From Promethearchaeota archaeon Loki_b31 (GTDB taxonomy: Archaea > Asgardarchaeota > Lokiarchaeia > Sigyniarchaeales > SOKP01), in the NCBI GenBank assembly GCA_005222975.1, contig NJBI01000005.1:62001-126000 (forward strand): 64,000 bases of DNA, read 5' to 3'. Positions 1 to 64,000 of the stretch are shown one piece after another. Position numbers and translations under genes: made by a program. The notes beneath the pieces were generated by a model. That model saw only the letters and a program-made list of their open reading frames with translations. It was not told the origin of the DNA and did no database searches. Numbering within the stretch: position 1 is the first letter of the stretch; every line of letters begins with the position of its first letter.

Positions 1-174
1 AGTTGTAATTTTAACAGGAGTTCCAACAAGGCAATCTAGTTTTTTAAAATCGTTTCTATCGAAAGCACAGATACCCGCAGCTCGGACATTTTCCTTTGTT
101 ACTTTTCCACCTTCAAGAGCTACTCCTTGGTTAATCGTTCGACCAGTTAATAAAATTAAATTTTCTAAACTCAT
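1..174 (-). CDS. fwdD: Formylmethanofuran dehydrogenase subunit D (partial, N-terminal 58 residues)
   Basis: The gene starts at 174 on the minus strand and leaves the window at base 1, so only the N-terminus is visible. The residues LLTGRTINQGVALEGGK, followed by CAFDRNDFKKLDCLVGTPVKIT, fit the molybdopterin-dinucleotide-binding fold of FwdD/FmdD, which helps hold the Mo/W-bis-MGD cofactor of formylmethanofuran dehydrogenase, the enzyme interconverting CO2 and formyl-methanofuran. It begins 2 bases after the stop of the polyferredoxin gene and is the last visible gene of an mvhD-fwdG-fwdF-fwdD string. The catalytic subunits FwdB/C presumably lie off the left edge. A generic molybdopterin oxidoreductase C-terminal domain is the alternative, but the Fwd-type neighbours argue against that. 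Confidence 0.8.
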   Translation of the reverse strand, partial: MSLENLILLTGRTINQGVALEGGKVTKENVRAAGICAFDRNDFKKLDCLVGTPVKITT

Positions 175-176
175 TT

Positions 177-887
177 TTAAGAGCCCTCCTTTTTACTCCA
201 TCTTAATGTTTTCAATCTTTCTAACAATGGTGGCCAAAACAATTTGCTAAATTCACCAGAAGTTTTCACTTCGGTAATTTCAAGCTGCAACGCTCCCGTT
301 GGACAAGCATTATCGCACGCTCCGCAAGCCACGCAGGCATCTTGGTCGACAACTTCTACATTTTTAGACATTTCCCAACCGTGCTCAGGTCTTTTAGCTA
401 TTTTAATAGTTCCTGAGGGGCACACTTCAGCGCACGATCCACATCCCTTAGCACATTCTTCGTCAATAACATTCACAGTTGCTTTAGCGTATTGTTTTAC
501 TATTCTATCGTTATTTAACTTTTTCGCTTCAAATTCAATTTTAGGAACTACTTTTTGAGCAACAATAGGGATATCTACTAAATTAATTATTTCTCCGTCT
601 TTTTTTAGCGTCAATGCGCCAAATGGGCACATAATTACGCAAGTGCCACAAAAAACACATTTATGAGGGTCGTATATTTCTGATACTATATCTTCGGTTG
701 TTGGAAATCGACGTGATGCTCCAACAGGTCCTCTGGAAATAGCTTCTTTGGGACATACTCGGGCGCAAGTTCCACAACCTACGCATTTGGATCTATTTAA
801 AATAAGTTCTAAACTTTCTGTTAAAAATTGAACTTTTACATGTTCCTCTTCTTGAGTTAAAGTTCTAGATATTTTAGGAAACGACAT
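177..887 (-). CDS. fwdF: Polyferredoxin, FwdF-like subunit of formylmethanofuran dehydrogenase
   Basis: A 236-residue iron-sulfur protein with four CxxC-xx-C-xxx-CP type motifs: CVGCGTCARVCP, CVFCGTCVIMCP, CAKGCGSCAEVCP (one residue longer in the first gap) and CVACGACDNACP. It should therefore bind about four [4Fe-4S] clusters and act as an electron wire. Methanogen FwdF carries eight clusters and is longer, so this is a half-size version or a related polyferredoxin. It sits between a two-cluster ferredoxin (start at 1148) and fwdD, with gaps of 2-3 bases, so the genes are surely co-transcribed. The role in feeding electrons to the formylmethanofuran dehydrogenase is inferred from this order. 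No signal peptide or membrane segment is visible. Confidence 0.75.
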   Translation of the reverse strand: MSFPKISRTLTQEEEHVKVQFLTESLELILNRSKCVGCGTCARVCPKEAISRGPVGASRRFPTTEDIVSEIYDPHKCVFCGTCVIMCPFGALTLKKDGEIINLVDIPIVAQKVVPKIEFEAKKLNNDRIVKQYAKATVNVIDEECAKGCGSCAEVCPSGTIKIAKRPEHGWEMSKNVEVVDQDACVACGACDNACPTGALQLEITEVKTSGEFSKLFWPPLLERLKTLRWSKKEGS

Positions 888-890
888 TTT

Positions 891-1148
891 TTAAACTCCC
901 TCCATAACTTCAATTCTGATTGCAACTTGAGGACACATTTTTACGCATACTCCACAGCCGTCGCAATTAATTTTTCTTTCTTCATTGTAAATAGGTACCG
1001 CAATTCCGTTTTTAACTAGTATAACTGCATTTTCCTTGTTCAAATAACTTTGTTTCCTCAACTGGTTAAAATTAATTGGACAACTTACAACGCACGCATT
1101 GCACCCAGTGCAAGTGTTTCTATTTATTTTTAATTCGTAAATTTGCAT
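891..1148 (-). CDS. fwdG: Two-cluster [4Fe-4S] ferredoxin, FwdG-like
   Basis: An 85-residue dicluster ferredoxin. The motifs CTGCNACVVSCP near the N-terminus and CDGCGVCVKMCP near the C-terminus give eight cysteines for two [4Fe-4S] clusters, joined by a longer linker that contains ILVKNGIAVPIY. The size and the linker match FwdG/FmdG-type subunits. The gene starts 4 bases after the mvhD stop and ends 3 bases before the polyferredoxin start, so it belongs to one operon. I infer that it transfers electrons between the MvhD/Hdr side and the polyferredoxin of formylmethanofuran dehydrogenase; a general ferredoxin is possible. Confidence 0.75.
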   Translation of the reverse strand: MQIYELKINRNTCTGCNACVVSCPINFNQLRKQSYLNKENAVILVKNGIAVPIYNEERKINCDGCGVCVKMCPQVAIRIEVMEGV

Positions 1149-1152
1149 AGTT

Positions 1153-1575
1153 TTATGCCTCCTTTTTCATAGGATTAGGTCCTAATTCTTTTAATTCATG
1201 GACAAATTCTTCGACAATTTCGGTCAGCTCTGCACCTTCAGAAGCCGAAACGAACGTGTACTTAACTCGTTTAGGGTTAATACCGAATTGTTTTAGATAT
1301 AGATGAAGCATTGGAATTTTTCTCATTGTTTTTAAGTTTCCCTCAACATAATGACAGTCGCCTACATGACAATGAGACACTAATACGCCATCTGCCCCAT
1401 TTCTTAGTGCGTCCAAGATAAAATGTGGTTCTACTCTTCCTCCGCACATTACGCGCATAATCCTTAGATTTGCGGGTCGCTGCATGCGAGATGTTCCAGC
1501 TTGGTCAGCGCCAGCGTATGTACACCAGTTACAACATATACCTAAAATGAATGGATTAAATTCGCTTTCGGTCAT
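1153..1575 (-). CDS. mvhD: MvhD/VhuD-type hydrogenase delta subunit ([2Fe-2S] adaptor to HdrA)
   Basis: A 140-residue protein of the MvhD/FlpD family, which passes electrons from the [NiFe] hydrogenase or formate dehydrogenase into HdrA in flavin-based electron bifurcation. Visible marks are the N-terminal LGICCNWCTYAGADQAG (C14, C15, C18), VMCGGRVEPHFI, and the VSHCHVGDCHYVEGN signature. VhuD is a selenoprotein in some archaea; here all key positions are ordinary cysteines with no in-frame UGA. It is the first gene of a minus-strand operon with fwdG-, fwdF- and fwdD-like genes, not with vhuG/vhuA, which lie at the other end of the window. That placement suggests direct coupling of Hdr/hydrogenase to formylmethanofuran dehydrogenase. 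Confidence 0.9.
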   Translation of the reverse strand: MTESEFNPFILGICCNWCTYAGADQAGTSRMQRPANLRIMRVMCGGRVEPHFILDALRNGADGVLVSHCHVGDCHYVEGNLKTMRKIPMLHLYLKQFGINPKRVKYTFVSASEGAELTEIVEEFVHELKELGPNPMKKEA

Positions 1576-1755
1576 TGTTATTCAATAATATAATTTTTAG
1601 GATAAATCAGTTAATAAGTTTATAGTCTATAAAAATTATGATATAAAATTAATTTTTAAAAAGTATATTATTTTAAAAAATTTAGTATAAGACTTTTTAA
1701 AGTTGTTAAATAAATAATAATATTCAAAAAAGTCAAAAGGAAATTATAAATCTAA

Positions 1756-2736
1756 ATGGTAGATTCAATAATCTCTAAATTGCTCAATTCTGACGAACCT
1801 TCGATAAGGTATAAAGTTTTAGTAAAAATTTTAGGCGAAAATCCTAACTCTAAAGAAATTGAAGACCTTCAGCATCAAATAAAAATATCTCGTCGGGTAC
1901 AATCATTACTCTCTGAGAGGGATTCTGATGGAAGGATTCCGTTTCATCCTTATAGAAAATGGTACGGTGCTCATTGGGTATTGACCAGCTTAGCAGAGCT
2001 TCATTATCCTTCTGGAGACAAAACCCTTATCCCCTTAAGAGAACAGATCTATGAGTGGCTATTTTCAAAGAAACAATTAAACGATTTTAAAAATATTGAT
2101 GGAAGAGTTAGAATCCATGCTTCTATGGAGGGCAATGCAATTTATTCTCTTCTTTCTCTTGGTATAGCTGATAATAGAACAGACGAGTTAGTCAATCGTT
2201 TACTGATGTATCAGTGGCAAGATGGTGGATGGAACTGTGATAAAAAACCTAAGGCTATGAAATCTTCATTTATGGAAAGTCTTATTCCTTTAAGAGCAAT
2301 GATTTATTATGCTAAAATGAAAAAAAATAGTGATGCTAAGAATGCTAGTATAAAAGCTTCAGATATTTTTTTAAAAAGGAAGCTATTTAAAAGTCAAAAA
2401 AATGGTGAAATAATAAAGGAGGATTTTATAACATTACATTATCCTTGTTACTGGCACTATGATATCCTTTTTGGCCTGAAAGTTTTGGCAGAAGGTGGCT
2501 TTATCACCGATCCTCGTTGCAAAGATGCGTTAGATTTATTAGAATCAAAAAAACTACCTGATGGTGGCTTTCCAGCCGAAAAAAAATATTATATAGCTAC
2601 AGATCAGTTTAAATCTGGTCGTTCTCTTGTTAATTGGGGTGGAACAAGCAAGAAAAGAATAAACGAGTTTATAACAACAGATGCTCTTTTTGTATTAAAA
2701 AAAGCAAGGTGTTTCAAATCGCTTTTAAATAATTAA
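1756..2736 (+). CDS. Prenyltransferase/squalene-cyclase-like alpha-toroid protein, function unknown
   Basis: A 326-residue soluble protein. It has repeated helical units with motifs such as YQWQDGGWNCDKKP, LPDGGFPAEKKYY and ESLIPLRAMIYYAK, resembling the QW/DGGW repeats of the terpenoid cyclase/prenyltransferase (alpha-alpha toroid) fold. I do not see the DXDD motif of squalene-hopene cyclases, so cyclase activity is doubtful. Such stand-alone toroid proteins are typically annotated only as hypothetical. It is transcribed alone, divergent from the mvhD operon, with an AT-rich 180-base gap upstream and AAAAGGAAATTATAAAT before the ATG. The fold assignment is moderately sure; the function is unknown. 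Confidence 0.6.
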   Translation: MVDSIISKLLNSDEPSIRYKVLVKILGENPNSKEIEDLQHQIKISRRVQSLLSERDSDGRIPFHPYRKWYGAHWVLTSLAELHYPSGDKTLIPLREQIYEWLFSKKQLNDFKNIDGRVRIHASMEGNAIYSLLSLGIADNRTDELVNRLLMYQWQDGGWNCDKKPKAMKSSFMESLIPLRAMIYYAKMKKNSDAKNASIKASDIFLKRKLFKSQKNGEIIKEDFITLHYPCYWHYDILFGLKVLAEGGFITDPRCKDALDLLESKKLPDGGFPAEKKYYIATDQFKSGRSLVNWGGTSKKRINEFITTDALFVLKKARCFKSLLNN

Positions 2737-2752
2737 AGAAAAGATAGTCTTA

Positions 2753-3574
2753 TTAAAAAAATTTCAAATGAACTATTTTTGATGCTTTTATTCGCTCAGA
2801 TTTCTTAATCATAGCTATCGACTTTTTATCCCAATTAGGATTTATTTTTGTTCTAGCCCAAATTGTATACCAATCATATACTTGAATCTTAGGCGACCAC
2901 TTTGGAAAAATTTTTGTTGGATTGCCAACTCCAAAGTGAAACCTCAATTCTTTTTCACCAGCTTTTTTGGCTCTCAGGTTGACAACTTTATTAGCAAGTT
3001 TAGAGGTCGTATCAAAAATCATTTCTGCTCTTGGGAATCGTTTCGCCATTTCAATAATTAAAGATGATATTTCATCTTCTTTAAAATAATAAACAAAACC
3101 ACCAGCAATGAAAAAGATTCCATTGTTTAGGTCATATTCAATTTCATCGAACCAAGAATAATCGAGGGCAGATTTTGAAATGAATTTATTTCTTTCGGAT
3201 TCAGATAAGAGGGTTTTACGGAATGAGATAGCTGAAGGCAAATCTAAATCATACCACTTGATTGTGCCATTATCAACTCTATAAAAAGTAGTGTCTAATC
3301 CGGCTCCAATATTAACGATTATAGCAGATGGATAGTTTTCAATAAATTCTTTAACCGCTATATCAAAATTTTTAGCTCTTGCCATTAATCCTAATCCACG
3401 CCATTCACCAAGATAATTTTTGATATTTGAGAAATCATAATCCACATTTTTAATGATATCTATAGCTTTTAAATCGTTTAATAATTCAGGATATAACTGA
3501 CTATACTTCGCTCGAGCCCATAATGGCCCTAACATTGTTTCCTCTACTTTTTCATCAAAAATCGTATCAGTCAT
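2753..3574 (-). CDS. Class I SAM methyltransferase, leucine carboxyl methyltransferase (LCM/PPM1)-like
   Basis: A 273-residue methyltransferase. IIVNIGAGLDTTFYRVD is the SAM-binding motif I of the LCM/TcmP-like family (the usual form is GxGxDTxxxR). The later WYDLDLPSAISFRKTLL matches the acidic motif that contacts the SAM ribose, and ISKSALDYSWFDEI fits motif III. The family methylates carboxylates or hydroxyls (protein C-termini, polyketides); the substrate here cannot be read from the sequence. It starts 2 bases after the stop of an upstream multi-spanning membrane protein, so the two are translationally linked and may act together. The family is assigned with good confidence and the substrate is unknown. 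Confidence 0.75.
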   Translation of the reverse strand: MTDTIFDEKVEETMLGPLWARAKYSQLYPELLNDLKAIDIIKNVDYDFSNIKNYLGEWRGLGLMARAKNFDIAVKEFIENYPSAIIVNIGAGLDTTFYRVDNGTIKWYDLDLPSAISFRKTLLSESERNKFISKSALDYSWFDEIEYDLNNGIFFIAGGFVYYFKEDEISSLIIEMAKRFPRAEMIFDTTSKLANKVVNLRAKKAGEKELRFHFGVGNPTKIFPKWSPKIQVYDWYTIWARTKINPNWDKKSIAMIKKSERIKASKIVHLKFF

Positions 3575-3576
3575 TT

Positions 3577-4575
3577 CTAATCTTTACTCTCGAGTTGCTT
3601 TTTAAGTTCTTCTTTTTCTCCTTCTAATTTCTCAATTTGTCTGTCTTTCTTTTTCATTTTTAATTCTTGGATGGTAATGCCTTGTAAACTGAGTAATTTT
3701 TTAATTAGTATATATGAAGCGAAAGAAATCCCAAACAGGTAAAAGAGATTTATCGTCCAGATGAATGGTGCAATCGAAGTATAAAATGGTAAATTTATAA
3801 ATGGTGCTATTAGTGCAAAGATTCCTATTATCGCAATTGCAATCATAAGTACATATCTTTCATATTCTTTACGTTCAGATCTAAAAAAGACATATAATCT
3901 TAACCAGTAAAATATACACAAAAAAGCTAATGGGGTAAAGATTAAAGAGCCAATAGCTATCACCAATAAAAAATTTATTGCGAACTTGATTCTCCATGAT
4001 TCAAGTAAATCCTTTACAGTTAGCTGATCTTGTTTTTGAACCTTTGCATAATCACCCTTAAGAGTGAAAAACTTTTTCTTAACTTTTCTTGCGGCCCCCT
4101 TTGCTCCATTTTTGAATGTCGAGAATTTACTTAATTCTATTCCTTTATAGAATTTATCTTTCATCAATGGAAAAAGATAAAGCGTTAGAAGCAGAGATAG
4201 GATTCCGTAGAAGTACATTAAAATATCAATTACTAACCAAAACCCTCCTGGAGAGAATAGAGTATTTCGAAAATAACTTGAAATAATCAAGTAAATTGCA
4301 TAACCAATAAAAACAAACGGAACGACAATTTGTATAGTAATTACAATATTAGTTCCTCTTTTATCCAATTTTTCACTAGCTCCATCTAAAAGAATTAAAA
4401 ATCCATTCGCAATACTAAGAATCAATCCAAACCCTGATAGAAATTTAACAGCATAGAAGAATATAATTGCTGTTAGATTTAGGGTAATATTCCCAAAAAT
4501 CATTAAAATCAACATTAAAACGAAAGATATCGATAACCCTAAAATAAAAAAAATTCTTAAATTTTTTTCTTTCAT
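3577..4575 (-). CDS. Multi-pass membrane protein with C-terminal coiled coil, unknown function
   Basis: A 332-residue integral membrane protein, not recognised. Roughly seven hydrophobic spans are visible: about 9-28, 31-60 (possibly two), 80-102, 110-135, 195-225, 236-252 and 256-292. A basic cytoplasmic-looking loop lies at about 140-190. The last ~35 residues are highly charged (KMKKKDRQIEKLEGEKEELK) and should form a short coiled coil. It is the first gene of a two-gene unit with the LCM-like methyltransferase. The coiled coil could anchor a partner at the membrane, but nothing in the sequence names one. Confidence 0.6.
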   Translation of the reverse strand: MKEKNLRIFFILGLSISFVLMLILMIFGNITLNLTAIIFFYAVKFLSGFGLILSIANGFLILLDGASEKLDKRGTNIVITIQIVVPFVFIGYAIYLIISSYFRNTLFSPGGFWLVIDILMYFYGILSLLLTLYLFPLMKDKFYKGIELSKFSTFKNGAKGAARKVKKKFFTLKGDYAKVQKQDQLTVKDLLESWRIKFAINFLLVIAIGSLIFTPLAFLCIFYWLRLYVFFRSERKEYERYVLMIAIAIIGIFALIAPFINLPFYTSIAPFIWTINLFYLFGISFASYILIKKLLSLQGITIQELKMKKKDRQIEKLEGEKEELKKQLESKD

Positions 4576-4767
4576 TATAGGCTATAATAAGAGTATAGGA
4601 TTAATAATCTTTAGTATGGATCTAAAGCTAATTAAAAATTCAATTCAATTGCTTTTTAATGATATCAAGAGATTATAAGACATATATTTAAATAATATTC
4701 GAGAACAGTTACTTTTATATGTATTTCTTAAATCAATAATCAAACATAATTTGAGGTAAATTTCATA

Positions 4768-6429
4768 GTGGTTAATGATGTCTTTACATTTTTAGTTGGA
4801 GGAAAGGCGGGAGAAGGCGTAAAGAAAGCAGGATCAGTGGCAGCTCATATATTTTCTAGTATGGGACAGCGTGTATTTCAAATGGACGATTATATGAGCC
4901 TAATTAGAGGAGGACACAATTTTTCTATAGTTAGTACTTCCACTAGATGGATTACTAGCCATTACATGAAAGCGGATCTTCTTGTTAACTTTGATAAGCG
5001 AAGTTGTGAAACTCACATTAACGATGTTGCTGATTGTGGAGTTATTATCTATAACTCAGACGAACAAAAAGATGTTAATGGTGTTGGAATTCCATTCAGT
5101 TCAGAAGCTGAAAAATATCCCATGAAAAGCCTGATGTACGGTGTAGGGGCTGTAGCAATTTTAGCATCAGCAATAGGATTCAAAAAAGAGCAAATGAATC
5201 AATGTATTAAGAATCAATATCCAAGAGGTATCGAAGATAACATTAAATTTGCAAATACCATCTACGATATGGTAAAAGGCGGGTGTCAAGGTAAATTTTT
5301 ATTAAGTAAAGGAGAAAAAGAAAGACCAATTATTACAGGTAACGAAGCAATAAGTCTGGGAGCTATAGCTGGCGGTTTAGATACATATTTTGGATATCCT
5401 ATGACGCCAGCATCTTCAATATTACACTTTTTAGCAAAGCAAGCAGAAAACTTTGGGTTAGCAGTCGTTCATGCTGAAAGCGAACTTGCTGTAATTAACA
5501 TGGCTATTGGTTCCGCGTTTACTGGGGCAAGATCAATGGTTGGAACCAGTGGCGGAGGTTTCGCGCTTATGACCGAAGGCATTTCCCTAGCAGGGATTAC
5601 TGAAGCTCCTATTCTCATAGTCTTATCACAAAGACCAGGACCTGCTACAGGGGTACCTACTTATACCGAACAAGCTGATCTAAGTTTTGCTCTTTCTGCT
5701 GGTCACGGTGACTTTTTGCGTATAATAGCATCTCCTGGAACGATAGAAGAAGCTTATTATTTAACTGCGGAAATGCTAGATCTTGTCTGGAAGTTTCAAA
5801 CACCAGGAATTCTGCTCACGGAGAAACATTTATCAGAATGTAGCATGACAATTGATATTGATGTAGATAAGGCAAAATGGGCAAAACCTAAAATGCATCA
5901 AGGGGAAAATTATAAAAGATATCATGACGCTGAAGATGGAATTTCTCCAATGCTATTTCCACCGTCGAAAGAAGTAATTAAGTGGAATAGCTACGAACAC
6001 GATGAATTTGGCGTAACGACTGAGAATGCCGAGATGATAGCAAAAATGCATGATAAGAGAAATAAAAAACTTAAAGCACTTGTAGAATATTTAAAGAGTC
6101 AATATACTGTTAATATTATTCGAGGAGAGATGACCACTAATCTTTTTGCGTATGGTTCGACTTACATGAGCGTTTTAGAAGCTCTTAGGTATGGGGGATT
6201 AAACCCTACAATCGTTCAACCAATATATTTGAACCCATTACCAATATGGGAATTAGAGGAATTTAGAAATCAAGACAATGTAGTAATTGAACAAAGCTCT
6301 ACAGGACAATTTACAGCTCTTTTAAAAGAAAAAGCAGAGTTAAAAATAAGAAGTACGATTAAAAAGTATGATGGACGCCCATTTGATCCAATTGAATTAT
6401 CAAAAAAGATTAAGGAGGTGCTGTATTAA
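4768..6429 (+). CDS. korA: 2-oxoacid:ferredoxin oxidoreductase, fused gamma-alpha subunit
   Basis: A 553-residue fusion typical of archaeal 2-oxoacid (2-oxoglutarate or broad-specificity) ferredoxin oxidoreductases. Residues ~1-180 form the gamma domain (VGGKAGEGVKKAG, SLIRGGHNF). From ~190 the alpha, pyrimidine-binding domain follows (GNEAISLGAIAGGLDTYFGYPMTP). Segments TSGGGFALMTEG and SQRPGPATGVPTYTEQADL match the TPP/CoA-binding core. The enzyme oxidatively decarboxylates a 2-oxoacid with CoA to acyl-CoA, CO2 and reduced ferredoxin. The start is GTG at 4768, with GAGGT about 11 bases upstream. The beta subunit follows immediately. Separate delta ferredoxin genes are absent, as is usual for two-subunit enzymes. 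The exact substrate cannot be read from the sequence. Confidence 0.88.
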   Translation: MVNDVFTFLVGGKAGEGVKKAGSVAAHIFSSMGQRVFQMDDYMSLIRGGHNFSIVSTSTRWITSHYMKADLLVNFDKRSCETHINDVADCGVIIYNSDEQKDVNGVGIPFSSEAEKYPMKSLMYGVGAVAILASAIGFKKEQMNQCIKNQYPRGIEDNIKFANTIYDMVKGGCQGKFLLSKGEKERPIITGNEAISLGAIAGGLDTYFGYPMTPASSILHFLAKQAENFGLAVVHAESELAVINMAIGSAFTGARSMVGTSGGGFALMTEGISLAGITEAPILIVLSQRPGPATGVPTYTEQADLSFALSAGHGDFLRIIASPGTIEEAYYLTAEMLDLVWKFQTPGILLTEKHLSECSMTIDIDVDKAKWAKPKMHQGENYKRYHDAEDGISPMLFPPSKEVIKWNSYEHDEFGVTTENAEMIAKMHDKRNKKLKALVEYLKSQYTVNIIRGEMTTNLFAYGSTYMSVLEALRYGGLNPTIVQPIYLNPLPIWELEEFRNQDNVVIEQSSTGQFTALLKEKAELKIRSTIKKYDGRPFDPIELSKKIKEVLY

Positions 6430-6430
6430 T

Positions 6431-7270
6431 ATGAATAATCTTAAAACATACGCCGAAATTACTTGGTGCAAAGGGTGTGGAAATTTTGGAATCTTTACAG
6501 CTTTAAGAAACGCCATTCCAAAACTAGAAGAAAAAGGAATCAAAAGGGAGGATATTGTAATGACGGCGGGTATAGGATGCCACGCAAAAATCTTCGATTA
6601 TTTAAACCTGAGCGGTCTTTATTCATTGCATGGGAGAGAAATAGCCACTGCCTCTGGGTTCAAGCTTTCTAATCCTAATCTAAAAGTACTAACTTTTTCT
6701 GGTGATGGAAGTGGATTAGGAGAAGGTTTAGCCCATACTCTTTTTGCTGCAAAACGTAACATGGATATCAACATGATATTGCATAATAATGGAGTTTATG
6801 CATTAACGACAGGTCAGTTTTCTCCTTTAACTCAAGAGGGTTGGAAAGGTCCAACAACTCCAAAGGGAAGTTTTGAAATCCCCTTTAATCCAATTTCCTT
6901 ACTCATTGAAGTAGGTGCAACATTTGTAGCGAGATGTTATGCAGGTGATATTAACCACTTGACTGAAACTCTAATCAGAGGTATAGAGCATGAAGGTTTT
7001 TCATTCATCGAAATTTTACAGCCTGCTATGCCTTATCATAAATGGGAAGAATATCGTAGTGAGATTGAATTTCTTGATAAAGAACCAAAGACAAAAGAAG
7101 AAGCTTTAACTGTCGCGAGGAATTCACATAGGTTTACTTTAGGAGTTTTTCATCAAGCTAGCAGACAAGTATATCATAAAGGCTTATATGAAGACCATAA
7201 CCCAATTATAAACAAACTGTCGAGGGATGCACGATTAGATAAAATCCGTAAAATTTTAGGATTTAAATAG
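6431..7270 (+). CDS. korB: 2-oxoacid:ferredoxin oxidoreductase, beta subunit
   Basis: About 279 residues. I start it at ATG 6431 (MNNLKTYAEITWCKGCGN) rather than at an upstream in-frame ATG inside korA, because AAGGAGGTG at 6413-6421 gives a strong ribosome-binding site for 6431. WCKGCGNFG, GIGCHAKIFDYL, HGREIATASGFKLSNP and the TPP/Mg motif GDGSGLGEGLAH through HNNGVYALTTGQ are diagnostic of the TPP-binding beta subunit. A [4Fe-4S] cluster is expected from the CxxC pair and the later cysteines. It is in an operon with the gamma-alpha fusion (1 base apart). Together they supply reduced ferredoxin, or fix CO2 in reverse, which fits the ferredoxin-centred metabolism of the window. Confidence 0.9.
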   Translation: MNNLKTYAEITWCKGCGNFGIFTALRNAIPKLEEKGIKREDIVMTAGIGCHAKIFDYLNLSGLYSLHGREIATASGFKLSNPNLKVLTFSGDGSGLGEGLAHTLFAAKRNMDINMILHNNGVYALTTGQFSPLTQEGWKGPTTPKGSFEIPFNPISLLIEVGATFVARCYAGDINHLTETLIRGIEHEGFSFIEILQPAMPYHKWEEYRSEIEFLDKEPKTKEEALTVARNSHRFTLGVFHQASRQVYHKGLYEDHNPIINKLSRDARLDKIRKILGFK

Positions 7271-7505
7271 TTTTTAGGTCAATTATTTGATGTTTGCTTG
7301 GGGTAAATATCCATTCGTTTTTACATTTTTTAGAACAAAAATAGTATTTTGCTGGTTCTTGAGTGATATTTATAAAGACAAATTTGTAAGGTCTATCATA
7401 ATTATTCTGATACAGTTTTAAATGTTTTCCACACAATTCACAATTTTTTTTCAAGATGATCATACTTCCATTTATTTCGCCTGCGGAATCTTTAAATAAT
7501 TTCAT
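7263..7505 (-). CDS. Small TRASH/MYM-like zinc-finger protein
   Basis: An 80-residue protein with CELCGKHLKLY and, 25 residues on, YYFCSKKCKNEWIF. This C-x2-C...C-x3-C spacing is that of TRASH/YHS/MYM-type treble-clef zinc fingers, often used in metal sensing or as nucleic-acid-binding adaptors. The gene is convergent with korB and overlaps its last 8 bases. No partner gene is visible on the minus strand. The metal-binding fold is clear by eye; any cellular role is guesswork. Confidence 0.6.
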   Translation of the reverse strand: MKLFKDSAGEINGSMIILKKNCELCGKHLKLYQNNYDRPYKFVFINITQEPAKYYFCSKKCKNEWIFTPSKHQIIDLKTI

Positions 7506-7641
7506 TTTTTTAATTTTCTAATATTTTCCTTTTTATCTTCTTAATGGTATTATAGTTTACCTATAAAATTATTGTTTCTCTATATAATAGATAAAAAGAT
7601 AATATGAGAAAATAACAATAATGAAAGAAAATGTTAAAACA

Positions 7642-9000
7642 TTATTCTAAATCGGTTCGACCTATTGCTCTAAATGGCAAAGCGCTATTAAACTCTTCGT
7701 AATCGAAAAGTCTTCTTCCATCTACAAGGTTCGGAGTTTTCATTTGCTTCTTGAAATCGTCTGGCATAAGTTTTTTAAACTCGTCCCACTCCGTAATTAT
7801 TATTGCACACTCAGAATTTTTTAAAGCTTCTTCAATTGACTCGGCATATTTTATTTTATCTCCCATTTCCATTTCAGCATTTTTATTTGCTTTAGGATCA
7901 TATCCGATGATATCAGTTATACCTCTTTTTCTTAATTCATTAACAACCCTAATACTAGCAGCTTCCCGCATATCGTCCGTACCTGGCTTGAAAGCAAGAC
8001 CTAATAAGGCTACTTTTTTACCAGCTAATTTTCCTGCCAATTGTTCAGCCATATCAACGATGTGGATTGCTTGATCGTCGTTAATGCCTAAAACTGCTTC
8101 CAATAATCTTGAAGTATATCCTTTTGATTTAGACCACGCTTTTATTGCGTTCACATCTTTATGAAAACAAGAACCTCCAAAACCCACTCCAGCATTTAAA
8201 AATCGAGAATTTAATCTGTAATCGAGCCCTACTCCTTTCATAACTTGGGCTATATCTACATTTGGTACTAACTCAGCAAAATTCGCGAATTCATTAGCAT
8301 AGCTGATTTTAGTAGATAAAAGGCAGTTGTTTCCGTATTTAACTAATTCAGCGCTTTCTAGATTTATTCTTAATATAGGGCAATTTTGTAAGTGGTCACC
8401 ATAGAAATATTCGTAAAACTCTTGAAGCATGGCGCCACTCTTCTTGTCAATCTCACCTATTACGATCCTATCTGGGCGAAGCGTATCTTCAATCGAACGA
8501 CCCTCCGCTAAAAATTCGGGTTGCATGCATAAGCCAAAATCTTTTCCTGGAACCTTTCCAGATACTTCAGTAATTATTTTTCCTACCAGATTCCTCGTAG
8601 TACCGGGAACTACGGTAGATCTTACAACAACTAAATGATATTTATCCTTTTGCTTTAGAGCCTCTCCTATTTCCCTAGCTGTACTCTCAATATAGCCTAA
8701 GTCTATGCTTTTATCTTCTCGCATGGGAGTACCTTGAGTAATCATAGAAATATCCGTTTCGAGTACCGCTTTTACGGGATTCAGCAAGCACTGTAATAGT
8801 TCTGGTTTATTAGCTTTAATATCGTCCATCATTTCTTGTAAATCCGCTTCGTAAAATGGTGCCTTTCCATCATTAATCATTTTAGCCTTCTTTTCATTAT
8901 GAGTGGATGCTAAGACTTGTATGTCTTTCCCAGCGAAACATGCAGCACTACATAAACCGATAAATCCAGTCCCTAAAATCGAAACGCTATACTTATACAT
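7642..9000 (-). CDS. UDP-glucose/GDP-mannose 6-dehydrogenase family protein
   Basis: A 452-residue nucleotide-sugar dehydrogenase that oxidises a UDP- or GDP-hexose to the uronic acid with two NAD+. The N-terminal Rossmann motif is SILGTGFIGLCSAACFAG. The catalytic cysteine lies in GVGFGGSCFHKDVNAI, and the C-terminal UDP-binding domain shows VALLGLAFKPGTDDMREA, a highly conserved segment. The length is normal for the family. It is transcribed alone and divergently from the aldolase/Fae gene pair. It probably provides uronic acids for surface glycans or protein glycosylation. The exact sugar (UDP-Glc, UDP-GlcNAc or GDP-Man) is not resolvable by eye. Confidence 0.9.
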   Translation of the reverse strand: MYKYSVSILGTGFIGLCSAACFAGKDIQVLASTHNEKKAKMINDGKAPFYEADLQEMMDDIKANKPELLQCLLNPVKAVLETDISMITQGTPMREDKSIDLGYIESTAREIGEALKQKDKYHLVVVRSTVVPGTTRNLVGKIITEVSGKVPGKDFGLCMQPEFLAEGRSIEDTLRPDRIVIGEIDKKSGAMLQEFYEYFYGDHLQNCPILRINLESAELVKYGNNCLLSTKISYANEFANFAELVPNVDIAQVMKGVGLDYRLNSRFLNAGVGFGGSCFHKDVNAIKAWSKSKGYTSRLLEAVLGINDDQAIHIVDMAEQLAGKLAGKKVALLGLAFKPGTDDMREAASIRVVNELRKRGITDIIGYDPKANKNAEMEMGDKIKYAESIEEALKNSECAIIITEWDEFKKLMPDDFKKQMKTPNLVDGRRLFDYEEFNSALPFRAIGRTDLE

Positions 9001-9209
9001 TTTCGTTACTCTTATTAAATTAAATTCTTTTAATTATCAATTTTGGATATTGTTAAAACTTTTTGCAATTCTACAAATAAATTTATAATATAATGAAATG
9101 TATTAAATTTATGATCTCTTCCAATGAAAGTTGGAAGTATGGGAATTCTTTGGGTAGAATTCAAAATTCATATATAAAATATTAACAAAAAAATAAGGTA
9201 AATGATAAA

Positions 9210-10496
9210 ATGAACGATTTGAGAAAAAAATTGAAAATTCCAGACGACGCATTAAAAGTAATAAACGATTTCTTATTGGACGAAAAAAATCCACTGATAA
9301 ACGATCTTTTAGATATAGTAGATAAATATGGCGGAATAGAGGAGATTAATAGAAAGGCAGAAGAAGCCAGTAAATTAGAAAACTTACTCGAAAAATTAAA
9401 AAAGAAAAAGCCAGAATATGTTAAGGATATTGAGTGGTTGATTTCTCAACGCGGCAATAATTCTTTTATTAGCATAGTAGATTATAGAAAAAAGATTTTA
9501 GGCGATAAAGCGTCTGAAATGACTTTCGACGAAGACTTTGCTATAACATTAGAACTTTCTGCGTGTCAATACTTCCCTTTCTTGATGGATATGGTAAGAG
9601 ACGCCGTTAAAAATCAAAAAATAGTACCTGGTAGAATCATTCGCGTAAGATACATGAAAGAACAGGAAGAAGACGGGGATTTACTAGCTATGGCAGCGGC
9701 AATGCAAATTATTGGTTCGACTTGGGTCGAAACTCTTGACACAAAGGGAACTGCCCCTGGTCCAGATGGTATGCCTGTAAATGTACATCTTGGTGGTCCC
9801 GAAACTATTACTGGCTATTTTGGAGGTGTTGGACAACCAAACAATTTTGCGTTAAAATGGGTTGATGAATATCTTTATTATTATACTAACTACGGCATTA
9901 AACAGGTTCTTAATGTGAATCCAGGCACTGTTTTATTAGGTTATTTTATCCATAAACTTGGTATCAACAACGAATTTAAAATTAGTGTATACATGGGTAA
10001 TGATAACCCGTATTCTTGTCTTTGGACATTATTGACCGCTAAATTGTTTGCACGGGAGGATGGAACTAGTCCCTTGATTGGCTTTAACCTTGCCAATTCA
10101 GTTAATAATGAAACTATTGAAGTAACTGCCTATATTAGAAAAGAATTTGGGTTTGAAGATGTAGTACGAATAGAACACCATATAACTGAAACATGGAAAA
10201 GTATTGTAAGGCAGCCTTATGATCGTCGAGACGAATTAATGGAATTAGCTAAGAAAGTGAAGAATGTAAGTGCGAAACATGAGGGAGCAAATGTTGATGT
10301 TGACGAAAAACGGGATCATCCTACAGATATCCTTGAATATTTCATGACTAAGGAGGATATTGAAGAAGCGGGAATATGGGAAGCATTACGCATAAACCTT
10401 CTCGACCGATACGAAGCTATTAATACTACAGCTGAAGCTCTAACCAAAAAGGGACTAACATTTATAGCTGCTAAGAATTTACATCATCGGGAATAA
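9210..10496 (+). CDS. Unrecognised 428-residue protein in a two-gene unit with aldolase-Fae fusion
   Basis: I do not recognise the family. The N-terminal ~100 residues are charged and helical (KAEEASKLENLLEKLKKKK). The remainder looks like an alpha/beta catalytic body with well-formed conserved-looking stretches: PGRIIRVRYMKEQEEDGD, LDTKGTAPGPDGMPVNVHLG, FGGVGQPNNFALKWVDEY, ISVYMGNDNPYSCLWTLL, RIEHHITETWKSIVRQPYD. It has two cysteines and no membrane segment or signal peptide. Alternating strand/helix segments would suit a TIM-barrel enzyme, but this is inference. AAGGT at 9196-9200 serves the ATG at 9210. The next gene starts 19 bases downstream, so the two are almost certainly co-expressed; the protein probably makes or uses the aldolase substrate. 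Confidence 0.6.
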   Translation: MNDLRKKLKIPDDALKVINDFLLDEKNPLINDLLDIVDKYGGIEEINRKAEEASKLENLLEKLKKKKPEYVKDIEWLISQRGNNSFISIVDYRKKILGDKASEMTFDEDFAITLELSACQYFPFLMDMVRDAVKNQKIVPGRIIRVRYMKEQEEDGDLLAMAAAMQIIGSTWVETLDTKGTAPGPDGMPVNVHLGGPETITGYFGGVGQPNNFALKWVDEYLYYYTNYGIKQVLNVNPGTVLLGYFIHKLGINNEFKISVYMGNDNPYSCLWTLLTAKLFAREDGTSPLIGFNLANSVNNETIEVTAYIRKEFGFEDVVRIEHHITETWKSIVRQPYDRRDELMELAKKVKNVSAKHEGANVDVDEKRDHPTDILEYFMTKEDIEEAGIWEALRINLLDRYEAINTTAEALTKKGLTFIAAKNLHHRE

Positions 10497-10515
10497 TAAA
10501 TAGAGGTTAATTTAA

Positions 10516-12006
10516 ATGGGAAAATTTGATTTTAGACCAACAGGAGTTATGCCAGCATTAGTAACTCCTTTTAATAAAGAAGACGAATCAATTAACGAAG
10601 AAAACCTTAGAAATTTAGTAAACCATCTTATAGATCAAGGAGTTACGGGACTTGTTCCCGTAGGGACGACTGGAGAGTTCGTTAACATGACTTTTGAAGA
10701 ACGCTTGAGAGTCATCGAAATAGTCGTCGACGAGACGAATGGTAGGGTTCCTGTAATTGCTGGAACTGGAGAAACGGGAACAAATTTGGTAATCGATGCC
10801 ACTAAAGCTGCAACGGACATCGGTGCAGATGCGGCTATAATTGTAACGCCTTATTATCTCAAACCTAAGGCAAAAGGGTTGTACGACCATTATTTTACGA
10901 TAGCAGAAAAAACCGATATACCCTTGGTGTTGTATAATATTCCCGTCTGTACGGGGGTAGAACTGCCTTGGACTGTTGTAGAAGATCTAGTTGATATAGA
11001 TAATTTCGTCGCGATAAAGGATTCTAGCGGTGACTACAAATATTTCTCTGCGTTATTAGAGAAAGTGAGCGATAAAATCTCCGTTCTAATAGGGTGGGAC
11101 GAAAATGTATTGGGTGCTTTAGCTGGTGGCGCTGCGGGTTGTATACTTGGTTCTGCTAATGTTATTCCTAAGGTATGGCTCGAACTTTACGACCATGTAA
11201 AAAATAATCGCTTAATTGAAGCACAAACTCTACAAAAGAAAGTGCAAAAGCTAGCTCGAATGTTAATCAATTCTGGAGCTCTAGGCGCCAAAGAGTGTTT
11301 GAATTTGATGGGCATTCCAGTAGGCACAACAAGACGCCCGATCATTTTAGGAGACGCTCTTTCCTACGAACTCCAAGACGAATTTAGAGTTGAACTTGAA
11401 AAGTTAGGATATATCGAAAAGAAAGAAATTAAGTTCGAGATTGATGATAAAGAACTAACGAGTCGTTTTTACGCAGTGGGTGTTACACCTGACAAAATTT
11501 CTGATTTCAGCTTAAAAGTCGGAGAATCGCTTGTTGGCAGTAGAGCGGAGTTAGCACATATTGATCTTTTAATAGGAAATAAAAAGGGCCCCGTAGGTGA
11601 CGCTTACGCTCGTGCTTTAACTCATCCAGCTAAAGGGCGTGAAGGGTTACAGGTAATTCTCGAACCAAACATGCAAGTCAAACCTGCGACTATTATGATC
11701 CCTACAGTTAAAATCACTTCGCTTCGCCACGCAAGTTTGACTTATGGACCTGCTCAAGCAGCAGTAGCAAAAGCGGTAATGAAATGCGTAGAGGATGGCA
11801 TTCTTCCTAAAGAAGCAGCAGAGGATATATTAATAATTGTAAATGTATTTGTACATCCTAGCGCTAGCGCTCGAAAACGGGTATTTATTAATAACTATAA
11901 AGCTACAAGAAACGCCATTCGAAAGGCAATGGAAGGGTTACCAACGGTAGATGACGCTATTCAAAACGCTGAAAATGCACGTCATCCCTTCAGGAACGAT
12001 CCGTAA
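10516..12006 (+). CDS. Fusion: DapA/NAL-family pyruvate-type aldolase + formaldehyde-activating enzyme (Fae)
   Basis: A 496-residue two-domain enzyme. Residues 1-~300 are a DapA/N-acetylneuraminate-lyase-family Schiff-base aldolase: GTTGEF at 50-55, IAGTGETGT, TPYYLKPKAKGLY, catalytic Tyr140 (LYNIPVCTG) and Schiff-base Lys168 (AIKDSSGD). The arginine that DHDPS uses after Tyr (YNVPSRTG) is replaced (VCTG), so lysine biosynthesis is unlikely. Residues ~318-487 are a complete Fae domain: KVGESLVGSRAELAHIDLLI with the proposed catalytic His348, GNKKGPVGDAYARAL, YGPAQAAVAKAV, VFVHPSASARKR. Fae condenses formaldehyde with tetrahydromethanopterin to methylene-H4MPT. The fusion suggests an aldolase that releases or consumes formaldehyde next to Fae. 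GAGGT precedes the ATG. Confidence 0.88.
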   Translation: MGKFDFRPTGVMPALVTPFNKEDESINEENLRNLVNHLIDQGVTGLVPVGTTGEFVNMTFEERLRVIEIVVDETNGRVPVIAGTGETGTNLVIDATKAATDIGADAAIIVTPYYLKPKAKGLYDHYFTIAEKTDIPLVLYNIPVCTGVELPWTVVEDLVDIDNFVAIKDSSGDYKYFSALLEKVSDKISVLIGWDENVLGALAGGAAGCILGSANVIPKVWLELYDHVKNNRLIEAQTLQKKVQKLARMLINSGALGAKECLNLMGIPVGTTRRPIILGDALSYELQDEFRVELEKLGYIEKKEIKFEIDDKELTSRFYAVGVTPDKISDFSLKVGESLVGSRAELAHIDLLIGNKKGPVGDAYARALTHPAKGREGLQVILEPNMQVKPATIMIPTVKITSLRHASLTYGPAQAAVAKAVMKCVEDGILPKEAAEDILIIVNVFVHPSASARKRVFINNYKATRNAIRKAMEGLPTVDDAIQNAENARHPFRNDP

Positions 12007-12077
12007 TTAGAATTTTAAAAATAAATAATTTATTTTTTTATATTTCTTTATCTTTTCCACTAAAAATAGTCCTAAAC

Positions 12078-12087
12078 TTTTTTTTTT
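12078..12087 (+). terminator. T-rich tract, possible terminator of the aldolase-Fae unit
   Basis: A run of T residues occurs about 70 bases after the fusion gene, preceded by another T-rich stretch near 12029-12038. Archaeal termination commonly uses such tracts on the coding strand. There is no hairpin, so support is compositional only. Confidence 0.3.
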
Positions 12088-12272
12088 CCATACCTTAACT
12101 CACAATGATATTAAATTTATATTTTATTAATTTTCGAATTTTGTAATTCTATTAATATAAAAGAATGTATTTAAAACTTTTATAATTGATAATCTGAACA
12201 TTGAAATTCTTTTCATAAAATTCTATAATAATAATAAAAATAAAATCCAAAATCTTCAAGAGGAGAATCATT

Positions 12273-12752
12273 ATGAACGAGAAAAAAGTAGAATTAAAGG
12301 TTGGAGAAACTGCTCCCGAATTTTGTCTTCCAGATAAAGATAACAAGGAAGTATGTCTAAAAGATTTCAAAGGTAAATATGTTATCGTATATTTTTATCC
12401 TAAAGATAATACTCCCGGCTGCACAATTGAGGCAATAGGTTTTACAGGGATTTTGCCCGAATTTCAAAAGCTAAACGCGGAAGTTATTGGTATAAGCCCT
12501 GATAGTCCCGAATCTCACGCTAAATTTATTGAAAAAAAGAATTTGAAAGTTATTTTGTTAAGTGATTTGGATAAAGAAGTATTAAAAAAATATGGAGCAT
12601 GGGGATCAAAAGCTTATCGAGGTAAGACTTATTTGGGAGTTACTCGAAGTACTTATTTAGTAAATCCGGAAGGTAAAATTTCTTATATGTGGCCAAAAGT
12701 TAGAGTGAAAGGACATGTTGAAGAAGTTAAAGATATTTTAGCGGGTTTATAA
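12273..12752 (+). CDS. Thioredoxin-dependent peroxiredoxin (BCP/PrxQ type) without nearby resolving cysteine
   Basis: A 159-residue AhpC/TSA-family peroxidase. The active-site pattern is FYPKDNTPGCTIEA, i.e. P43, T47 and peroxidatic Cys50. PrxQ enzymes usually carry the resolving cysteine five residues on; here that position is Ile55. Only Cys18 and Cys28 remain as alternatives, so it works either as a 1-Cys enzyme or with an atypical partner. Further family signs are GISPDSPESHAKF and the conserved Arg in LGVTRSTYLVNPEG. Peroxiredoxins are among the selenoprotein families of Lokiarchaeota, but here the catalytic residue is Cys. AAGAGGAG lies just before the ATG. It is monocistronic by spacing. 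It detoxifies H2O2 or organic peroxides in the cytoplasm. Confidence 0.88.
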   Translation: MNEKKVELKVGETAPEFCLPDKDNKEVCLKDFKGKYVIVYFYPKDNTPGCTIEAIGFTGILPEFQKLNAEVIGISPDSPESHAKFIEKKNLKVILLSDLDKEVLKKYGAWGSKAYRGKTYLGVTRSTYLVNPEGKISYMWPKVRVKGHVEEVKDILAGL

Positions 12753-12818
12753 ATAAAACCTTTAAAACATCTAAACATATTAAAATTAATTAAAATTAAA
12801 AGAGAATTAAGAATTTAC

Positions 12819-13259
12819 ATGATTGATAGAAAATTCATTGGCTACGAATTTACACCAAAAGAAATGGCTATTACTCGTTGGCGAATCTCTCAATTTGCTA
12901 ACGCGATAAGGGAATCGAACTCAATTTATTACGACGTCAATGAAGCCAAAAATCAAGGTTTTAAAGACATACCTGTTCCTACTACTTTTTACACGAGGAT
13001 GACCTTCTCAGATAATAACTTTTTTTCAACTTTGGGGATAGATTTTAGAAAATTATTAGATGGTGGCAGAGAAATTAAGTATTACTCTCAATGTTGTGCC
13101 GGAGATACCATTATATATCAAACCAAAGTCGAAAATATTGTTGAAAAGGAAGGAAAAAGAGGTAAAATGGATTTAATAACGGTGGTCACAAGTGGAAAAA
13201 ACAAGGATACTGGAGAAAAGGTTTTTGATTTAATCATTTCATTAATCGTGTTCCATTAA
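12819..13259 (+). CDS. MaoC-like / FAS1-type dehydratase, N-terminal-half protein
   Basis: A 146-residue hot-dog-fold protein of the type that pairs with a second MaoC protein to make an (R)-specific enoyl-CoA hydratase/dehydratase. IGYEFTPKEMAITRWRISQFANAIRESNSIYYD resembles the 'FAS1-like dehydratase' half (start of the substrate tunnel). The later GGREIKYYSQCCAGDTIIYQTKVENI is the usual second strand-rich part. The catalytic D-x4-H is not here; it lies in the partner encoded 21 bases downstream. The gene pair resembles split HadAB/HTD2-like systems acting on 3-hydroxyacyl thioesters. The natural substrate in an isoprenoid-lipid archaeon is uncertain. Confidence 0.75.
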   Translation: MIDRKFIGYEFTPKEMAITRWRISQFANAIRESNSIYYDVNEAKNQGFKDIPVPTTFYTRMTFSDNNFFSTLGIDFRKLLDGGREIKYYSQCCAGDTIIYQTKVENIVEKEGKRGKMDLITVVTSGKNKDTGEKVFDLIISLIVFH

Positions 13260-13280
13260 ATTTAAAAGGTGATTTGAAAA

Positions 13281-13712
13281 TTGGATAAAGAAGATTTGTT
13301 TTTTGAAGATATTTCAACGGGAATGGAATTACCTACATCAAAAAGGGGACCAATTGTTCGACAACAATTAATAGATTACGCATCAGCATCTGGAGATTAT
13401 AATAAAATTCATTACGACGAGGGGTTTGCGAAAATAGCTAAACTACCTGGATGTATCGCCCATGGAATGCTTGTTATGTCAATAGTCGGGTCCCACATTA
13501 CTGATTGGGCAAAGGGAGGGGTGTTAAAAGACTTCAAAATAAGGTTTGCTGGTATGACAAATGAGAACGATACTTTAATGTTAAAAGGAAAAGTATTGAA
13601 AAAATACTCTGAAAACGGCGAAAATCTGGTCGAAATTAGCGTTCTAAGCGAAACTCAAGACGAAAGAATTACAACGCAAGGTTCCGCAGTTATAGCCCTA
13701 AAAACAAAGTAA
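13281..13712 (+). CDS. MaoC-family (R)-hydratase/dehydratase, catalytic-half protein
   Basis: A 143-residue hot-dog protein with the MaoC hydratase-2 motif YASASGDYNKIHYDEGFAK, which provides the catalytic Asp and His (ASGDYNKIH), followed by GCIAHGMLVMSIVGSHITDW, the second family signature. It hydrates trans-enoyl thioesters or dehydrates (R)-3-hydroxyacyl thioesters. The start codon is TTG at 13281, supported by AAAGGTGAT just upstream. It is in an operon with the preceding half-size protein, and the two should form a heterodimer with a single active site. No other fatty acid or beta-oxidation gene is adjacent. Confidence 0.8.
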   Translation: MDKEDLFFEDISTGMELPTSKRGPIVRQQLIDYASASGDYNKIHYDEGFAKIAKLPGCIAHGMLVMSIVGSHITDWAKGGVLKDFKIRFAGMTNENDTLMLKGKVLKKYSENGENLVEISVLSETQDERITTQGSAVIALKTK

Positions 13713-13917
13713 TTTTTATTTTTTCCTAATAATTTTTTTATGAATTATTTATGTTCCAAATCAAAGAGTTATAACTCAAAATAATTCATTTAGAAAGTTA
13801 ATATCTAATAAGGCGTATATTGATATTCTTTAAATATTTCTTAATTAATTAGGTTTCAATCATAAATGAAATCTTCAAATTTAAGGTTTTAAAATGTTTT
13901 TTTAAAGGTGTTGAAAT

Positions 13918-14487
13918 ATGGATGTAAAAATTGCGATTGAAAAAAGAAGAGCATATAGATCTCTTGAACTCGTTGAGATTTCCGACGAACTAATAGAAGA
14001 TTTAGCCGGATCGGCGCGATTAGCGCCATCTTGTTTTAATAAACAGCCATGGAGATATGTATTTGTTCGCGATAAAGAGCAACTAGAAAAACTTCACAAG
14101 TCATTATCAATAACTAATAAGTGGGTAGAATTAGGTTCGTTAATTATCGCTGTGTTTAGCGAAGTTAAAAATGATTGCGTTATCAAAGAGAGGCAATATT
14201 ATCTTTTCGATACGGGTTTAGCGAGCGCTTTTATAATGCTTCGCGCTACAGAATTAGGTCTTGTTGCGCACCCTATCGCGGGTTTTAATGAAGATGCGGC
14301 GAAGAGAGTGCTTGGCATTCCAGAGCACATGCGATTAATTTCCTTAATAGTAATTGGTAAACATTCTAAAGAATTTAAAGAAGAATTAACCGATATTCAA
14401 AAATCCAAAGAGGATCCAAGACCAGAAAGAAAGCAATTTAAAGAATTCGTTTTCATAGATGAATTTACCAAACCGTTTAACAAGTAA
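13918..14487 (+). CDS. Nitroreductase-family FMN oxidoreductase
   Basis: A 189-residue protein of the nitroreductase fold. The N-terminal IEKRRAYRSLE provides the RRxxR-like FMN phosphate contact. SARLAPSCFNKQPWRYVFV matches the classic 'APSxxNxQPW' FMN signature. GLASAFIMLRATELGLVAHPIAGF is the family's dimer and FMN helix. These enzymes reduce nitro compounds, quinones or flavins with NAD(P)H; the substrate here is unknown. The stop is 6 bases before the GTG start of the YyaL-like gene, so they are probably co-transcribed. The start is ATG 13918, with AAAGGTGTTG just upstream. Confidence 0.85.
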   Translation: MDVKIAIEKRRAYRSLELVEISDELIEDLAGSARLAPSCFNKQPWRYVFVRDKEQLEKLHKSLSITNKWVELGSLIIAVFSEVKNDCVIKERQYYLFDTGLASAFIMLRATELGLVAHPIAGFNEDAAKRVLGIPEHMRLISLIVIGKHSKEFKEELTDIQKSKEDPRPERKQFKEFVFIDEFTKPFNK

Positions 14488-14493
14488 TAAAAG

Positions 14494-16623
14494 GTGAAAA
14501 TCATAGAAGAAAACAAAAAACAAAAAGATGAGCATCAACTTAATAGAAAATTCAATAAATTAATAACTGAAAAAAGCCCTTATTTGCTGCAACACGCTGA
14601 GAATCCAGTAGATTGGTATCCTTGGGGAGAAGAGGCTTTTGAAAAAGCAAAGATGGAAGATAAACCGATATTTCTTTCAGTTGGCTACTCTACTTGCCAT
14701 TGGTGCCATGTAATGGCACACGAATCTTTTGACGACCCTACTGTTGCTAAATTTATGAACGATGTTTTTGTATCTATTAAAGTCGACCGGGAAGAACGAC
14801 CGGACATCGATAAAATATATATGACAGTCTGCCAAATTATGACTAATTCCGGGGGTTGGCCACTAACGATTCTAATGACTCCAGATAAAAAACCTTTCTT
14901 TGCTGGCACATATTTTCCCAAAGAAAGCCGTTTTGGAAGAATTGGCTTAATTGATTTAATCAATCGCGTGAATGATTTGTGGAAAAACGAAAGAAAGGAG
15001 TTGTTAGCATCGAGCGAAAAAATAACATTTGCATTACAAGACATCAACATTGAGTCTCCAGGAAGAAGTCTTGAAGAAAAAGTTATAGAAAACGCTTATT
15101 CTCGGTTAAGTATGCGATTTGACGAAAAGAGAGGTGGCTTTGGCAGCGCACCAAAATTTCCTTCTCCTCATAACTTATTATTCTTATTAAGATATTGGAA
15201 AAGAACAGAAGATAAAAACGCTTTAGATATGGTTGAAAGCACTCTTAAGGCTATGAGGCGAGGCGGTATTTATGATCAAATTGGTTTTGGATTTCATCGC
15301 TATTCTACTGATGTTAACTGGTTAGTACCTCATTTCGAGAAGATGCTGTATGATCAGGCCCTATTAGCGCTCAGCTATATAGAAACTTATCAAGCGACTG
15401 GAAATATTGAGTATGGAGACACTGCTAAAGAGATTTTTACATATGTTTTGCGAGATATGAGTTCTCCTGAAGGAGGATTCTATTCGGCCGAAGATGCGGA
15501 TAGCGAAGGAGAAGAGGGAAAATTTTATGTTTGGACTAAAGAAGAAATTGAAAATATCTTAGAAAAAGAGGATGCTGAGCTAATAGAAAGTATTTATAAT
15601 GTTGAAACTAACGGTAATTATTTAGATGAAGCTACTAGAGCGAAGACTGGCAAAAATATTCTTCATTTGAAGGTTGGTCTATCTGAGCTCGCTAACCCTC
15701 AAGACGAAAGTTTTCATAGTTCTATAGAATCTATGAGACAAAAGCTTTTCAATTCGCGAGAAACCCGAATTAAACCTCATCGGGACGATAAAATATTAAC
15801 TGATTGGAATGGATTAATGATTGCCGCGTTAGCTAAAGGTGGTTTCGTATTGAATGAAGGAAAATACATTAAAGCCGCGAAAAAAGCCGTAACTTTCATC
15901 CTTAAAGATTTAAGGAGGTCAGATGGGCGTCTTTTACATAGGTATCGCGACAGGACTGCTGAAATTGATGCTTATGTAGACGATTATTCGTTTCTTATCT
16001 GGGGTTTAATTAATTTATATGAGGCTACTTTTGACACATTTTACCTAAAAACGGCAATAGATTTAACTGAAGACCAAATAAATCATTTTTGGGACTCGTT
16101 TATAGGGGGGTTCTTCTTTACTGCGGAAGACGGAGAAAAATTGTTAGCCCGTCAGAAAGAGATTTATGACGGTGCTATTCCTTCTGGAAACTCTGTTGCG
16201 ATGTTGAACCTACTCAAATTAGCTCAACTAACAGGAAATCAAGATTACGAGAAAAAAGCAGATCTCATCAGTCGAGTTTTTGCTGAAAACGTTCGAAAGT
16301 CGCCCGTAGCACACAATTTCCTTTTGACAGCCGTAGATTACGCCGTTGGACCGACTTATTCTCTTGTTATTGCAGGAGACACAGGCAATGAAGATACTAA
16401 TGATATGTTGTCTGAAATAAAGAAACATTTTTTGCCTAATAAGTCGTTAATCTTTCGACCCACAGAAAAAACAAGTCCAGAAATAGATGAGTTTTCTAAT
16501 TTCGTTCAATATTTTAACAAATTCGACGGAAAAGCTACTGCGTATGTATGCATTAATAAAACTTGTAAGACACCAACAAATGATGTGAATAAAGCTTTAG
16601 AATATTTGAGTTCAAAAGGATAA
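14494..16623 (+). CDS. YyaL/SPATA20-type protein: thioredoxin-like domain plus alpha/alpha toroid (DUF255)
   Basis: A 709-residue protein of the thioredoxin-domain-containing YyaL family. After a ~20-residue charged lead the family core begins ([20 protein letters not shown]). The thioredoxin-like CxxC is in [16 protein letters not shown], then [14 protein letters not shown] and [16 protein letters not shown]. The C-terminal two thirds have [31 protein letters not shown] and [19 protein letters not shown], typical of the six-hairpin glycosidase-like domain. The biochemical role of the family is not established. The start is taken as GTG 14494; AAAGG overlaps it closely, so a slightly later start is possible. 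It follows the nitroreductase by 6 bases. Confidence 0.88.
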
Positions 16624-16698
16624 CCAATTTGGAATAAAAAGAGTGAGATATTATTTCAACTTTTTCAAAAGTAGGGACCTAAAAAAAAGATTTAGAGC

Positions 16699-17067
16699 TT
16701 ATTTTATTTTTGACGAGACGAGTTTTTCCATTTCATTAATTGATGCTACTTTATCCATCTCTTCTTGCGTTATCAATAACTTTAGAGTACCGTTCTTTAT
16801 AAGATAAGCAGAAGGATATTTAGCATCTTGAATGTCATACTTATTCAAAAATTCGTCCTTATGCAGAAATTCAGTCTCTATGTTTAATGTGTCAAGAAAA
16901 GATTTCCATTCTTTCTTCATACCGAAGGGGCTGAATGTTTGGGCACAAAGATTACATTTATAAGTACTTGGTCTTAAAGCCTTATGCCAGAAATCTTTTA
17001 CAGTATTTATCATTCCCGAATCTGCATTATAAATAAAAACCAACTTTTCTATGTTATTTTCGCTCAT
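16699..17067 (-). CDS. Conserved small protein with YNADSG...HK...TYxCNLC signature, function unknown
   Basis: About 122 residues when started at ATG 17067 (MSENNIEKLVFIYNADSG). An in-frame ATG 48 bases upstream would add a non-conserved-looking leader. The pattern YNADSG, FWHKALRPSTYKCNLC and KKEWKSFL is, from memory, a recurrent family in bacteria and archaea without assigned function. The two cysteines in CNLC may bind metal. The C-terminal part (YPSAYLIKNGTLKLLI) looks like a small thioredoxin-like or alpha/beta tail. It is transcribed alone, convergent with the YyaL-type gene. Confidence 0.6.
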   Translation of the reverse strand: MSENNIEKLVFIYNADSGMINTVKDFWHKALRPSTYKCNLCAQTFSPFGMKKEWKSFLDTLNIETEFLHKDEFLNKYDIQDAKYPSAYLIKNGTLKLLITQEEMDKVASINEMEKLVSSKIK

Positions 17068-17204
17068 TATAATTACCCGTGATAAACAAAACCTATCTAA
17101 ATAATTAGAAATCAACTGAAAATTTTAATCTGTTCCTTATTATTCATAAATTTTAGTGATAAATTGAAATAATTTATTTGAATTATGTTGAGATTTTTTT
17201 CCTT

Positions 17205-17591
17205 TTATTTATCAATAAACATTTCTCTTATCTTTTCCATTCTTTTTCTATTAACTCCCATGTCGCTGTGACCTGACCTTGCGCGAGAACGAAACTGGAT
17301 AATCTTTTCACTATCATCAAAAAGAAATTCCACATCATCGACAAACTTGAATGTAGCTGTTCGAACTTCGGCATGAATGTAATTTTCCGTATTTGTTATT
17401 ATCTTGGTTCTTTTCAATGAGTTTAAGATTTTAATTATTTTTTCTTTCGCTTCACTCATCGTCCCAGAATAACTAATAGGACTTATTTTGTGTTTAGCGT
17501 CTGTAGCTTGAGTAGAGACGCAGTTTGGTGTATTTGGACACGGATAAAACTTTCCATCGACTATACCAACTGGTTTTTGTGTTTTTACCAT
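17205..17591 (-). CDS. DUF1499 domain protein
   Basis: A 128-residue protein of the DUF1499 family. Typical marks are FYPCPNTPNCVSTQAT at the N-terminus (family form CPxSPNCVSS), then a conserved strand TATFKFVDDVEFLFDD and the ending IQFRSRARSGHSDMGVNRKR. The domain is widespread and its biochemical role is not established. The gene stands alone, with an AT-rich intergenic region on both sides. The length matches a stand-alone DUF1499 protein, so it looks intact. Confidence 0.8.
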   Translation of the reverse strand: MVKTQKPVGIVDGKFYPCPNTPNCVSTQATDAKHKISPISYSGTMSEAKEKIIKILNSLKRTKIITNTENYIHAEVRTATFKFVDDVEFLFDDSEKIIQFRSRARSGHSDMGVNRKRMEKIREMFIDK

Positions 17592-17725
17592 TATTTAACC
17601 ACCATCATTAATATACTTAATAAAATAAGATAAAAATAGGTTTAAATTAATTCTGGTTTTAGATTAAAAAGAAACAAGATATATAGCTTAAAGTAATAAT
17701 CAAAAATCTCGATCTATATTATATT

Positions 17726-19036
17726 TTAAACGCTTAAAATTTCCTTAATGAGTTCAATTATTCTTTCTTTATCAAAAATAGCAGTATTCCCAATTTCTTT
17801 AAAATTTAAAATTTGATCATGGTAATGTTCTTCAAAATGATTTAAAAAATATGCTAACCTCTCTTTTAAACTCTGACTGGCAGGTCTTGAGAGAAATAGT
17901 GCTAATTTAATGTGTTCTCCATAGACAGCATGAATATAGAAACCTTTGTAATTAATTTCATTCATTGATGTAGTTCCGCCTATTTCTGAAACAAATGAAT
18001 CCATTGCTGATAAGAATCCAGAAACTAATTCTTTATCCATTGGAATTTCCTCGCTGGAATGCGCTATCATAGCTAAACCAGAAGTCTTTTCAATAATCAG
18101 TAGTGTTCTAAACAAGTCTTTATATTTTGGCTTTGCGCTTACAGCGTGTTCTTCCATAATTAATTTTTCCTTTGGAAAAAGCTCAAACATTACAAAATAT
18201 TTCGGATTGTACGACTCGTTTTCTTTGAAATAATACTCAGAAATTTTAGCTAACTGTGAAGGTGTTCTTATTGGTTCGTGAGGTAATTTCTTGATATATT
18301 CGTCTCGAATTGAGGAATCATGATTTTTTGATTTTTTACCTTTAATAATTCCTAAGATTTTTTGGTGAATTGGATCAATTACATACATCCACACATTCAA
18401 ATTTATCATATCACTCTTGATTCTTTCATAACCGATATTGCAAACTCCTCGAGGCGTTGTCACAAAAACCGACCATATAGCTACTTTTGACGCTTCGTTA
18501 ATTAGGTAAAAAGTTTCTTTATAGTTCTCTTCTGTCATTTCTGCTCCTGTTCTTACAAATACGGCCTCAGTTCTCAGAAAAGGCTTTTTCTTAATTAAGT
18601 ATAAATCTAACGAAAAATCTTTGATATCAGCCGTATTGAATACAGAAATTCCATAGTCAGCACAGTAATCAGCAAACGCATCGATAAGTTCTTGTTTAGA
18701 TATGAAATCAAACCTTGTTAAATAATCGCTTAATTTTTCATCGGTAATTATAAAATTTCCAATGTATTCAATGGGACTCTTAAATTGTTTTTTAAGCGTT
18801 GGACTTTTTTGATATTGTTTATAAAAATGAATACTAATGTGATCAAGTATTTCGAGTTTTGATAAATTTTGTTCTTCTGGAAGTGGAATGTTGTGTCTGT
18901 TCATAAATCCGTAAATTTCTTTAAACCGACTTCTAACAATAAGACAATTTAGACATATAATTCCCCTCTTACCTTCGCTATCACTTCTTATAATCTTTAA
19001 AAATTCTTCTGCTTCAGTTAATTTTTCAGAACTCAT
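17726..19036 (-). CDS. 436-residue protein with C-terminal longin-like domain, unknown function
   Basis: Not recognised as a whole. The N-terminal ~150 residues contain a CLNCLIVRSRFKEIYGF segment and helical stretches. The middle (~150-270) looks alpha/beta. The last ~130 residues (LLIIEKTSGLAMIAHSSEEI, LVSGFLSAMDSFVSEIGG, YIHAVYGEHIKLALFLSRPA, LAYFLNHFEEHYHDQIL) have the strand/helix order and hydrophobic pattern of the longin/roadblock-like regulators that accompany small GTPases in Asgard archaea. This domain call is inference from pattern only. If right, the protein is a candidate GTPase adaptor or sensor; a separate GTPase gene lies at 35819-36370. It stands alone on the minus strand. 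Confidence 0.5.
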   Translation of the reverse strand: MSSEKLTEAEEFLKIIRSDSEGKRGIICLNCLIVRSRFKEIYGFMNRHNIPLPEEQNLSKLEILDHISIHFYKQYQKSPTLKKQFKSPIEYIGNFIITDEKLSDYLTRFDFISKQELIDAFADYCADYGISVFNTADIKDFSLDLYLIKKKPFLRTEAVFVRTGAEMTEENYKETFYLINEASKVAIWSVFVTTPRGVCNIGYERIKSDMINLNVWMYVIDPIHQKILGIIKGKKSKNHDSSIRDEYIKKLPHEPIRTPSQLAKISEYYFKENESYNPKYFVMFELFPKEKLIMEEHAVSAKPKYKDLFRTLLIIEKTSGLAMIAHSSEEIPMDKELVSGFLSAMDSFVSEIGGTTSMNEINYKGFYIHAVYGEHIKLALFLSRPASQSLKERLAYFLNHFEEHYHDQILNFKEIGNTAIFDKERIIELIKEILSV

Positions 19037-19206
19037 TAGTGATATATTATCTTTTGAGTTTTAAAATATTTTTATAATAATCTAAAAATAGCAGAAATAG
19101 TGAATTAGTTGTCGAAATGTTTTTTTAAGCGTCTATGATTTCTTTTATTAGATAAATTATTTAAACCAAAAGAAACATTGTATTAAATTTAAAAGTAAAT
19201 TGGGGA

Positions 19207-19836
19207 CTATGAATTAAAGATTTTGTATGCGTCTCTCAACCTTAATAGCGCTGTAAGGAATACTAAAGCTGTAAAAATCCACAAAATAATCAAACGCCAT
19301 GGGATTAAGACAATTAACGCTAATAAAAAAAAAAATGTTTCAGATCGCTCCATCAATCCACTTTGATATGTGATTACTTTTGAATTACTTTCTAAATTGT
19401 CTCTTTTAATAATTCCTCCTACAACAAGAAACATAGAGATACACAAAACGATGGCAGCTAAAGAAAACAAACCCGGCCAAATTAGATTCGTAGGGTCTGT
19501 TGTTACTATCGCAATTATTATGGAAATCTCGACGAGCCGATCGCAAAATATATCTAATATCCCTCCAAAAATAGTAGGACCCTCTAATCTTGCTATAGAG
19601 CCATCAAGTGTATCAATAAAAAAAGAAACGGTCATAACAATTGCGGAGCATACCATAAATGATATTGTTAATGCAAAGAATATACCACTAAGGTATATCA
19701 AAAATGAGCTTACTAAACCAAAAACCAACCCAAGAATAGTAAGTTGATTAGCAGATATCTTCCCAAAAAAGACTTTCTTTACAAATTTCTCGTATGCTTC
19801 TTTAAATTTCGTTTTAGAGAGCCAACTATCAATCAT
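19207..19836 (-). CDS. CDP-alcohol phosphatidyltransferase-family membrane enzyme
   Basis: A 209-residue integral membrane protein with the CDP-alcohol phosphotransferase signature DGSIARLEGPTIFGGILDIF followed by CDR, giving the metal-binding aspartates (D-G-x2-A-R...G-x3-D-x3-D). Several hydrophobic spans surround it (about 30-55, 60-85, 105-150, 170-200). In archaea such enzymes attach an alcohol (inositol phosphate, glycerol phosphate, serine) to CDP-archaeol to make membrane lipid head groups; which one cannot be told here. A HAD-type hydrolase gene lies upstream on the same strand with a ~90-base gap, possibly a phosphatase for the same pathway. Confidence 0.8.
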   Translation of the reverse strand: MIDSWLSKTKFKEAYEKFVKKVFFGKISANQLTILGLVFGLVSSFLIYLSGIFFALTISFMVCSAIVMTVSFFIDTLDGSIARLEGPTIFGGILDIFCDRLVEISIIIAIVTTDPTNLIWPGLFSLAAIVLCISMFLVVGGIIKRDNLESNSKVITYQSGLMERSETFFFLLALIVLIPWRLIILWIFTALVFLTALLRLRDAYKIFNS

Positions 19837-19928
19837 AAATAAATTAATGTTTTTTGTATGTTTTTTAGTCTACTAATACAATGTTTTTTATCTAAATAAA
19901 AATTGCATTAAAAACGAGTTGTAATTAT

Positions 19929-20534
19929 TCAGATCACTACATTAAATTTTTTTAATTCTTTGCGTAAATCCGTATGAGGGCGGTTCCAAATAGTACTTAT
20001 ACCTAGCTTTTTTGCTGGCTTCAAAAAAAACAAGATATCGTCGATAAATAAACTCTCTTCTGGAATTAATTGGTAGCGTCTAAGTAAAGATTCGTATATC
20101 ACTTTATCTGGTTTAATAACTTTTTCTTCTCCAGAAATTATTTGACCGTCGAATATCGTAAAAAAATCGAATTTTTCTTTTACAAATATAAACGCTTCCT
20201 TAATGTAATTTGACAAAATATAGGTTTTATATCCTGACTTGCTTAAATCCAATAAAATATTAATATTTTCCTCAATTGGAGTAAGCATTTCCATCCAATG
20301 ATTAAAAAATAGCGAAATAAGCTCTTTTTCTTCAGGATATTTAGATATAAAAATAATCTCCGCGTTTTCTAACGACTCTAAACCTCTATCTAAATCTAAC
20401 CACAATTTACTACGGGTGATCTTTGGAACGAATTGCTTAATGTATTCTTTATCGCTCGTAAACTGTAATAAAAATTCTTCGGGTTTGAATCTCAGTAGAA
20501 CGTTTCCTAAATCGAAAATAATGTTCTTTATCAT
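19929..20534 (-). CDS. HAD-superfamily hydrolase (YihX/haloacid-dehalogenase-like)
   Basis: A 201-residue HAD hydrolase. Motif I is FDLGNVLLRF (nucleophile Asp, with Gly where many have a second Asp or Gly). Motif II is TYILSNY, the motif III lysine lies in GEEKVIKPDKVIYE, and motif IV is LFIDDILFF. The GNVL form and the cap between motifs I and II are those of the subfamily IA YihX-like phosphatases acting on small phosphorylated metabolites. It is followed by the CDP-alcohol phosphatidyltransferase gene on the same strand, which hints at, but does not prove, a lipid-phosphate role. Confidence 0.8.
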   Translation of the reverse strand: MIKNIIFDLGNVLLRFKPEEFLLQFTSDKEYIKQFVPKITRSKLWLDLDRGLESLENAEIIFISKYPEEKELISLFFNHWMEMLTPIEENINILLDLSKSGYKTYILSNYIKEAFIFVKEKFDFFTIFDGQIISGEEKVIKPDKVIYESLLRRYQLIPEESLFIDDILFFLKPAKKLGISTIWNRPHTDLRKELKKFNVVI

Positions 20535-20597
20535 ATCTCAACAAATAAAAGTAGTAAGAATAAAAAAATTTTAACTAAATATTATTAATATTTAGAA

Positions 20598-22616
20598 TTA
20601 TTTTCCTCCATTTTCAATGGGAGGTTGTTTTACTGCAAAATTAATTATCGAATTGAGTTGAATATCAGTAAAATGATTTTGAACCATGGCTCCGGAAGGG
20701 CATGCGGACACGCAAGTTCCACATCCTTTACATAGAGCTGAGTTCACAACAGCAATCTTTTTAAATTCATCAAAATCTATAGCGCTAAATGGGCATAGGG
20801 ATTGACAAGTTCTACAGCCTGAACATAAGTGATCCAATACAACGGAATAATACGGTTCAATTTCGACTTCTCCTTGGGCCATTAACGCTGATGCGCTTGA
20901 AGCAGCTCCTTTTGCTTGAGCTACCGCGTCAGGGATATCTTTCGGTCCTTGAGCGACTCCTGCAATAAAAATACCCTCGGTTAAGGTATCTACGGGTCTA
21001 AGTTTTGGATGAGCTTCCATAAAGAATCCATCTTCGGATCGCTGAACGCTTAATAATGAAGCCACTTTGTCTGCGTCTGCCATAGCTTCTAACCCAACAG
21101 ATAAAACAAACATATCGACTGTTAACTCTATTGGAGTTTGCATTAAAGTGTCTTCAGCTCTAATTACAATGTTATGCTCTTTATCTTCCCAAACTTCAGC
21201 AATTCGTCCTCTAATATAATTTATTCCGTAGTTTTCTGCAGCAGATTCGTAAAATTCTTCGTATCCCCTACCAAATGCCCGTATATCCATGTAAAATATA
21301 TATACATCACTTTCTGGATGTTTCTCTTTATATTGTCTCGCTTGTTTTGTGGCGTACATGCAACAAACTCTAGAACAATATTTATTTCCACCTTCTCTAA
21401 AGTTTCTGCTTCCAACACATTGGAGAAAGGCAATGCTGTGCGGGGCTTTGAGATCTGAAGGTCGAACTGGCTTTCCTAATACAGGTCCATATGAACTTAA
21501 TAACCGTTCCATCTGAAACGCTGTGATAACATTAGGGTATCTACCATATCCGTATTGCTTGAGTGGAGTTGGGTCGTAAGGATCCCATCCTGTAGCAATA
21601 ATTATAGTGCCTACCTTTACCTTAAGATACTCTGGCTTATCATCGTATCTAATTGCGTCTGGTTCACAAACATCAGGACGTGCACAAATCCCGCATTGGA
21701 TACAATTCTCCATATCAATAGTGTATTCTCCTGGTACCGCTTGTGGAAATGGAATATATATAGCTTTTCTAGGGGCTAATCCAAGTTCAAATTCATTACC
21801 AACTGATACTGGGCAAGGCTCAACGCAAGCACCGCACCCTGTACAAGCTTCTTGATCGACGTAATGTGGTTTTTTCATTATGGTAACTTCAAAATTACCA
21901 ACATAACCTGCGACATCTACAACCTCCGAATAAGTAAGAAGTTCGATATTTTTTTCTCGGGCAACATCAACCATCCGTGGGGTGATGATACAAGCCGAAC
22001 AGTCCATAGTTGGGAATGTTTTATCAAGTTGGGCCATATGGCCACCAATAGTCGGAGTTCTTTCGACAAGATAAACTTTATATCCTTCTTTGGCTAAATC
22101 TATAGCGGAATTCATTCCAGCGATCCCCGCTCCAATAATTAAGCATGAAGGTTCTACACTTACTTTTTGAACTTCTAAAGGTAATAACATCCTTGCTTTC
22201 GCAACTGCCATTCTGATATGGTCTTGAGCAATTATATAGGCACCTTCAGAGTCATTCATGTTTACCCAAGTAGCGTGTTCACGTATGTTTGCCATTTCGA
22301 ATAAAAATTGATTCAACCCAGCTTCCTTGCAGACTAACCTAAACGTTGGTTCGTGCATTCTAGGGGAACATGCAGCAACAACTACACGATTGATTAAACC
22401 CGCTTCAATATCCTCTTTAATAGTATTTTGACCGTTATCTGAACACATAAATTTATATTCGCGTGCTAACACCACATCGGGAAGACTTAATGCGTAGTCC
22501 TTAAGTGCGTATACATCAACCACACCAGCAATATTAATACCGCAATGGCATACATAAACTCCAATTTTTGGTCTCGTTTTTCTCGTAACCTTTATTTTCT
22601 TTTCACTTTCCGTCAT
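20598..22616 (-). CDS. hdrA: Heterodisulfide reductase-type subunit A (flavin-bifurcating HdrA)
   Basis: A 672-residue HdrA. An N-terminal cluster domain (YVCHCGINIAGVVDV, C57-region MCSDNGQ) is followed by the FAD Rossmann motif IIGAGIAGMNSAIDLAKEG. The GGHMAQLDKTFPTMDCSAC segment comes next. Inserted ferredoxin motifs follow (CTGCGACVEPCP, CIQCGICARPDVC), and the protein ends with a C-terminal dicluster ferredoxin (CSGCRTCQSLCP, CKGCGTCVSACP). HdrA bifurcates electrons from hydrogenase/MvhD to ferredoxin and, through HdrC/HdrB, to a disulfide. HdrA can be a selenoprotein in Lokiarchaeota; here the reading frame has no UGA. It is the last gene of the hdrC-hdrB-hdrA operon, 12 bases after hdrB. 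Confidence 0.95.
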   Translation of the reverse strand: MTESEKKIKVTRKTRPKIGVYVCHCGINIAGVVDVYALKDYALSLPDVVLAREYKFMCSDNGQNTIKEDIEAGLINRVVVAACSPRMHEPTFRLVCKEAGLNQFLFEMANIREHATWVNMNDSEGAYIIAQDHIRMAVAKARMLLPLEVQKVSVEPSCLIIGAGIAGMNSAIDLAKEGYKVYLVERTPTIGGHMAQLDKTFPTMDCSACIITPRMVDVAREKNIELLTYSEVVDVAGYVGNFEVTIMKKPHYVDQEACTGCGACVEPCPVSVGNEFELGLAPRKAIYIPFPQAVPGEYTIDMENCIQCGICARPDVCEPDAIRYDDKPEYLKVKVGTIIIATGWDPYDPTPLKQYGYGRYPNVITAFQMERLLSSYGPVLGKPVRPSDLKAPHSIAFLQCVGSRNFREGGNKYCSRVCCMYATKQARQYKEKHPESDVYIFYMDIRAFGRGYEEFYESAAENYGINYIRGRIAEVWEDKEHNIVIRAEDTLMQTPIELTVDMFVLSVGLEAMADADKVASLLSVQRSEDGFFMEAHPKLRPVDTLTEGIFIAGVAQGPKDIPDAVAQAKGAASSASALMAQGEVEIEPYYSVVLDHLCSGCRTCQSLCPFSAIDFDEFKKIAVVNSALCKGCGTCVSACPSGAMVQNHFTDIQLNSIINFAVKQPPIENGGK

Positions 22617-22628
22617 TTTTCATCCCTC

Positions 22629-23579
22629 CTAAATTAATTGCTCCTTTACCATATCTAAAAAAGGTTGTATGGAAATAAATGGGCTCACGCCTTTTAGATC
22701 GTGGTTCTTTATGAGTCCAAGTCTACTAGGATCCATTCCCATGGCGACGCCTAGCAACTGCGTAATATAAATTACAGGAATATGGAATTGTTCTCCAATT
22801 ATATCTTTATAGAAATTGTTAACTTCGAGCTGCCCTAGATCTAATTGAAGATGGCAGAAGGGGCAGCAATTTACTATGATATCTGCGCCAGCTTCCCTCA
22901 TGTTAACCAGTTTCTCACGCGTAAAATCGGCTGCGACTTCTTTCACGGCTGTTCTGACGGCTCCACCAGCACCACAGCACATAAACTTTTCCTTATATTC
23001 AATACTAGTTGCCCCAGTAAGCTCAACTATCTCGTCAAGGAAAGTGGGATTCTCATATTCTCCATCCCATGGACGCTTATCGCTAGGTTTAACGATGTGA
23101 CATCCATAATGCACTGCAACTTTTAAATCTTTAAATTTATGCTTAATAAAACCTCTAATGTATTCTTTCCCCATATCTAAGTATAAAGCTTGAATGACGT
23201 GTTTTGGCTCAAAATTACCTTTATATTCTTTCCCTATTTTAGCAAGGAGTTTGTTTATGTGTTTTTTTTCTTCCTTGTCATGTTCTAAGTCCCACCAAGC
23301 GTCGCGTAGCGTGCCGTAACACCCATTACACCCTGTTATTAGACTTACGCCCAACTCTTCAGCTATTGCTATATTACGAGCAGCAATAACGAGCCAAGTA
23401 GGAATATGAAACCCCCTAAATACTCCAGGGGCAGGACAACACGACGCTCCAAGCATGTCCAACAGTTCTGCTCCTAGTTCTTCGAAAACATCGCGTATAC
23501 TACGTTCTATCATTGGATATCTATTTGGAATAACGCATCCTAAAAAAAAAGCGTATCTCCAATCTTTTTGTTCGCTCAC
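22629..23579 (-). CDS. hdrB: Heterodisulfide reductase-type subunit B (two CCG domains)
   Basis: A 316-residue HdrB with two cysteine-rich CCG domains. The first has FLGCVIPNRYP, LGASCCPAPGVF and TGCNGCYGTL. The second has VHYGCHIVKPSDKRP, KFMCCGAGGAVR and NCCPFCHLQLD. In methanogens these bind two noncubane [4Fe-4S] clusters that cleave CoM-S-S-CoB. An organism without methyl-CoM reductase must use another disulfide or acceptor, which is not identifiable here. It starts 1 base after hdrC ends, indicating translational coupling. Confidence 0.93.
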   Translation of the reverse strand: MSEQKDWRYAFFLGCVIPNRYPMIERSIRDVFEELGAELLDMLGASCCPAPGVFRGFHIPTWLVIAARNIAIAEELGVSLITGCNGCYGTLRDAWWDLEHDKEEKKHINKLLAKIGKEYKGNFEPKHVIQALYLDMGKEYIRGFIKHKFKDLKVAVHYGCHIVKPSDKRPWDGEYENPTFLDEIVELTGATSIEYKEKFMCCGAGGAVRTAVKEVAADFTREKLVNMREAGADIIVNCCPFCHLQLDLGQLEVNNFYKDIIGEQFHIPVIYITQLLGVAMGMDPSRLGLIKNHDLKGVSPFISIQPFLDMVKEQLI

Positions 23580-23580
23580 T

Positions 23581-24195
23581 TTACTTACCCTCCTTTTCCT
23601 TTTCTTTTTTTTCTTCTACTAACTTTCTTTTATCCTTTAATTTTTTCGCGTTATCCAGTAAAGCTCTGAAACCTACTTCTTTCATTAAGGTTTGACATTC
23701 TTTCACGGCTTCTGGATAGGAATGAACTGTGGGAGGTAGTGGTGGTAATCCATAAGATTCACGTAAATCTCTCCATTTTTTGTTGTTTTCACCATTAGCA
23801 GGTACTCCATGACCTGTTTCATAAAAAACATTACTAGCCAAACCAAAATGAGAGTCTAAAATATAGCCTTCTTCAACAGCAATGTTTCTAAGTTTTATAA
23901 TCATATCGGTTACAGGTATGTCTCGTGGGCATCGCTCATAGCAGTAATAACAAGTACTACAAAGCCAAATGTCAATATCACTTAATACCGACTCATCTCC
24001 CGTTAACGCGCGCCTGAGCACAGAACGTGTTCGATATGCTGTGCGCCGTCCAGATGGGCAAGAGCCTGTGCAAGTTCCACAATTAATACACGCTCTAAGC
24101 TTCTCTAAACCTGCATCAACAAACTTTTGAGCAATTTTAGAGCTCGTGCCTTTATAAACCTTGCGCTTGATATATTTTTCTATATTATCGCTCAT
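23581..24195 (-). CDS. hdrC: Heterodisulfide reductase-type subunit C
   Basis: A 204-residue HdrC with two [4Fe-4S] motifs: CINCGTCTGSCPSGR and CSTCYYCYERCPRDIP. A long charged C-terminal tail follows (KKLKDKRKLVEEKKEKEKEG), which is longer than in many methanogen HdrC. It relays electrons from HdrA to HdrB. It is the first gene of the hdrCBA operon on the minus strand. The region upstream, up to 24288, contains two inverted repeats that could control it. A second, diverged hdrC is present at 63042-63548 beside the hydrogenase genes. Confidence 0.93.
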   Translation of the reverse strand: MSDNIEKYIKRKVYKGTSSKIAQKFVDAGLEKLRACINCGTCTGSCPSGRRTAYRTRSVLRRALTGDESVLSDIDIWLCSTCYYCYERCPRDIPVTDMIIKLRNIAVEEGYILDSHFGLASNVFYETGHGVPANGENNKKWRDLRESYGLPPLPPTVHSYPEAVKECQTLMKEVGFRALLDNAKKLKDKRKLVEEKKEKEKEGK

Positions 24196-24244
24196 TATAA
24201 ATACAAGTCTCTTCTAAAGTTTTAAAATTGATAAGTAATTGCGT

Positions 24245-24288
24245 AAAAAAGTACAGATTTTACTTTTTTGATTGTTTGATCAAACAAT
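24245..24288. promoter_or_regulatory. Two inverted repeats upstream of hdrCBA (probable operator region)
   Basis: Within the 400-base gap 24196-24596 two symmetrical elements lie 50-93 bases upstream of the hdrC start. One is a perfect 18-base palindrome ATTGTTTGATCAAACAAT at 24271-24288. The other is a 9-bp inverted repeat AAAAAAGTA/TACTTTTTT (24245-24253 and 24261-24269). Their position suggests binding by a dimeric regulator, but no regulator is identified. The rest of the gap (24300-24590) is AT-rich, with no gene that I can see; it holds the leader of the small plus-strand coiled-coil gene. Confidence 0.5.
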
Positions 24289-24596
24289 TTTAATTTATAA
24301 TATTAAGAAGTGAAAAGAACTTTTTAATAAAAAATTTGTTATTGAATTTGGTAATTAAAATGAGAGTATTAATTAATTGCAATATCTAAATGTTTTTTAA
24401 GTGGAATAATTCGCAAGAATATTATGTTAATTCGATAAAATTTACCTTTTTTTGTTTAACTTTTTAAAAAAAACTTAGAATTTTTTCAGTGAAAACCTAC
24501 TAAACGCTTTCGACAGAATTGTAAAAAGATTTAAAAAGAAAACTTGTTATATTAAATTTAGAGCGATTAAATTATTTTTTAGAGAGAGGTCGAATT

Positions 24597-24860
24597 TTGA
24601 AGGAAGAACCAATTGTAGGTCAACCAACCGCGAACGGAATAAGCGATGGTTCTGAAAAGATTAATAAAATTATTGAAGTAAGTAAGATCATGAATAACAT
24701 GGAAAAGTCCGAAGAAGAAAAAGAAAAAATCATTGAAATTCTTAGAGAAGAGATAAATTTAATAAAACAAATAAATCAAAAAATTATCAAAGAAAAAGAT
24801 AAAACGATAGAACAACTTAAAAGAAGGCTAAAAAAGGAAACGAACTTCGCGTTCTTATGA
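24597..24860 (+). CDS. Small charged coiled-coil protein, unknown function
   Basis: An 87-residue protein started at TTG 24597, supported by AGAGAGG 8 bases upstream. After a short polar head (KEEPIVGQPTANGISDG), residues ~25-82 are almost entirely Glu/Lys/Ile/Leu in heptad-like order (EKEKIIEILREEINLIK), which should form one long coiled coil. No known family is recognised. It is convergent with the broken TPR gene and ends 3 bases from it. It could be an oligomerisation or scaffold peptide. The compositional bias means that it might also be a spurious reading frame, though the ribosome-binding site argues otherwise. Confidence 0.45.
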   Translation: MKEEPIVGQPTANGISDGSEKINKIIEVSKIMNNMEKSEEEKEKIIEILREEINLIKQINQKIIKEKDKTIEQLKRRLKKETNFAFL

Positions 24861-24863
24861 TTT

Positions 24864-25343
24864 TTACTGAATTTTATCTTCTTTTAAACCACCTAAGAGT
24901 TTTTCAGCTTCAATATTTGTTGGGTCAATTTTTAAGACTTCAGCAAAACATTGCATTGCTTTCTTAAAATCACCTAACGACTTGAATAATCGCCCTAAAT
25001 TAAACCAAGTAGCACTATCCTGCGGGTCTATTTTAATGGCTTCTTCATAGCTCAAAATCGAATCTTGAGAATTACCTAATTTTTCATACGCTACTCCTAA
25101 ATTATACTACGCCCAATTATCCAAAGAATCGATACTCACTGCTTTTTTACCGCGTTCTCGTTCTTTGTCGAAATTTTCTAACTTTTCATAAGCAACTCCC
25201 ATGTTACTCCAAGAAACGCTACTTGACGGGTTAATTTTGACTGCTCTTTCAAAGCACTCTATTGCCTTTAGGTAATCTCCTGCTTTAAAATATTTCATTC
25301 CTAATTCGGACCAATACAAGGCATTTTTTTTGTCTTTTGTCAA
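24864..25343 (-). pseudogene. TPR-repeat protein interrupted by an in-frame TAG
   Basis: One reading frame of 160 codons encodes four tetratricopeptide repeats but carries TAG at 25107-25109. Before it stand two clear TPRs (YWSELGMKYFKAGDYLKAIE; WSNMGVAYEKL) and part of a third. After it the frame continues with YNLGVAYEKLG, then ATWFNLGRLFKSLGDF and KIDPTN. The stop falls exactly where the TPR consensus has Trp before YNLG, so a TGG-to-TAG change explains it. Either the gene is broken, the base is a sequencing error, or the stop is read through. A small gene lies 12 bases upstream on the same strand, probably co-transcribed. TPRs mediate protein-protein contacts. Confidence 0.8.
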
Positions 25344-25355
25344 TTTATTTCAGCT

Positions 25356-25580
25356 TTATTTTTTCTTAGATAATTCGTTCAAGTATTCTTTCTGTTTTTC
25401 ATCAGGTAAGAAAACCAATTCTTTTTTAACTTCTTTTAATTCGTCTTTTGATAGGTTTAAATCCATCAATTGTTCTCTAACATCTTTAGGTATTACAGTG
25501 AAAATCTTTTGGAAATACCTTTTTACTACATCTAATGTTTCAAATCCCCTTTCTTTACCATTGTTACTAATGAGTACCAC
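25356..25580 (-). CDS. Small hypothetical protein preceding the TPR gene
   Basis: A 74-residue, highly charged, probably all-helical protein (MVLISNNGKERGFETLDVVK, then DVREQLMDLNLSKDELKEV). No family is recognised and there are no cysteines or membrane segments. It lies 12 bases upstream of the TPR gene on the same strand, so the two probably formed one transcript and perhaps a complex. Its coding status rests on this arrangement and on the even, charged composition. Confidence 0.45.
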   Translation of the reverse strand: MVLISNNGKERGFETLDVVKRYFQKIFTVIPKDVREQLMDLNLSKDELKEVKKELVFLPDEKQKEYLNELSKKK

Positions 25581-25676
25581 CTATAGTTTTTTGATAAAAA
25601 CAATATTTTGTTTTTCTCAATTCTATTTAATAAAGTAAGAAAGGGACTGTTAATAAGAGATATGGGGTCCAATAGT

Positions 25677-28541
25677 TTAATTTTTTTCTATTGGTAAAGA
25701 AAAGAAAAAAGTACTTCCTTTGTTCCGGCCTTCTGATTCCACCCATATTTTCCCGTCGTGAAGGTCAATTAATTCTTTCGAAATGTATAAACCTAATCCT
25801 GTCCCTTCGATGCCTACGTCCCATCCTTGGCCGTATCTTTCAATTTTACCAAACTGCGTAAAAAGTTGCGCTATTTCTTTTTTAGTTAATCCAATGCCGG
25901 TGTCTTTTATCGAAATTATATAATGATTGTTTTTTTGATGAGAATCAATTGTAATTGTACCCCCAATAGGAGTATACTTTATTGCATTTATCAATAAATT
26001 GGTGATAACTTCGTAAATTTTCTCTTTATCAAAATTTGTATATATATTATTCTTTATGTTTAGTTTAACCTTCTGTTCTCTTAATTTTGCCGTACCTTGT
26101 AATTGCTTAACACAATATTTGATTAAAAATGTAAGATTCTCTTTTTTTTTTTTTAATTTCAACAACCCTTGATCTAATTGGGAACTATCGACAAGTGCGT
26201 TAATGAAATCCTCAAGACGCTTACTACCGCTCTTGATTTCTTCTAAAATCGAAATAACATCGCTGTCCAACTTATTTGAGTGTAGTTTTAACAATAATTC
26301 GGTGAATCCTTTAATAGAAATTAAAGGCGTTTTTAACTCATGCGAAGTTCTTGAAAACAAATCACTTTTTAATTTATTTATTTCGCTCAACATTCGGTTT
26401 TGTTCTTCCAAATGATGTTGAGATTCCCACCTTCTTTGCTCTATTTCGAGAGCATCGCATATTAAAAATAGCACTAATTTATTTTGATTGGTAATAGTTG
26501 GATTTTGTTGAAATAAAACGCAGAGTAAACTATTTAAATCATTTCCAGATAGGATTAATTTACCATAACAAGCTTCGATACCGTTTTCAATTATATAACG
26601 ATCAGATTTGGCATACTTCGTTTTATGGATGTCAAAGAATTCTTGAGTAAAGTCGTGATTTTCTTTAAATAATTCGCTTATAAACAAATCTCTCGTAAAT
26701 TCTTCCGAAGTATACATTGTGATGACTCCTTTACTATTCATTACCCTATATTGCTCTTTTTCTTCATGATCGCTTTTAGTGATGTATAATACAATATCAC
26801 CATTAAGTTGTTTTAAGCAAGTTTTTAGCAATAATTCAATATTTTGTTGAATGTCCGTTGTGTAGTTTAAAAAATTAATATTTAACTCTAAAATCAATTT
26901 TTCGTACATTTTTTTTTCAGTGACATCTTCTAACCATAATCTAAAGCTAATTAGATTGTCTTTATCGTCGTATTGATTTAATCTTTTTCCTTGTAACCAT
27001 TTTATTATTCCTTTTTTATTTAAAATTCTAAATTCGATCTCCTTTCCTTCTTCTGAATTTAATAATTTTAACAGATCGTCTGGATGAATTATTTCATCCA
27101 TCAATTTTTTGTTGACATAGTCAACATCTTGATACCCAATAAATTCTAATAATTTTGGATTAATGTAAGAAACGCTATTGTTTTCCAGTTCTATTTCTAA
27201 AATACCAATTGTTGATGTCTCTAATAAATCCTTATATTTTTCTTCTGATTCTTTAATCATTTTTTCAGCTAATTCTTTTTCAGTAATATCCTCTACTGTA
27301 AAAATTATATTCTCGATTTCTCCGTTATTCTTTAATAAAGGCGTACCATTGATAGAAAGTAGAATATTTTCATTCGTAAATGACTTAAAAGTTGCATGAT
27401 AATCAAATATTGGTTTTTTCGTTTTCATAATAATCTGAAAAGGTAGCTCATTCTTAGGAATAAGTTTGCCTTCTGAGTTTAAAAATTTAAATTTTGTGGT
27501 TATAAATGTTTTTTTTAATAATTCTTCTTTAGGATAATGTAAGACTTTTTCGGCTTGAGAATTAACATATATAATATGCCCGTTTGTATCAACAGATAAG
27601 ATCCCCGCGGGAGAGGTTTCCATAATTCGTTCTAATCTATCATGTTGTTTACGCAAATTCTCTTCAGCGTTCTTCCGTTCGGTAATATCTTCAAAGGTAA
27701 TTAAAAGTCCTGCAACATTTCCATCAGAGTTTAACAAAGGAATTCTATTTACGTCTATCCAAATCTTTTCTCCGTTTCTGAGGATCCAAAATTCATTAGT
27801 ATGAAAAACAACTTTATTAGATTCGATAACTTTCCTTTCTTGTTCTTTGTTAAATTGTATTTGATTCTTATCTAAAAGCAATTCTTCGTCAGTTTTACCT
27901 ATAATGTTTTCAGGGTGTTCAATCCCAATTAATTTTGCGTAATTATCGTTACATCCGAGATAACTCAGATCAATATCCTTCCATATAATATATTGTGGGA
28001 TATTTTCTATTACCATCTGTAGCATTTCATAGCTGCTCTGCAAAGCTTCCTCATATTTTTTAGGATTAAATAATTTCCAAAAGCGTATTTCTGGGATAGT
28101 TTCTGTTATCTTTTTAAATCTATCTTCAGTTTCTCTTAAATTTACTTCAATTTTTTTTTGTTTTGAAATATCTTTCAAAATAATTAAGATTTTCTCGTTT
28201 TTATCCTCGTCCGTAAATTTTCTTGCTTTTATTTCCGCCCAAATTATTTCATCCTTCGTTGAAAATAACTTTGTTTCTTGAAAATTACCAAAAGTGTCGA
28301 TCCCCTTTTTTAAAAATTTTACTGCTTTTTTTTTATCTTCCGAAAATAGTATTTTTAGGAAAGAATTTCCGACTAAATCGCTTTCAGCATATCCTAATTT
28401 TTCCAATAACGGGCAATTGTTAATTAGCTCAATTCTGAAATCTTCTGTTTGATCAATAATCATAACCAAATCGTTAACAATTTCCATAAATATTTGAAAT
28501 TGAGTCTTAACATTTTCGCGCTTGTTATCGTCGGAAATCAT
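25677..28541 (-). CDS. Soluble multi-PAS sensor histidine kinase
   Basis: A 954-residue cytoplasmic sensor kinase with no membrane span. About four to five PAS domains occupy residues ~10-590; four are marked by PAC-type ends such as ILKDISKQKKIE, ITFEDITERKNAEE, FTVEDITEKELAEK and WLEDVTEKKMYEK. A GAF-like stretch follows (~590-710), then the HisKA box SRTSHELKTPLISIKGFTELL with the phospho-His. The HATPase_c domain has N-box NLLINAIKYTPIGG, DTGIGLTKKEI and GTGLGLYISKELI. It probably senses redox, ligand or energy signals through PAS cofactors. No response regulator gene is adjacent, so its partner is elsewhere; the nearest receiver protein is at 32606-33502. Confidence 0.92.
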   Translation of the reverse strand: MISDDNKRENVKTQFQIFMEIVNDLVMIIDQTEDFRIELINNCPLLEKLGYAESDLVGNSFLKILFSEDKKKAVKFLKKGIDTFGNFQETKLFSTKDEIIWAEIKARKFTDEDKNEKILIILKDISKQKKIEVNLRETEDRFKKITETIPEIRFWKLFNPKKYEEALQSSYEMLQMVIENIPQYIIWKDIDLSYLGCNDNYAKLIGIEHPENIIGKTDEELLLDKNQIQFNKEQERKVIESNKVVFHTNEFWILRNGEKIWIDVNRIPLLNSDGNVAGLLITFEDITERKNAEENLRKQHDRLERIMETSPAGILSVDTNGHIIYVNSQAEKVLHYPKEELLKKTFITTKFKFLNSEGKLIPKNELPFQIIMKTKKPIFDYHATFKSFTNENILLSINGTPLLKNNGEIENIIFTVEDITEKELAEKMIKESEEKYKDLLETSTIGILEIELENNSVSYINPKLLEFIGYQDVDYVNKKLMDEIIHPDDLLKLLNSEEGKEIEFRILNKKGIIKWLQGKRLNQYDDKDNLISFRLWLEDVTEKKMYEKLILELNINFLNYTTDIQQNIELLLKTCLKQLNGDIVLYITKSDHEEKEQYRVMNSKGVITMYTSEEFTRDLFISELFKENHDFTQEFFDIHKTKYAKSDRYIIENGIEACYGKLILSGNDLNSLLCVLFQQNPTITNQNKLVLFLICDALEIEQRRWESQHHLEEQNRMLSEINKLKSDLFSRTSHELKTPLISIKGFTELLLKLHSNKLDSDVISILEEIKSGSKRLEDFINALVDSSQLDQGLLKLKKKKENLTFLIKYCVKQLQGTAKLREQKVKLNIKNNIYTNFDKEKIYEVITNLLINAIKYTPIGGTITIDSHQKNNHYIISIKDTGIGLTKKEIAQLFTQFGKIERYGQGWDVGIEGTGLGLYISKELIDLHDGKIWVESEGRNKGSTFFFSLPIEKN

Positions 28542-28737
28542 TCGTATTCCTCCACCTCTAAGAACAAATTTTTTTATAATCTCTAAATTTGGTGATTACT
28601 CTTCAAATACTAGTGAAAATTTCTTTTATTTATATATTAGTATAATTTTAGGTTTTTTTCGTAATCATTAAACATACAATTAAGATAAATTTCATTTTTA
28701 AAATTAGAGAGTAGAAAAGATTATGAGTTTTGATTAT

Positions 28738-30600
28738 TCAATAACTATTAGCCCAACTAATATCGAGTTCATCCAATTTTATTTTTGAAGGAACGCCATT
28801 TTTGTCCCAGCCCATCATTTCGTAGTAGATTTTTTTGGCTTCACTAAAATTTTTTAAATCGATAGATGTTTCAGCTAGAGCTCCTGAAGTGTGAGGTTGG
28901 AAAAATCTATCTGGTAAACGATCGTCATCACTCGTAAATCCTTCTCTTAAGTTAAATATTCGAGTCATATTCATAATTCGCTCACCTACTTTCATCAATT
29001 CGAAAGTTGAGGTATTCCAACCGGTAACTGCTCTAACTATTTCTGTTTGCTCAAATGGGTTCCACGGCACAAAATAACACATTACGAGAGCATTAACTAA
29101 AGCACCCCAATTCATCTGATATATTAAGGCTCGAACCTTTTTTGCGCTCAAATCATCAAGGCGGAGTGGTGTTAAAATTCCAAACGTATTAAAATTAGCA
29201 ATCGAACCTTCATTTGCAATAACTGTATCGTGGAGATTATGCATGTGTTCTGCTCCTGTTGGTGAAATCGTGTACCCTAGTCCCAATCCTTGCTTTAAGG
29301 GTGGTTCGTGCATCGGAAGTTCTTGACCCTTCACATGGATGGCGAATTCTTGCGCTCCGTTTTGAATTTTTTCAGCGGCTCTTTTTACACCCTCAGCCAA
29401 AATATTTCCTAAACCTTCTCGCTTAGCAATTATTTCAATCATTTGAATCATGGCTTTGGAATTACCAAACTTTAAAACTATCCCTCCAGTATCGGACTCA
29501 TTTAATATATTGTTTTCAAAGCACTCCATGGCAAAACTAATGCTCATACCAGTGGAGATCGTATCAATTGAGTACTTATTACAAAGTTCATTAGCCTTAC
29601 ACACTGCTTTAAGGTCATAAATCCCACAATTAGAGCCGAAAGCAGCAAGTGTCTCGTATTCTGGACCACCATATTCTGGATCTACGACCCACGGTTCTTT
29701 AATTTGTACGACCTTTTTGCATTTAATTGGACACGCAAAACAAGTTTCCATTTTTAGATCAATTTCTTCTTTGTTAATTTGTGGGTCTAGAGTCTTAGCA
29801 CTACCAATTCCTCCTGCTTTAAAATTGCGAGTCGGAAGGTTCCCCATAGAGGCAAACATTTCCATTACACCTCCACCAGTTCCATGTGAGAAATACTCTT
29901 TATAATATTTCAAGTAGTCATTACTATAGGAATTCCTTAATTCTCTTAACTTTTCCTTGTTAGCCACTTTAAGTCTCTTATTACCTCTTACAACTACGGC
30001 TTTAAGGTTTTTAGAACCCATGACGGCTCCCATACCCGTTCGACCCGCAGCGCTACGAAGATCGTTTATCACACAAGCATATCGCACCAAATTCTCGCCT
30101 CCTGAGCCAATTTGACTTATATGCACAAGCTTATCGTCTAATTCTTTTGTTATTATTTTTTGAGCTTCACCGGTTGTTTTTCCCCAGATATGGCCAGCGT
30201 CTCTTATTTCTACATTTCCATTTTTTATCCAAATAAAAATTGGTTTTTTTGCTTTTCCTTCAATGACTATTGCATCGAAACCAGCTCTTTTCAACTCTGG
30301 CCCCCAATATCCCCCCACTTCAGATTCACCAAATCCATTTGTTAAGGGTGATTTTGCACCGACGCTATTTCTTCCCGCTCCCGCAATAGATACGCCCGTT
30401 ATAGGACCTGTAGCAAAAATTAACTTGTTTTCGGGACCAAGAGGATCTATGTTAGGTTTTAATTCTTTTAGAAGATAATACGCAACAAAACCCTCTCCAC
30501 CAATATATTTCCTATAGAATATTTCTTCGGGATGTTCTATGCTAATCTTATCATTTGATAAATTAACCCTTAATATTTTGCCACTATAGCCAAATTCCAT
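28738..30600 (-). CDS. aor: Tungsten-type aldehyde:ferredoxin oxidoreductase
   Basis: A 620-residue AOR-family enzyme that oxidises aldehydes to carboxylic acids with ferredoxin, using a tungstopterin and a [4Fe-4S] cluster. The N-terminal GYSGKILRVNLSNDKISIE is typical. Pterin-binding segments include RSAAGRTGMGAVMGSKNLKA. Cluster cysteines are in CFACPIKCKK, with the fourth probably in LVMCYFVPWN. GLGYTISPTGAEHMHN and FTSDDDRLPDRFF are further family blocks. The length is normal. It stands alone, divergent from cysE. It depends on pterin cofactor synthesis; a mobA-like gene is at 46776-47447, though AOR itself uses a bis-pterin without nucleotide. The substrate aldehyde is unknown. Confidence 0.93.
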   Translation of the reverse strand: MEFGYSGKILRVNLSNDKISIEHPEEIFYRKYIGGEGFVAYYLLKELKPNIDPLGPENKLIFATGPITGVSIAGAGRNSVGAKSPLTNGFGESEVGGYWGPELKRAGFDAIVIEGKAKKPIFIWIKNGNVEIRDAGHIWGKTTGEAQKIITKELDDKLVHISQIGSGGENLVRYACVINDLRSAAGRTGMGAVMGSKNLKAVVVRGNKRLKVANKEKLRELRNSYSNDYLKYYKEYFSHGTGGGVMEMFASMGNLPTRNFKAGGIGSAKTLDPQINKEEIDLKMETCFACPIKCKKVVQIKEPWVVDPEYGGPEYETLAAFGSNCGIYDLKAVCKANELCNKYSIDTISTGMSISFAMECFENNILNESDTGGIVLKFGNSKAMIQMIEIIAKREGLGNILAEGVKRAAEKIQNGAQEFAIHVKGQELPMHEPPLKQGLGLGYTISPTGAEHMHNLHDTVIANEGSIANFNTFGILTPLRLDDLSAKKVRALIYQMNWGALVNALVMCYFVPWNPFEQTEIVRAVTGWNTSTFELMKVGERIMNMTRIFNLREGFTSDDDRLPDRFFQPHTSGALAETSIDLKNFSEAKKIYYEMMGWDKNGVPSKIKLDELDISWANSY

Positions 30601-30737
30601 CTTTAAACCTCTATTTAATAAAATTTTGATTATTCTAAAAATTTATTATTTATAAACATAAATTATTTGATAATAACAGATTTTTTAGTTAAGTATGAAT
30701 ATTTAAATTTCCAAAAAAAAATGGGAGGGATAACTTA

Positions 30738-31583
30738 ATGGAAACGGATGATTTTTTTAAATGCTTATCTTGTGGCAAAAAGTTGGGTTTAAAATCAATA
30801 AATGGAGGGACCCAGTGCCCAGATTGTTTGTTAAAATTAGAATTTAAAACGGAAGATTTGGATTACAGAGAAATTAACAAGTATCTTCAAGGTATTTTAA
30901 ATTTTTTTGTTTCAGATGTGAATGCTGCGTTTAATAAAGATCCCGCTGCACGCACCTTAATTGAAGTATTAACAAGTTATCCTGGGATTAAAGCTATATT
31001 ACTATATCGCATAGCGCATTTTTTTTGGAAATTAGGACTACCATACATACCTAGATATATTTCCGGTATCGCACGAGATCTAACGGCCGTAGAAATTCAT
31101 CCAGGAGCAGAAATTGGCAGCGACTTCTTTATAGACCACGGAGCAGGAGTAGTTATAGGGGAAACAGCTGAAGTTGGAAATAATGTAACAATTTACGCAG
31201 GCGTAGTTTTAGGTGGTACTAATTTGGAACAAAAAAAAAGACACCCCACTTTAGGTGATAATGTTGTTGTTGGTACTGGCGCAAAAATTTTAGGACCTAT
31301 TACTCTTGGAGATAACGTGAGAGTTGGGGCGAATTCCGTGGTTGTTAACGATGTACCTTCAAATTGCGTAGTCGTAGGGGTTCCTGCGAAAATTGTTTCG
31401 AAAAAAGGAGAAAAAATCGAAAAAATTGATTTGCGCCACGGTGACCTTCCCGACCCAATTTCAATCGCTATCTCGAGTTTAAATAAAAGAATCAAAGAAT
31501 TAGAGAAATATTTTCCTCATAGTTCGAAACCTACAGAAGACAATATCGAAATATTTTACGGAGAAAATGGTAGTGGAATATAA
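30738..31583 (+). CDS. cysE: Serine O-acetyltransferase with N-terminal zinc ribbon
   Basis: A 281-residue CysE that acetylates L-serine with acetyl-CoA as the first step of cysteine synthesis. The left-handed beta-helix core is clear: VEIHPGAEIGSDFFIDHGAG, VVIGETAEVGNNVTIYAGV, LGGTNLEQKKRHPTLGDN, VGTGAKILGPITLGDN. Unusually, an extra N-terminal segment has CLSCGKK and CPDC (C9, C12, C27, C30), a zinc-ribbon-like element absent from ordinary CysE; it may sense metal or redox state or mediate binding. GGGAGGG precedes the ATG. cysK follows 45 bases downstream, so the pair forms a cysteine operon. Confidence 0.92.
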   Translation: METDDFFKCLSCGKKLGLKSINGGTQCPDCLLKLEFKTEDLDYREINKYLQGILNFFVSDVNAAFNKDPAARTLIEVLTSYPGIKAILLYRIAHFFWKLGLPYIPRYISGIARDLTAVEIHPGAEIGSDFFIDHGAGVVIGETAEVGNNVTIYAGVVLGGTNLEQKKRHPTLGDNVVVGTGAKILGPITLGDNVRVGANSVVVNDVPSNCVVVGVPAKIVSKKGEKIEKIDLRHGDLPDPISIAISSLNKRIKELEKYFPHSSKPTEDNIEIFYGENGSGI

Positions 31584-31628
31584 AGTAGAAATTCTTTTTA
31601 ATGATTGTAAAATAAAAAGGTGAATTTA

Positions 31629-32558
31629 ATGGCAAATTATTATAATAATATAGTTGAAGCAATTGGGAAAACGCCCTTAGTGAAATTAAACAGAATCACT
31701 GGAAGTGTTAAGCCAAATGTATTTGTAAAATTGGAGTCTCTTAATCCTGGGGGTAGCGTTAAAGATAGAATTGGAATGAACATGATACAGAAAGCAGAAG
31801 AGGAAGGTCTTATTGATAAAGATACAACCATAGTAGAGCCTACTTCTGGAAATACGGGCATTGGTTTAGCCCTCGTGTGTGCGTCAAAAGGATATAAAAT
31901 AATTTTAGTAATGCCAGAAAGCGTAACTATTGAGAGAGTCCAAATTCTTAAAGCTTATGGTGCTGAAGTGGTTTTAACACCAAAAGAAGGTGGTATGAAA
32001 GGATCAATTTCAAAAGCGGAAGAAATAGCTAAAGAAAAAGGAAAAATTTTCATCCCTCAGCAATTTAAAAACCTAGCAAACCCAGATATACACCGAAAAA
32101 CTACGGCATTAGAGATATTTAACGATTTAGCTGGTCAAGTGGATGGGTTTGTTGCTGGAATAGGAACTGGAGGAACAATAACAGGAGTCGGTGAGGTATT
32201 AAAAGATAGGGTTGGGGCGAGAATGAAGGTTTACGCAGTAGAACCTAAAGATTCTGCGATCCTATCAGGTGGGAAACCAGGGCCTCATAAAATTCAGGGT
32301 ATAGGGGCGGGTTTTATCCCCGAAGTGCTAAATATCAAAATTTACGACAGAATTATAACAGTTGACTACAAAGATGCCAGCGAGACGGCTAGAAAATTAG
32401 CTAGAATGGAGGGAATATTCGTTGGAATTTCAGCAGGAGCTTGCACATGGGCAGCAATTCACGAAGCTTCAAAAGATTTCGTAGAAGGAGAAAATGTCGT
32501 GGCACTCTTACCTGACGGAGGAGAAAAATATCTCTCAACAGAATTGTATCAGTTTTAG
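31629..32558 (+). CDS. cysK: Cysteine synthase A (O-acetylserine sulfhydrylase)
   Basis: A 309-residue PLP enzyme making cysteine from O-acetylserine and sulfide. The Schiff-base lysine lies in NPGGSVKDRIGMNM, the PLP phosphate loop is GIGTGGTITGVGE, and TSGNTGIGLALV binds substrate. I start at ATG 31629 rather than GTG 31620, because AAAAAGGTGA at 31615-31623 gives the correct spacing. CysE is encoded just upstream, and the two enzymes are known to form the cysteine synthase complex. Tuned cysteine supply fits an organism with many Fe-S proteins; tRNA-Cys and cysS lie ~6 kb downstream but not in this operon. Confidence 0.95.
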   Translation: MANYYNNIVEAIGKTPLVKLNRITGSVKPNVFVKLESLNPGGSVKDRIGMNMIQKAEEEGLIDKDTTIVEPTSGNTGIGLALVCASKGYKIILVMPESVTIERVQILKAYGAEVVLTPKEGGMKGSISKAEEIAKEKGKIFIPQQFKNLANPDIHRKTTALEIFNDLAGQVDGFVAGIGTGGTITGVGEVLKDRVGARMKVYAVEPKDSAILSGGKPGPHKIQGIGAGFIPEVLNIKIYDRIITVDYKDASETARKLARMEGIFVGISAGACTWAAIHEASKDFVEGENVVALLPDGGEKYLSTELYQF

Positions 32559-32605
32559 GCAAAAAAACTAAATAAATATATAAAAGTAGTTAAAGATTTT
32601 TCATA

Positions 32606-33502
32606 CTATTTTATTTGTGCTGTTTCTATCAACAAAATATCGTAAATTCTTTTCCAATATTCTTCGATGTTCCAATTCAATTTATTTTTAATCTTATCAG
32701 ATAAATCAGTAAATACATCTTTAATCTTTAAAGTGTGAAAATAGTTAATTAATGGAGCGATAATTGCAATCATATATTGTTTTTCTCCAAATCTTTCTTC
32801 TTTATCAGGATACGAATCAAAAAAAAGATAACCACGACTATTTAAATTTTCTATATTTAATAAAACACCTTCAGCCTTAGTGATTTTGTCGTGACCATAA
32901 ATAGAAGTTGCTACCGTAAACAATTGATTTGAAATGTCGTTTAAGGACATGGAAAAATCTTTTTCTTCAGGGTAATAACAATTTAATTCGGGGCCAAACT
33001 TGTCGTCCCAAAAGGTTAGGAATAAACATATAAATTCTCCTTGGTCACTAGTAGCTAGCATCTTCATTTCGATATTCATAGTTGAAAAGACTTCGTCGAT
33101 TTTGTTGTTTAAAGCGTTTACTCTGTTAATACGGGCAATTCTACCAGATAATATAGCTAACAAGTCTTTCTCGTCAAAAGGTTTTGTTAAATAATCGTCT
33201 ACTCCTAGCAACTTTCCAAGCCTAATATCTTTAGGAGTAGTGCGAGCGGAAAGAAACACGAAAGGAATTCGATTCCATCGTGGTTCGTTGGATATCTCTT
33301 TAAAAAATTCATAACCATCCATTTCAGGCATCATTATATCGCTAATGATAATATCAGGAACCTGTTCAAGTTCCGAAAGAACTTTTAGAGCTACTTTTCC
33401 GTTTTTCGCTGTAACTGATTCATAGTTGTTCGATTCTAACATTAAATTTAAATTGTACAACAAATCAACATTATCCTCGACAACAAGAATTAGAGGTTTC
33501 AA
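32606..33502 (-). CDS. Response regulator: REC domain plus C-terminal longin/roadblock-like domain
   Basis: A 298-residue protein. Residues 1-~125 are a receiver domain: VVEDNVD, phospho-acceptor Asp55 in IIISDIMMPEMDG, FLSARTT and DDYLTKPF. No DNA-binding domain follows. Instead, after a helix, ~150-290 show strands and helices (FICLFLTFWDDKFGPELNCY, GVLLNIENLNSRGYLFF, YMIAIIAPLINYF) that resemble longin/roadblock-like GTPase-associated domains of Asgard archaea; this is inferred from pattern. It is the last gene of the string ArsR - small GTPase - MASE3 kinase - this regulator, so a link from phosphotransfer to a GTPase is plausible. Confidence 0.75.
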   Translation of the reverse strand: MKPLILVVEDNVDLLYNLNLMLESNNYESVTAKNGKVALKVLSELEQVPDIIISDIMMPEMDGYEFFKEISNEPRWNRIPFVFLSARTTPKDIRLGKLLGVDDYLTKPFDEKDLLAILSGRIARINRVNALNNKIDEVFSTMNIEMKMLATSDQGEFICLFLTFWDDKFGPELNCYYPEEKDFSMSLNDISNQLFTVATSIYGHDKITKAEGVLLNIENLNSRGYLFFDSYPDKEERFGEKQYMIAIIAPLINYFHTLKIKDVFTDLSDKIKNKLNWNIEEYWKRIYDILLIETAQIK

Positions 33503-33566
33503 ATCAAATCTAACTGAATTTGTGTTTTTTTAATTATCTATTAGAATTGAATAAGGAGAAATTAGC

Positions 33567-35786
33567 TTATATTCTTTTTTCAATTATCGGAAGAAAAATA
33601 GAAAAAGTTGATCCTTTACCATAATCGCTTTGAGCCCATACTTCGCCACCATGAAGTTTTAATAGCTCTTTCGCTATAGATAATCCTAAACCCGTACCAG
33701 GAATATCGCTTACTTGTTCAGATCTAAAAAATCTTTCAAAAATAGATGGTAAATCTTCTTCCAAAATTCCTACTCCATAGTCTTTAATCTGAAATAAAAC
33801 ACCGTCTTTTTCATCTATGTTGTATTTCCCCTTGTAATAATTAATAGCTCTAATGTCTATTTTATTACTCTCCTTTGAATATTTCATGGCGTTATCGATA
33901 AAAATACGAAATATTTGGTCAATTTTTGTTGAATCCCCATATAATTTAATATTTTTATCTATCTCTACGCTAAAAGTAATATTTTTCGCATTTCCAATAG
34001 GCTCCATTAAAGTTAATATGTTACCAATAATCGTAAGTGGATTATATTCTTCCCACTTTAATTTCACTTTACGCTCGTCTATTCTTGATATCACTAAAAG
34101 ATCTTCAACTAATTCTTTTAAAAGATAAATGTTTCTTTTGATTCCTTCCTGCAATTTTTTATTTAAATCTGGAGTAACTTTTTCAGAATGATTATCTAAA
34201 AAATCAAGCGACATAATTAAAATCGAAATTGGTGTTCTTAATTCATGTGATACCGTTGAAACAAAACGTTCCAAGCTTTCCTCAGCTTCTTTCCGAGCTG
34301 TTATATTCATACCGTATATATTTGCATATCCCCTATCTTTCATTGGTACAATGAAAAGAGAATAAATTTTATCTTTAATATTCAACTCTATTTCTAAATT
34401 TAGGTTCTCAGAAAAGGAGTTATTGATGTATTCCTGTAAAAACTTAGGAATTTTACTCCCTTCTCCGATTAAGAATAGCTCTTGACTCACTTTATTTGCT
34501 AAAATAACATATTTGTTACTTACTCTTAATGTGGGATTAGGATTTTCCAATGGAAACCTTGCCATATCCGCAATTTTTTCTTGCGCGATCTTTCGCTCAG
34601 TAATATTAGTGTAATTTTGTATAATTCCAATGAATTCGCCATTTATGTTTTTATAAGGAACTGCTCTTACAAGATTAATAACCTTAGTACCGTCATCGAA
34701 TTTTGTAACTAATTCATATTCATAATGGTCTTTTCCTTCTCGTATTTGATTCCTTGAACATATTTCGGTATGACATCGATTTTCGCACCCCACTTGAAGG
34801 TCGTAACATTTTTTACCTATAAGGTCTTCTTTGGATAAGCGGAAAAGAGAAGCGTATGTCTCGTTAACGCGCAAGATTTCGCAGTCATTACTGATCACCC
34901 TTAATGGTAGAGATGCGTTGAACATTTGGTTAAATTCAGAGTTCGCTTGTTCTAATTGGTTCGCTTTTTCAATCGAAGATTCCTCGCTCAACTTCAACTT
35001 CCTAAATAATAAATCAAAGGGGGTTTCTATGCCCAATTTGATTATTGCCTTGTAGACAAAGAAAAAGGCAATGATTTTAAAAATGTGACCAATTAAATTT
35101 GAGAAGCCAAATACACTAATATAGAAAGTAAACGCCAATTCTGAAATCATTGTAGCAATAATGGATATTACAATTAAAAGAAATATTTCCTGAGCAAACT
35201 CGTCTTTATGCTTGTATAACACTATTAGTGTAACGAAAAGAATTGTATCAATTGCGTATTCACTAATTATTTTAAAAGGAGTTAGCCCCGAACCTTCGAT
35301 ATAACATACAGGGAAGAAACCCTGAAATATGGTGGTTAATAAAATAATAATTATAATGATATAGCTTGCGAATAAATAATTAGCTTTAATCTTTTTTTTA
35401 ATGACCATAGTAGCAAATAAATAGGAGAGTGCTTGCCAATATCGGGCTACAATCCACAATTGCGTCGGAAGATTCGCGTCAAATTCAAGGAATACGCCCA
35501 TTCCTGAGTAAGCTAAAGTGTGAATTAAATCTATTATACTTATGAAGAGAAAAGAAACACCTAATACCAAAAAGAAGGAGCTATTCATGTATTTTCTTGA
35601 GTGCCAGCCAATAAGAAAAACACCTCCTGAAATAACAATACTGATTACTTCTATAATCGAATGAAAAAGCAAGAAACTGTAGAGACTTGCTAAATAAGTA
35701 AGAAGTAACCCTACTATCAGTATTATATACTCGATTGAATCACGCCGAATTATCGATGCTTCTGAATCGTTCTCTTTGTTAAGCAA
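33567..35786 (-). CDS. MASE3 membrane-associated PAS histidine kinase
   Basis: A 739-residue sensor kinase. About eight hydrophobic spans at residues ~17-255 form a MASE3-type sensor (FLFISIIDLIHTLAYSGMGV, LPTQLWIVARYWQALSYLFA). A PAS domain with a cysteine group (GKKCYDLQVGCENRCHTEIC) follows, then GIIQNYTNITERKIAQE, a second degenerate PAS, the HisKA box FVSTVSHELRTPISILIMSL, and HATPase_c with FIDNAMKYSKESNK, DYGVGILEEDL and GTGLGLSIAKELL. The C-x7-C-x3-C-x3-C cluster in the first PAS could bind a metal or redox cofactor. It is encoded between the small GTPase and the response regulator on the same strand and is their likely signal input. Confidence 0.92.
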   Translation of the reverse strand: MLNKENDSEASIIRRDSIEYIILIVGLLLTYLASLYSFLLFHSIIEVISIVISGGVFLIGWHSRKYMNSSFFLVLGVSFLFISIIDLIHTLAYSGMGVFLEFDANLPTQLWIVARYWQALSYLFATMVIKKKIKANYLFASYIIIIIILLTTIFQGFFPVCYIEGSGLTPFKIISEYAIDTILFVTLIVLYKHKDEFAQEIFLLIVISIIATMISELAFTFYISVFGFSNLIGHIFKIIAFFFVYKAIIKLGIETPFDLLFRKLKLSEESSIEKANQLEQANSEFNQMFNASLPLRVISNDCEILRVNETYASLFRLSKEDLIGKKCYDLQVGCENRCHTEICSRNQIREGKDHYEYELVTKFDDGTKVINLVRAVPYKNINGEFIGIIQNYTNITERKIAQEKIADMARFPLENPNPTLRVSNKYVILANKVSQELFLIGEGSKIPKFLQEYINNSFSENLNLEIELNIKDKIYSLFIVPMKDRGYANIYGMNITARKEAEESLERFVSTVSHELRTPISILIMSLDFLDNHSEKVTPDLNKKLQEGIKRNIYLLKELVEDLLVISRIDERKVKLKWEEYNPLTIIGNILTLMEPIGNAKNITFSVEIDKNIKLYGDSTKIDQIFRIFIDNAMKYSKESNKIDIRAINYYKGKYNIDEKDGVLFQIKDYGVGILEEDLPSIFERFFRSEQVSDIPGTGLGLSIAKELLKLHGGEVWAQSDYGKGSTFSIFLPIIEKRI

Positions 35787-35818
35787 AATATATCCCTTCC
35801 TTTTCTTATTTTTTTATT

Positions 35819-36370
35819 TTATATACCCAATTTTTGAAAAACAGTATAAATCGAAGTTTTGAAAATCTGGTAAATAAAATCGTTTGGAATTAATTCTTTT
35901 ATATCTCTGATTAAATCAGGAAACACTTTGTCGCTAAATTCTTTATTTGGGAATTCCAAATCTGGATCGTATTTATGTAAAAATATAGAAAAATCAGTAT
36001 TTACCTTATGTTTCCTTAATAGGATAACGATTTTATCTAAGTAGTCTAACGAAATATCAAACCGCTCCTGATCTTGGATGTCCAAAACGTAAATAAACTT
36101 ATTAGTTTCTTTTATGTGGGTTTGAAAGTCGTTTAAATAACCCTCTCGAAATTGTTCTTGACCACCGAAATCCCAGATGCTATATTCTGAGCCTAACGCT
36201 TGGAATTTATTGATCTTAAACCCTCTCGTAGGATTTAGCGAGGAAAACGACGAAAGTTTCTTCACTCCCTTCAAACATAATACGATAGATGTTTTACCGG
36301 AATTATCTAACCCCATGATTAATACTTTTTTTGCGTTAATTGTTGTGTTTTCTCTCATTGCTGTATTCAT
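35819..36370 (-). CDS. Rag/Arf-like small GTPase (Asgard eukaryote-like)
   Basis: A 183-residue Ras-superfamily GTPase. The P-loop is GLDNSGKTS (residues 20-28), switch I Thr lies in LNPTRGF, and the switch II motif WDFGGQEQF has the Arf/Rag-type tryptophan and glutamine. The G4 motif is FLHKYD, i.e. HKxD as in Rag/Gtr GTPases rather than NKxD. There is no C-terminal prenylation motif. Such GTPases are greatly expanded in Lokiarchaeota. Upstream (27 bases) is an ArsR-type regulator and downstream (32 bases) the MASE3 kinase, all on one strand. An alternative start 12 bases in (MRENTT) is possible. Confidence 0.92.
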   Translation of the reverse strand: MNTAMRENTTINAKKVLIMGLDNSGKTSIVLCLKGVKKLSSFSSLNPTRGFKINKFQALGSEYSIWDFGGQEQFREGYLNDFQTHIKETNKFIYVLDIQDQERFDISLDYLDKIVILLRKHKVNTDFSIFLHKYDPDLEFPNKEFSDKVFPDLIRDIKELIPNDFIYQIFKTSIYTVFQKLGI

Positions 36371-36397
36371 TTAAATAAGGGATTAAAAATAGATTAT

Positions 36398-36733
36398 TCA
36401 TGATAATGTATCTATAATGTCTAAATCTCTCAAGTCTTTGAGTTTTTCTTGATTAATTTTCACAACAAAAGATTTAATTTCTTCTAGGAGCTTAAAGACA
36501 TTAGGATTCTTAATTTTATAGGATTTAACATTATTAATTTTATCAAAAATAATGAGATTTTTGTTACTTAGAGCCTTTAAGTGTTGAGAAATCGTAGATT
36601 GAGACTTGTCTAAGGTTGTTTGAATTTCAGAAGAAGTCTTTTTCTCTTCTCGTAATAAGCCTAGTATATCCAATCGAGTCTGATCTGCTAAAACTCTTAA
36701 AAACTCAATAAAATCTATTTTACTTTCACTCAT
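36398..36733 (-). CDS. ArsR-family winged-helix transcriptional regulator
   Basis: A 111-residue ArsR/SmtB-type regulator: FLRVLADQTRLDILGLLREE, then the recognition region LDKSQSTISQHLKALSNKNLI and the wing IFDKINNVKSYKIKNP. The usual ELCVC metal site is absent (there are no cysteines), so it probably senses something else, perhaps a partner protein or ligand. It is the first gene of the GTPase/kinase/regulator string and divergent from an Lrp-type regulator. The intervening 165 bases contain inverted repeats that could be its own operator. Confidence 0.88.
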   Translation of the reverse strand: MSESKIDFIEFLRVLADQTRLDILGLLREEKKTSSEIQTTLDKSQSTISQHLKALSNKNLIIFDKINNVKSYKIKNPNVFKLLEEIKSFVVKINQEKLKDLRDLDIIDTLS

Positions 36734-36796
36734 TTAATAATATCCTATTGTATTTTAGGTATATTGATTTTAATCGCTTTTAAAGATATTTTTAAT

Positions 36797-36850
36797 GATT
36801 TATTAATATTAATTAAAAATTTATTAATAAATCATCGTAACATTTATATA
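36797..36850. promoter_or_regulatory. Divergent promoter/operator between ArsR- and Lrp-type regulators
   Basis: An 11-bp inverted repeat GATTTATTAAT / ATTAATAAATC occupies 36797-36807 and 36823-36833. Its right arm overlaps a perfect 14-base palindrome ATTTATTAATAAAT (36819-36832). A TATA-like box TTTATATA at 36843-36850 lies ~50 bases before the Lrp-type gene at 36899. The layout suits autoregulation by one or both dimeric regulators. The AT-rich background makes chance symmetry more likely than usual. Confidence 0.45.
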
Positions 36851-36898
36851 TCGGCATATCGTTATTAATGAATATAAGTAAAAAATTAATAATTTAAG

Positions 36899-37426
36899 AT
36901 GGAGATAATGGAAAGTCAAGTTTTTAAAATCGACGATATAGACAAGAGTATAATTGAGTTAATTCAAAAGGAACCTACGCTTACTCATACAGAAATCGCA
37001 AAAAGAGTTGATCGGAGCCAACCCACAATTGGAATGAGGATTCGGAAACTTGAAAAAGCGGGAGTCTTAAAATTTCAAGCGGGAATAAATGTTAAAACCA
37101 TGGATTTAATCCTTGCACGAGTTGAAATTCAAACTTTAGAACCAAACGAAACCATAGAATTAGTTAAACGATGTCCATACATGCTAAACGCATTTCGATT
37201 GAGTGGCACTTTTAACCTCAGTGTTCTTGTAATAGGTTCTAAACTAGCTCATATTGATGAGATGGTTAATAGCCATTTTAGAAAGAATCCTAACGTCTCT
37301 TCGGTTTATATGGATATAATTACCGATGTTACAAACGATTTTGTATTACCATTTGATTTTAATTTCGAAAGTTGTAGTTTAAATTCAAATTCAAATGGTC
37401 AATGTTGTGGAAAATGTTTTAAATAG
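36899..37426 (+). CDS. Lrp/AsnC-type regulator with cysteine-rich C-terminal tail
   Basis: A 175-residue regulator. The N-terminal AsnC-type HTH is IDKSIIELIQKEPTLTHTEI followed by RSQPTIGMRIRKLEKAGVL. The middle (ILARVEIQTLEP, AFRLSGTFNLSVLVIGS, VSSVYMDIITDV) fits a RAM-like ligand domain of about the usual length. The last residues, after FNFESC, run into GQCCGKCFK, giving four cysteines in a short tail, unusual for Lrp proteins and suggestive of metal or redox sensing. An internal Met (MESQVFKI) 9 bases in may be the true start. It is divergent from the ArsR-type gene. Confidence 0.85.
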   Translation: MEIMESQVFKIDDIDKSIIELIQKEPTLTHTEIAKRVDRSQPTIGMRIRKLEKAGVLKFQAGINVKTMDLILARVEIQTLEPNETIELVKRCPYMLNAFRLSGTFNLSVLVIGSKLAHIDEMVNSHFRKNPNVSSVYMDIITDVTNDFVLPFDFNFESCSLNSNSNGQCCGKCFK

Positions 37427-37601
37427 CCAATTTGATCTAAATTTTTTTATATAATTTCTAGGTTTAATATGTTAGAACAAACTTTTTTATTACATTAAAT
37501 ATCCATAAAATATAAATCGAAAATCTACAAGACTATTTAAGAATAAAAGTTCAATTGATTTAATGAAATCTTAAAATAATGAATTATTAGAGATATATAC
37601 T

Positions 37602-38861
37602 TTGAATATCAATGGAAAACAATTTGAAGAAGGTTATATTTCAAAAATAATTGAGCTATTAAACCATAATATTATAGGTAAGACCTCTGCTAGAGCAGTT
37701 TCTTTACATATGGGTCTGAATCGTAATTATCTCTCTGATAAACAACTAAGAGAAGGAAAATATGAGCAATATAATAAATTTTTTGCTTTAGCTACTAATT
37801 TTCTTTTACTTAATCGGTTTGATTTAAATTTTAGGTCTGATACCCATTATAAGAAGTTCATAGCTGAAACTATAGAAATTATTTTTCAGGAAATGGTCAG
37901 AAAAGGTATCTACTCTGAAGATGAGGTTTTAACTATTCAAAAGACACAATTTAAAGCTTTAATATATACACTTTATGCAATTACTAAAGCTAAGACAAAC
38001 AAATATTCACAGATTAGACTTGATGAATTAAAATCTGGGAAAACAAAAAAGTTCTTATACACATGGAATAAGCTTAGTTATGACATCGGGGGAGTAGAGA
38101 CACTTTCTCAAACTCTTAAACATGAGACGGTTGTCGCACCTGAAAAAATTGCTCTAATCAAATCAATCTTAGAGAATTCTACACCATTTGCTTTTGAAGA
38201 ATGCACGCATGCTATGGATCTAATCGAAGAGATCCCAAGATTAAGATATAGCGATCGCGCTTCATATATAGGGTCAGTATCTCACTCAGTTTTGGAAAAT
38301 TTCTTCAGAGAAATGTGGTTAAATATAAATATTCTCTCTCGACATGAAGTTGAATCTAATAAACCTAGAAGTAATCATAGAATAGATAGTTTATTAGAGA
38401 TTAAAACGCAAATACAGTTAAAAGACTTATTAGAAATTTCCTTAAACATTGATCTGGGAAATTATGAGAAAATGTTCATTGATTATACTATACCATCATT
38501 AATCTCTTTAAAACAATTAGGAGGTGTCCTAAGCAAATTAAGTCCAGATAAGCATTATCTTGCACATGATCGCTTACTGATTATTGTTTTCTATGGATAT
38601 TATAATAATAAAGTTTTCGAAGCCCTTCAAGATCTACTTAATGATTTAAATATTCCTTTTAAAAGTAATATTCGATTTATGGATCTCATTGATTTTGCTA
38701 AATTGTTTAATTTTAATGCAGAGAATATTCAGATGTTAGAGCATATCAATCAGATAATTCAAAAAGCCTTTTTGGGGAACGATGAAGCGTTAAATACTCT
38801 AGAAGAACTGTCTAATTCTGCTTTATATAAGCTAAGAAAAGCTGATAAAAGAAAGAGTTGA
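37602..38861 (+). CDS. Unrecognised 419-residue protein
   Basis: I do not recognise a family. The N-terminal part has an HTH-like stretch (IGKTSARAVSLHMGLNRNYL, SDKQLREGK), and the rest is mostly helical with abundant Leu, Ile, Asn and Lys. Stretches such as RASYIGSVSHSVLENFFREM and PDKHYLAHDRLLIIVFYGYY look ordered. There are no membrane spans and few cysteines. It stands alone, started at TTG 37602 without a strong ribosome-binding site. The composition resembles lineage-specific accessory genes; it could be a regulator or a mobile-element relic, but nothing in the sequence decides this. Confidence 0.5.
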   Translation: MNINGKQFEEGYISKIIELLNHNIIGKTSARAVSLHMGLNRNYLSDKQLREGKYEQYNKFFALATNFLLLNRFDLNFRSDTHYKKFIAETIEIIFQEMVRKGIYSEDEVLTIQKTQFKALIYTLYAITKAKTNKYSQIRLDELKSGKTKKFLYTWNKLSYDIGGVETLSQTLKHETVVAPEKIALIKSILENSTPFAFEECTHAMDLIEEIPRLRYSDRASYIGSVSHSVLENFFREMWLNINILSRHEVESNKPRSNHRIDSLLEIKTQIQLKDLLEISLNIDLGNYEKMFIDYTIPSLISLKQLGGVLSKLSPDKHYLAHDRLLIIVFYGYYNNKVFEALQDLLNDLNIPFKSNIRFMDLIDFAKLFNFNAENIQMLEHINQIIQKAFLGNDEALNTLEELSNSALYKLRKADKRKS

Positions 38862-38988
38862 TAATTACCAAAAAAGTTTTATATCAGAATTAATTTTTTC
38901 TTTCTTTAAGCATTTATTAGAACTAAATATTTAAGTGATAAAGGCTTTTTGATGTGATAAGGAATAAAGAATTATAAATTTAGCCAGC

Positions 38989-39099
38989 GCCAGCGTATAA
39001 AACTTATCATTCAAGATGAGTTTGCGCAACCGAGTAGTAAGGAGGCGGCCTGCAGAGCCGTTGCTTTCAGCATCATGGGTGCAAATCCCATCGCTGGCT
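38989..39099 (+). tRNA. tRNA-Cys (GCA), atypical: probable D-side intron and enlarged variable region
   Basis: The 3' half is clear. An anticodon arm GCGGC-CTGCAGA-GCCGT (39045-39061, anticodon GCA at 39052-39054) and a T arm ATGGG-TGCAAAT-CCCAT (39075-39091) are followed by acceptor CGCTGGC (39092-39098) and discriminator T, as expected for Cys. The matching 5' acceptor GCCAGCG lies at 38989-38995 (an overlapping copy at 38983-38989). Between it and a D arm (about ACC-GAGTAGTAA-GGA) are ~30 extra bases with a 9-bp hairpin, which I read as an intron. The variable region is 13 bases and can pair TGCT/AGCA. The T loop lacks the usual TTC. CCA is not encoded. cysS follows 54 bases later. Confidence 0.6.
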
Positions 39100-39152
39100 C
39101 TTATATTCCTCATATCACTAATAATGCGCTCATTTAAGGTGTATAAAATATC

Positions 39153-40595
39153 GTGAAAGTTTATAATAGCTTAACATTTAAAAAGGAAGAATTTAAGCCA
39201 ATCGAACCCGGAAAAGTCAAAATGTACGTTTGCGGAGTTACCGTATATGGAAGTCCACATCTAGGCCACGCAAAGTCCGCAGTCGCTTTTGATTTAATTC
39301 ACAGATATTTAAAATTTAAGGGCTATAAAGTTAATATAGTTAAAAATTATACTGATATTGACGATAAAATAATTAAGAGTTCTAAAGAAAGAAACATTGA
39401 TTTCAGGACTTTAAGCAATCAATATATCGCTGAATATGAGGAAATCATGGAAATGCTCAATGTCGAGCATAATACACGAAATCCACGCGCAACCGAAGTA
39501 ATAGATTTTATAATTAATTTTATTAAAGAATTGATTTCTAAGGGACACGCTTACGAGAAAAATGGATCCGTGTACTTTTCAGTTAAATCATTTCCGGGAT
39601 ATAGTTCCATTCTTCAAAAAAGTAAAGATGAAGGAAAGGAAAGCGAAGAAGAAGATTACACTGTGGATCAAGATACTGCATTTGGAGAAGATAAGTTAGA
39701 TAGTCGAGATTTTGCGTTGTGGAAAAAAATGAAAGAAGGAGAGCCTTTTTGGGAAAGCCCTTGGGGTGAAGGGCGTCCTGGATGGCACATTGAATGTTCT
39801 GCTATGATCTTGAACTTTTTAGGAGAAACAATTGACATACACGGGGGCGGTCAAGACTTGAAATTTCCACACCACAGGAACGAAATCGCGCAATCAGAGT
39901 CTTATACTGGTAAAAAAATTGCGAATTATTTCCTTCATAACGGTTATGTTAATGTAAAAGATGAAAAGATGTCTAAAAGTCTAGGAAATTTTTTTATAGT
40001 AGCAGATATTGCCAAGCAGTACGACCCAATGATTATTCGTTGGTATCTGATATCGAGTCATTATCGAAGTTCAAATAATTATACTATTGAAAGCATGGAG
40101 CAAGCTAAAAATATTTACAACAGATTAATAAACACGATTAAAAAAGTGAACGATACTGAATTTGCTGAAGCGAAATCAAAGCAACTTAACGACTTAATTG
40201 CAAAAATCGAAAATGCAGAAAATAAAATTATTGACGCTATGGAAGATGATTTTGACACACCTGTAGCTTTGGCAGAGTTGTTGACGCTGTTTAGAGAGAT
40301 TAACAAAGCTATACTACAAGATGGCTTGAAAATAAACCAAGAATTTAAGAATCGATTTTTCGAATTTATAGAATTCAATGAAAAGATTTTCGGAATTTTT
40401 CCATCTTTAAACGCTAAAATGACACCTTTCTCGTTTGAAAGCATGGATGAGAAAGATAAACTCATTAAAAGCCTCGTTAATTTAATAATTGAAATGCGCA
40501 CTAAATTAAGAGATAAAAAAATCTACGATTTAAGCGATGTAATACGCGAACGGTTAAGAGAATTAGGTATCGATATCGAAGATAAAAAGACATAA
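39153..40595 (+). CDS. cysS: Cysteinyl-tRNA synthetase
   Basis: A 480-residue class I synthetase that charges tRNA-Cys. The zinc/HIGH region is MYVCGVTVYGSPHLGHAKSA (HLGH form), FPHHRNEIAQSESY contributes zinc and substrate contacts, GGGQDLKFPHH is a family hallmark, and the KMSKS loop is DEKMSKSLGNF. The length and C-terminal DALR-like helical part are normal. The start is GTG 39153, with AAGGTG about 14 bases upstream. It lies directly downstream of the atypical tRNA-Cys gene. Its presence means that the indirect SepRS/SepCysS route need not be the sole Cys-tRNA source. Confidence 0.95.
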   Translation: MKVYNSLTFKKEEFKPIEPGKVKMYVCGVTVYGSPHLGHAKSAVAFDLIHRYLKFKGYKVNIVKNYTDIDDKIIKSSKERNIDFRTLSNQYIAEYEEIMEMLNVEHNTRNPRATEVIDFIINFIKELISKGHAYEKNGSVYFSVKSFPGYSSILQKSKDEGKESEEEDYTVDQDTAFGEDKLDSRDFALWKKMKEGEPFWESPWGEGRPGWHIECSAMILNFLGETIDIHGGGQDLKFPHHRNEIAQSESYTGKKIANYFLHNGYVNVKDEKMSKSLGNFFIVADIAKQYDPMIIRWYLISSHYRSSNNYTIESMEQAKNIYNRLINTIKKVNDTEFAEAKSKQLNDLIAKIENAENKIIDAMEDDFDTPVALAELLTLFREINKAILQDGLKINQEFKNRFFEFIEFNEKIFGIFPSLNAKMTPFSFESMDEKDKLIKSLVNLIIEMRTKLRDKKIYDLSDVIRERLRELGIDIEDKKT

Positions 40596-40620
40596 TTATA
40601 ATTTAATTTTTTTTAAAAAT

Positions 40621-41328
40621 ATGAAGCGATTTAAAATTTTATTTTTTACTCCTCATATCGACGACATCGAATTTGGCGTGCCGTTTACATTTTTAGAATC
40701 GTTAAGGTTAGGAAATGAAGTTGTAGAAGTGCTGATGACTAATTGTGAATTTGGAACGCACCGCATTGAATTCAAGGGGGCTCGTTTAAAAAGAATTCGA
40801 ACTAGAGAATTAGAAAATGCAAATAATGTGTATGCTAAATACACTAAAAACCATGTTCGAGTTTTAAAAGTAGGTTATATCGATGGGTACCTTCCAATGA
40901 ATAAATCGGCATTGAATAAAGTTGTAGACATAATTCGTACTGAAAAACCTGATATTATGTTCGCACCAGACCCTTGGTATGCTCTTGATTATCACCCAGA
41001 TCACATAAACACTGGTAGATTGCCTTTTTTTGCTCTTAAGAAGCTAAACGAAAACGAGCTACCTACTCGTGTTTTTTATTACTACTCTTTCAAGCCAAAT
41101 TTCAAATTAAAATGCAGATGGAAAGACATCCAAATCATCATTGAAGCATTGTCTCAGCATAGAAGCCAAGTAACTCCATTAAGCGCTAAATTAATAAGAA
41201 TTTTTCGAAAAATCATATTCTTAAGAAGATTTTTTAGTACAGCCACTTCACAGAAAATTTTCGGGAGCAAATATTTAGCGACAGATACCCCGAATTTCCA
41301 AAGAAGCATAATTTTTTGGACAATATAA
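40621..41328 (+). CDS. PIG-L/LmbE-family zinc deacetylase
   Basis: A 235-residue protein with the PIG-L metal motif TPHIDDIEFGVPF (family form PHPDD) and the downstream histidine motif DYHPDHINTGR. These enzymes remove N-acetyl groups from GlcNAc-type sugars attached to inositol, thiols or lipids. The C-terminus after ~190 is basic (RIFRKIIFLRRFF) and may contact membrane. It begins 25 bases after cysS and may share its transcript, though a functional link is unclear. An acceptor such as an archaeal inositol phospholipid or a mycothiol-like compound is possible but speculative. Confidence 0.85.
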   Translation: MKRFKILFFTPHIDDIEFGVPFTFLESLRLGNEVVEVLMTNCEFGTHRIEFKGARLKRIRTRELENANNVYAKYTKNHVRVLKVGYIDGYLPMNKSALNKVVDIIRTEKPDIMFAPDPWYALDYHPDHINTGRLPFFALKKLNENELPTRVFYYYSFKPNFKLKCRWKDIQIIIEALSQHRSQVTPLSAKLIRIFRKIIFLRRFFSTATSQKIFGSKYLATDTPNFQRSIIFWTI

Positions 41329-41432
41329 AATATCTATTTTTTACGAGAATGACTGTACCTGGATATGAAAAATTTCATAACATAACACCAGAAGAATTAG
41401 GGTTAAGAAAGTAAATATACGAAATTTTGGCG

Positions 41433-41837
41433 TTAAATATGGGGCGTACTACTTACTATTTTGTCGCCCTCTTCTAGTTGTTTGTAATGCTTATACAGGA
41501 TTGGCGCGAGCTTAACGTCTTTTGTAGTAGACACACTTAAAACTCTATCTTCCCCGGCATGTAAAATCAATAGGTATCCCTTACTTCCTTTTATGTACGA
41601 TTGTTCAAATTCGCCAAGACCCATTTCTCCAATAGCTCGTTCGCTCAATGAACAAAGTGCCGCAGTCATGGCTGCTAATCGCATATCATCTGCACTTGAG
41701 GGTAGTATAGAGGCGAGTGGTTGACCGGTATCCGCCGTAAGCTGCGCTGCTTTCACACCCTCGACATTATCCATAATATCTTTTAACAAGTCTTCAAGCG
41801 AAGTTTTAAACTCCCGCCTTTTCTTTAACCCTTTCAT
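41433..41837 (-). CDS. Roadblock/LC7-domain protein (MglB-like)
   Basis: A 134-residue single-domain roadblock protein: LEDLLKDIMDNVEGVKAAQL, AAMTAALCSLSERAIGEMGL and YLLILHAGEDRVLSVSTTKD fit the beta-alpha-beta LC7 fold. Roadblock proteins bind and regulate small GTPases (MglB as GAP for MglA; Ragulator parts for Rag GTPases) and are abundant in Asgard archaea. No GTPase gene is adjacent; the nearest is at 35819-36370. It stands alone on the minus strand. The partner is unknown. Confidence 0.85.
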   Translation of the reverse strand: MKGLKKRREFKTSLEDLLKDIMDNVEGVKAAQLTADTGQPLASILPSSADDMRLAAMTAALCSLSERAIGEMGLGEFEQSYIKGSKGYLLILHAGEDRVLSVSTTKDVKLAPILYKHYKQLEEGDKIVSSTPHI

Positions 41838-42005
41838 TGAACTTGACGTTTACTCAATAATTATGCGATTATATTTTCGAAATAGCTTTACTGCTTAAAA
41901 AAGAGCCTTTATAATATAAATTTTAGCACATGTTCTTAATATCTACCTAATATATGTTCTTATAATATACATTAAAAAGAAGAAAAATAAAGAAATTTTT
42001 TTTGT

Positions 42006-42803
42006 TTATTTCAGTTTAACTGAATTTATCAATTTTTTTTTCCTTTCAATAAGAATAATCCCTAAACTTATTGCTGTTATTAGAGAGTATATCGAGAATC
42101 CTGGAATAATACCACCATTAGGAGTTTCCGGAGTTTCCGGAGTTTCCGGAGTGTAGGTGAGAGTCCAGATGTAGCGTTCAATATACATTGTCACATCAAT
42201 AGTATTATTGATTGCTACCATCTCGTCGAAAATATAACTTAAAACCTTATCAGAATTAAATCTAATATTTCCAGTGTAAATGTAAGTTTCGTCTCCGTCA
42301 ATATAGGTACCTGTTAAAGAAAAATTATTTGTCGGAGCCTCTCCAAAGGTAAGCCATGAATTATCAGCAAGATCTTGTAAATCAGGTTTTGTAGTTTGGT
42401 CAATTTCAGTGTTGCAGACTAAATAAACATGGACAGGATAAGGACCTGAAGTATCAATAATCTCCGTAACCCAACTCTGGCTAGGAGTACCAAAGTAATA
42501 TGTTGCATGACTTAATTCACCATCATAAACTGTTCCATTGTTATTTATGGTTCCATTTAAGTATTCCGCCCCAGAAAGCCCAGCCCAATTCGTAAAATCA
42601 AATTCTAAAAAATAATTGTGAGTATATTCAAGATTATTTCCGAGTCCCAATCCATCTTTCATAAAGTAATATTTTGTAGCGTCCCATCTAAATTGTGCTC
42701 CAGGATCAACTGAATATTGGTTTGCTGCTAATGCAGGTCTAATCGAAACTTAAAGCGTTAAACTGATTAATAGTAGAGAAAACTTTAATTTTGAATTCTT
42801 CAT
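42006..42803 (-). pseudogene. Secreted surface protein with C-terminal anchor; signal peptide interrupted by TAA
   Basis: A 266-codon frame starts at ATG 42803 with a classical signal peptide (MKNSKLKFSLLLISLTL, then a stop, then VSIRPALAANQYS). The TAA is codon 18 at 42750-42752, inside the hydrophobic core, where TTA (Leu) would be natural. The rest is intact to 42006: a beta-rich ectodomain (NYFLEFDFTNWAGLSGAEY), a PET-repeat linker, and an end IIPGFSIYSLITAISLGIIL followed by ERKKK, like archaeal C-terminal sorting/anchor tails. Either the gene is dead, starts internally at 42662 as a non-secreted form, or the base is a sequencing error. Confidence 0.75.
42121..42147. repeat. Three tandem 9-base repeats (GGAGTTTCC) coding for Pro-Glu-Thr
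   Basis: Three consecutive copies of GGAGTTTCC on the plus strand encode, on the minus strand, the PETPETPET linker just before the C-terminal anchor of the surface protein. Such spacers are typical of cell-surface stalks and prone to copy-number change. Confidence 0.85.
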
Positions 42804-42896
42804 ATAAAATACCTTTTATAAATTTGAGCAACAATAAGATAGAAATTCTATTATTTAATCCTATTTAAAATTATTATTGAATGAATACATATAATC

Positions 42897-42926
42897 TTAA
42901 AATTTAAAACCACAAATAGTGCAAAA
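42897..42926. repeat. 30-bp near-identical copy of the 3' end of the zinc-ribbon gene
   Basis: Bases 42897-42926 match 43248-43277 at 29 of 30 positions. On the minus strand both encode FCTxCGFKF and a stop, the last knuckle of a zinc ribbon. The left copy has no recognisable gene body upstream, so it is the stump of a duplicated or disrupted gene; the structured element 42940-43085 lies between the copies. Confidence 0.8.
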
Positions 42927-42939
42927 TTTAATGTGAAAA

Positions 42940-43085
42940 GGGAGACTCCTGCGACCAAGACCTAATAAGAAGGTCAGAAATAAAATAGGGGGAGTATTAG
43001 ATGAGTGCTTTACGCACTACCAAAAGACAAAAATCCAGGGCGGTGCAGGAGTCATGGTTATATTTCCCTATTTTATTTTTTTTAT
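42940..43085 (+). ncRNA. Candidate structured RNA with long crossing helices (pseudoknot-like)
   Basis: In an AT-rich 445-base gap (42804-43247), this stretch stands out by G/C content and complementarity. GACTCCTGC (42944-42952) pairs with GCAGGAGTC (43045-43053). AAATAAAATAGGG (42978-42990) pairs with CCCTATTTTATTT (43066-43078). The second helix opens inside the first and closes outside it, so they form a pseudoknot or alternative folds. Local hairpins are GACC...GGTC (42959-42975) and AGTGC-TTTAC-GCACT (43004-43018). A T-rich tract follows, so plus-strand transcription is likely. I recognise no known RNA family. A small inverted-repeat mobile element is the main alternative. The remaining gap is featureless AT-rich sequence. 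Confidence 0.5.
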
Positions 43086-43247
43086 TTAATTCACATTACT
43101 TAAATTTAAATTCAAAAGTGTTGTCTTACTTATGTCTTTCTTTACCATAAATAATAATTTTCTGTTATTTAAATCTTTTCTCTTATTTAGTTTTTTAAGT
43201 TATTAGATGTAAAGATTTTAGTGTAAGATTATATATAATATAGAATT

Positions 43248-43933
43248 TTAAAATTTAAAACCACAATTAGTGCAAAAGCTCGCATCTGCTTGTAGAATTT
43301 TATATCCACATTCAGGGCAATAATTTTGGCTTCCCATCGTTTTTGATACTGGGATATATTCCTTAATAGTATCCATTTTAGGTGGAACAATATCCTCTTT
43401 TCGTTTTGAATAATATCGAAATACCCCGACTCCTATAAATGATAAAGCGGCACTTATAAAAGGTAAAAAAATACCTAAGCCTGGTTGAAATAAGTCCCAA
43501 AAATGATAACCTGCCGGAAATATGGTACCTTTTATTGTTAATCCATCATAAAATGCGATGTCCATAGCAATAATGTAATATATCATTATGCCAATCGATA
43601 AAACAGCGCTAATAATTGGTATTAATTCAAAATTCTTTGTATTTAAGTTTCTCCTTCTGGTTCTAATAGAAAGTATCAATAAATTAACCGCACTAAATAG
43701 TACAGCGCTAGTAGTAATTATCGAAGGTATAATAAAATCGACCTCAGAAACGAATAAACTAACGGAACTATAACCAACTATACGCATCGTCGTAAAATTC
43801 CACATCCACCAATCCCAAGTTACACCCACTAAACTAAAATAAGCTGTTGGAACAAAATTGCGATTATTGCAGAAAAACCAGCATTTAACGGAATTACCCA
43901 AATATAATCTCTTATCTCTGTCTTTTTATACAT
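43248..43933 (-). pseudogene. Membrane protein with C-terminal zinc ribbon, frameshifted near the N-terminus
   Basis: The main frame (43248-43901) encodes about four membrane spans, then a cytoplasmic double zinc knuckle YCPECGYKI...SFCTNCGFKF. Its apparent N-terminus is implausible. A better start exists at ATG 43933 in another frame (MYKKTEIRDYIWVIPLNAGF, then SAIIAI), which meets the main frame at VPTAYFSLVGV if one base is added in the short A-run at 43854-43857 (T-run on the coding strand). So one base is missing from the gene or from the assembly. The zinc-ribbon plus membrane-span layout is common in archaeal proteins of unknown role. Part of its 3' end is duplicated at 42897-42926. 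Confidence 0.65.
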
Positions 43934-44078
43934 TTTTATTATATAATATTGCTTTATTTATATTTAAATACTACAGAAAAATATACGGAAAAGAATAGTT
44001 CAAAAAAATCAGTTGCTTATATCGAAATCTAATATCGAGTCTAAAATATTCTCAGAAAAAGTAAGAAATAAAAAAGTT

Positions 44079-45800
44079 TTATATTCCGTTAATAATCTTT
44101 TCTTTAGGAGCGTACGCGTCTTGTACCGCGTAGTTGTTAAAATTAATGCTGTAGTGGTCCCGCCAGGATGCTATCACATCTTCCATCATATCTTCGTGAA
44201 TATTTTCCTTAATTTTCCCTTCAGCGCGAATTAATGTTCCCATTGGCGCCGCCATGATTTCACCATTTTTCACTACTATTTGACCCTCCTTTATCGTATA
44301 CGCTGCGCGCGAAAACGCCTTCTCTATTGTTTTACCGTCCATCTTGCTCGGATCTAACTTATAAACAGCCACATCACCGATAGCTCCAACGCCAAGATGA
44401 CCTCGATCTTTTAGTCCCAAAGTTTTTGCGTTTCCTGCTCTTGTAACAATGCACAACTCACTTAGAGTATATTCTCGGTCTAAATCTGGAAGTGTTGACG
44501 CTGTACTTGCTTTCTTTGAAACCACATTCTCTAGCATATCCTTCCGGGATTTGCGATCCATTAACCACTTGAATACAATCGGATAGGTTGTAAATGGCGC
44601 TCCGTTGGGATGGTCTGTCGTGTGGCTAATCTGCCAAGGATCTTTGATTAAGAGCATCAATTCGAGACCGATCGCCCACTGAACGGCGTTTACACCTGTC
44701 TTCGGAGAAAAGAAATAGGGTACTACTCCCGATCCTGACTCCCCTTCGATTTGACCGTTTACCCATTTCATTCCTGGTTTTGCGCCCCAAGGACTCGTCC
44801 CTCCAAGGTGATGCAGAGCGTGTTCCCACGGACCGTCTCCAGTCATCGTTGTAGTAGCGTATTTTGTAAAAACAACTTGACCGCTATCCAGAGACACATG
44901 TTTATGGGAATTAACATATTCTGCTATCTGAGATGCACCTGATTCGAAATTTCCCCAATTTGTGCCGGCGTAAGCGTTGAATTGGCAATGGGTTATATGA
45001 AGCGATCGCTCTCTCTCACCATAAGGTTCAATACCTTCACATATTTTAAGAGTCTCTATTGTATGCTCGTAATTTCCAGGGTGACCTAAGTTATTACAAT
45101 GAACGTGAATTGAATGCGGTAATTCTAATAATTCATTTGCTTTTGCTAAACTTTCGACAATTTGTCTGGGGGTGACATCCCAATGCAAGACGGGTGAATC
45201 CACACTATCGCAATTCTTGCCCCATGCCCAGTTTTCCACGCCTCCTGGGTTCACGATTTTAATCGCATAACCTTTTGTAGTTTTTAAAATCCAATTTACG
45301 TAAGCCGCTAATTTCTCGATATCGTTCTCCCTTACAAATTTGAGGACATACCAGTTATTTCCAAAGATAGGCATCGCTAATTTATCGATAATAGGAAGCT
45401 CTAGAAACTCTTCGTGAGTATGTCGAGCCTCCAATAATGGCATAGCAGGTTCACATACGGTCGTATATCCTAACGTAGCGTATCTATAACCAGTAGCCCA
45501 TGTGCTTGGTACGCTAAATCCAGTACCAGATCGCCTTATTTTAGTTTTTTTCTCGTTACTTTCTGGCACTTTATCTTCCGGTCGTAAAGTTCGTCCGACA
45601 TTTACTTTTGCCCCGGCGATGTGTGAATGAATATCAACTCCTCCTGGCATAATTATCATGCCCTTGGCATCGATAACTTTTGCGTCTCCATTAACCTTAT
45701 TAACAACCACGCCATCTTTAACGTAGATATCCTTCTTTTCGCCGTTGATGTTGTTCAAAGGGTCGTAAACTAAGCCATTTTTTATTACTAGATCGCTCAT
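44079..45800 (-). CDS. fwdA: Formylmethanofuran dehydrogenase subunit A (amidohydrolase subunit)
   Basis: A 573-residue FwdA/FmdA. This subunit carries the dinuclear zinc site that condenses formate with methanofuran (or hydrolyses formyl-methanofuran). The amidohydrolase metal motif is MPGGVDIHSHIAGAKVNVGR. YAIKIVNPGGVENWAWG holds the likely carboxylated lysine, and SIHVHCNNLGHPGNYE, HITHCQFNAY and ISHTTDHPNGAPFTTYP give further metal or catalytic residues. It stands apart from the fwdG-F-D genes at 1-1148, so the fwd genes are split. The mobA-like gene ~1 kb upstream could make the nucleotide form of the cofactor for FwdB/D. Confidence 0.95.
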   Translation of the reverse strand: MSDLVIKNGLVYDPLNNINGEKKDIYVKDGVVVNKVNGDAKVIDAKGMIIMPGGVDIHSHIAGAKVNVGRTLRPEDKVPESNEKKTKIRRSGTGFSVPSTWATGYRYATLGYTTVCEPAMPLLEARHTHEEFLELPIIDKLAMPIFGNNWYVLKFVRENDIEKLAAYVNWILKTTKGYAIKIVNPGGVENWAWGKNCDSVDSPVLHWDVTPRQIVESLAKANELLELPHSIHVHCNNLGHPGNYEHTIETLKICEGIEPYGERERSLHITHCQFNAYAGTNWGNFESGASQIAEYVNSHKHVSLDSGQVVFTKYATTTMTGDGPWEHALHHLGGTSPWGAKPGMKWVNGQIEGESGSGVVPYFFSPKTGVNAVQWAIGLELMLLIKDPWQISHTTDHPNGAPFTTYPIVFKWLMDRKSRKDMLENVVSKKASTASTLPDLDREYTLSELCIVTRAGNAKTLGLKDRGHLGVGAIGDVAVYKLDPSKMDGKTIEKAFSRAAYTIKEGQIVVKNGEIMAAPMGTLIRAEGKIKENIHEDMMEDVIASWRDHYSINFNNYAVQDAYAPKEKIINGI

Positions 45801-46222
45801 CGTAAATTTCCTTAGTTATAAGTTTAGTTTTGATTAATCTTAAATTGACAAATAAATTTGAAATTGTACTATTAGTATTAAAAATCTATTATTTTTATAA
45901 AGATTTATTATTTAATCTAAGTTAATATGAGAATTGGATTATCAGTATTAAAAGATCGTTTTAATAAAAAATTAAGATGTGAATTTTGAATTCATAAGCC
46001 AAAAATTAGGATGCATCTATGTTTTTTAATAAATGGAAATAGAATTGAATAAAAAAATTAAAAATTAGCATATGTAAAATTCCAATTAATCATCTTAAAA
46101 CTTAAAAACTGGACTAAAAAGTCTTCAACAAACTAAATTTTTATAAGAGTGAAAAAATATATCTATAAATTAATTAACTTCTTTTATAAAAAAAATAAAA
46201 AATAACTTTTAGGTGAAAAAAT
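45801..46222. other. Intergenic region, no gene seen
   Basis: A 422-base AT-rich gap between the divergent fwdA and a small membrane-protein gene. It should hold both promoters. A TATA-like stretch ATATATCTATAAATTAA lies at about 46158-46174, upstream of the plus-strand gene. I see no convincing coding frame, RNA fold or long repeat. Confidence 0.5.
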
Positions 46223-46738
46223 TTGGCATTAGGTAAAATTTTTTTAATATTAGGAGCGCTCCTTAGTATACTTGGTACGTATGTTTTTGCTATTTATGAA
46301 CTTACGGGTGATGTAGGTTCTGGTGTAGGATTCATTCTGAATACAATTGGAGGGGGTCTGAAGGATCCTACGTTATTTGCAGGTGCAAGTACATATGCTA
46401 GTACCTTAGGTATCGAAGTTTGGCTTTTTTACATCCTTTTGGGCGTATTTCTGATCTTTCTTGCTGCTGGAGCACTCCAATTAATTGGGATGAAATCTAG
46501 AGTTGCTGGCTTGATCTTCTCCCTCTTCCCATTGGGTGTTGGATTAATGTTTATTTTCTTGACCTACTCAGACTTCTTGGGCATAAAATCTGTTTTTTTC
46601 GAATCCTTCTTTCTTGGTGAACAATACGGAAATGTTTTCCCCGTTCTTATAGATCTTGGAGGCCTCGCTTTAGGAGCCTATTTACTCGTTGGTGGAGGCG
46701 CTTTCGGCTTAATCAGTACATTTCTTCCACGAGATTAA
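46223..46738 (+). CDS. Small four-span membrane protein, unknown function
   Basis: A 171-residue hydrophobic protein with about four membrane segments: ~4-25 (GKIFLILGALLSILGTYVFA), ~68-92, ~99-120 and ~142-165, separated by short polar loops. No family is recognised. The start is TTG 46223, preceded by TTTTAGGTG with good spacing. G+C is somewhat higher than in the flanks, consistent with real coding sequence. It stands alone, convergent with the mobA-like gene. It resembles small tetraspan proteins of unknown role that are common in Asgard genomes. Confidence 0.6.
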   Translation: MALGKIFLILGALLSILGTYVFAIYELTGDVGSGVGFILNTIGGGLKDPTLFAGASTYASTLGIEVWLFYILLGVFLIFLAAGALQLIGMKSRVAGLIFSLFPLGVGLMFIFLTYSDFLGIKSVFFESFFLGEQYGNVFPVLIDLGGLALGAYLLVGGGAFGLISTFLPRD

Positions 46739-46775
46739 TTAAATTTTAAAATATTTCTTTTTTATTTTATTCTAT

Positions 46776-47447
46776 TTATAGATTCTTGTCAGAGACAGAT
46801 TCTAACGTTTTGATATCTCCTGGTTTATTAATATTTTTAAAAGATAATAGATTTGGGTCGAAATTTTTGATATTCTGTTCAATTGAGACATATTTAACTG
46901 TCCAATCTTCACCGATTATTTTCGTTAATTTGTATTGTTTCTGCTTTAAATTTCTTAACGAGGTTTTATAAGCTTTTTCGACGGGATAAATAGCAAATAA
47001 AGGCTCTCTAAAACCATTATTCCATTTGGGCATATAGCAATCATATTGACCACATTCCTTTATCATATAATCAACAACCTCATAGCTAAAAAGGGGATTA
47101 TCGCAAGAAAATACAAAAACTTTTTGATATGTGAGTTTTTTTAATTCTTTAAATGTTGAATATAAACCTAGAATAGGCGAACGTACATTTTGGTCTAAAA
47201 TTATATCCTTATCATCTGAAATGAAAGCCATTATTTTAGTTATATCAATTTCATTTATGTAATTTTGAATTTGATGTTGAGAATTAGCTACAAGAAAAAT
47301 ATCGTGATTAAAACGAGATAATGTTTCTAACTGATACGAGATAAGAGGTTTACCTTTAAATTTAAAAAGTCCTTTATCAGTCCCGAATCGAGTGCTTTTT
47401 CCACCAATAAGAATTGAAAAAGCAAGGTATTTATTTTTTTCGCTAAT
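46776..47447 (-). CDS. mobA: MobA-like molybdenum cofactor guanylyltransferase, apparently without ATG/GTG/TTG start
   Basis: The frame encodes a complete MobA-type NTP transferase of about 223 residues. The nucleotide-binding motif LIGGKSTRFGTDKG and KGKPLISYQLETL lie near the N-terminus, FSCDNPLF gives the metal-binding Asp, and the end is a short C-terminal domain. The first normal start in frame (ATG 47231) would delete the catalytic N-terminus. Upstream of the motif the only candidates before a TAG are non-standard; ATT at 47447 gives MSEKNKYLAFSILIGG and a good length. Either a rare ATT start is used or the ATG has been lost. MobA converts molybdopterin to the guanine dinucleotide form used by formylmethanofuran dehydrogenase; fwdA lies ~1 kb away. 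Confidence 0.75.
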   Translation of the reverse strand: MSEKNKYLAFSILIGGKSTRFGTDKGLFKFKGKPLISYQLETLSRFNHDIFLVANSQHQIQNYINEIDITKIMAFISDDKDIILDQNVRSPILGLYSTFKELKKLTYQKVFVFSCDNPLFSYEVVDYMIKECGQYDCYMPKWNNGFREPLFAIYPVEKAYKTSLRNLKQKQYKLTKIIGEDWTVKYVSIEQNIKNFDPNLLSFKNINKPGDIKTLESVSDKNL

Positions 47448-47573
47448 TTCCTAACAACTTTCTCTTAAATTAATTAATAATCTATTAAACCAATTATTAA
47501 AAATTATAAATCATTTAAATTAGTTGTAGTTATAGTAGATTTTAAAAATCTTTTTCTTCACTAAAGTAATATT

Positions 47574-49097
47574 ATGGCTCCAAGGCATAAAACCAGTCTT
47601 AAGAGAGATAAACCTTTAGAACACTGTGCGGTTTTTGGTATAGCTTGCAACGATATTGCCTACTCTGTTTCTAAATTATTATATAGCGGTTTAATTTCTC
47701 AGCAACATCGCGGTCAAGAATCTACGGGAATTTCTATTCTTAAAACGGGCGGAAGAATTTTTACTTACAAGAAAAAAGGATTAGTTTCCAATGTGTTAAA
47801 CGATAAAGTTTTGTCCAAGTTCTGGGGCAATGTCGGAATTGGGCATAATAGGTACGCTACAACCGGAGCTCAAGAGTTTGAATCTCCTGATTACATGCAA
47901 CCTTTTCACTTTAAAAGCAATGAAATCGAATTCTCCTTAGCCTTTAATGGAACTATACCTAATTACGCAGAGATAAAACAAAACTTAGAAGACAAAGGAA
48001 GAATTTTTGTCACAAATACAGATACTGAAGTAATAGCCCAATTGATAGCATCTATTGCTTTAAGGACTGAAGGTTGGCCCAACATTATGAAGACTGCAAG
48101 TAGTTCTTTAGATGGGTCTTATTCGCTTTTAATATTAACAGCTGAAGGAGATATTTACGCTATTAGGGATCCCTTGGGATTTAAACCCTTATGTATAGGA
48201 GAATTAAAAACTGAAGAAAGACACCATTACATTGTTTCCTCTGAATCTTGTGGTATTGATGTTTTAGGTGGAAAACTTATTAGAGATGTAGAGCCCGGAG
48301 AAATCGTTCATTTGAGCCATCAAAAAGGCATACATTCAGAAATGGTGTTGAAAAGTGAAAGAACAGCTCTATGTCAGTTTGAATTCGTATATTTCGCTCG
48401 CCCTGATTCAATTATTGATGGAATTTCCATTGCTCAGACAAGGTTGCAATTAGGGATAAATTTGGCTAAAAATGATCCCTTATTGAATGACCCTAAATTT
48501 AAAGAAAGCGCAATCGTAGTTCCAGTACCTGATTCGGGGAGAAGTGTTGCTGTAGGTTACGCGCAAGAAGCGAAATTACCTTATGTAGAAGGATTGATGA
48601 AGAATCGATATGTGTGGCGCACTTTCATAATGCCTGGACAAAAAAATAGGGAAGCGGCTGTAAAAGAAAAATTAAATCCAATTAAATCTTTTGTCAAGGG
48701 TAAGAACGTAATCATACTGGATGATTCGATCGTAAGAGGAACAACTACAGAAAAGATTATTAACTTGATTAGAGAAGCTGGTGCGTTATCTGTTAATGTA
48801 AGAATTAGCTGTCCTCCTGTAATAAGACCATGTTACATGGGTATTGACTTTCCTACAACCTCAGAATTAATTGCAGGACGCTTCAAAAATCTTTATGGAG
48901 AGGAAAACTATATCGAAGAGATTAGAAAGAAAATAGGTGCTGATTCTCTACGATATCAAATTACTGATGATCTTGTTAGTGCGATCGGAAAAAGTAAAAA
49001 CCAGTTGTGTATGGCGTGTCTAACGGGGGAATATCCACTAAAATCTGTAAATAAAATAATAGAAATGGAAAGAGCTATATCATCAGATAGATATTAG
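47574..49097 (+). CDS. purF: Amidophosphoribosyltransferase (glutamine PRPP amidotransferase)
   Basis: A 507-residue PurF catalysing the first step of purine synthesis (PRPP + Gln to phosphoribosylamine). A 17-residue propeptide precedes the Ntn nucleophile Cys18 in EHCAVFGIACND, as in Bacillus-type PurF, where cleavage frees the cysteine. GHNRYATTGAQEFESPDYMQ binds glutamine. The phosphoribosyltransferase loop is IILDDSIVRGTTTEK, and the C-terminal MACLTGEYP fits the Fe-S cluster ligands of the Bacillus-type enzyme. It is convergent with a PurF-like paralogue, the stops being 16 bases apart. Confidence 0.93.
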   Translation: MAPRHKTSLKRDKPLEHCAVFGIACNDIAYSVSKLLYSGLISQQHRGQESTGISILKTGGRIFTYKKKGLVSNVLNDKVLSKFWGNVGIGHNRYATTGAQEFESPDYMQPFHFKSNEIEFSLAFNGTIPNYAEIKQNLEDKGRIFVTNTDTEVIAQLIASIALRTEGWPNIMKTASSSLDGSYSLLILTAEGDIYAIRDPLGFKPLCIGELKTEERHHYIVSSESCGIDVLGGKLIRDVEPGEIVHLSHQKGIHSEMVLKSERTALCQFEFVYFARPDSIIDGISIAQTRLQLGINLAKNDPLLNDPKFKESAIVVPVPDSGRSVAVGYAQEAKLPYVEGLMKNRYVWRTFIMPGQKNREAAVKEKLNPIKSFVKGKNVIILDDSIVRGTTTEKIINLIREAGALSVNVRISCPPVIRPCYMGIDFPTTSELIAGRFKNLYGEENYIEEIRKKIGADSLRYQITDDLVSAIGKSKNQLCMACLTGEYPLKSVNKIIEMERAISSDRY

Positions 49098-49113
49098 TAT
49101 TTTTTTAAAATTC

Positions 49114-50511
49114 CTATTCTATACCATCCCAACAATAGGTACATAGTTTTTCTTTAGGTAATCCAATAGCTTTAACTAGGTTTTCTAGCCTCTGATATTT
49201 TAATGTCGTTAAATGCAACTTTTCGCGTATAACATTAACCATTGCTTTATAATTATCAGACTCAGGATTGGTATACTCCACGGGATTTTCGAGATCTTCT
49301 CCAATTAATTCTTTAATGGCCCATCTTCCTGCTAAATCTAGCTCAGAACGAGATCGAGAGAAGTTTAAAAATTTACATCCGTAAACAAGTGGAGGACAAG
49401 CAGGTCTCATGTGTACTTCTTTTGCTCCTGATTCAAACAACCTCTCAACTTGCCTTCTCAATTGAGTGCCTCTCACGATTGAGTCCTCGCAAAAAAGAAG
49501 ACGTTTACCCACGATAAGTTCTTTAATCGGTATAAGTTTCATCTTTGCGACTGTATCTCTAATGGATTGTTCTTGAGGCATGAAACTTCGAGGCCATGTT
49601 GGTGTATACTTTACAAAGGGTCGGGCATAAGGAATTTGTGCTTCGTTAGCATAACCTAATCCATGAGCTGTACCAGAATCTGGGATCCCTGCTACGAGAT
49701 CAATTTCCAGATCATCCTCTCTTCGTAGATAAGCACCACATTTATACCGAACAGATTCAACATTTATTCCCTCATAACTAGAAGCAGGATATCCATAATA
49801 GACCCATAAGAAAGAACAGATTTGCAATCTACTACCCGGTGCAACCTTTTGTTCGAGACCCTTTTCACCTAGAAAAACGATTTCTCCAGGTCCTAGATAT
49901 TTTATTATTTTATAATCAAGATTTGGGAATGCACAAGTTTCCATTGCAACAGCATAAGAACCGGGCTTTTCACCTATAACGAGAGGCGTTCTACCTAATG
50001 AATCGCGTGCAGCGAATATCCCTTCATCAGTTAAGATAAGAATGGTACACGAACCATCGATCATATCTTGAACCTTTTGAATACCTTCTTCAAATGTAGC
50101 AGCTTGGCTAATTATTGTTGCTACCATTTCCGTAGGGTTAATTTCTCCTCCATGCATTTCTGAGAAATGAGTTCCATTTTGTAAGGCTTCATTTGCGAGT
50201 TCTTCTATGTTATTAATTTTACCTACTGTTGAAAGGGCAAAAACACCTAAACGCGAACTGATAATTAAAGGTTGATCTTCGTAGTCACTAATTACTCCGA
50301 TACCTTTATTTCCATGCATTTTCTTGATATCCTTATCGAATTTAGATCTAAATTGGCTCGTCGTTATATCCTTGATGAATCTTTGAAAACCACCAGAGTT
50401 TTTTACCGCCAAACCCCCTCTTTTGGTTCCTAAATGGGAATGATAGTCTGTACCATAAAAAAGATCATCAATACAATCTCTATTTGAAAAAACTCCGAAT
50501 AATCCTCCCAT
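49114..50511 (-). CDS. PurF-like protein lacking the glutaminase nucleophile cysteine
   Basis: A 465-residue PurF homologue starting MGGLFGVFSNRDCIDDLFYG, with SHLGTKRGGLAVK. The Ntn catalytic cysteine expected at position 2 (MCG) is Gly, so glutamine hydrolysis is probably lost. The PRT half is intact, with the PRPP loop LLFCEDSIVRGTQLRRQ and CTYCWDG at the C-terminus. From memory, MGGFFG-type PurF variants occur in anaerobic bacteria too, so this is a real subfamily. It could use free ammonia, regulate the neighbouring true PurF, or act in another PRPP reaction. The start at 50511 leaves no room for a propeptide. Confidence 0.85.
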   Translation of the reverse strand: MGGLFGVFSNRDCIDDLFYGTDYHSHLGTKRGGLAVKNSGGFQRFIKDITTSQFRSKFDKDIKKMHGNKGIGVISDYEDQPLIISSRLGVFALSTVGKINNIEELANEALQNGTHFSEMHGGEINPTEMVATIISQAATFEEGIQKVQDMIDGSCTILILTDEGIFAARDSLGRTPLVIGEKPGSYAVAMETCAFPNLDYKIIKYLGPGEIVFLGEKGLEQKVAPGSRLQICSFLWVYYGYPASSYEGINVESVRYKCGAYLRREDDLEIDLVAGIPDSGTAHGLGYANEAQIPYARPFVKYTPTWPRSFMPQEQSIRDTVAKMKLIPIKELIVGKRLLFCEDSIVRGTQLRRQVERLFESGAKEVHMRPACPPLVYGCKFLNFSRSRSELDLAGRWAIKELIGEDLENPVEYTNPESDNYKAMVNVIREKLHLTTLKYQRLENLVKAIGLPKEKLCTYCWDGIE

Positions 50512-50637
50512 TTTTTTAAATCACATCCACAATATATTTAATCTGAATAAAATTTTTAAATAAAATTATTAATATGATATGACTTGACATTGAAGTCTTA
50601 TTTCCTAAAAAGATGATAAGAAGTTAAGAATCATTTT

Positions 50638-51717
50638 TTAAGAAATCGTTCCAGGAATGTTCTCTCTTTCAAATCTTGCCATAGTTATTGCATTACTAGG
50701 GCAAGTAACAGCGCATAATCCACAGCCTAAGCACTTATTTCTGTCTATGTGAGCAACGCCATCTACAGTTATCGCATTAAATTTGCATCGTTCTAAACAT
50801 GTCTCGCAGCCCGTACATTTTTCTTCATTTATAAGTGAGATATAATTTGCTTTGGCGATAGCCCTAGGGTTGTCAAATCGAGTGATACCTTTTATCATTC
50901 CACAACAACATTCGCAACACGCACAGAGTATAGTGCAATTAGTTGCATCGTTATCTGTAGCGTGAACTAATCCAATTTGTGCAGCCTCTTCAGTAAGTCT
51001 TCTTACATCCTCTTTAGTAGCTGCTTTTATATTTGGATCTCCCATTTCCAATACAGCTTTAGCGTTTGGTCCCAGCAAAATACAATTGTGAATGGGGTAT
51101 TTATCTTTACACTCTCTAATCCCTTCAACTTCCGCTCTTTTTCGGCAAGGGCAAGGAACAACAGCAAAATCCGTCTTGGTTTCAATAATAATATAAACCT
51201 CTTCAATTGGAATTATCTGATGGCCAGGTTCAATTTTCTCGCTAACGGTTAAGACTCGCATACGAGGTGTGCCATCCCTTTTATTTTCCCATGTCTTATA
51301 ATACTTATCGTTGGTGTAAAACTCTCTACTTAATTGAGCAAACTTAATAATTTCGTCTCTAGAATAATTTTCTTTTATAATAAAAGGCATGTCGTAAATA
51401 AACAAAGGCGTTGGTAAAGAGTAATAATTCCCTATTTTTATTAGAAATCCTCTCTTACAGATTTCTGCAAGTTTGGCTGATATTTCAGCTTTTTCCACAC
51501 CAATCTTTTTCGAAAGTTTTGATAATGTTGTAGATTTTGGAAAAACTTCTAAATGGAGAATAATCTTAATTATTTCTGGATCGTACATTAAACTTAAATA
51601 TTCAAGATACTTTTCGGTAGGCTCTCCATTCTCGTCCTTAGGAAATGATTGAGCTTTATATATTAATTTTTTAGTAAACTCAATTAAATTTTCCCTATGT
51701 TCTTTTGAGGCAATCAT
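50638..51717 (-). CDS. Winged-helix / 4Fe-4S binding protein
   Basis: A 359-residue protein. The N-terminal ~110 residues look like a winged-helix region (TLSKLSKKIGVEKAEISAKL). The middle has a cysteine group VPCPCRKRAEVEG, ending with C-x-H-x-C-like IHNCILLG, and then CTILCACCECCCGM. The C-terminus is a dicluster ferredoxin (CTGCETCLERCKFNA, CLGCGLCAVTCPSNA). Proteins of this layout are found in anaerobic archaea and sulfate reducers and are generally called 4Fe-4S proteins; their role is not settled. It starts 31 bases after the hypF stop on the same strand, so it may share the hydrogenase-maturation transcript. Confidence 0.75.
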   Translation of the reverse strand: MIASKEHRENLIEFTKKLIYKAQSFPKDENGEPTEKYLEYLSLMYDPEIIKIILHLEVFPKSTTLSKLSKKIGVEKAEISAKLAEICKRGFLIKIGNYYSLPTPLFIYDMPFIIKENYSRDEIIKFAQLSREFYTNDKYYKTWENKRDGTPRMRVLTVSEKIEPGHQIIPIEEVYIIIETKTDFAVVPCPCRKRAEVEGIRECKDKYPIHNCILLGPNAKAVLEMGDPNIKAATKEDVRRLTEEAAQIGLVHATDNDATNCTILCACCECCCGMIKGITRFDNPRAIAKANYISLINEEKCTGCETCLERCKFNAITVDGVAHIDRNKCLGCGLCAVTCPSNAITMARFERENIPGTIS

Positions 51718-51748
51718 TTTATATTTATTTTTTTTTTATTAATAAGTA

Positions 51749-54151
51749 TTAATTATTTTTATTATACTTGAAAGTTCCCCCTATTAATTGTCCTACGCTT
51801 ATTCCCGCGTCCCCAGGTGGCACTATGTTGTGTTCAATGAAACTAAATCCTCCTTTAATGATTCGTTCTTTTATCGCCTTTGAAAAAGCACTGTTATAAG
51901 CAACCCCCCCAGTTAATCCTATTGTTTCTATACCATTTTCTTTGGCAATTTTAATCGCAACTTTCGCAAATACTATTCCAATTTCTTTTTGAAATTTTAC
52001 GGCAATATCTTGTCTTTTGGAATCTTTAATTTCTAGTAAATTTATTACATCTAATATTAAATTTGAAGTATTAATAATATAACTTCCATTTTTCTTCGAA
52101 TATGTAATGTCTAAATTAATCTTATCTGGATTTCCTTTCGACGCCAAACCCTCCAGTCTCATTGCAGGTTCTCCTCTATAACTTTTTAAATTCGATGCTC
52201 CTAAAATATGTGATATAACGTCAAAAATCCTACCGGTGGAACTTGTTAATGGGATGTTTTCGTTAGGAAATTGATAATCGGCGCGCTCAAATTGAGAAAT
52301 AATTGTTTTCAATTCTGTGTTCTTATATTCCAAATCGTTTTCTAAGGAAATCTGTTTGAATAATTTTACTGATTTTTCAACACCGAGAGCGTTAAGGATG
52401 ATGGAAGCCGTCATTCTAGCGGGATATTTAGTACATCGATCTCCTCCAATCATAGGTTGATTTTCTAAATGACCGAGACGTGTATAATCTTGATAAGAAC
52501 ATAGTAAAATCTCACCGCCCCAAATATTCCCACCTTCGCCGTAACCAACTCCATCTGTGCATATGCCAACGATCTTTTCGTCTAATGCAACTTTATTTTC
52601 CGCCATTAAACTTAAAGCGTGAGCGTAATGGTGTTGGATACCATATAAATTAACCTTTAATAATTCAGATAACTCCTCTGCTAATCTTGTCGTGACAAAA
52701 GCTGGATGAGCGTCACAAGCGATAAATTTAATTTCAGAATCTTTTATTTGAAGCAATTTTTTCATATGATGAAGCGCATTTTTTAAAAAATCGTATGTTT
52801 CAAGGTGCGTTACATTTCCAATATGTTGAGTCGGAAATATTCGACTTCTTCGTAATATGGCACCTGTCACTGCTAATTCTGGGCCTGTAGCTATAGCGCT
52901 TGGGATGTTAACTTCAAAAGTTAATGGTAAATATTCTGGTACATAACCTCGCGACCTTCTAATCAGCTTCACCTTATTGTTATGAACCCTTAATACACTA
53001 TCGTCTGCTCTTTGGTATATGGGTCTATTATGAAGCAGAAAGAAATCGGCTAAATTGTTGAGTTGATCAATTATCTTTTCGTTTTCTATTGCCATAGGAA
53101 TATTCGATTTGTTCCCACTTGTATAAACTAATGGCTGTTTTCCAATATGGTCAAAAAGTAAATGATGAATACCTGAATATGGAAGCATAATCCCTATGTT
53201 GTTTAAACCGGGCGCCACGAATTCGCTAATGTCAGATTTATCGAAGTTTTTATTTTTCTCTAAAACCACAATTGGTCTACGAAAAGATGTAAGAAGCTCT
53301 CTTTCTTTATTTGAAATCTTTAGGTAATCTTCAAGAATATTCATGTTTGGAACCATTAAAGCAAATGGTTTATACTTACGTTTGCCTTTCCTTCTGCGTA
53401 GTTTTAAAATTGTTTTGTCATCGTTAGCAAGGCAAACCAAATGGACTCCACCTATTCCCTTAATTGCCGCAACTTCTCCTTGTTTTATCCTTTTTGTAGT
53501 TATCTTTAATATCTCGTCAATCGAATCTGTTTTAATAGATTTTTTTCCTTTATCGTAAAGCTGATAATTAGGACCGCAAACGGAACAAGCAAATGTTTGA
53601 GCGTGAAATCTCCTATTTTGAAAGTCAGAATATTCTGCCATACACGATTCTGGTTTTGCATTTTTACAGAAAGGAAAATTTATCATTGTGCTCCTTTCTC
53701 TATCGTAAGGTAGTTCTCTTACTGTCGTAAATCTTGGTCCACAAACCGCACAAGCAATAAAGGGATAATTGTAATACTTTTGTAGATCTGGATTTCGCAT
53801 GTCTCTTATACAATTTTCACAAATTGCAATATCAGGTGGTAAAGTCAAGCTTATACCCCTCCCCTCTTCGCTTTTTCCTATAGTTAAACTAGAATATATC
53901 TTATCAGATTCAGCTTTAATAACTTTTATACTCTCAATAAAAGCTATCTTTGGTTTAGTTTTCTCTATTTCCCCCAAAAATGCTTCAAGATTCTCCTCTT
54001 CACCTTGTAAGGTTAATCTAACTCCAGCATTGCCTCTATTTACTATTTGACCTTTTAAGTCAAGTTTTCGAGCCAAATTGTAAAGGAAGGGTCGAAATCC
54101 CACTCCTTGAACTATTCCTGTGATCTCTACATTATAATTAATTTGCTTCAA
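51749..54151 (-). CDS. hypF: Hydrogenase maturation carbamoyltransferase HypF
   Basis: An 800-residue HypF that makes the carbamoyl precursor of the cyanide ligands of [NiFe] hydrogenase. In order: acylphosphatase domain (VEITGIVQGVGFRPFLYNLA); zinc fingers (CENCIRDM...CAVCGPRFT, with the second having an enlarged C-x7-C first knuckle); FHAQTFACSVCGP; YrdC domain (~200-390, VAAIKGIGGVHLVCLA); and a Kae1/TobZ-like carbamoyltransferase domain (HHYAHALSLMAEN, CTDGVGYGEGGNIWGGE, GLTGGVAYN). The length is normal. hypD and hypE lie further right on the same strand, separated by plus-strand genes. hypA, hypB and hypC are not in the window. Confidence 0.95.
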   Translation of the reverse strand: MKQINYNVEITGIVQGVGFRPFLYNLARKLDLKGQIVNRGNAGVRLTLQGEEENLEAFLGEIEKTKPKIAFIESIKVIKAESDKIYSSLTIGKSEEGRGISLTLPPDIAICENCIRDMRNPDLQKYYNYPFIACAVCGPRFTTVRELPYDRERSTMINFPFCKNAKPESCMAEYSDFQNRRFHAQTFACSVCGPNYQLYDKGKKSIKTDSIDEILKITTKRIKQGEVAAIKGIGGVHLVCLANDDKTILKLRRRKGKRKYKPFALMVPNMNILEDYLKISNKERELLTSFRRPIVVLEKNKNFDKSDISEFVAPGLNNIGIMLPYSGIHHLLFDHIGKQPLVYTSGNKSNIPMAIENEKIIDQLNNLADFFLLHNRPIYQRADDSVLRVHNNKVKLIRRSRGYVPEYLPLTFEVNIPSAIATGPELAVTGAILRRSRIFPTQHIGNVTHLETYDFLKNALHHMKKLLQIKDSEIKFIACDAHPAFVTTRLAEELSELLKVNLYGIQHHYAHALSLMAENKVALDEKIVGICTDGVGYGEGGNIWGGEILLCSYQDYTRLGHLENQPMIGGDRCTKYPARMTASIILNALGVEKSVKLFKQISLENDLEYKNTELKTIISQFERADYQFPNENIPLTSSTGRIFDVISHILGASNLKSYRGEPAMRLEGLASKGNPDKINLDITYSKKNGSYIINTSNLILDVINLLEIKDSKRQDIAVKFQKEIGIVFAKVAIKIAKENGIETIGLTGGVAYNSAFSKAIKERIIKGGFSFIEHNIVPPGDAGISVGQLIGGTFKYNKNN

Positions 54152-54290
54152 ATGTCGACTCTCATTATCATTCTACAAATTAAACTTAATATATTAAAGA
54201 ATCCTTAAAAGATAAAATTAATAATTTATTAGAATAAGAAATATAGAACAAATATGTAATCTCTAAGTAACTACACTTTTTTAATTTATT

Positions 54291-55163
54291 ATGACAAATA
54301 ACGATTTAAGATGGGACATACCTTATCATCGAGCTTTTTTTAAAACCAGTCATAATTCTTTCAACATTTCTGTTCGAAAACAACTCAATCACGGTGTTAG
54401 AGGGCTTGAATATGACATACACGATGACAGGATTCAAGAAGTTGGCGATTTTGAAGTATATCACCTGCCCAAACATGTTGATGTTGCAATTAATGCAGAT
54501 GGAAATCCAGGAGATCTATTGTTATCGAGCTGGCTCACTTTATTGAAGGACTGGTCTGATGACCAGAATAATGAACATGCTCCAATCACGCTTTTTATTG
54601 AATTGAAAGATTGTATTGTTGACGCGAATAATAATCCGAGCGAATTATATGGAATTAAAAGGTTAAATAAGGTGATTCTTGATACTTTATCACCTAAGTA
54701 CTTATATTCCCATAGTGATTTTAGGAAAAACGAATACGAATGGCCAACAGTAGGAGAATTAAAAGGACTTGTAATTATTGTATTAACCAGTTATTGGGGC
54801 GGTTACTGGGCTTCCAGTGAAGGTGGGTTCGAGTCTCGTTTACAATATTTAAACAATTGTTTGAAGGGTGAGGATGACATTTGCTTCGTATCTTGGATCG
54901 AAGAAGATCGTGGAAAACAGAAACTGTTTATGAAAGAAAAAGCAACTTTTTGGAAATGCAGCATAGAATATAGCACCAAACATTATGAAGAGAATGTGCA
55001 ATTACAAAGATCCACAAGAGTCGATTTCGATAAAATACATTGGGGTCGCCATGTGAAAACTTATTATGAGAAAAATTATGAAAGTGGATTTAGAGCCAAC
55101 TTTTTTGCTACAGATTCATGGGCAGAGGAAAAATATGATAAAGCTTTTCCATGGTCAATTTAA
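54291..55163 (+). CDS. PI-PLC-like phosphodiesterase
   Basis: A 290-residue protein with the PI-PLC-like TIM-barrel signature. The first catalytic His lies in FKTSHNSFN, then HGVRGLEYDIHDDRI (metal and substrate residues), the second His lies in FEVYHLPKH, and ITLFIELKD and GLVIIVLTS are barrel strands. There is no signal peptide, so it appears cytoplasmic. Such enzymes cleave phosphodiester bonds in phospholipids or glycerophosphodiesters; the substrate is unknown. It lies on the opposite strand between hypF and hypD and ends 2 bases from the hypD stop, so it looks inserted into the maturation cluster. Confidence 0.7.
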   Translation: MTNNDLRWDIPYHRAFFKTSHNSFNISVRKQLNHGVRGLEYDIHDDRIQEVGDFEVYHLPKHVDVAINADGNPGDLLLSSWLTLLKDWSDDQNNEHAPITLFIELKDCIVDANNNPSELYGIKRLNKVILDTLSPKYLYSHSDFRKNEYEWPTVGELKGLVIIVLTSYWGGYWASSEGGFESRLQYLNNCLKGEDDICFVSWIEEDRGKQKLFMKEKATFWKCSIEYSTKHYEENVQLQRSTRVDFDKIHWGRHVKTYYEKNYESGFRANFFATDSWAEEKYDKAFPWSI

Positions 55164-55164
55164 G

Positions 55165-56256
55165 CTATCTATGATAATTATAAAATATCGCGCATGTACC
55201 CTCTTGAGAAACCATACATGGTCCAATAGGATTGAGTGGAGTACACATTTCGCCAAAAAGCTCGCATTCGTTTGGATATAGCTTACCTACCATTATTAGA
55301 TGGCATGAACATCCCGGTGGAATATCTTGCGACTTTTCAATTTTAATATCGAATTTTTTATCAGCATCAAATTCTTCGTACTTGTCTCGTATTGCTAATC
55401 CCCCATCAAGAATTCTTCCAATCCCTCTCCAAGGGGAGGACACGGAATCAAAAACTTCTGAGATAACATTTTGAGCGATTTTATTTCCTTCTGGTTTTAC
55501 TACTCTCGAATATTCGTTTAAAGTTTCGAACTTTTTGTTCTTAATTTGTTGGAGTAGCATTAAAATACCTAATAAAACGTCGTTAGGCTCAAACCCGGCG
55601 ATTACATTTGGCACTTTATAAGCGTCTGAAAATATTTTAAACGGCTTTAAACCAATTATAGTAGATACATGCCCTGGAGAAATAAAACCATCAATTCTTA
55701 GTTGTGATTGACTTATTAATAGTTCCAACGCTGCGGGAATGAGCTTATGAGCACAAATTACCGAAAAATTAGAGGGGGGCCCGCTTTTTATTTCGTAACC
55801 GATTAAGGGGGCTGTAGTTTCAAAACCAATCGCAAAAAAAATTACTTCTTTATCGGGATTATCTCTCGCAATTTCGACCGCATCGTGAGGGCCATAAACG
55901 ATTCTTACATCTGCTCCCATTGCTTTTAATTCTGCTAAGGAAAGGTTGGTTGCTGGTACACGTATCATATCCCCAAAAGTAGTTATTATGGTGTCGTCTC
56001 GTTTCCCAAGCTCAATTGCTTTGTCGATATCTGCAGCGGGACATACACAGACAGGGCACCCCGGACCTGAGAGGATTTCAATCTCTTTAGGTAACAACGG
56101 TCTTAGCCCATACTTCGAAAGAGTGTGTTCATGAGTGCCACACACGTGCATAAACTTAATTGGTTTTTTTATTTCTTTTACTATTCTATTTATTGATTTA
56201 ATAATTTTTTCGGTGAATTCCTTACTTTTAAGTATTTTTGCTCCAGGAATATTCAT
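55165..56256 (-). CDS. hypD: Hydrogenase maturation protein HypD
   Basis: A 363-residue HypD, the [4Fe-4S] scaffold on which the Fe(CN)2CO group is assembled with HypC. MHVCGTHEHTLSKYGLR and LSGPGCPVCVCP are invariant family blocks. GFETTAPLIGYE and GFISPGHVSTIIG are thiol/iron-handling regions. The C-terminal cluster ligands are PPGCSCHLIMVG, CELFGEMC, GPCMVS and GTCAIFY. The length is normal. A palindromic upstream region is shared with the MNT/HEPN pair on the other strand. Confidence 0.95.
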   Translation of the reverse strand: MNIPGAKILKSKEFTEKIIKSINRIVKEIKKPIKFMHVCGTHEHTLSKYGLRPLLPKEIEILSGPGCPVCVCPAADIDKAIELGKRDDTIITTFGDMIRVPATNLSLAELKAMGADVRIVYGPHDAVEIARDNPDKEVIFFAIGFETTAPLIGYEIKSGPPSNFSVICAHKLIPAALELLISQSQLRIDGFISPGHVSTIIGLKPFKIFSDAYKVPNVIAGFEPNDVLLGILMLLQQIKNKKFETLNEYSRVVKPEGNKIAQNVISEVFDSVSSPWRGIGRILDGGLAIRDKYEEFDADKKFDIKIEKSQDIPPGCSCHLIMVGKLYPNECELFGEMCTPLNPIGPCMVSQEGTCAIFYNYHR

Positions 56257-56260
56257 AATA

Positions 56261-56351
56261 TTATCTAGATAAGATTTATTGAAACTTAAGCAAATTATAA
56301 TAATGTAAATTATCTTTATATATAGTAGAAGTTATTTAAGATAATTTATCT
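56261..56351. promoter_or_regulatory. Repeated TTATCT/AGATAA operator-like sites around a TATA box
   Basis: The 138-base gap between divergent hypD and the MNT gene holds a perfect palindrome TTATCTAGATAA (56261-56272), a single half-site TTATCT (56310-56315), and an inverted pair AGATAATTTATCT (56339-56351). A strong TATA-like box TTTATATATAG (56315-56325) lies between them. The inverted pair sits where the plus-strand transcript should begin. This suits autoregulation of the toxin-antitoxin pair by its antitoxin complex, or shared control of hypD. Confidence 0.5.
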
Positions 56352-56394
56352 CTATAATTAAAATATATTCAATTTAAATTAGAAGTGATACAAA

Positions 56395-56694
56395 TTGAAA
56401 AGTGAGTTACAATTAAAAGAAGAGATTAAAGAAAAAATAATTTCTATTCTTGTAAAGCATGGTATTAAAAGGATTTTAGTCTTTGGATCCTATGCTCGCA
56501 ATGAGGCAACTCCAAAAAGTGATTTAGATTTAATTGTAGATTTCCCTGAGGGAACCAGTTTGTTAGATCATGTTGGTATAGAAATTGAGTTATCTGAAGC
56601 TTTAAATATGAAGATTGATCTATTATCTCGAAATGGAATTAGCCCTTACATTAAAGATCATGTATTAAAAGAAGCCATTGTGATTTATGAATGA
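56395..56694 (+). CDS. mntA: MNT-type nucleotidyltransferase antitoxin (MntA-like)
   Basis: A 99-residue minimal nucleotidyltransferase: KRILVFGSYARNEATPKSDL followed by DLIVDF gives the GS...SDxDxxV catalytic motif. In the MntA/HepT systems the nucleotidyltransferase AMPylates and thereby silences the HEPN toxin. It starts at TTG 56395, with AGAAGTGAT upstream. The next gene overlaps it by an ATGA, the arrangement typical of this pair. AT-rich codon use resembles the neighbours. Pairs like this often mark mobile or variable spots; here it sits between hypD and hypE. Confidence 0.88.
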   Translation: MKSELQLKEEIKEKIISILVKHGIKRILVFGSYARNEATPKSDLDLIVDFPEGTSLLDHVGIEIELSEALNMKIDLLSRNGISPYIKDHVLKEAIVIYE

Positions 56695-57050
56695 ATGGTA
56701 AAAGGAACCTCTTTTTAAGTCATATACTTGATTCATGTAAAAATATTATAGAATTTACAAAGGATATCGATTTTAAAACTTTTATAAACAAACGCTTGAT
56801 TCAAAGTGCTGTAATAAGAGAACTTGAAATAATTGGAGAAGCTACAAAGAACATTTCTGTAGATATAAGAAAATATTCCAAAGATATACCTTGGAAAAAA
56901 TTAGCTGGAATGAGAGATAAATTAAGTCATAGATATTTTACAGTTGATCTTGAGGAAGTATGGAATACATCAAAAAATGATATTCAAATACTAAAAAAAA
57001 GGATTGAAAAAATAATTAATTATTTAGAACTGGAAGAAAAAAAAGATTAA
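56691..57050 (+). CDS. hepT: HEPN-domain toxin (HepT-like)
   Basis: A 119-residue all-helical HEPN protein. The catalytic R-x4-H RNase motif is MRDKLSHRYF at ~85. Preceding family blocks are SAVIRELEIIGEATKNIS and WKKLAGM. HEPN toxins cut RNA (tRNA in the studied HepT) unless modified by the partner nucleotidyltransferase encoded just upstream (ATGA overlap). It is convergent with hypE and overlaps its stop by 3 bases. The motif is intact, so the toxin should be functional. Confidence 0.88.
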   Translation: MNGKRNLFLSHILDSCKNIIEFTKDIDFKTFINKRLIQSAVIRELEIIGEATKNISVDIRKYSKDIPWKKLAGMRDKLSHRYFTVDLEEVWNTSKNDIQILKKRIEKIINYLELEEKKD

Positions 57051-58099
57051 CAAATTCTAGGGATTGGTTCCCCTAAAGGCATATCTACAAACCTAGTGCC
57101 TCCAACTATCGTCTTTAATAAAACTCTTTTTGGATTGTCTGCTTTAACTTCTCCAATTAAAGCGGCATCTTTTCCAATTGCAGTTGATTTTATTTTACTT
57201 AATATCTCCTCCGCTTTATTAGGAGCGACTGACATAAGAGCTCGACCCTCGCAAGCTATAGTATAAGGGTCTAAACCTAACATCTCACAAATCGCATTAA
57301 CTTGCTTTTTAATTGGAATCTTGTCTTCTTCTAAAACAATACTTATATCTGATTTATTTGCCCAATTGTTCAGTGCTCCAGCTATCCCCCCTCTCGTTGG
57401 ATCCTTCATGGCGTGAATATAATTATTACTAATATCTTGTTTAAGAACGTTATAAATTTCGAGTAATAACCCGACATCTGATTCCAAATCGCTTGATATA
57501 TTCAACCCTTCACGACTACCGATTAATGCTGTCCCATGATCCCCTATACTTCCAGTTACGATAATTTTATCACCGGGTTTTAAGTTACTATCTAAAACTT
57601 TTATATTTTTATCTTTAATTCCAATCCCGGTAGTTGCCATTATCATTTCGTTCAGAGTTCCCTTAGGCATTATCTTAGTATCCCCAGCTATAATCGCAAT
57701 GTTTGCTTCTTTTGAAGTAAAATTAAACGAATTTACTATTTTTTCCAACTTGTCAAATTTAAAACCTTCTTCAATGATTAAAATTGAAGTTAACGCTATT
57801 GGTTGAGCACCCATCATTATTAAATCGTTCACGGTACCGCAAACGCTTAGTTTACCCAAATTTCCCCCTGGAAAAAATAATGGATAAACAGTATGTCCGT
57901 CGGCAGTAATCACAATTTCACGCTCGTACTCTTCTAAGGGGATCGTGGCTCCATCGTCCAACTCTGCAACGCCTATTCCTTTATTAATGTTTTTATAAGT
58001 AATATTTTTCACAATAAAATTGATAAGTTCTTCTTGTAATACTCCACCAGCTCCATGGGCTAACCTAATAAGATCTGAGCTCACTTTTTTCGTACTCAT
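57047..58099 (-). CDS. hypE: Hydrogenase maturation protein HypE
   Basis: A 350-residue HypE, the ATP-dependent dehydratase that turns the carbamoyl group received from HypF into a thiocyanate on its C-terminal cysteine. The C-terminus is MPLGEPIPRIC, with the essential terminal Cys. The N-terminal LIRLAHGAGGVLQEELI, the ATP-binding GVAELDDGATIPL and ITADGHTVYPLFFPGG, and AMKDPTRGGIAGALNNWA are family hallmarks. It runs parallel to hypD but is separated from it by the plus-strand toxin-antitoxin pair, so it needs its own promoter. Confidence 0.95.
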   Translation of the reverse strand: MSTKKVSSDLIRLAHGAGGVLQEELINFIVKNITYKNINKGIGVAELDDGATIPLEEYEREIVITADGHTVYPLFFPGGNLGKLSVCGTVNDLIMMGAQPIALTSILIIEEGFKFDKLEKIVNSFNFTSKEANIAIIAGDTKIMPKGTLNEMIMATTGIGIKDKNIKVLDSNLKPGDKIIVTGSIGDHGTALIGSREGLNISSDLESDVGLLLEIYNVLKQDISNNYIHAMKDPTRGGIAGALNNWANKSDISIVLEEDKIPIKKQVNAICEMLGLDPYTIACEGRALMSVAPNKAEEILSKIKSTAIGKDAALIGEVKADNPKRVLLKTIVGGTRFVDMPLGEPIPRIC

Positions 58100-58315
58100 A
58101 ATTGAAAATACGAAGTAAAAATTATAAGAATTTAGGTTTTAACTAATAATTCTGAAAAATTACATCTATATAATAGAATATAAAAGATTGAATTCTGAAA
58201 ATTGATAAGTTTATTATATGAATAGCCTTGATTCGTAAATCAATTAATTTTATCAAATAGAAAAAAAAAAAAATAAAAACGTTAATTAAATCTCCTAAAT
58301 TTCCTCTACTACATA

Positions 58316-58615
58316 TTACATATTGATAATGGTATCGTTCGCAAAAATTAAATCGACTACTTCATCGTAAGCAATTAATTTAATTTTATCAGAAATGAAG
58401 TTTTTAATTCCACGTACTTCTATGTCTTCTTTATTTGCAGCAATAGTTAAATTTTTATCAAGAGCCTTTGAAACCATTTTATTAGTTTTGTTTGCAAAAT
58501 AGACAGCGTTTTGAAGTAAAAGAATTGTTACTGCGTCCTCTTCAGTATGTTCTGAAGCGAGCTCTACACCAGCAATATCTTCACTTGTAATAAAATACAA
58601 CACTTTTTTACCCAT
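58316..58615 (-). CDS. DsrH/TusB-like small protein of a DsrEFH-type trio
   Basis: A 99-residue protein with VLYFITSEDIAGVELASEHT and TILLLQNAVYFANKT, the latter close to the DsrH/TusB pattern (LLQDAVY). The sulfur-carrying cysteine usual in DsrH is absent: there is no cysteine at all. It is the last of three same-strand genes of DsrE/F/H type, with gaps of ~12-15 bases. In sulfur oxidisers and enterobacteria such trios form hexamers that relay sulfur; here the role may be structural or different. There is no tusA- or dsrC-like gene in the window. Confidence 0.65.
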   Translation of the reverse strand: MGKKVLYFITSEDIAGVELASEHTEEDAVTILLLQNAVYFANKTNKMVSKALDKNLTIAANKEDIEVRGIKNFISDKIKLIAYDEVVDLIFANDTIINM

Positions 58616-58630
58616 CTTTTTTCAATCCTC

Positions 58631-58975
58631 CTAAAATGGTATGGTTACGGTTGAATCCGCAATCATTTTTAATATTTCTCCATGTTCTTTGATTTCTACA
58701 GCGTCTATAAGGTCGTCCTTTGTAAGACCAAGCTCATCAAGCGATTTTTTATCTACAAAAATATCTAAATCGATATTTTTAATGAACTCGATGTGCATTG
58801 AATACATAGTCTTATCGACATCCCTAGTAAAGGCATATACAGCGTCGTTAATTGCAATAGTAATTGGATCAAAGTCAGCACTAACAGCAACCGTCATTCT
58901 CAATCCTTCGACAGGATAAAGCGTTCCATGAGGTGGTTGCCGTAAAAGGATAACTACATTTTTCTCTTCTGACAT
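58631..58975 (-). CDS. DsrF/TusC-like small protein
   Basis: A 114-residue protein. VVILLRQPPHGTLYPVEGLR, then FDPITIAINDAVYAFTRDVD and VDKKSLDELGLTKDDL, match the DsrF/DsrE-like fold (a five-stranded alpha/beta sandwich). No cysteine is present, which is compatible with DsrF members that do not carry sulfur themselves. It is the middle gene of the DsrE-DsrF-DsrH-like operon on the minus strand. The order and size of the three support a heteromeric complex; family assignment of each one is by pattern. Confidence 0.65.
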   Translation of the reverse strand: MSEEKNVVILLRQPPHGTLYPVEGLRMTVAVSADFDPITIAINDAVYAFTRDVDKTMYSMHIEFIKNIDLDIFVDKKSLDELGLTKDDLIDAVEIKEHGEILKMIADSTVTIPF

Positions 58976-58986
58976 TTTTTATCACC

Positions 58987-59340
58987 TTAACAAATTACTA
59001 TAAGTTTATCTGTTTCGTCTATAATCTTCGCGAGATCAGGTGTTCCTGCTCGTTTCACGTCGCCACATTCCTTTGTCAAACAGTTTTTCATAGTACCTCT
59101 GACTAAAAGACATAGATTACATAATCTGACGGTGGCTCCTTTATTTAATATCTCTCTAAACCCTTCTTCGATGTTAAAGATACCTTCAATTTTCTTCTGC
59201 TTATCTAAGACAGCGTTAACGGCGTCCATATAGCAAAAGATTCCCTCGTCGTACCTCATCCATGGCTCGGAGACTTTGCTATGGGGATGAACTTCGACGC
59301 CAGATTCTTGTACCCAGAATACTAACGATTTATTTTTCAT
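58987..59340 (-). CDS. DsrE/TusD-like small protein with multiple cysteines
   Basis: A 117-residue protein, first gene of the trio. VFWVQESGVEVHPHSKVSEP and GIFCYMDAVNAVLDKQKKIE precede the cysteine region GATVRLCNLCLLVRGTMKNC, then LTKECGDVKRAG. In DsrE-type proteins the sulfur-carrying cysteine lies in a comparable loop, so this is the likely active subunit of the three. It is divergent from a small zinc-binding protein and close to the hydrogenase genes. It may handle sulfur (or possibly selenium) groups; that link is speculation from location. Confidence 0.65.
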   Translation of the reverse strand: MKNKSLVFWVQESGVEVHPHSKVSEPWMRYDEGIFCYMDAVNAVLDKQKKIEGIFNIEEGFREILNKGATVRLCNLCLLVRGTMKNCLTKECGDVKRAGTPDLAKIIDETDKLIVIC

Positions 59341-59405
59341 TTTACATTTTTATTTTATTTCTATAAATCTTATAAGAGATTACTTTTAAATACAAAAAAG
59401 GATAT

Positions 59406-59795
59406 GTGATTAACGTGAAAGATAAAAAAATTATCGCTTACAAAAACGAGCGGACCAAAAAAATAGCGTTTAACTTGAGAAGGCTCATCGTAAGGGCAGT
59501 TATGGACGAATGGATGAAGTTACTTCGTGAGAAAAAGAATAAGCCTATGTTTGAATGTGTTAGAATTGAAAATGTGCGCAGCGATCTATATGGGGCTTTA
59601 CAAGCTTCGATTTGCGAATGCTCCAGCTGTAGGGATACGGACGATGACATGGAGTACAACGCCGCGTTAAGAGAATGGTACTGTACTCAATGCGCTCAAG
59701 AATATCGCGATTACTACCATAAAGAGAAAGAGATCTACGGCGACCATTACGGGAAGGTTCACGACGACGAAGATTTCTACGAATCATTTTTGTGA
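59406..59795 (+). CDS. Small acidic protein with a zinc-ribbon-like C-x2-C pair, unknown function
   Basis: A 129-residue protein. The N-terminal half is basic and helical (KIAFNLRRLIVRAVMDEW). The second half has ICECSSCRDTDDD and, ~20 residues on, WYCTQCAQEYRDYYHKE, a C-x2-C...C-x2-C metal site. The tail is rich in Asp, Glu, His and Tyr (GDHYGKVHDDEDFYESF). No family is recognised. The start may be GTG 59406 or GTG 59415; the AAAAGG at 59396-59401 favours neither clearly. It is divergent from the DsrE-like gene. Confidence 0.6.
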   Translation: MINVKDKKIIAYKNERTKKIAFNLRRLIVRAVMDEWMKLLREKKNKPMFECVRIENVRSDLYGALQASICECSSCRDTDDDMEYNAALREWYCTQCAQEYRDYYHKEKEIYGDHYGKVHDDEDFYESFL

Positions 59796-60106
59796 CCTAA
59801 AAAAAAAATTTACGGAACTTTTTTTCGAATTGAATAATAGCAAATTTGAAAAAAAAGGTCAGATTTCATTCTATAATTAGAATGAAAATTCATAATAAAT
59901 CTATGCGCTAATTAACTCAAACTAAAAGTGTTCGATATTGAATAATCATTCTAAAGCAGAAAAAAAAAGCCAAACTAAAAGCAGAAAAACAGAACTTTTT
60001 TTATTAATTCGTGATTAAATAATCACAACTAATATTTTTAGAGTTTTTTTTAAATAAAAACTAAATAAATTATAAAAATTACATAAAAACTATAAAATGA
60101 TTAAAA
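59796..60106. promoter_or_regulatory. Upstream region of the vhu operon with inverted and direct repeats
   Basis: A 311-base AT-rich gap before vhuG. It holds a 10-bp inverted repeat TTTCATTCTA-TAAT-TAGAATGAAA (written in parts; 59864-59887) and a related weaker pair GAAT-AATC-ATTC (about 59940-59951). Two direct copies of CAAACTAAAAG lie at 59918-59928 and 59971-59981. These are candidate operator sites for the hydrogenase genes. No coding frame or RNA gene is convincing. Confidence 0.45.
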
Positions 60107-61429
60107 ATGGCAGTAAAAGTAAAGGTCGCCTTTCTACAATCGTCTGATTGCTGGGGATGTCACCAGAGTTTATTGAACGCCCATCTCGGTCTCCTCAACA
60201 TTTTGCCCAGTTTAGACATCGTTTATTGGCCAGCTGTCGTTGATTTCAAGCACGATTCGTTAAAAGCACGACCAGACGGAGATATCCTAGTAGGTTTTGT
60301 TGAAGGCAGTATGAGAACTAATGCAGACATAGAAAACGCTAAGTTAATGAGAGCAAAATGTCAACTCATTATTGCCTTCGGCTCTTGTGCGTGTTATGGA
60401 AACGTTCATGGATTAGCCAATCAATGGGACATTCAAGAAGCAATCACTAGGAAGTTTACAGAAGCCGAATCCATTACTAACGAGAATCCTAAGGAACCAA
60501 AAGAACATATGCCTGGCTTTGCCAGTAAAATAGTTCCGCTTGACGAAATTATTAGTGTAGATGTTTTCATGGCGGGATGTCCTCCTAAACCTGAAGCAAT
60601 ATTTTCGGCAGTTGAATTTTTACTTGGACAAAAACCACAGCCTATGAGTGAAACTGCATTCTGCAACGATTGCTCTTTAAACAACGAGAATTGTCTTTTA
60701 GAGAAAGGTACATTATGTTTTGGCCCCATTACGAGTACAGGGTGTACATTAAAATGTACTGACGATGGAAATCCATGCGTTGGATGCTTAGGACCTGCAA
60801 AATCAGTATCCTCGAGAGTAGGCAAATTAGCACAGATGACAGAGAACCTTGAACAAATCAGTTCAGGCGATAAAAAGAATTTATACGAGTTCTTAACGCT
60901 TTTCCTTAACATACCACTAATGGCGGGTTTTGATCTTGCTGGAGATATATTACAGCAAGTTAAAAAAACGGGAGAAACTCAAACTCCATTAGCTAATCTC
61001 CCAAATGAAACTGAAAATATCGCAACAAAGATTATGGCATTTTTGAAAAATCATAGAGATTTTACAGAGATTTCTACTGTGTGTGATACTTGTCCACGAA
61101 AAATTGGGAGTAAGTCTCAAATGACAAAAGTAAAGCGTGATTACGAAGGACTTCCTAACATGGATGATTGCTTAATCGAGCAAGGATATCTCTGCGCAGG
61201 ACCTATAACAAGAGCCGGATGTGGCGGATTGTGTCTAAAAGTCAATACGCCTTGTTCTGGTTGCTATGGCCAAACAGCTTGGAATGTTGACCAAGCCGAA
61301 CGATATGTCGATATAGTAACGAAAGGTTATAATGTAGCTTTATCAAAAGAAGAATTGCTTGTCCAGATAAAAGATAAGCTTGGCTTCGCTGAGAAGTTTA
61401 CATTAGCGACTAATAAAAATTATAGATAA
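60107..61429 (+). CDS. vhuG: [NiFe] hydrogenase small subunit (VhuG/MvhG) with duplicated C-terminal Fe-S domain
   Basis: A 440-residue small subunit of a group 3c (F420-non-reducing) hydrogenase. The proximal-cluster motif SSDCWGCHQSLL (C15, C18), FGSCACYGN and MAGCPPKPE are standard. Unusually, the C-terminal cluster domain occurs twice: C186/C189...C204-C213-C217-C224-C227, and again C326/C329...C363-C372-C376-C383-C386. The last five cysteines have identical spacing in the two copies, and both share GPIT...GC and PC-GC-G. Typical MvhG is about 300 residues, so the protein has gained one extra cluster module. It starts at ATG 60107 and heads the vhuG-vhuA-vhuU-hdrC-hdrB string. Confidence 0.93.
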   Translation: MAVKVKVAFLQSSDCWGCHQSLLNAHLGLLNILPSLDIVYWPAVVDFKHDSLKARPDGDILVGFVEGSMRTNADIENAKLMRAKCQLIIAFGSCACYGNVHGLANQWDIQEAITRKFTEAESITNENPKEPKEHMPGFASKIVPLDEIISVDVFMAGCPPKPEAIFSAVEFLLGQKPQPMSETAFCNDCSLNNENCLLEKGTLCFGPITSTGCTLKCTDDGNPCVGCLGPAKSVSSRVGKLAQMTENLEQISSGDKKNLYEFLTLFLNIPLMAGFDLAGDILQQVKKTGETQTPLANLPNETENIATKIMAFLKNHRDFTEISTVCDTCPRKIGSKSQMTKVKRDYEGLPNMDDCLIEQGYLCAGPITRAGCGGLCLKVNTPCSGCYGQTAWNVDQAERYVDIVTKGYNVALSKEELLVQIKDKLGFAEKFTLATNKNYR

Positions 61430-61447
61430 TAATAGGTGGAAAAAAAA

Positions 61448-62752
61448 ATGGTAAAAGAAATAGTAGTTGAACCAGTCACTCGATTAGAAGGCCATGGAGG
61501 ATTAAGAATTGTTATTGGAGACGATGGTAAAGTAAAGGACGCCCAGTTTAATATCACTTCAACGAGATTTTTTGAGAAGTTTTGCGAGGGCAGGTATTGC
61601 GAGCATGTACCTAGGATTACGCCACGAATTTGTGGAATATGTCCTATCCCTCATCACTTAGCTCCAACCAAAGCGGTTGAAGACGCTTGGGGTGTAGAAA
61701 TACCAACTCCTGCTTTAAAACTTAGACAATTGTTAATGAATGCGAAGCAGTATTCATCGCATATGTTGCACTTTTACGCGTTAGCGGCACCTGATTTCCT
61801 CTTAGGACCTTTTGCAGACCCAGCGTTAAGGAATGTTGTTCATGTGATAAACAAGATGCCCGATGTTGGAGCAATGGCATTGAAGATGATGGATTTCGGT
61901 CAAAAACTATGCGCTGAAATCGGTGGAAAGTCAGTTCACCCCGTTTCTGCAATTGTAGGTGGGATGAAAAAACCGATGGACGAAGCTGCAAGGGATAAAT
62001 TTTTAAAAATGGTTCCTGAGCAAGTTGATTTCATGTTGAAGACAGTTGATATTGCCCTAAAAGTTGTAACTGATTATTGGGATGTCGTTGCTAATGTAGG
62101 TGTTGTGCCAACTTATTATCTTGGTATGACGAAAAACGGAGTACACGATATTTACGAAGGCGACCTTAGAATAGTCACTCCCGATGGTAAAAAGATCGAT
62201 TATGATGTTCATAATTATCTGGATGTTATAGGGGAACACATTCCTGATCATTCATACGCTACCCACACGTATTATAAACCAGCGGGATATCCTGATGGCA
62301 TTTATCGAGCCAATACTCTAGCAATGACGAATTGCGCTGATAAAATGGCAACACCATTAGCTGACGGGGCTTTAAAGGAAATGAAAGCCAAAATCGGTGA
62401 TGTGTCGCATCACACGTTTGCCTATCATTGGGCGCGAATTATTGAAGCTGTAGAAGCAATTGAATTAATCGCACAATATCTTGAAGACCCTGACATAGTA
62501 AATCCCGATTGCAAGACATTAGATGTCGAACCGCGAGAAGGTAACGGTGTTGGCGTTGTGGAAGCTCCCAGAGGTATATTGTTGTATAATATCTGGTCTG
62601 ATGATCAAGGTATTTGTAAGAAGTTAAATCTTCTAGTTGCAACGAACCATAATATCGCTGGAATCGAGAAGACATTAATGCACGTTGCTAAACAAGTGTT
62701 CGAAGATAAGGCCTTGGAAGGATTAAAATTACCAGACCCTTGGATTAAATAA
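61448..62752 (+). CDS. vhuA: [NiFe] hydrogenase large subunit lacking the C-terminal nickel-ligand motif (VhuA)
   Basis: A ~434-residue large subunit. I start at ATG 61448 (MVKEIVVEPVTRLEGHGGLR), with AATAGGTGG 8-10 bases upstream, rather than GTG 61436. The N-terminal Ni motif is RICGICPIPHH (C62, C65). The protein ends at GLKLPDPWIK without the usual C-terminal DPCxxCxxH. The missing motif is encoded by the next small gene with a UGA codon (vhuU), as in the split VhuA/VhuU enzymes of Methanococcus. It therefore needs VhuU to build the active site, plus the HypD/E/F proteins encoded to the left. Confidence 0.95.
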   Translation: MVKEIVVEPVTRLEGHGGLRIVIGDDGKVKDAQFNITSTRFFEKFCEGRYCEHVPRITPRICGICPIPHHLAPTKAVEDAWGVEIPTPALKLRQLLMNAKQYSSHMLHFYALAAPDFLLGPFADPALRNVVHVINKMPDVGAMALKMMDFGQKLCAEIGGKSVHPVSAIVGGMKKPMDEAARDKFLKMVPEQVDFMLKTVDIALKVVTDYWDVVANVGVVPTYYLGMTKNGVHDIYEGDLRIVTPDGKKIDYDVHNYLDVIGEHIPDHSYATHTYYKPAGYPDGIYRANTLAMTNCADKMATPLADGALKEMKAKIGDVSHHTFAYHWARIIEAVEAIELIAQYLEDPDIVNPDCKTLDVEPREGNGVGVVEAPRGILLYNIWSDDQGICKKLNLLVATNHNIAGIEKTLMHVAKQVFEDKALEGLKLPDPWIK

Positions 62753-62781
62753 AAATAAAAAAAGGAAACTGTGAAAGAAAA

Positions 62782-62934
62782 ATGAGCGAAGAAATTCCGG
62801 AAGGAGTAGTAAATATCTTAGAAATGATAGTCCGTTGTTTTGACTGCTGACTATCGTGTGCCGCCCACATTACTGTAGTAAAAGAGGACGGCGAAGAGAT
62901 TTACTCTCGCAAGTTGAACGTTGGCTTAGGATGA
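62782..62934 (+). CDS. vhuU: Selenocysteine-containing hydrogenase subunit VhuU (UGA at 62848-62850)
   Basis: A 50-residue frame read through one TGA: ATG 62782, ILEMIVRCFDC-U-LSCAAHITVV, end at TGA 62932. The UGA is codon 23 and falls exactly at the first cysteine of the C-terminal hydrogenase motif (usual DPCxxCxxH; here D-C-U-L-S-C-A-A-H), so Sec and Cys26 bind nickel. Residues after AAH would be removed by the maturation protease. It lies 30 bases after vhuA, which lacks this motif, so the gene is functionally required. Sec in VhuU is known in Methanococcus and Lokiarchaeota. If the second UGA were also decoded, the frame would extend to 62985. Confidence 0.9.
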
Positions 62935-62992
62935 ATATCCAATGAAAATAATAGATTGGATATAACTGCCCCCTGTGCGGGGTAAAAGCCAA
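62921..62992 (+). promoter_or_regulatory. Candidate SECIS-type RNA structure at the 3' end of vhuU
   Basis: TTGGCTT (62921-62927) pairs with AAGCCAA (62986-62992). Inside it are two hairpins: ATATCCAAT / ATTGGATAT (62935-62943 and 62955-62963) and CCCC-TGTGC-GGGG (62970-62982). A SECIS element must lie near a Sec gene, and Lokiarchaeal ones sit in the 3' region. However, I cannot place the A/UGA-GA quartet core convincingly, so the assignment is tentative. Confidence 0.45.
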
Positions 62993-63041
62993 TAAATGTT
63001 TTAAATAAAAACGAATGAAAAAATGGAAAAAAGTGAAAAAA

Positions 63042-63548
63042 ATGACAATAGATTTTGAATTTAGAAAACAAGTTATGGATTATCATATCGGGTCTGATTT
63101 GATTAAATATTGCTATCAATGTAGTCGCTGTTCAGACAACTGTCCAATTACTAACGTAACGACAGACTTCTATACGACGACAGGATACAACCCAAGAGCT
63201 AACATTTTAAAAGCGTTGTTAGGATATAAAGATATGATTTTTTCTGAAGATCCTTTAGCAATTTGGGGCTGCACGGTTTGCGATACATGCGACGAGGTTT
63301 GCCCGCAGAACATAGAATTGACAGAAATCTTTACTTTCTTAAAAAACGAGTCCACTAAACAAGGAAATGCGCCTGAATTTATTTATTTACAAGCGAGAGC
63401 AATTTTTGATAGTGCAAAAGCAATACCTTCCCAACCTGCTATAGAACGCAGACGAGAACAATTAGGTCTACCGGCTGTTGCCGCACCAGATGTAAGCGAA
63501 TTACAAACTTTATTAAAAAATATAGGAGCAGATAAAAAGCTTAAATAG
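63042..63548 (+). CDS. hdrC: HdrC-like iron-sulfur subunit (second copy)
   Basis: About 168 residues from ATG 63042 (MTIDFEFRKQVMDYHIGSDL); an ATG at 63015 would add a lysine-rich leader, and neither has a strong ribosome-binding site. Two [4Fe-4S] motifs are visible: CYQCSRCSDNCPITN and CTVCDTCDEVCPQNIE. The C-terminal helix region PAIERRREQLGLP is typical of HdrC. It is diverged from the hdrC at 23581-24195 and lies in the vhuGAU string, followed by an hdrB-like gene with AGGAGG between them. It probably carries electrons from the hydrogenase/HdrA module to the adjacent HdrB. Confidence 0.88.
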   Translation: MTIDFEFRKQVMDYHIGSDLIKYCYQCSRCSDNCPITNVTTDFYTTTGYNPRANILKALLGYKDMIFSEDPLAIWGCTVCDTCDEVCPQNIELTEIFTFLKNESTKQGNAPEFIYLQARAIFDSAKAIPSQPAIERRREQLGLPAVAAPDVSELQTLLKNIGADKKLK

Positions 63549-63564
63549 GAGGAATGGTGAGAAA

Positions 63565-64000
63565 ATGACAGAATATAAGATGTTTGAGGGTTGTACGATC
63601 GGAAACCGCATTCCATTTATAGAAGCCGCTTCCAGAAAAGTTTTTGATAAAGTTGGAATTGAGACCTCACAAACGAATTTTTCTTGTTGCCCAGATCCTA
63701 CGGGCATGAAATCGTTTGATAACGACGCTTGGTTAGCAATCGGCGCAAGAAATTTATGTTTAGCGGAAGCTGAAGGAAAAGACATAATTTCTCTATGTAA
63801 TGGTTGTGCTAACACGCTTAGAGGTGTTCAACATCAATTAAAGCACGATTCATGGAAAATGGATAAGGTCAATAAAGAGCTCGCTAAAATCGGGAAAGAA
63901 TATAAAGGCACAATAGACATTAAGCATTTTGTTGATGTGTTGAGCGATAATTTAGACAAGGTTAAAGGAGCAATAACTAAGCCACTTGCCGGTCTAAAAG
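63565..64000 (+). CDS. hdrB: HdrB-like subunit (partial, cut by the right edge)
   Basis: The frame opens at ATG 63565, with AGGAGG at 63547-63552, and is still open at 64000 (145 codons seen). The first CCG domain is visible: MFEGCTIGNRIPFIEAASRK, FSCCPDPTGMKSF and SLCNGCANTLRGVQ. The following YKGTIDIKHFVDVL segment matches the part of HdrB between its two CCG domains. The second CCG domain lies beyond the window. It should form a complex with the HdrC encoded just before it. It is distinct from the hdrB at 22629-23579, so the organism has at least two Hdr sets. Confidence 0.88.
   Translation, partial: MTEYKMFEGCTIGNRIPFIEAASRKVFDKVGIETSQTNFSCCPDPTGMKSFDNDAWLAIGARNLCLAEAEGKDIISLCNGCANTLRGVQHQLKHDSWKMDKVNKELAKIGKEYKGTIDIKHFVDVLSDNLDKVKGAITKPLAGLK

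Follow-up and report, generated by a model that had tools for sequence, protein, structure and literature searches.

A DapA-type aldolase fused to a formaldehyde-activating enzyme in Asgard archaea, and a possible natural pathway through 4-hydroxy-2-oxobutanoate

The window analyzed in this study, a stretch of 64,000 nucleotides from Promethearchaeota archaeon Loki_b31, contains two adjacent open reading frames on the forward strand, exactly where the original prediction had placed them. The first, referred to here as gene 1 (9210–10496, +), encodes a 428-residue protein of an undescribed family and the second (10516–12006, +) a protein of 496 residues. The gap between them is 19 bp (10497–10515, +), and this spacing on the same strand is consistent with a single transcript. 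Elsewhere in the window, 54291–55163 (+) matches PF16670 (31.7 bits, cut-off 29.9), a eukaryote-type Ca2+-dependent phosphoinositide phospholipase C family, here in an Asgard genome, and several long open reading frames (17726–19036, −; 37602–38861, +; 1756–2736, +; 3577–4575, −) match no Pfam family.

Open reading frame analysis, Pfam, NCBIfam and genome comparison agree that the second gene encodes, in one frame, a DapA-superfamily aldolase and a complete formaldehyde-activating enzyme (Fae) domain, the fusion that had been predicted. The aldolase domain (residues 8–277; 10537–11346, +) matches the dihydrodipicolinate synthase (DHDPS) profile PF00701 with an E-value of 3.2e-74 (249.7 bits, cut-off 22.1), and its closest solved structures in the PDB comparison are dihydrodipicolinate synthases. 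The Fae domain (residues 335–492; 11518–11991, +) matches PF08714 (E 6.9e-58) and reaches 192 bits with the NCBIfam profile TIGR03126, for which the curated cut-off is 118; no Hps domain was found in the fusion with Pfam and NCBIfam profiles. The protein also exceeds the cut-off of TIGR00674 (dapA, NCBIfam; 233 vs 206 bits), thus automatic annotation would name it dihydrodipicolinate synthase, and its DapA domain matches several further aldolase models in NCBIfam.

Alignments recovered each of the active-site residues named beforehand. Tyr140 (codon 10933–10935, +), which in the alignment to 3pud is the equivalent of the catalytic Tyr133 of E. coli DHDPS, lies in a YNxP motif that keeps this tyrosine in all fusions aligned. 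The Schiff-base lysine, Lys168 (11017–11019, +; alignment to 3pud and fusion alignment), is kept in all fusions aligned but one, the divergent second copy at a Thorarchaeal locus (L057). His348 (11557–11559, +), the Fae active-site histidine in the motif ELAHIDLL of the fusion alignment, is present in every full-length copy and is gone from the shorter copies with which tandem pairs begin. The arginine typical of DHDPS is missing, as also predicted: YNIPVCTG of the fusion aligns with YNVPGRTG of 3pud, which puts Cys145 (10948–10950, +) at the place of Arg138, and across all fusions aligned this position is C, V, L, M or F and never R.

The same two-domain order, which the original prediction had proposed to look for in other Asgard genomes, is present in about 100 of 228 such genomes at 39–99% identity (a count of 105 takes in partial matches at contig ends). 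Full-length fusions were seen in Asgard families f1, f2, f8, f9, f17, f18, f23, f26 and f28, and six Bathyarchaeota also carry the fusion with 56–58% identity. A chimeric assembly, raised at the outset as a way in which the fusion could prove spurious, is ruled out by this recurrence, and the proposed pathway is not confined to Asgard archaea. Tandem DapA-Fae pairs occur in the Thorarchaeal family f28 and in genome G040, with a shorter copy first and a full copy after it (7608–9038 and 9035–10519 at L052; likewise at L047 and L053–L057). In the first copy the Fae domain is degenerate and lacks the active-site histidine, and such pairs possibly represent a heteromeric arrangement. Neither the DapA-Fae fusion nor gene 1 was found described in the literature searched, where no paper named both Fae and DHDPS, and Fae-Hps was the sole Fae fusion mentioned in the Fae literature searched.

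The gene 1 protein had been thought to belong to no recognizable family, and it indeed has no match in Pfam or NCBIfam at E ≤ 1e-3 and none in the PDB. Alignments of 20 and 30 relatives (62–83% identity) reveal a highly conserved stretch, ETLDTKGT..DG..NVHLGGPETITGYFGGVGQPN, at about residues 174–211, and an EHH motif at residues 322–324. Structure prediction, which had been suggested for this protein, gave two AlphaFold models (pLDDT 79.8 and 86.6, the latter with pTM 0.87) that predict an N-terminal domain made of helices together with a barrel-like alpha/beta domain, with the most conserved loop (about 176–211) not resolved, and Foldseek searches with them returned only generic TIM barrels and no specific family, the best match being a class II fructose-bisphosphate aldolase (E 5e-4, TM 0.32). 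Neither profile nor fold gives gene 1 a name. ThrB is below cut-off in 29 of 29 genomes tested, whether or not they carry gene 1, a result that says nothing for or against gene 1 as the missing homoserine kinase. The family is widespread, with at least 574 matches in a scan of species genome contigs and members in Asgard archaea, Bathyarchaeota, Thermoplasmatota and Chloroflexota; the proposed search for homologues found gene 1 in 126 of 228 Asgard genomes, and it is present in 38 of 390 Thermoplasmatota and 24 of 400 Chloroflexota genomes.

In the f1 and f17 loci that were read, as well as in an f2 genome (G028), gene 1 immediately precedes the fusion. Within the Lokiarchaeal family f1, 39 genomes have both genes and 22 have neither, with 3 and 1 discordant. 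Of the discordant genomes, G005 has only the N-terminal part of gene 1 (residues 1–211), G124 has a piece of the fusion where a contig ends, and G151 and G152 have partial Fae-side matches only; at least those of G005 and G124 are matches truncated at, or close to, the ends of contigs. Outside this pairing, the fusion occurs without gene 1 and with another upstream partner in some lineages (G039, G166, G104, G103 and G040). In lineages that gave no gene 1, a second undescribed family of about 315 aa adjoins the fusion (L043 7087–8025, −; L044 9201–10139, +; L045 5870–6817, −; L046 2226–3194, +; L047 6340–7287, +). It is colinear with gene 1, and the resemblance is weak (hhalign E 0.004, probability 8%), thus homology is not claimed. 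In another genome (G030) a divergent DapA-family protein of 348 aa with 26% identity and no Fae (L036 6778–7824, +) sits 17 bp upstream of gene 1.

The neighbors of gene 1 were surveyed at 129 distinct loci, with families verified using NCBIfam and Pfam. DapA-Fae is nearby in 40 loci; homoserine dehydrogenase (HSD) and/or an aldehyde oxidoreductase or dehydrogenase (AOR/ALDH) and/or an aminotransferase in 51; PanB in 11; threonine synthase and/or an ECF-type transporter in 13; and none of these in 14. The sets are near-exclusive, the sole mixed locus being L114, where DapA-Fae stands with AOR. The neighboring HSDs score 428–436 bits against a cut-off of 373, the AOR and aminotransferase neighbors were identified by Pfam, and in three Thermoplasmatal operons an NAD(P)-aldehyde dehydrogenase stands where AOR is otherwise found. 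An aminotransferase is present in 42 of the 51 loci of the HSD/AOR/aminotransferase type and in no DapA-Fae or PanB locus counted, and in Lokiarchaeia the fusion has no aminotransferase gene next to it. Two Bathyarchaeal loci with identical flanks (clusters 22, 43 and 38) both retain gene 1, accompanied by DapA-Fae in one (L128) and by HSD and AOR in the other (L126), whose genome has no fusion and has a Fae match elsewhere. The PanB neighbors, from Chloroflexota, pass the PanB cut-off and are altered in a consistent manner: all 14 gene-1-linked PanBs (L144 5625–6491; L152 7961–8962; L156 5941–6798; and 11 further Chloroflexota loci) carry I202L and I212L (E. coli numbering) and have S-L-G-S-G in place of G-I-G-A-G. 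Residues I202 and I212 have been mutated in KPHMT to alter 2-oxoacid acceptance (PMC7611260). This PanB subfamily is a candidate bacterial hydroxymethyltransferase of 4-hydroxy-2-oxobutanoate (HOB).

Genome-wide, HSD (PF00742, which detected the enzyme in 14 of 14 control genomes) was found in 101 of 228 Asgard genomes and is anti-correlated with the fusion. Both are present in 20 genomes, the fusion only in 85 and HSD only in 81 (odds ratio 0.12, p 6e-13, a value not corrected for phylogeny and inflated by shared ancestry; inside f1 alone, p 0.04). In f28, HSD was found in two of 44 fusion genomes, with 42 of the 44 being without it. In f1, HSD is also present in 15 of 42 fusion genomes, thus the fusion route is unlikely to be a simple replacement for HSD. 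Among seven f28 fusion genomes tested, threonine synthase is over cut-off in all seven and Asd is missing in five, and in this family threonine synthase lies beside gene 1 in divergent orientation. A 1.36 Mb Bathyarchaeal contig (G233) has gene 1, AOR, DapA-Fae and threonine synthase within 12 kb, the latter 3.4 kb away from the fusion, and no match to HSD or PanB anywhere on the contig. About 17 kb from DapA-Fae on that contig, a further protein (G233:C1 1178904–1180013, −; overlapping L251 and L252) has a Fae domain after an N-terminal stretch resembling a helix-turn-helix region. Of 29 genomes tested, 27 have Mch, the H4MPT cyclohydrolase, among them 20 of 20 with the fusion. The two that lack it, G090 and G053, carry gene 1 together with HSD/AOR but not the fusion.

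HSD connects aspartate semialdehyde with homoserine, and aminotransferases connect homoserine with HOB. DapA-type chemistry relates HOB to pyruvate and formaldehyde, and in PanB-type chemistry the partners joined are a 2-oxoacid and methylene-H4F. From this established enzymology, we infer that the three modules found beside gene 1 meet only at HOB/homoserine. The sequence evidence makes it probable that the fusion interconverts HOB with pyruvate and formaldehyde and that its Fae domain exchanges the formaldehyde with methylene-H4MPT. The DapA domain would bind pyruvate through Lys168, as a Schiff base, and add it to, or cleave it from, formaldehyde, and Fae would trade that formaldehyde with methylene-H4MPT, perhaps by hand-over inside the enzyme. 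With both steps the fusion would be the H4MPT-based equivalent of a PanB-type hydroxymethyltransferase, which works with tetrahydrofolate. Transamination would connect HOB with homoserine, hence threonine, and gene 1 would act at HOB/homoserine as the constant partner of DapA-Fae, of aminotransferase with HSD and AOR/ALDH, or of PanB-like modules. The original prediction of a 4-hydroxy-2-oxoacid formed from, or cleaved to, pyruvate and formaldehyde with a link to H4MPT is thus supported indirectly, through the alternative neighbors of gene 1 and the anti-correlation with HSD. Counting against this reading are the HSD present in 15 of 42 f1 fusion genomes, the missing aminotransferase gene next to the fusion in Lokiarchaeia, the aldehyde dehydrogenases of the three Thermoplasmatal operons, the PanB cut-off that the linked PanBs pass, and the lineages in which the fusion has another partner than gene 1. 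The conversion of pyruvate and formaldehyde to HOB and on to homoserine is established in engineered systems (PMC8879981, PMC7918591, PMC8719824).

The same node can be crossed in both directions, thus our confidence applies to the reaction and not to its direction. Threonine synthase in HSD-poor genomes favors homoserine synthesis from pyruvate and a C1 unit, and the NAD(P)-aldehyde dehydrogenases replacing AOR in the three Thermoplasmatal operons favor oxidation of a homoserine-derived semialdehyde. Homoserine/threonine biosynthesis may be slightly favored in Thorarchaeia and Bathyarchaeota, and catabolic use of the fusion is possible in other lineages. The wider proposal, which we advance tentatively at somewhat below even chances, is a natural HOB pathway in archaea and some Chloroflexota in which a C1 unit on H4MPT (DapA-Fae) or H4F (modified PanB) would be joined to, or released from, pyruvate, with gene 1 as the constant component, yielding homoserine and threonine by a path that bypasses aspartate semialdehyde, or running in reverse for C1 supply. 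Such a pathway would be new; DapA aldolases, Fae and Fae-aldolase fusions are of known kinds.

The alternative that survives best keeps the same fusion reaction and differs in direction and in the role of gene 1. The whole module could be catabolic, with gene 1 forming HOB, for instance through dehydration of a C4 sugar acid; this HOB would then be drained to pyruvate and CH2-H4MPT (DapA-Fae), to pyruvate and CH2-H4F (PanB-like) or to oxaloacetate (aminotransferase, HSD and AOR/ALDH). The substitution of ALDH for AOR suits this reading, and the restriction of aminotransferases among the counted loci to the HSD/AOR/aminotransferase type is what would be expected if the product of gene 1 is a 2-oxoacid, although a class III aminotransferase does come after PanB-gene 1 in L152. 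HSD-poor Thorarchaeia with threonine synthase, however, need a source of homoserine, and we regard a wholly catabolic module as somewhat unlikely. Members of the DapA superfamily differ in function, and the residue at the Arg138 position does not settle which substrate is used; the aldolase could instead be of the sugar-acid type (KDG-like or 4-hydroxy-2-oxoglutarate-like) and release a larger aldehyde, with Fae a separate formaldehyde trap that shares no more than the polypeptide. Fae binds only a C1 unit, the fusion is kept over many families and into Bathyarchaeota, and the alternative modules are C4/homoserine enzymes rather than sugar-acid enzymes, which together make this reading improbable.

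We give slightly less credence still to a ketopantoate synthase, in which the DapA domain would hydroxymethylate 2-oxoisovalerate with formaldehyde from Fae and replace PanB, and gene 1 would be an enzyme of the CoA pathway. The PanB-family neighbors in Chloroflexota and the lack of a PanB match on the Bathyarchaeal contig with DapA-Fae speak for it. Against it, HSD, threonine synthase and aspartate aminotransferase neighbors are foreign to pantoate synthesis, the linked PanBs are altered at I202/I212, the active-site columns of the fusion that were examined look canonical, and pyruvate is the normal substrate of DapA enzymes. An ordinary DHDPS of lysine biosynthesis with Fae fused by accident is very unlikely despite the TIGR00674 score, as no fusion aligned has an Arg138 equivalent, Asd, the supplier of aspartate semialdehyde, is missing from most of the fusion-keeping Thorarchaeal genomes tested (5/7), and the recurrent neighbors surveyed include no lysine genes.

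Fae-Hps (PRK13307), reported in Asgard archaea (PMC7495880, PMC11291895), likewise joins Fae to a formaldehyde-fixing aldolase and links H4MPT to a C-C bond. It differs in that Fae is N-terminal and the aldolase is Hps, acting with ribulose-5-phosphate, whereas DapA-Fae begins with a Schiff-base DapA aldolase and ends with Fae. With the DapA superfamily (DHDPS, NAL, KDG aldolase) the fusion has in common the fold, the Schiff-base lysine, the tyrosine and a Thr-Thr motif; it departs from it in lacking Arg138, in the attached Fae and in having homoserine rather than lysine neighbors. PanB (ketopantoate hydroxymethyltransferase, and PanB-type HOB designs) also relates a 2-oxoacid and a C1 carrier to a 4-hydroxy-2-oxoacid and holds in Chloroflexota the place beside gene 1 that the fusion holds elsewhere, but it is a class II metal enzyme that uses tetrahydrofolate by another mechanism. 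The closest parallel to the HOB pathway proposed here is in the synthetic homoserine/HOB cycles, which connect pyruvate and C1 with HOB and homoserine (PMC8879981, PMC7918591, PMC8719824, PMC11961710). Those were engineered in E. coli from promiscuous enzymes, whereas our proposal involves a dedicated natural fusion using H4MPT.

Canonical metabolism has been described as lacking HOB (PMC8719824), and the HOB cycles known so far are all synthetic designs (PMC11961710). If the proposed HOB pathway is true, it would be a natural counterpart of these synthetic cycles, and a dedicated natural enzyme would offer a template for formaldehyde assimilation. It would also give the so far unannotated gene 1 family a testable role and explain how threonine synthesis may be possible in the many Thorarchaeal genomes without HSD or Asd.
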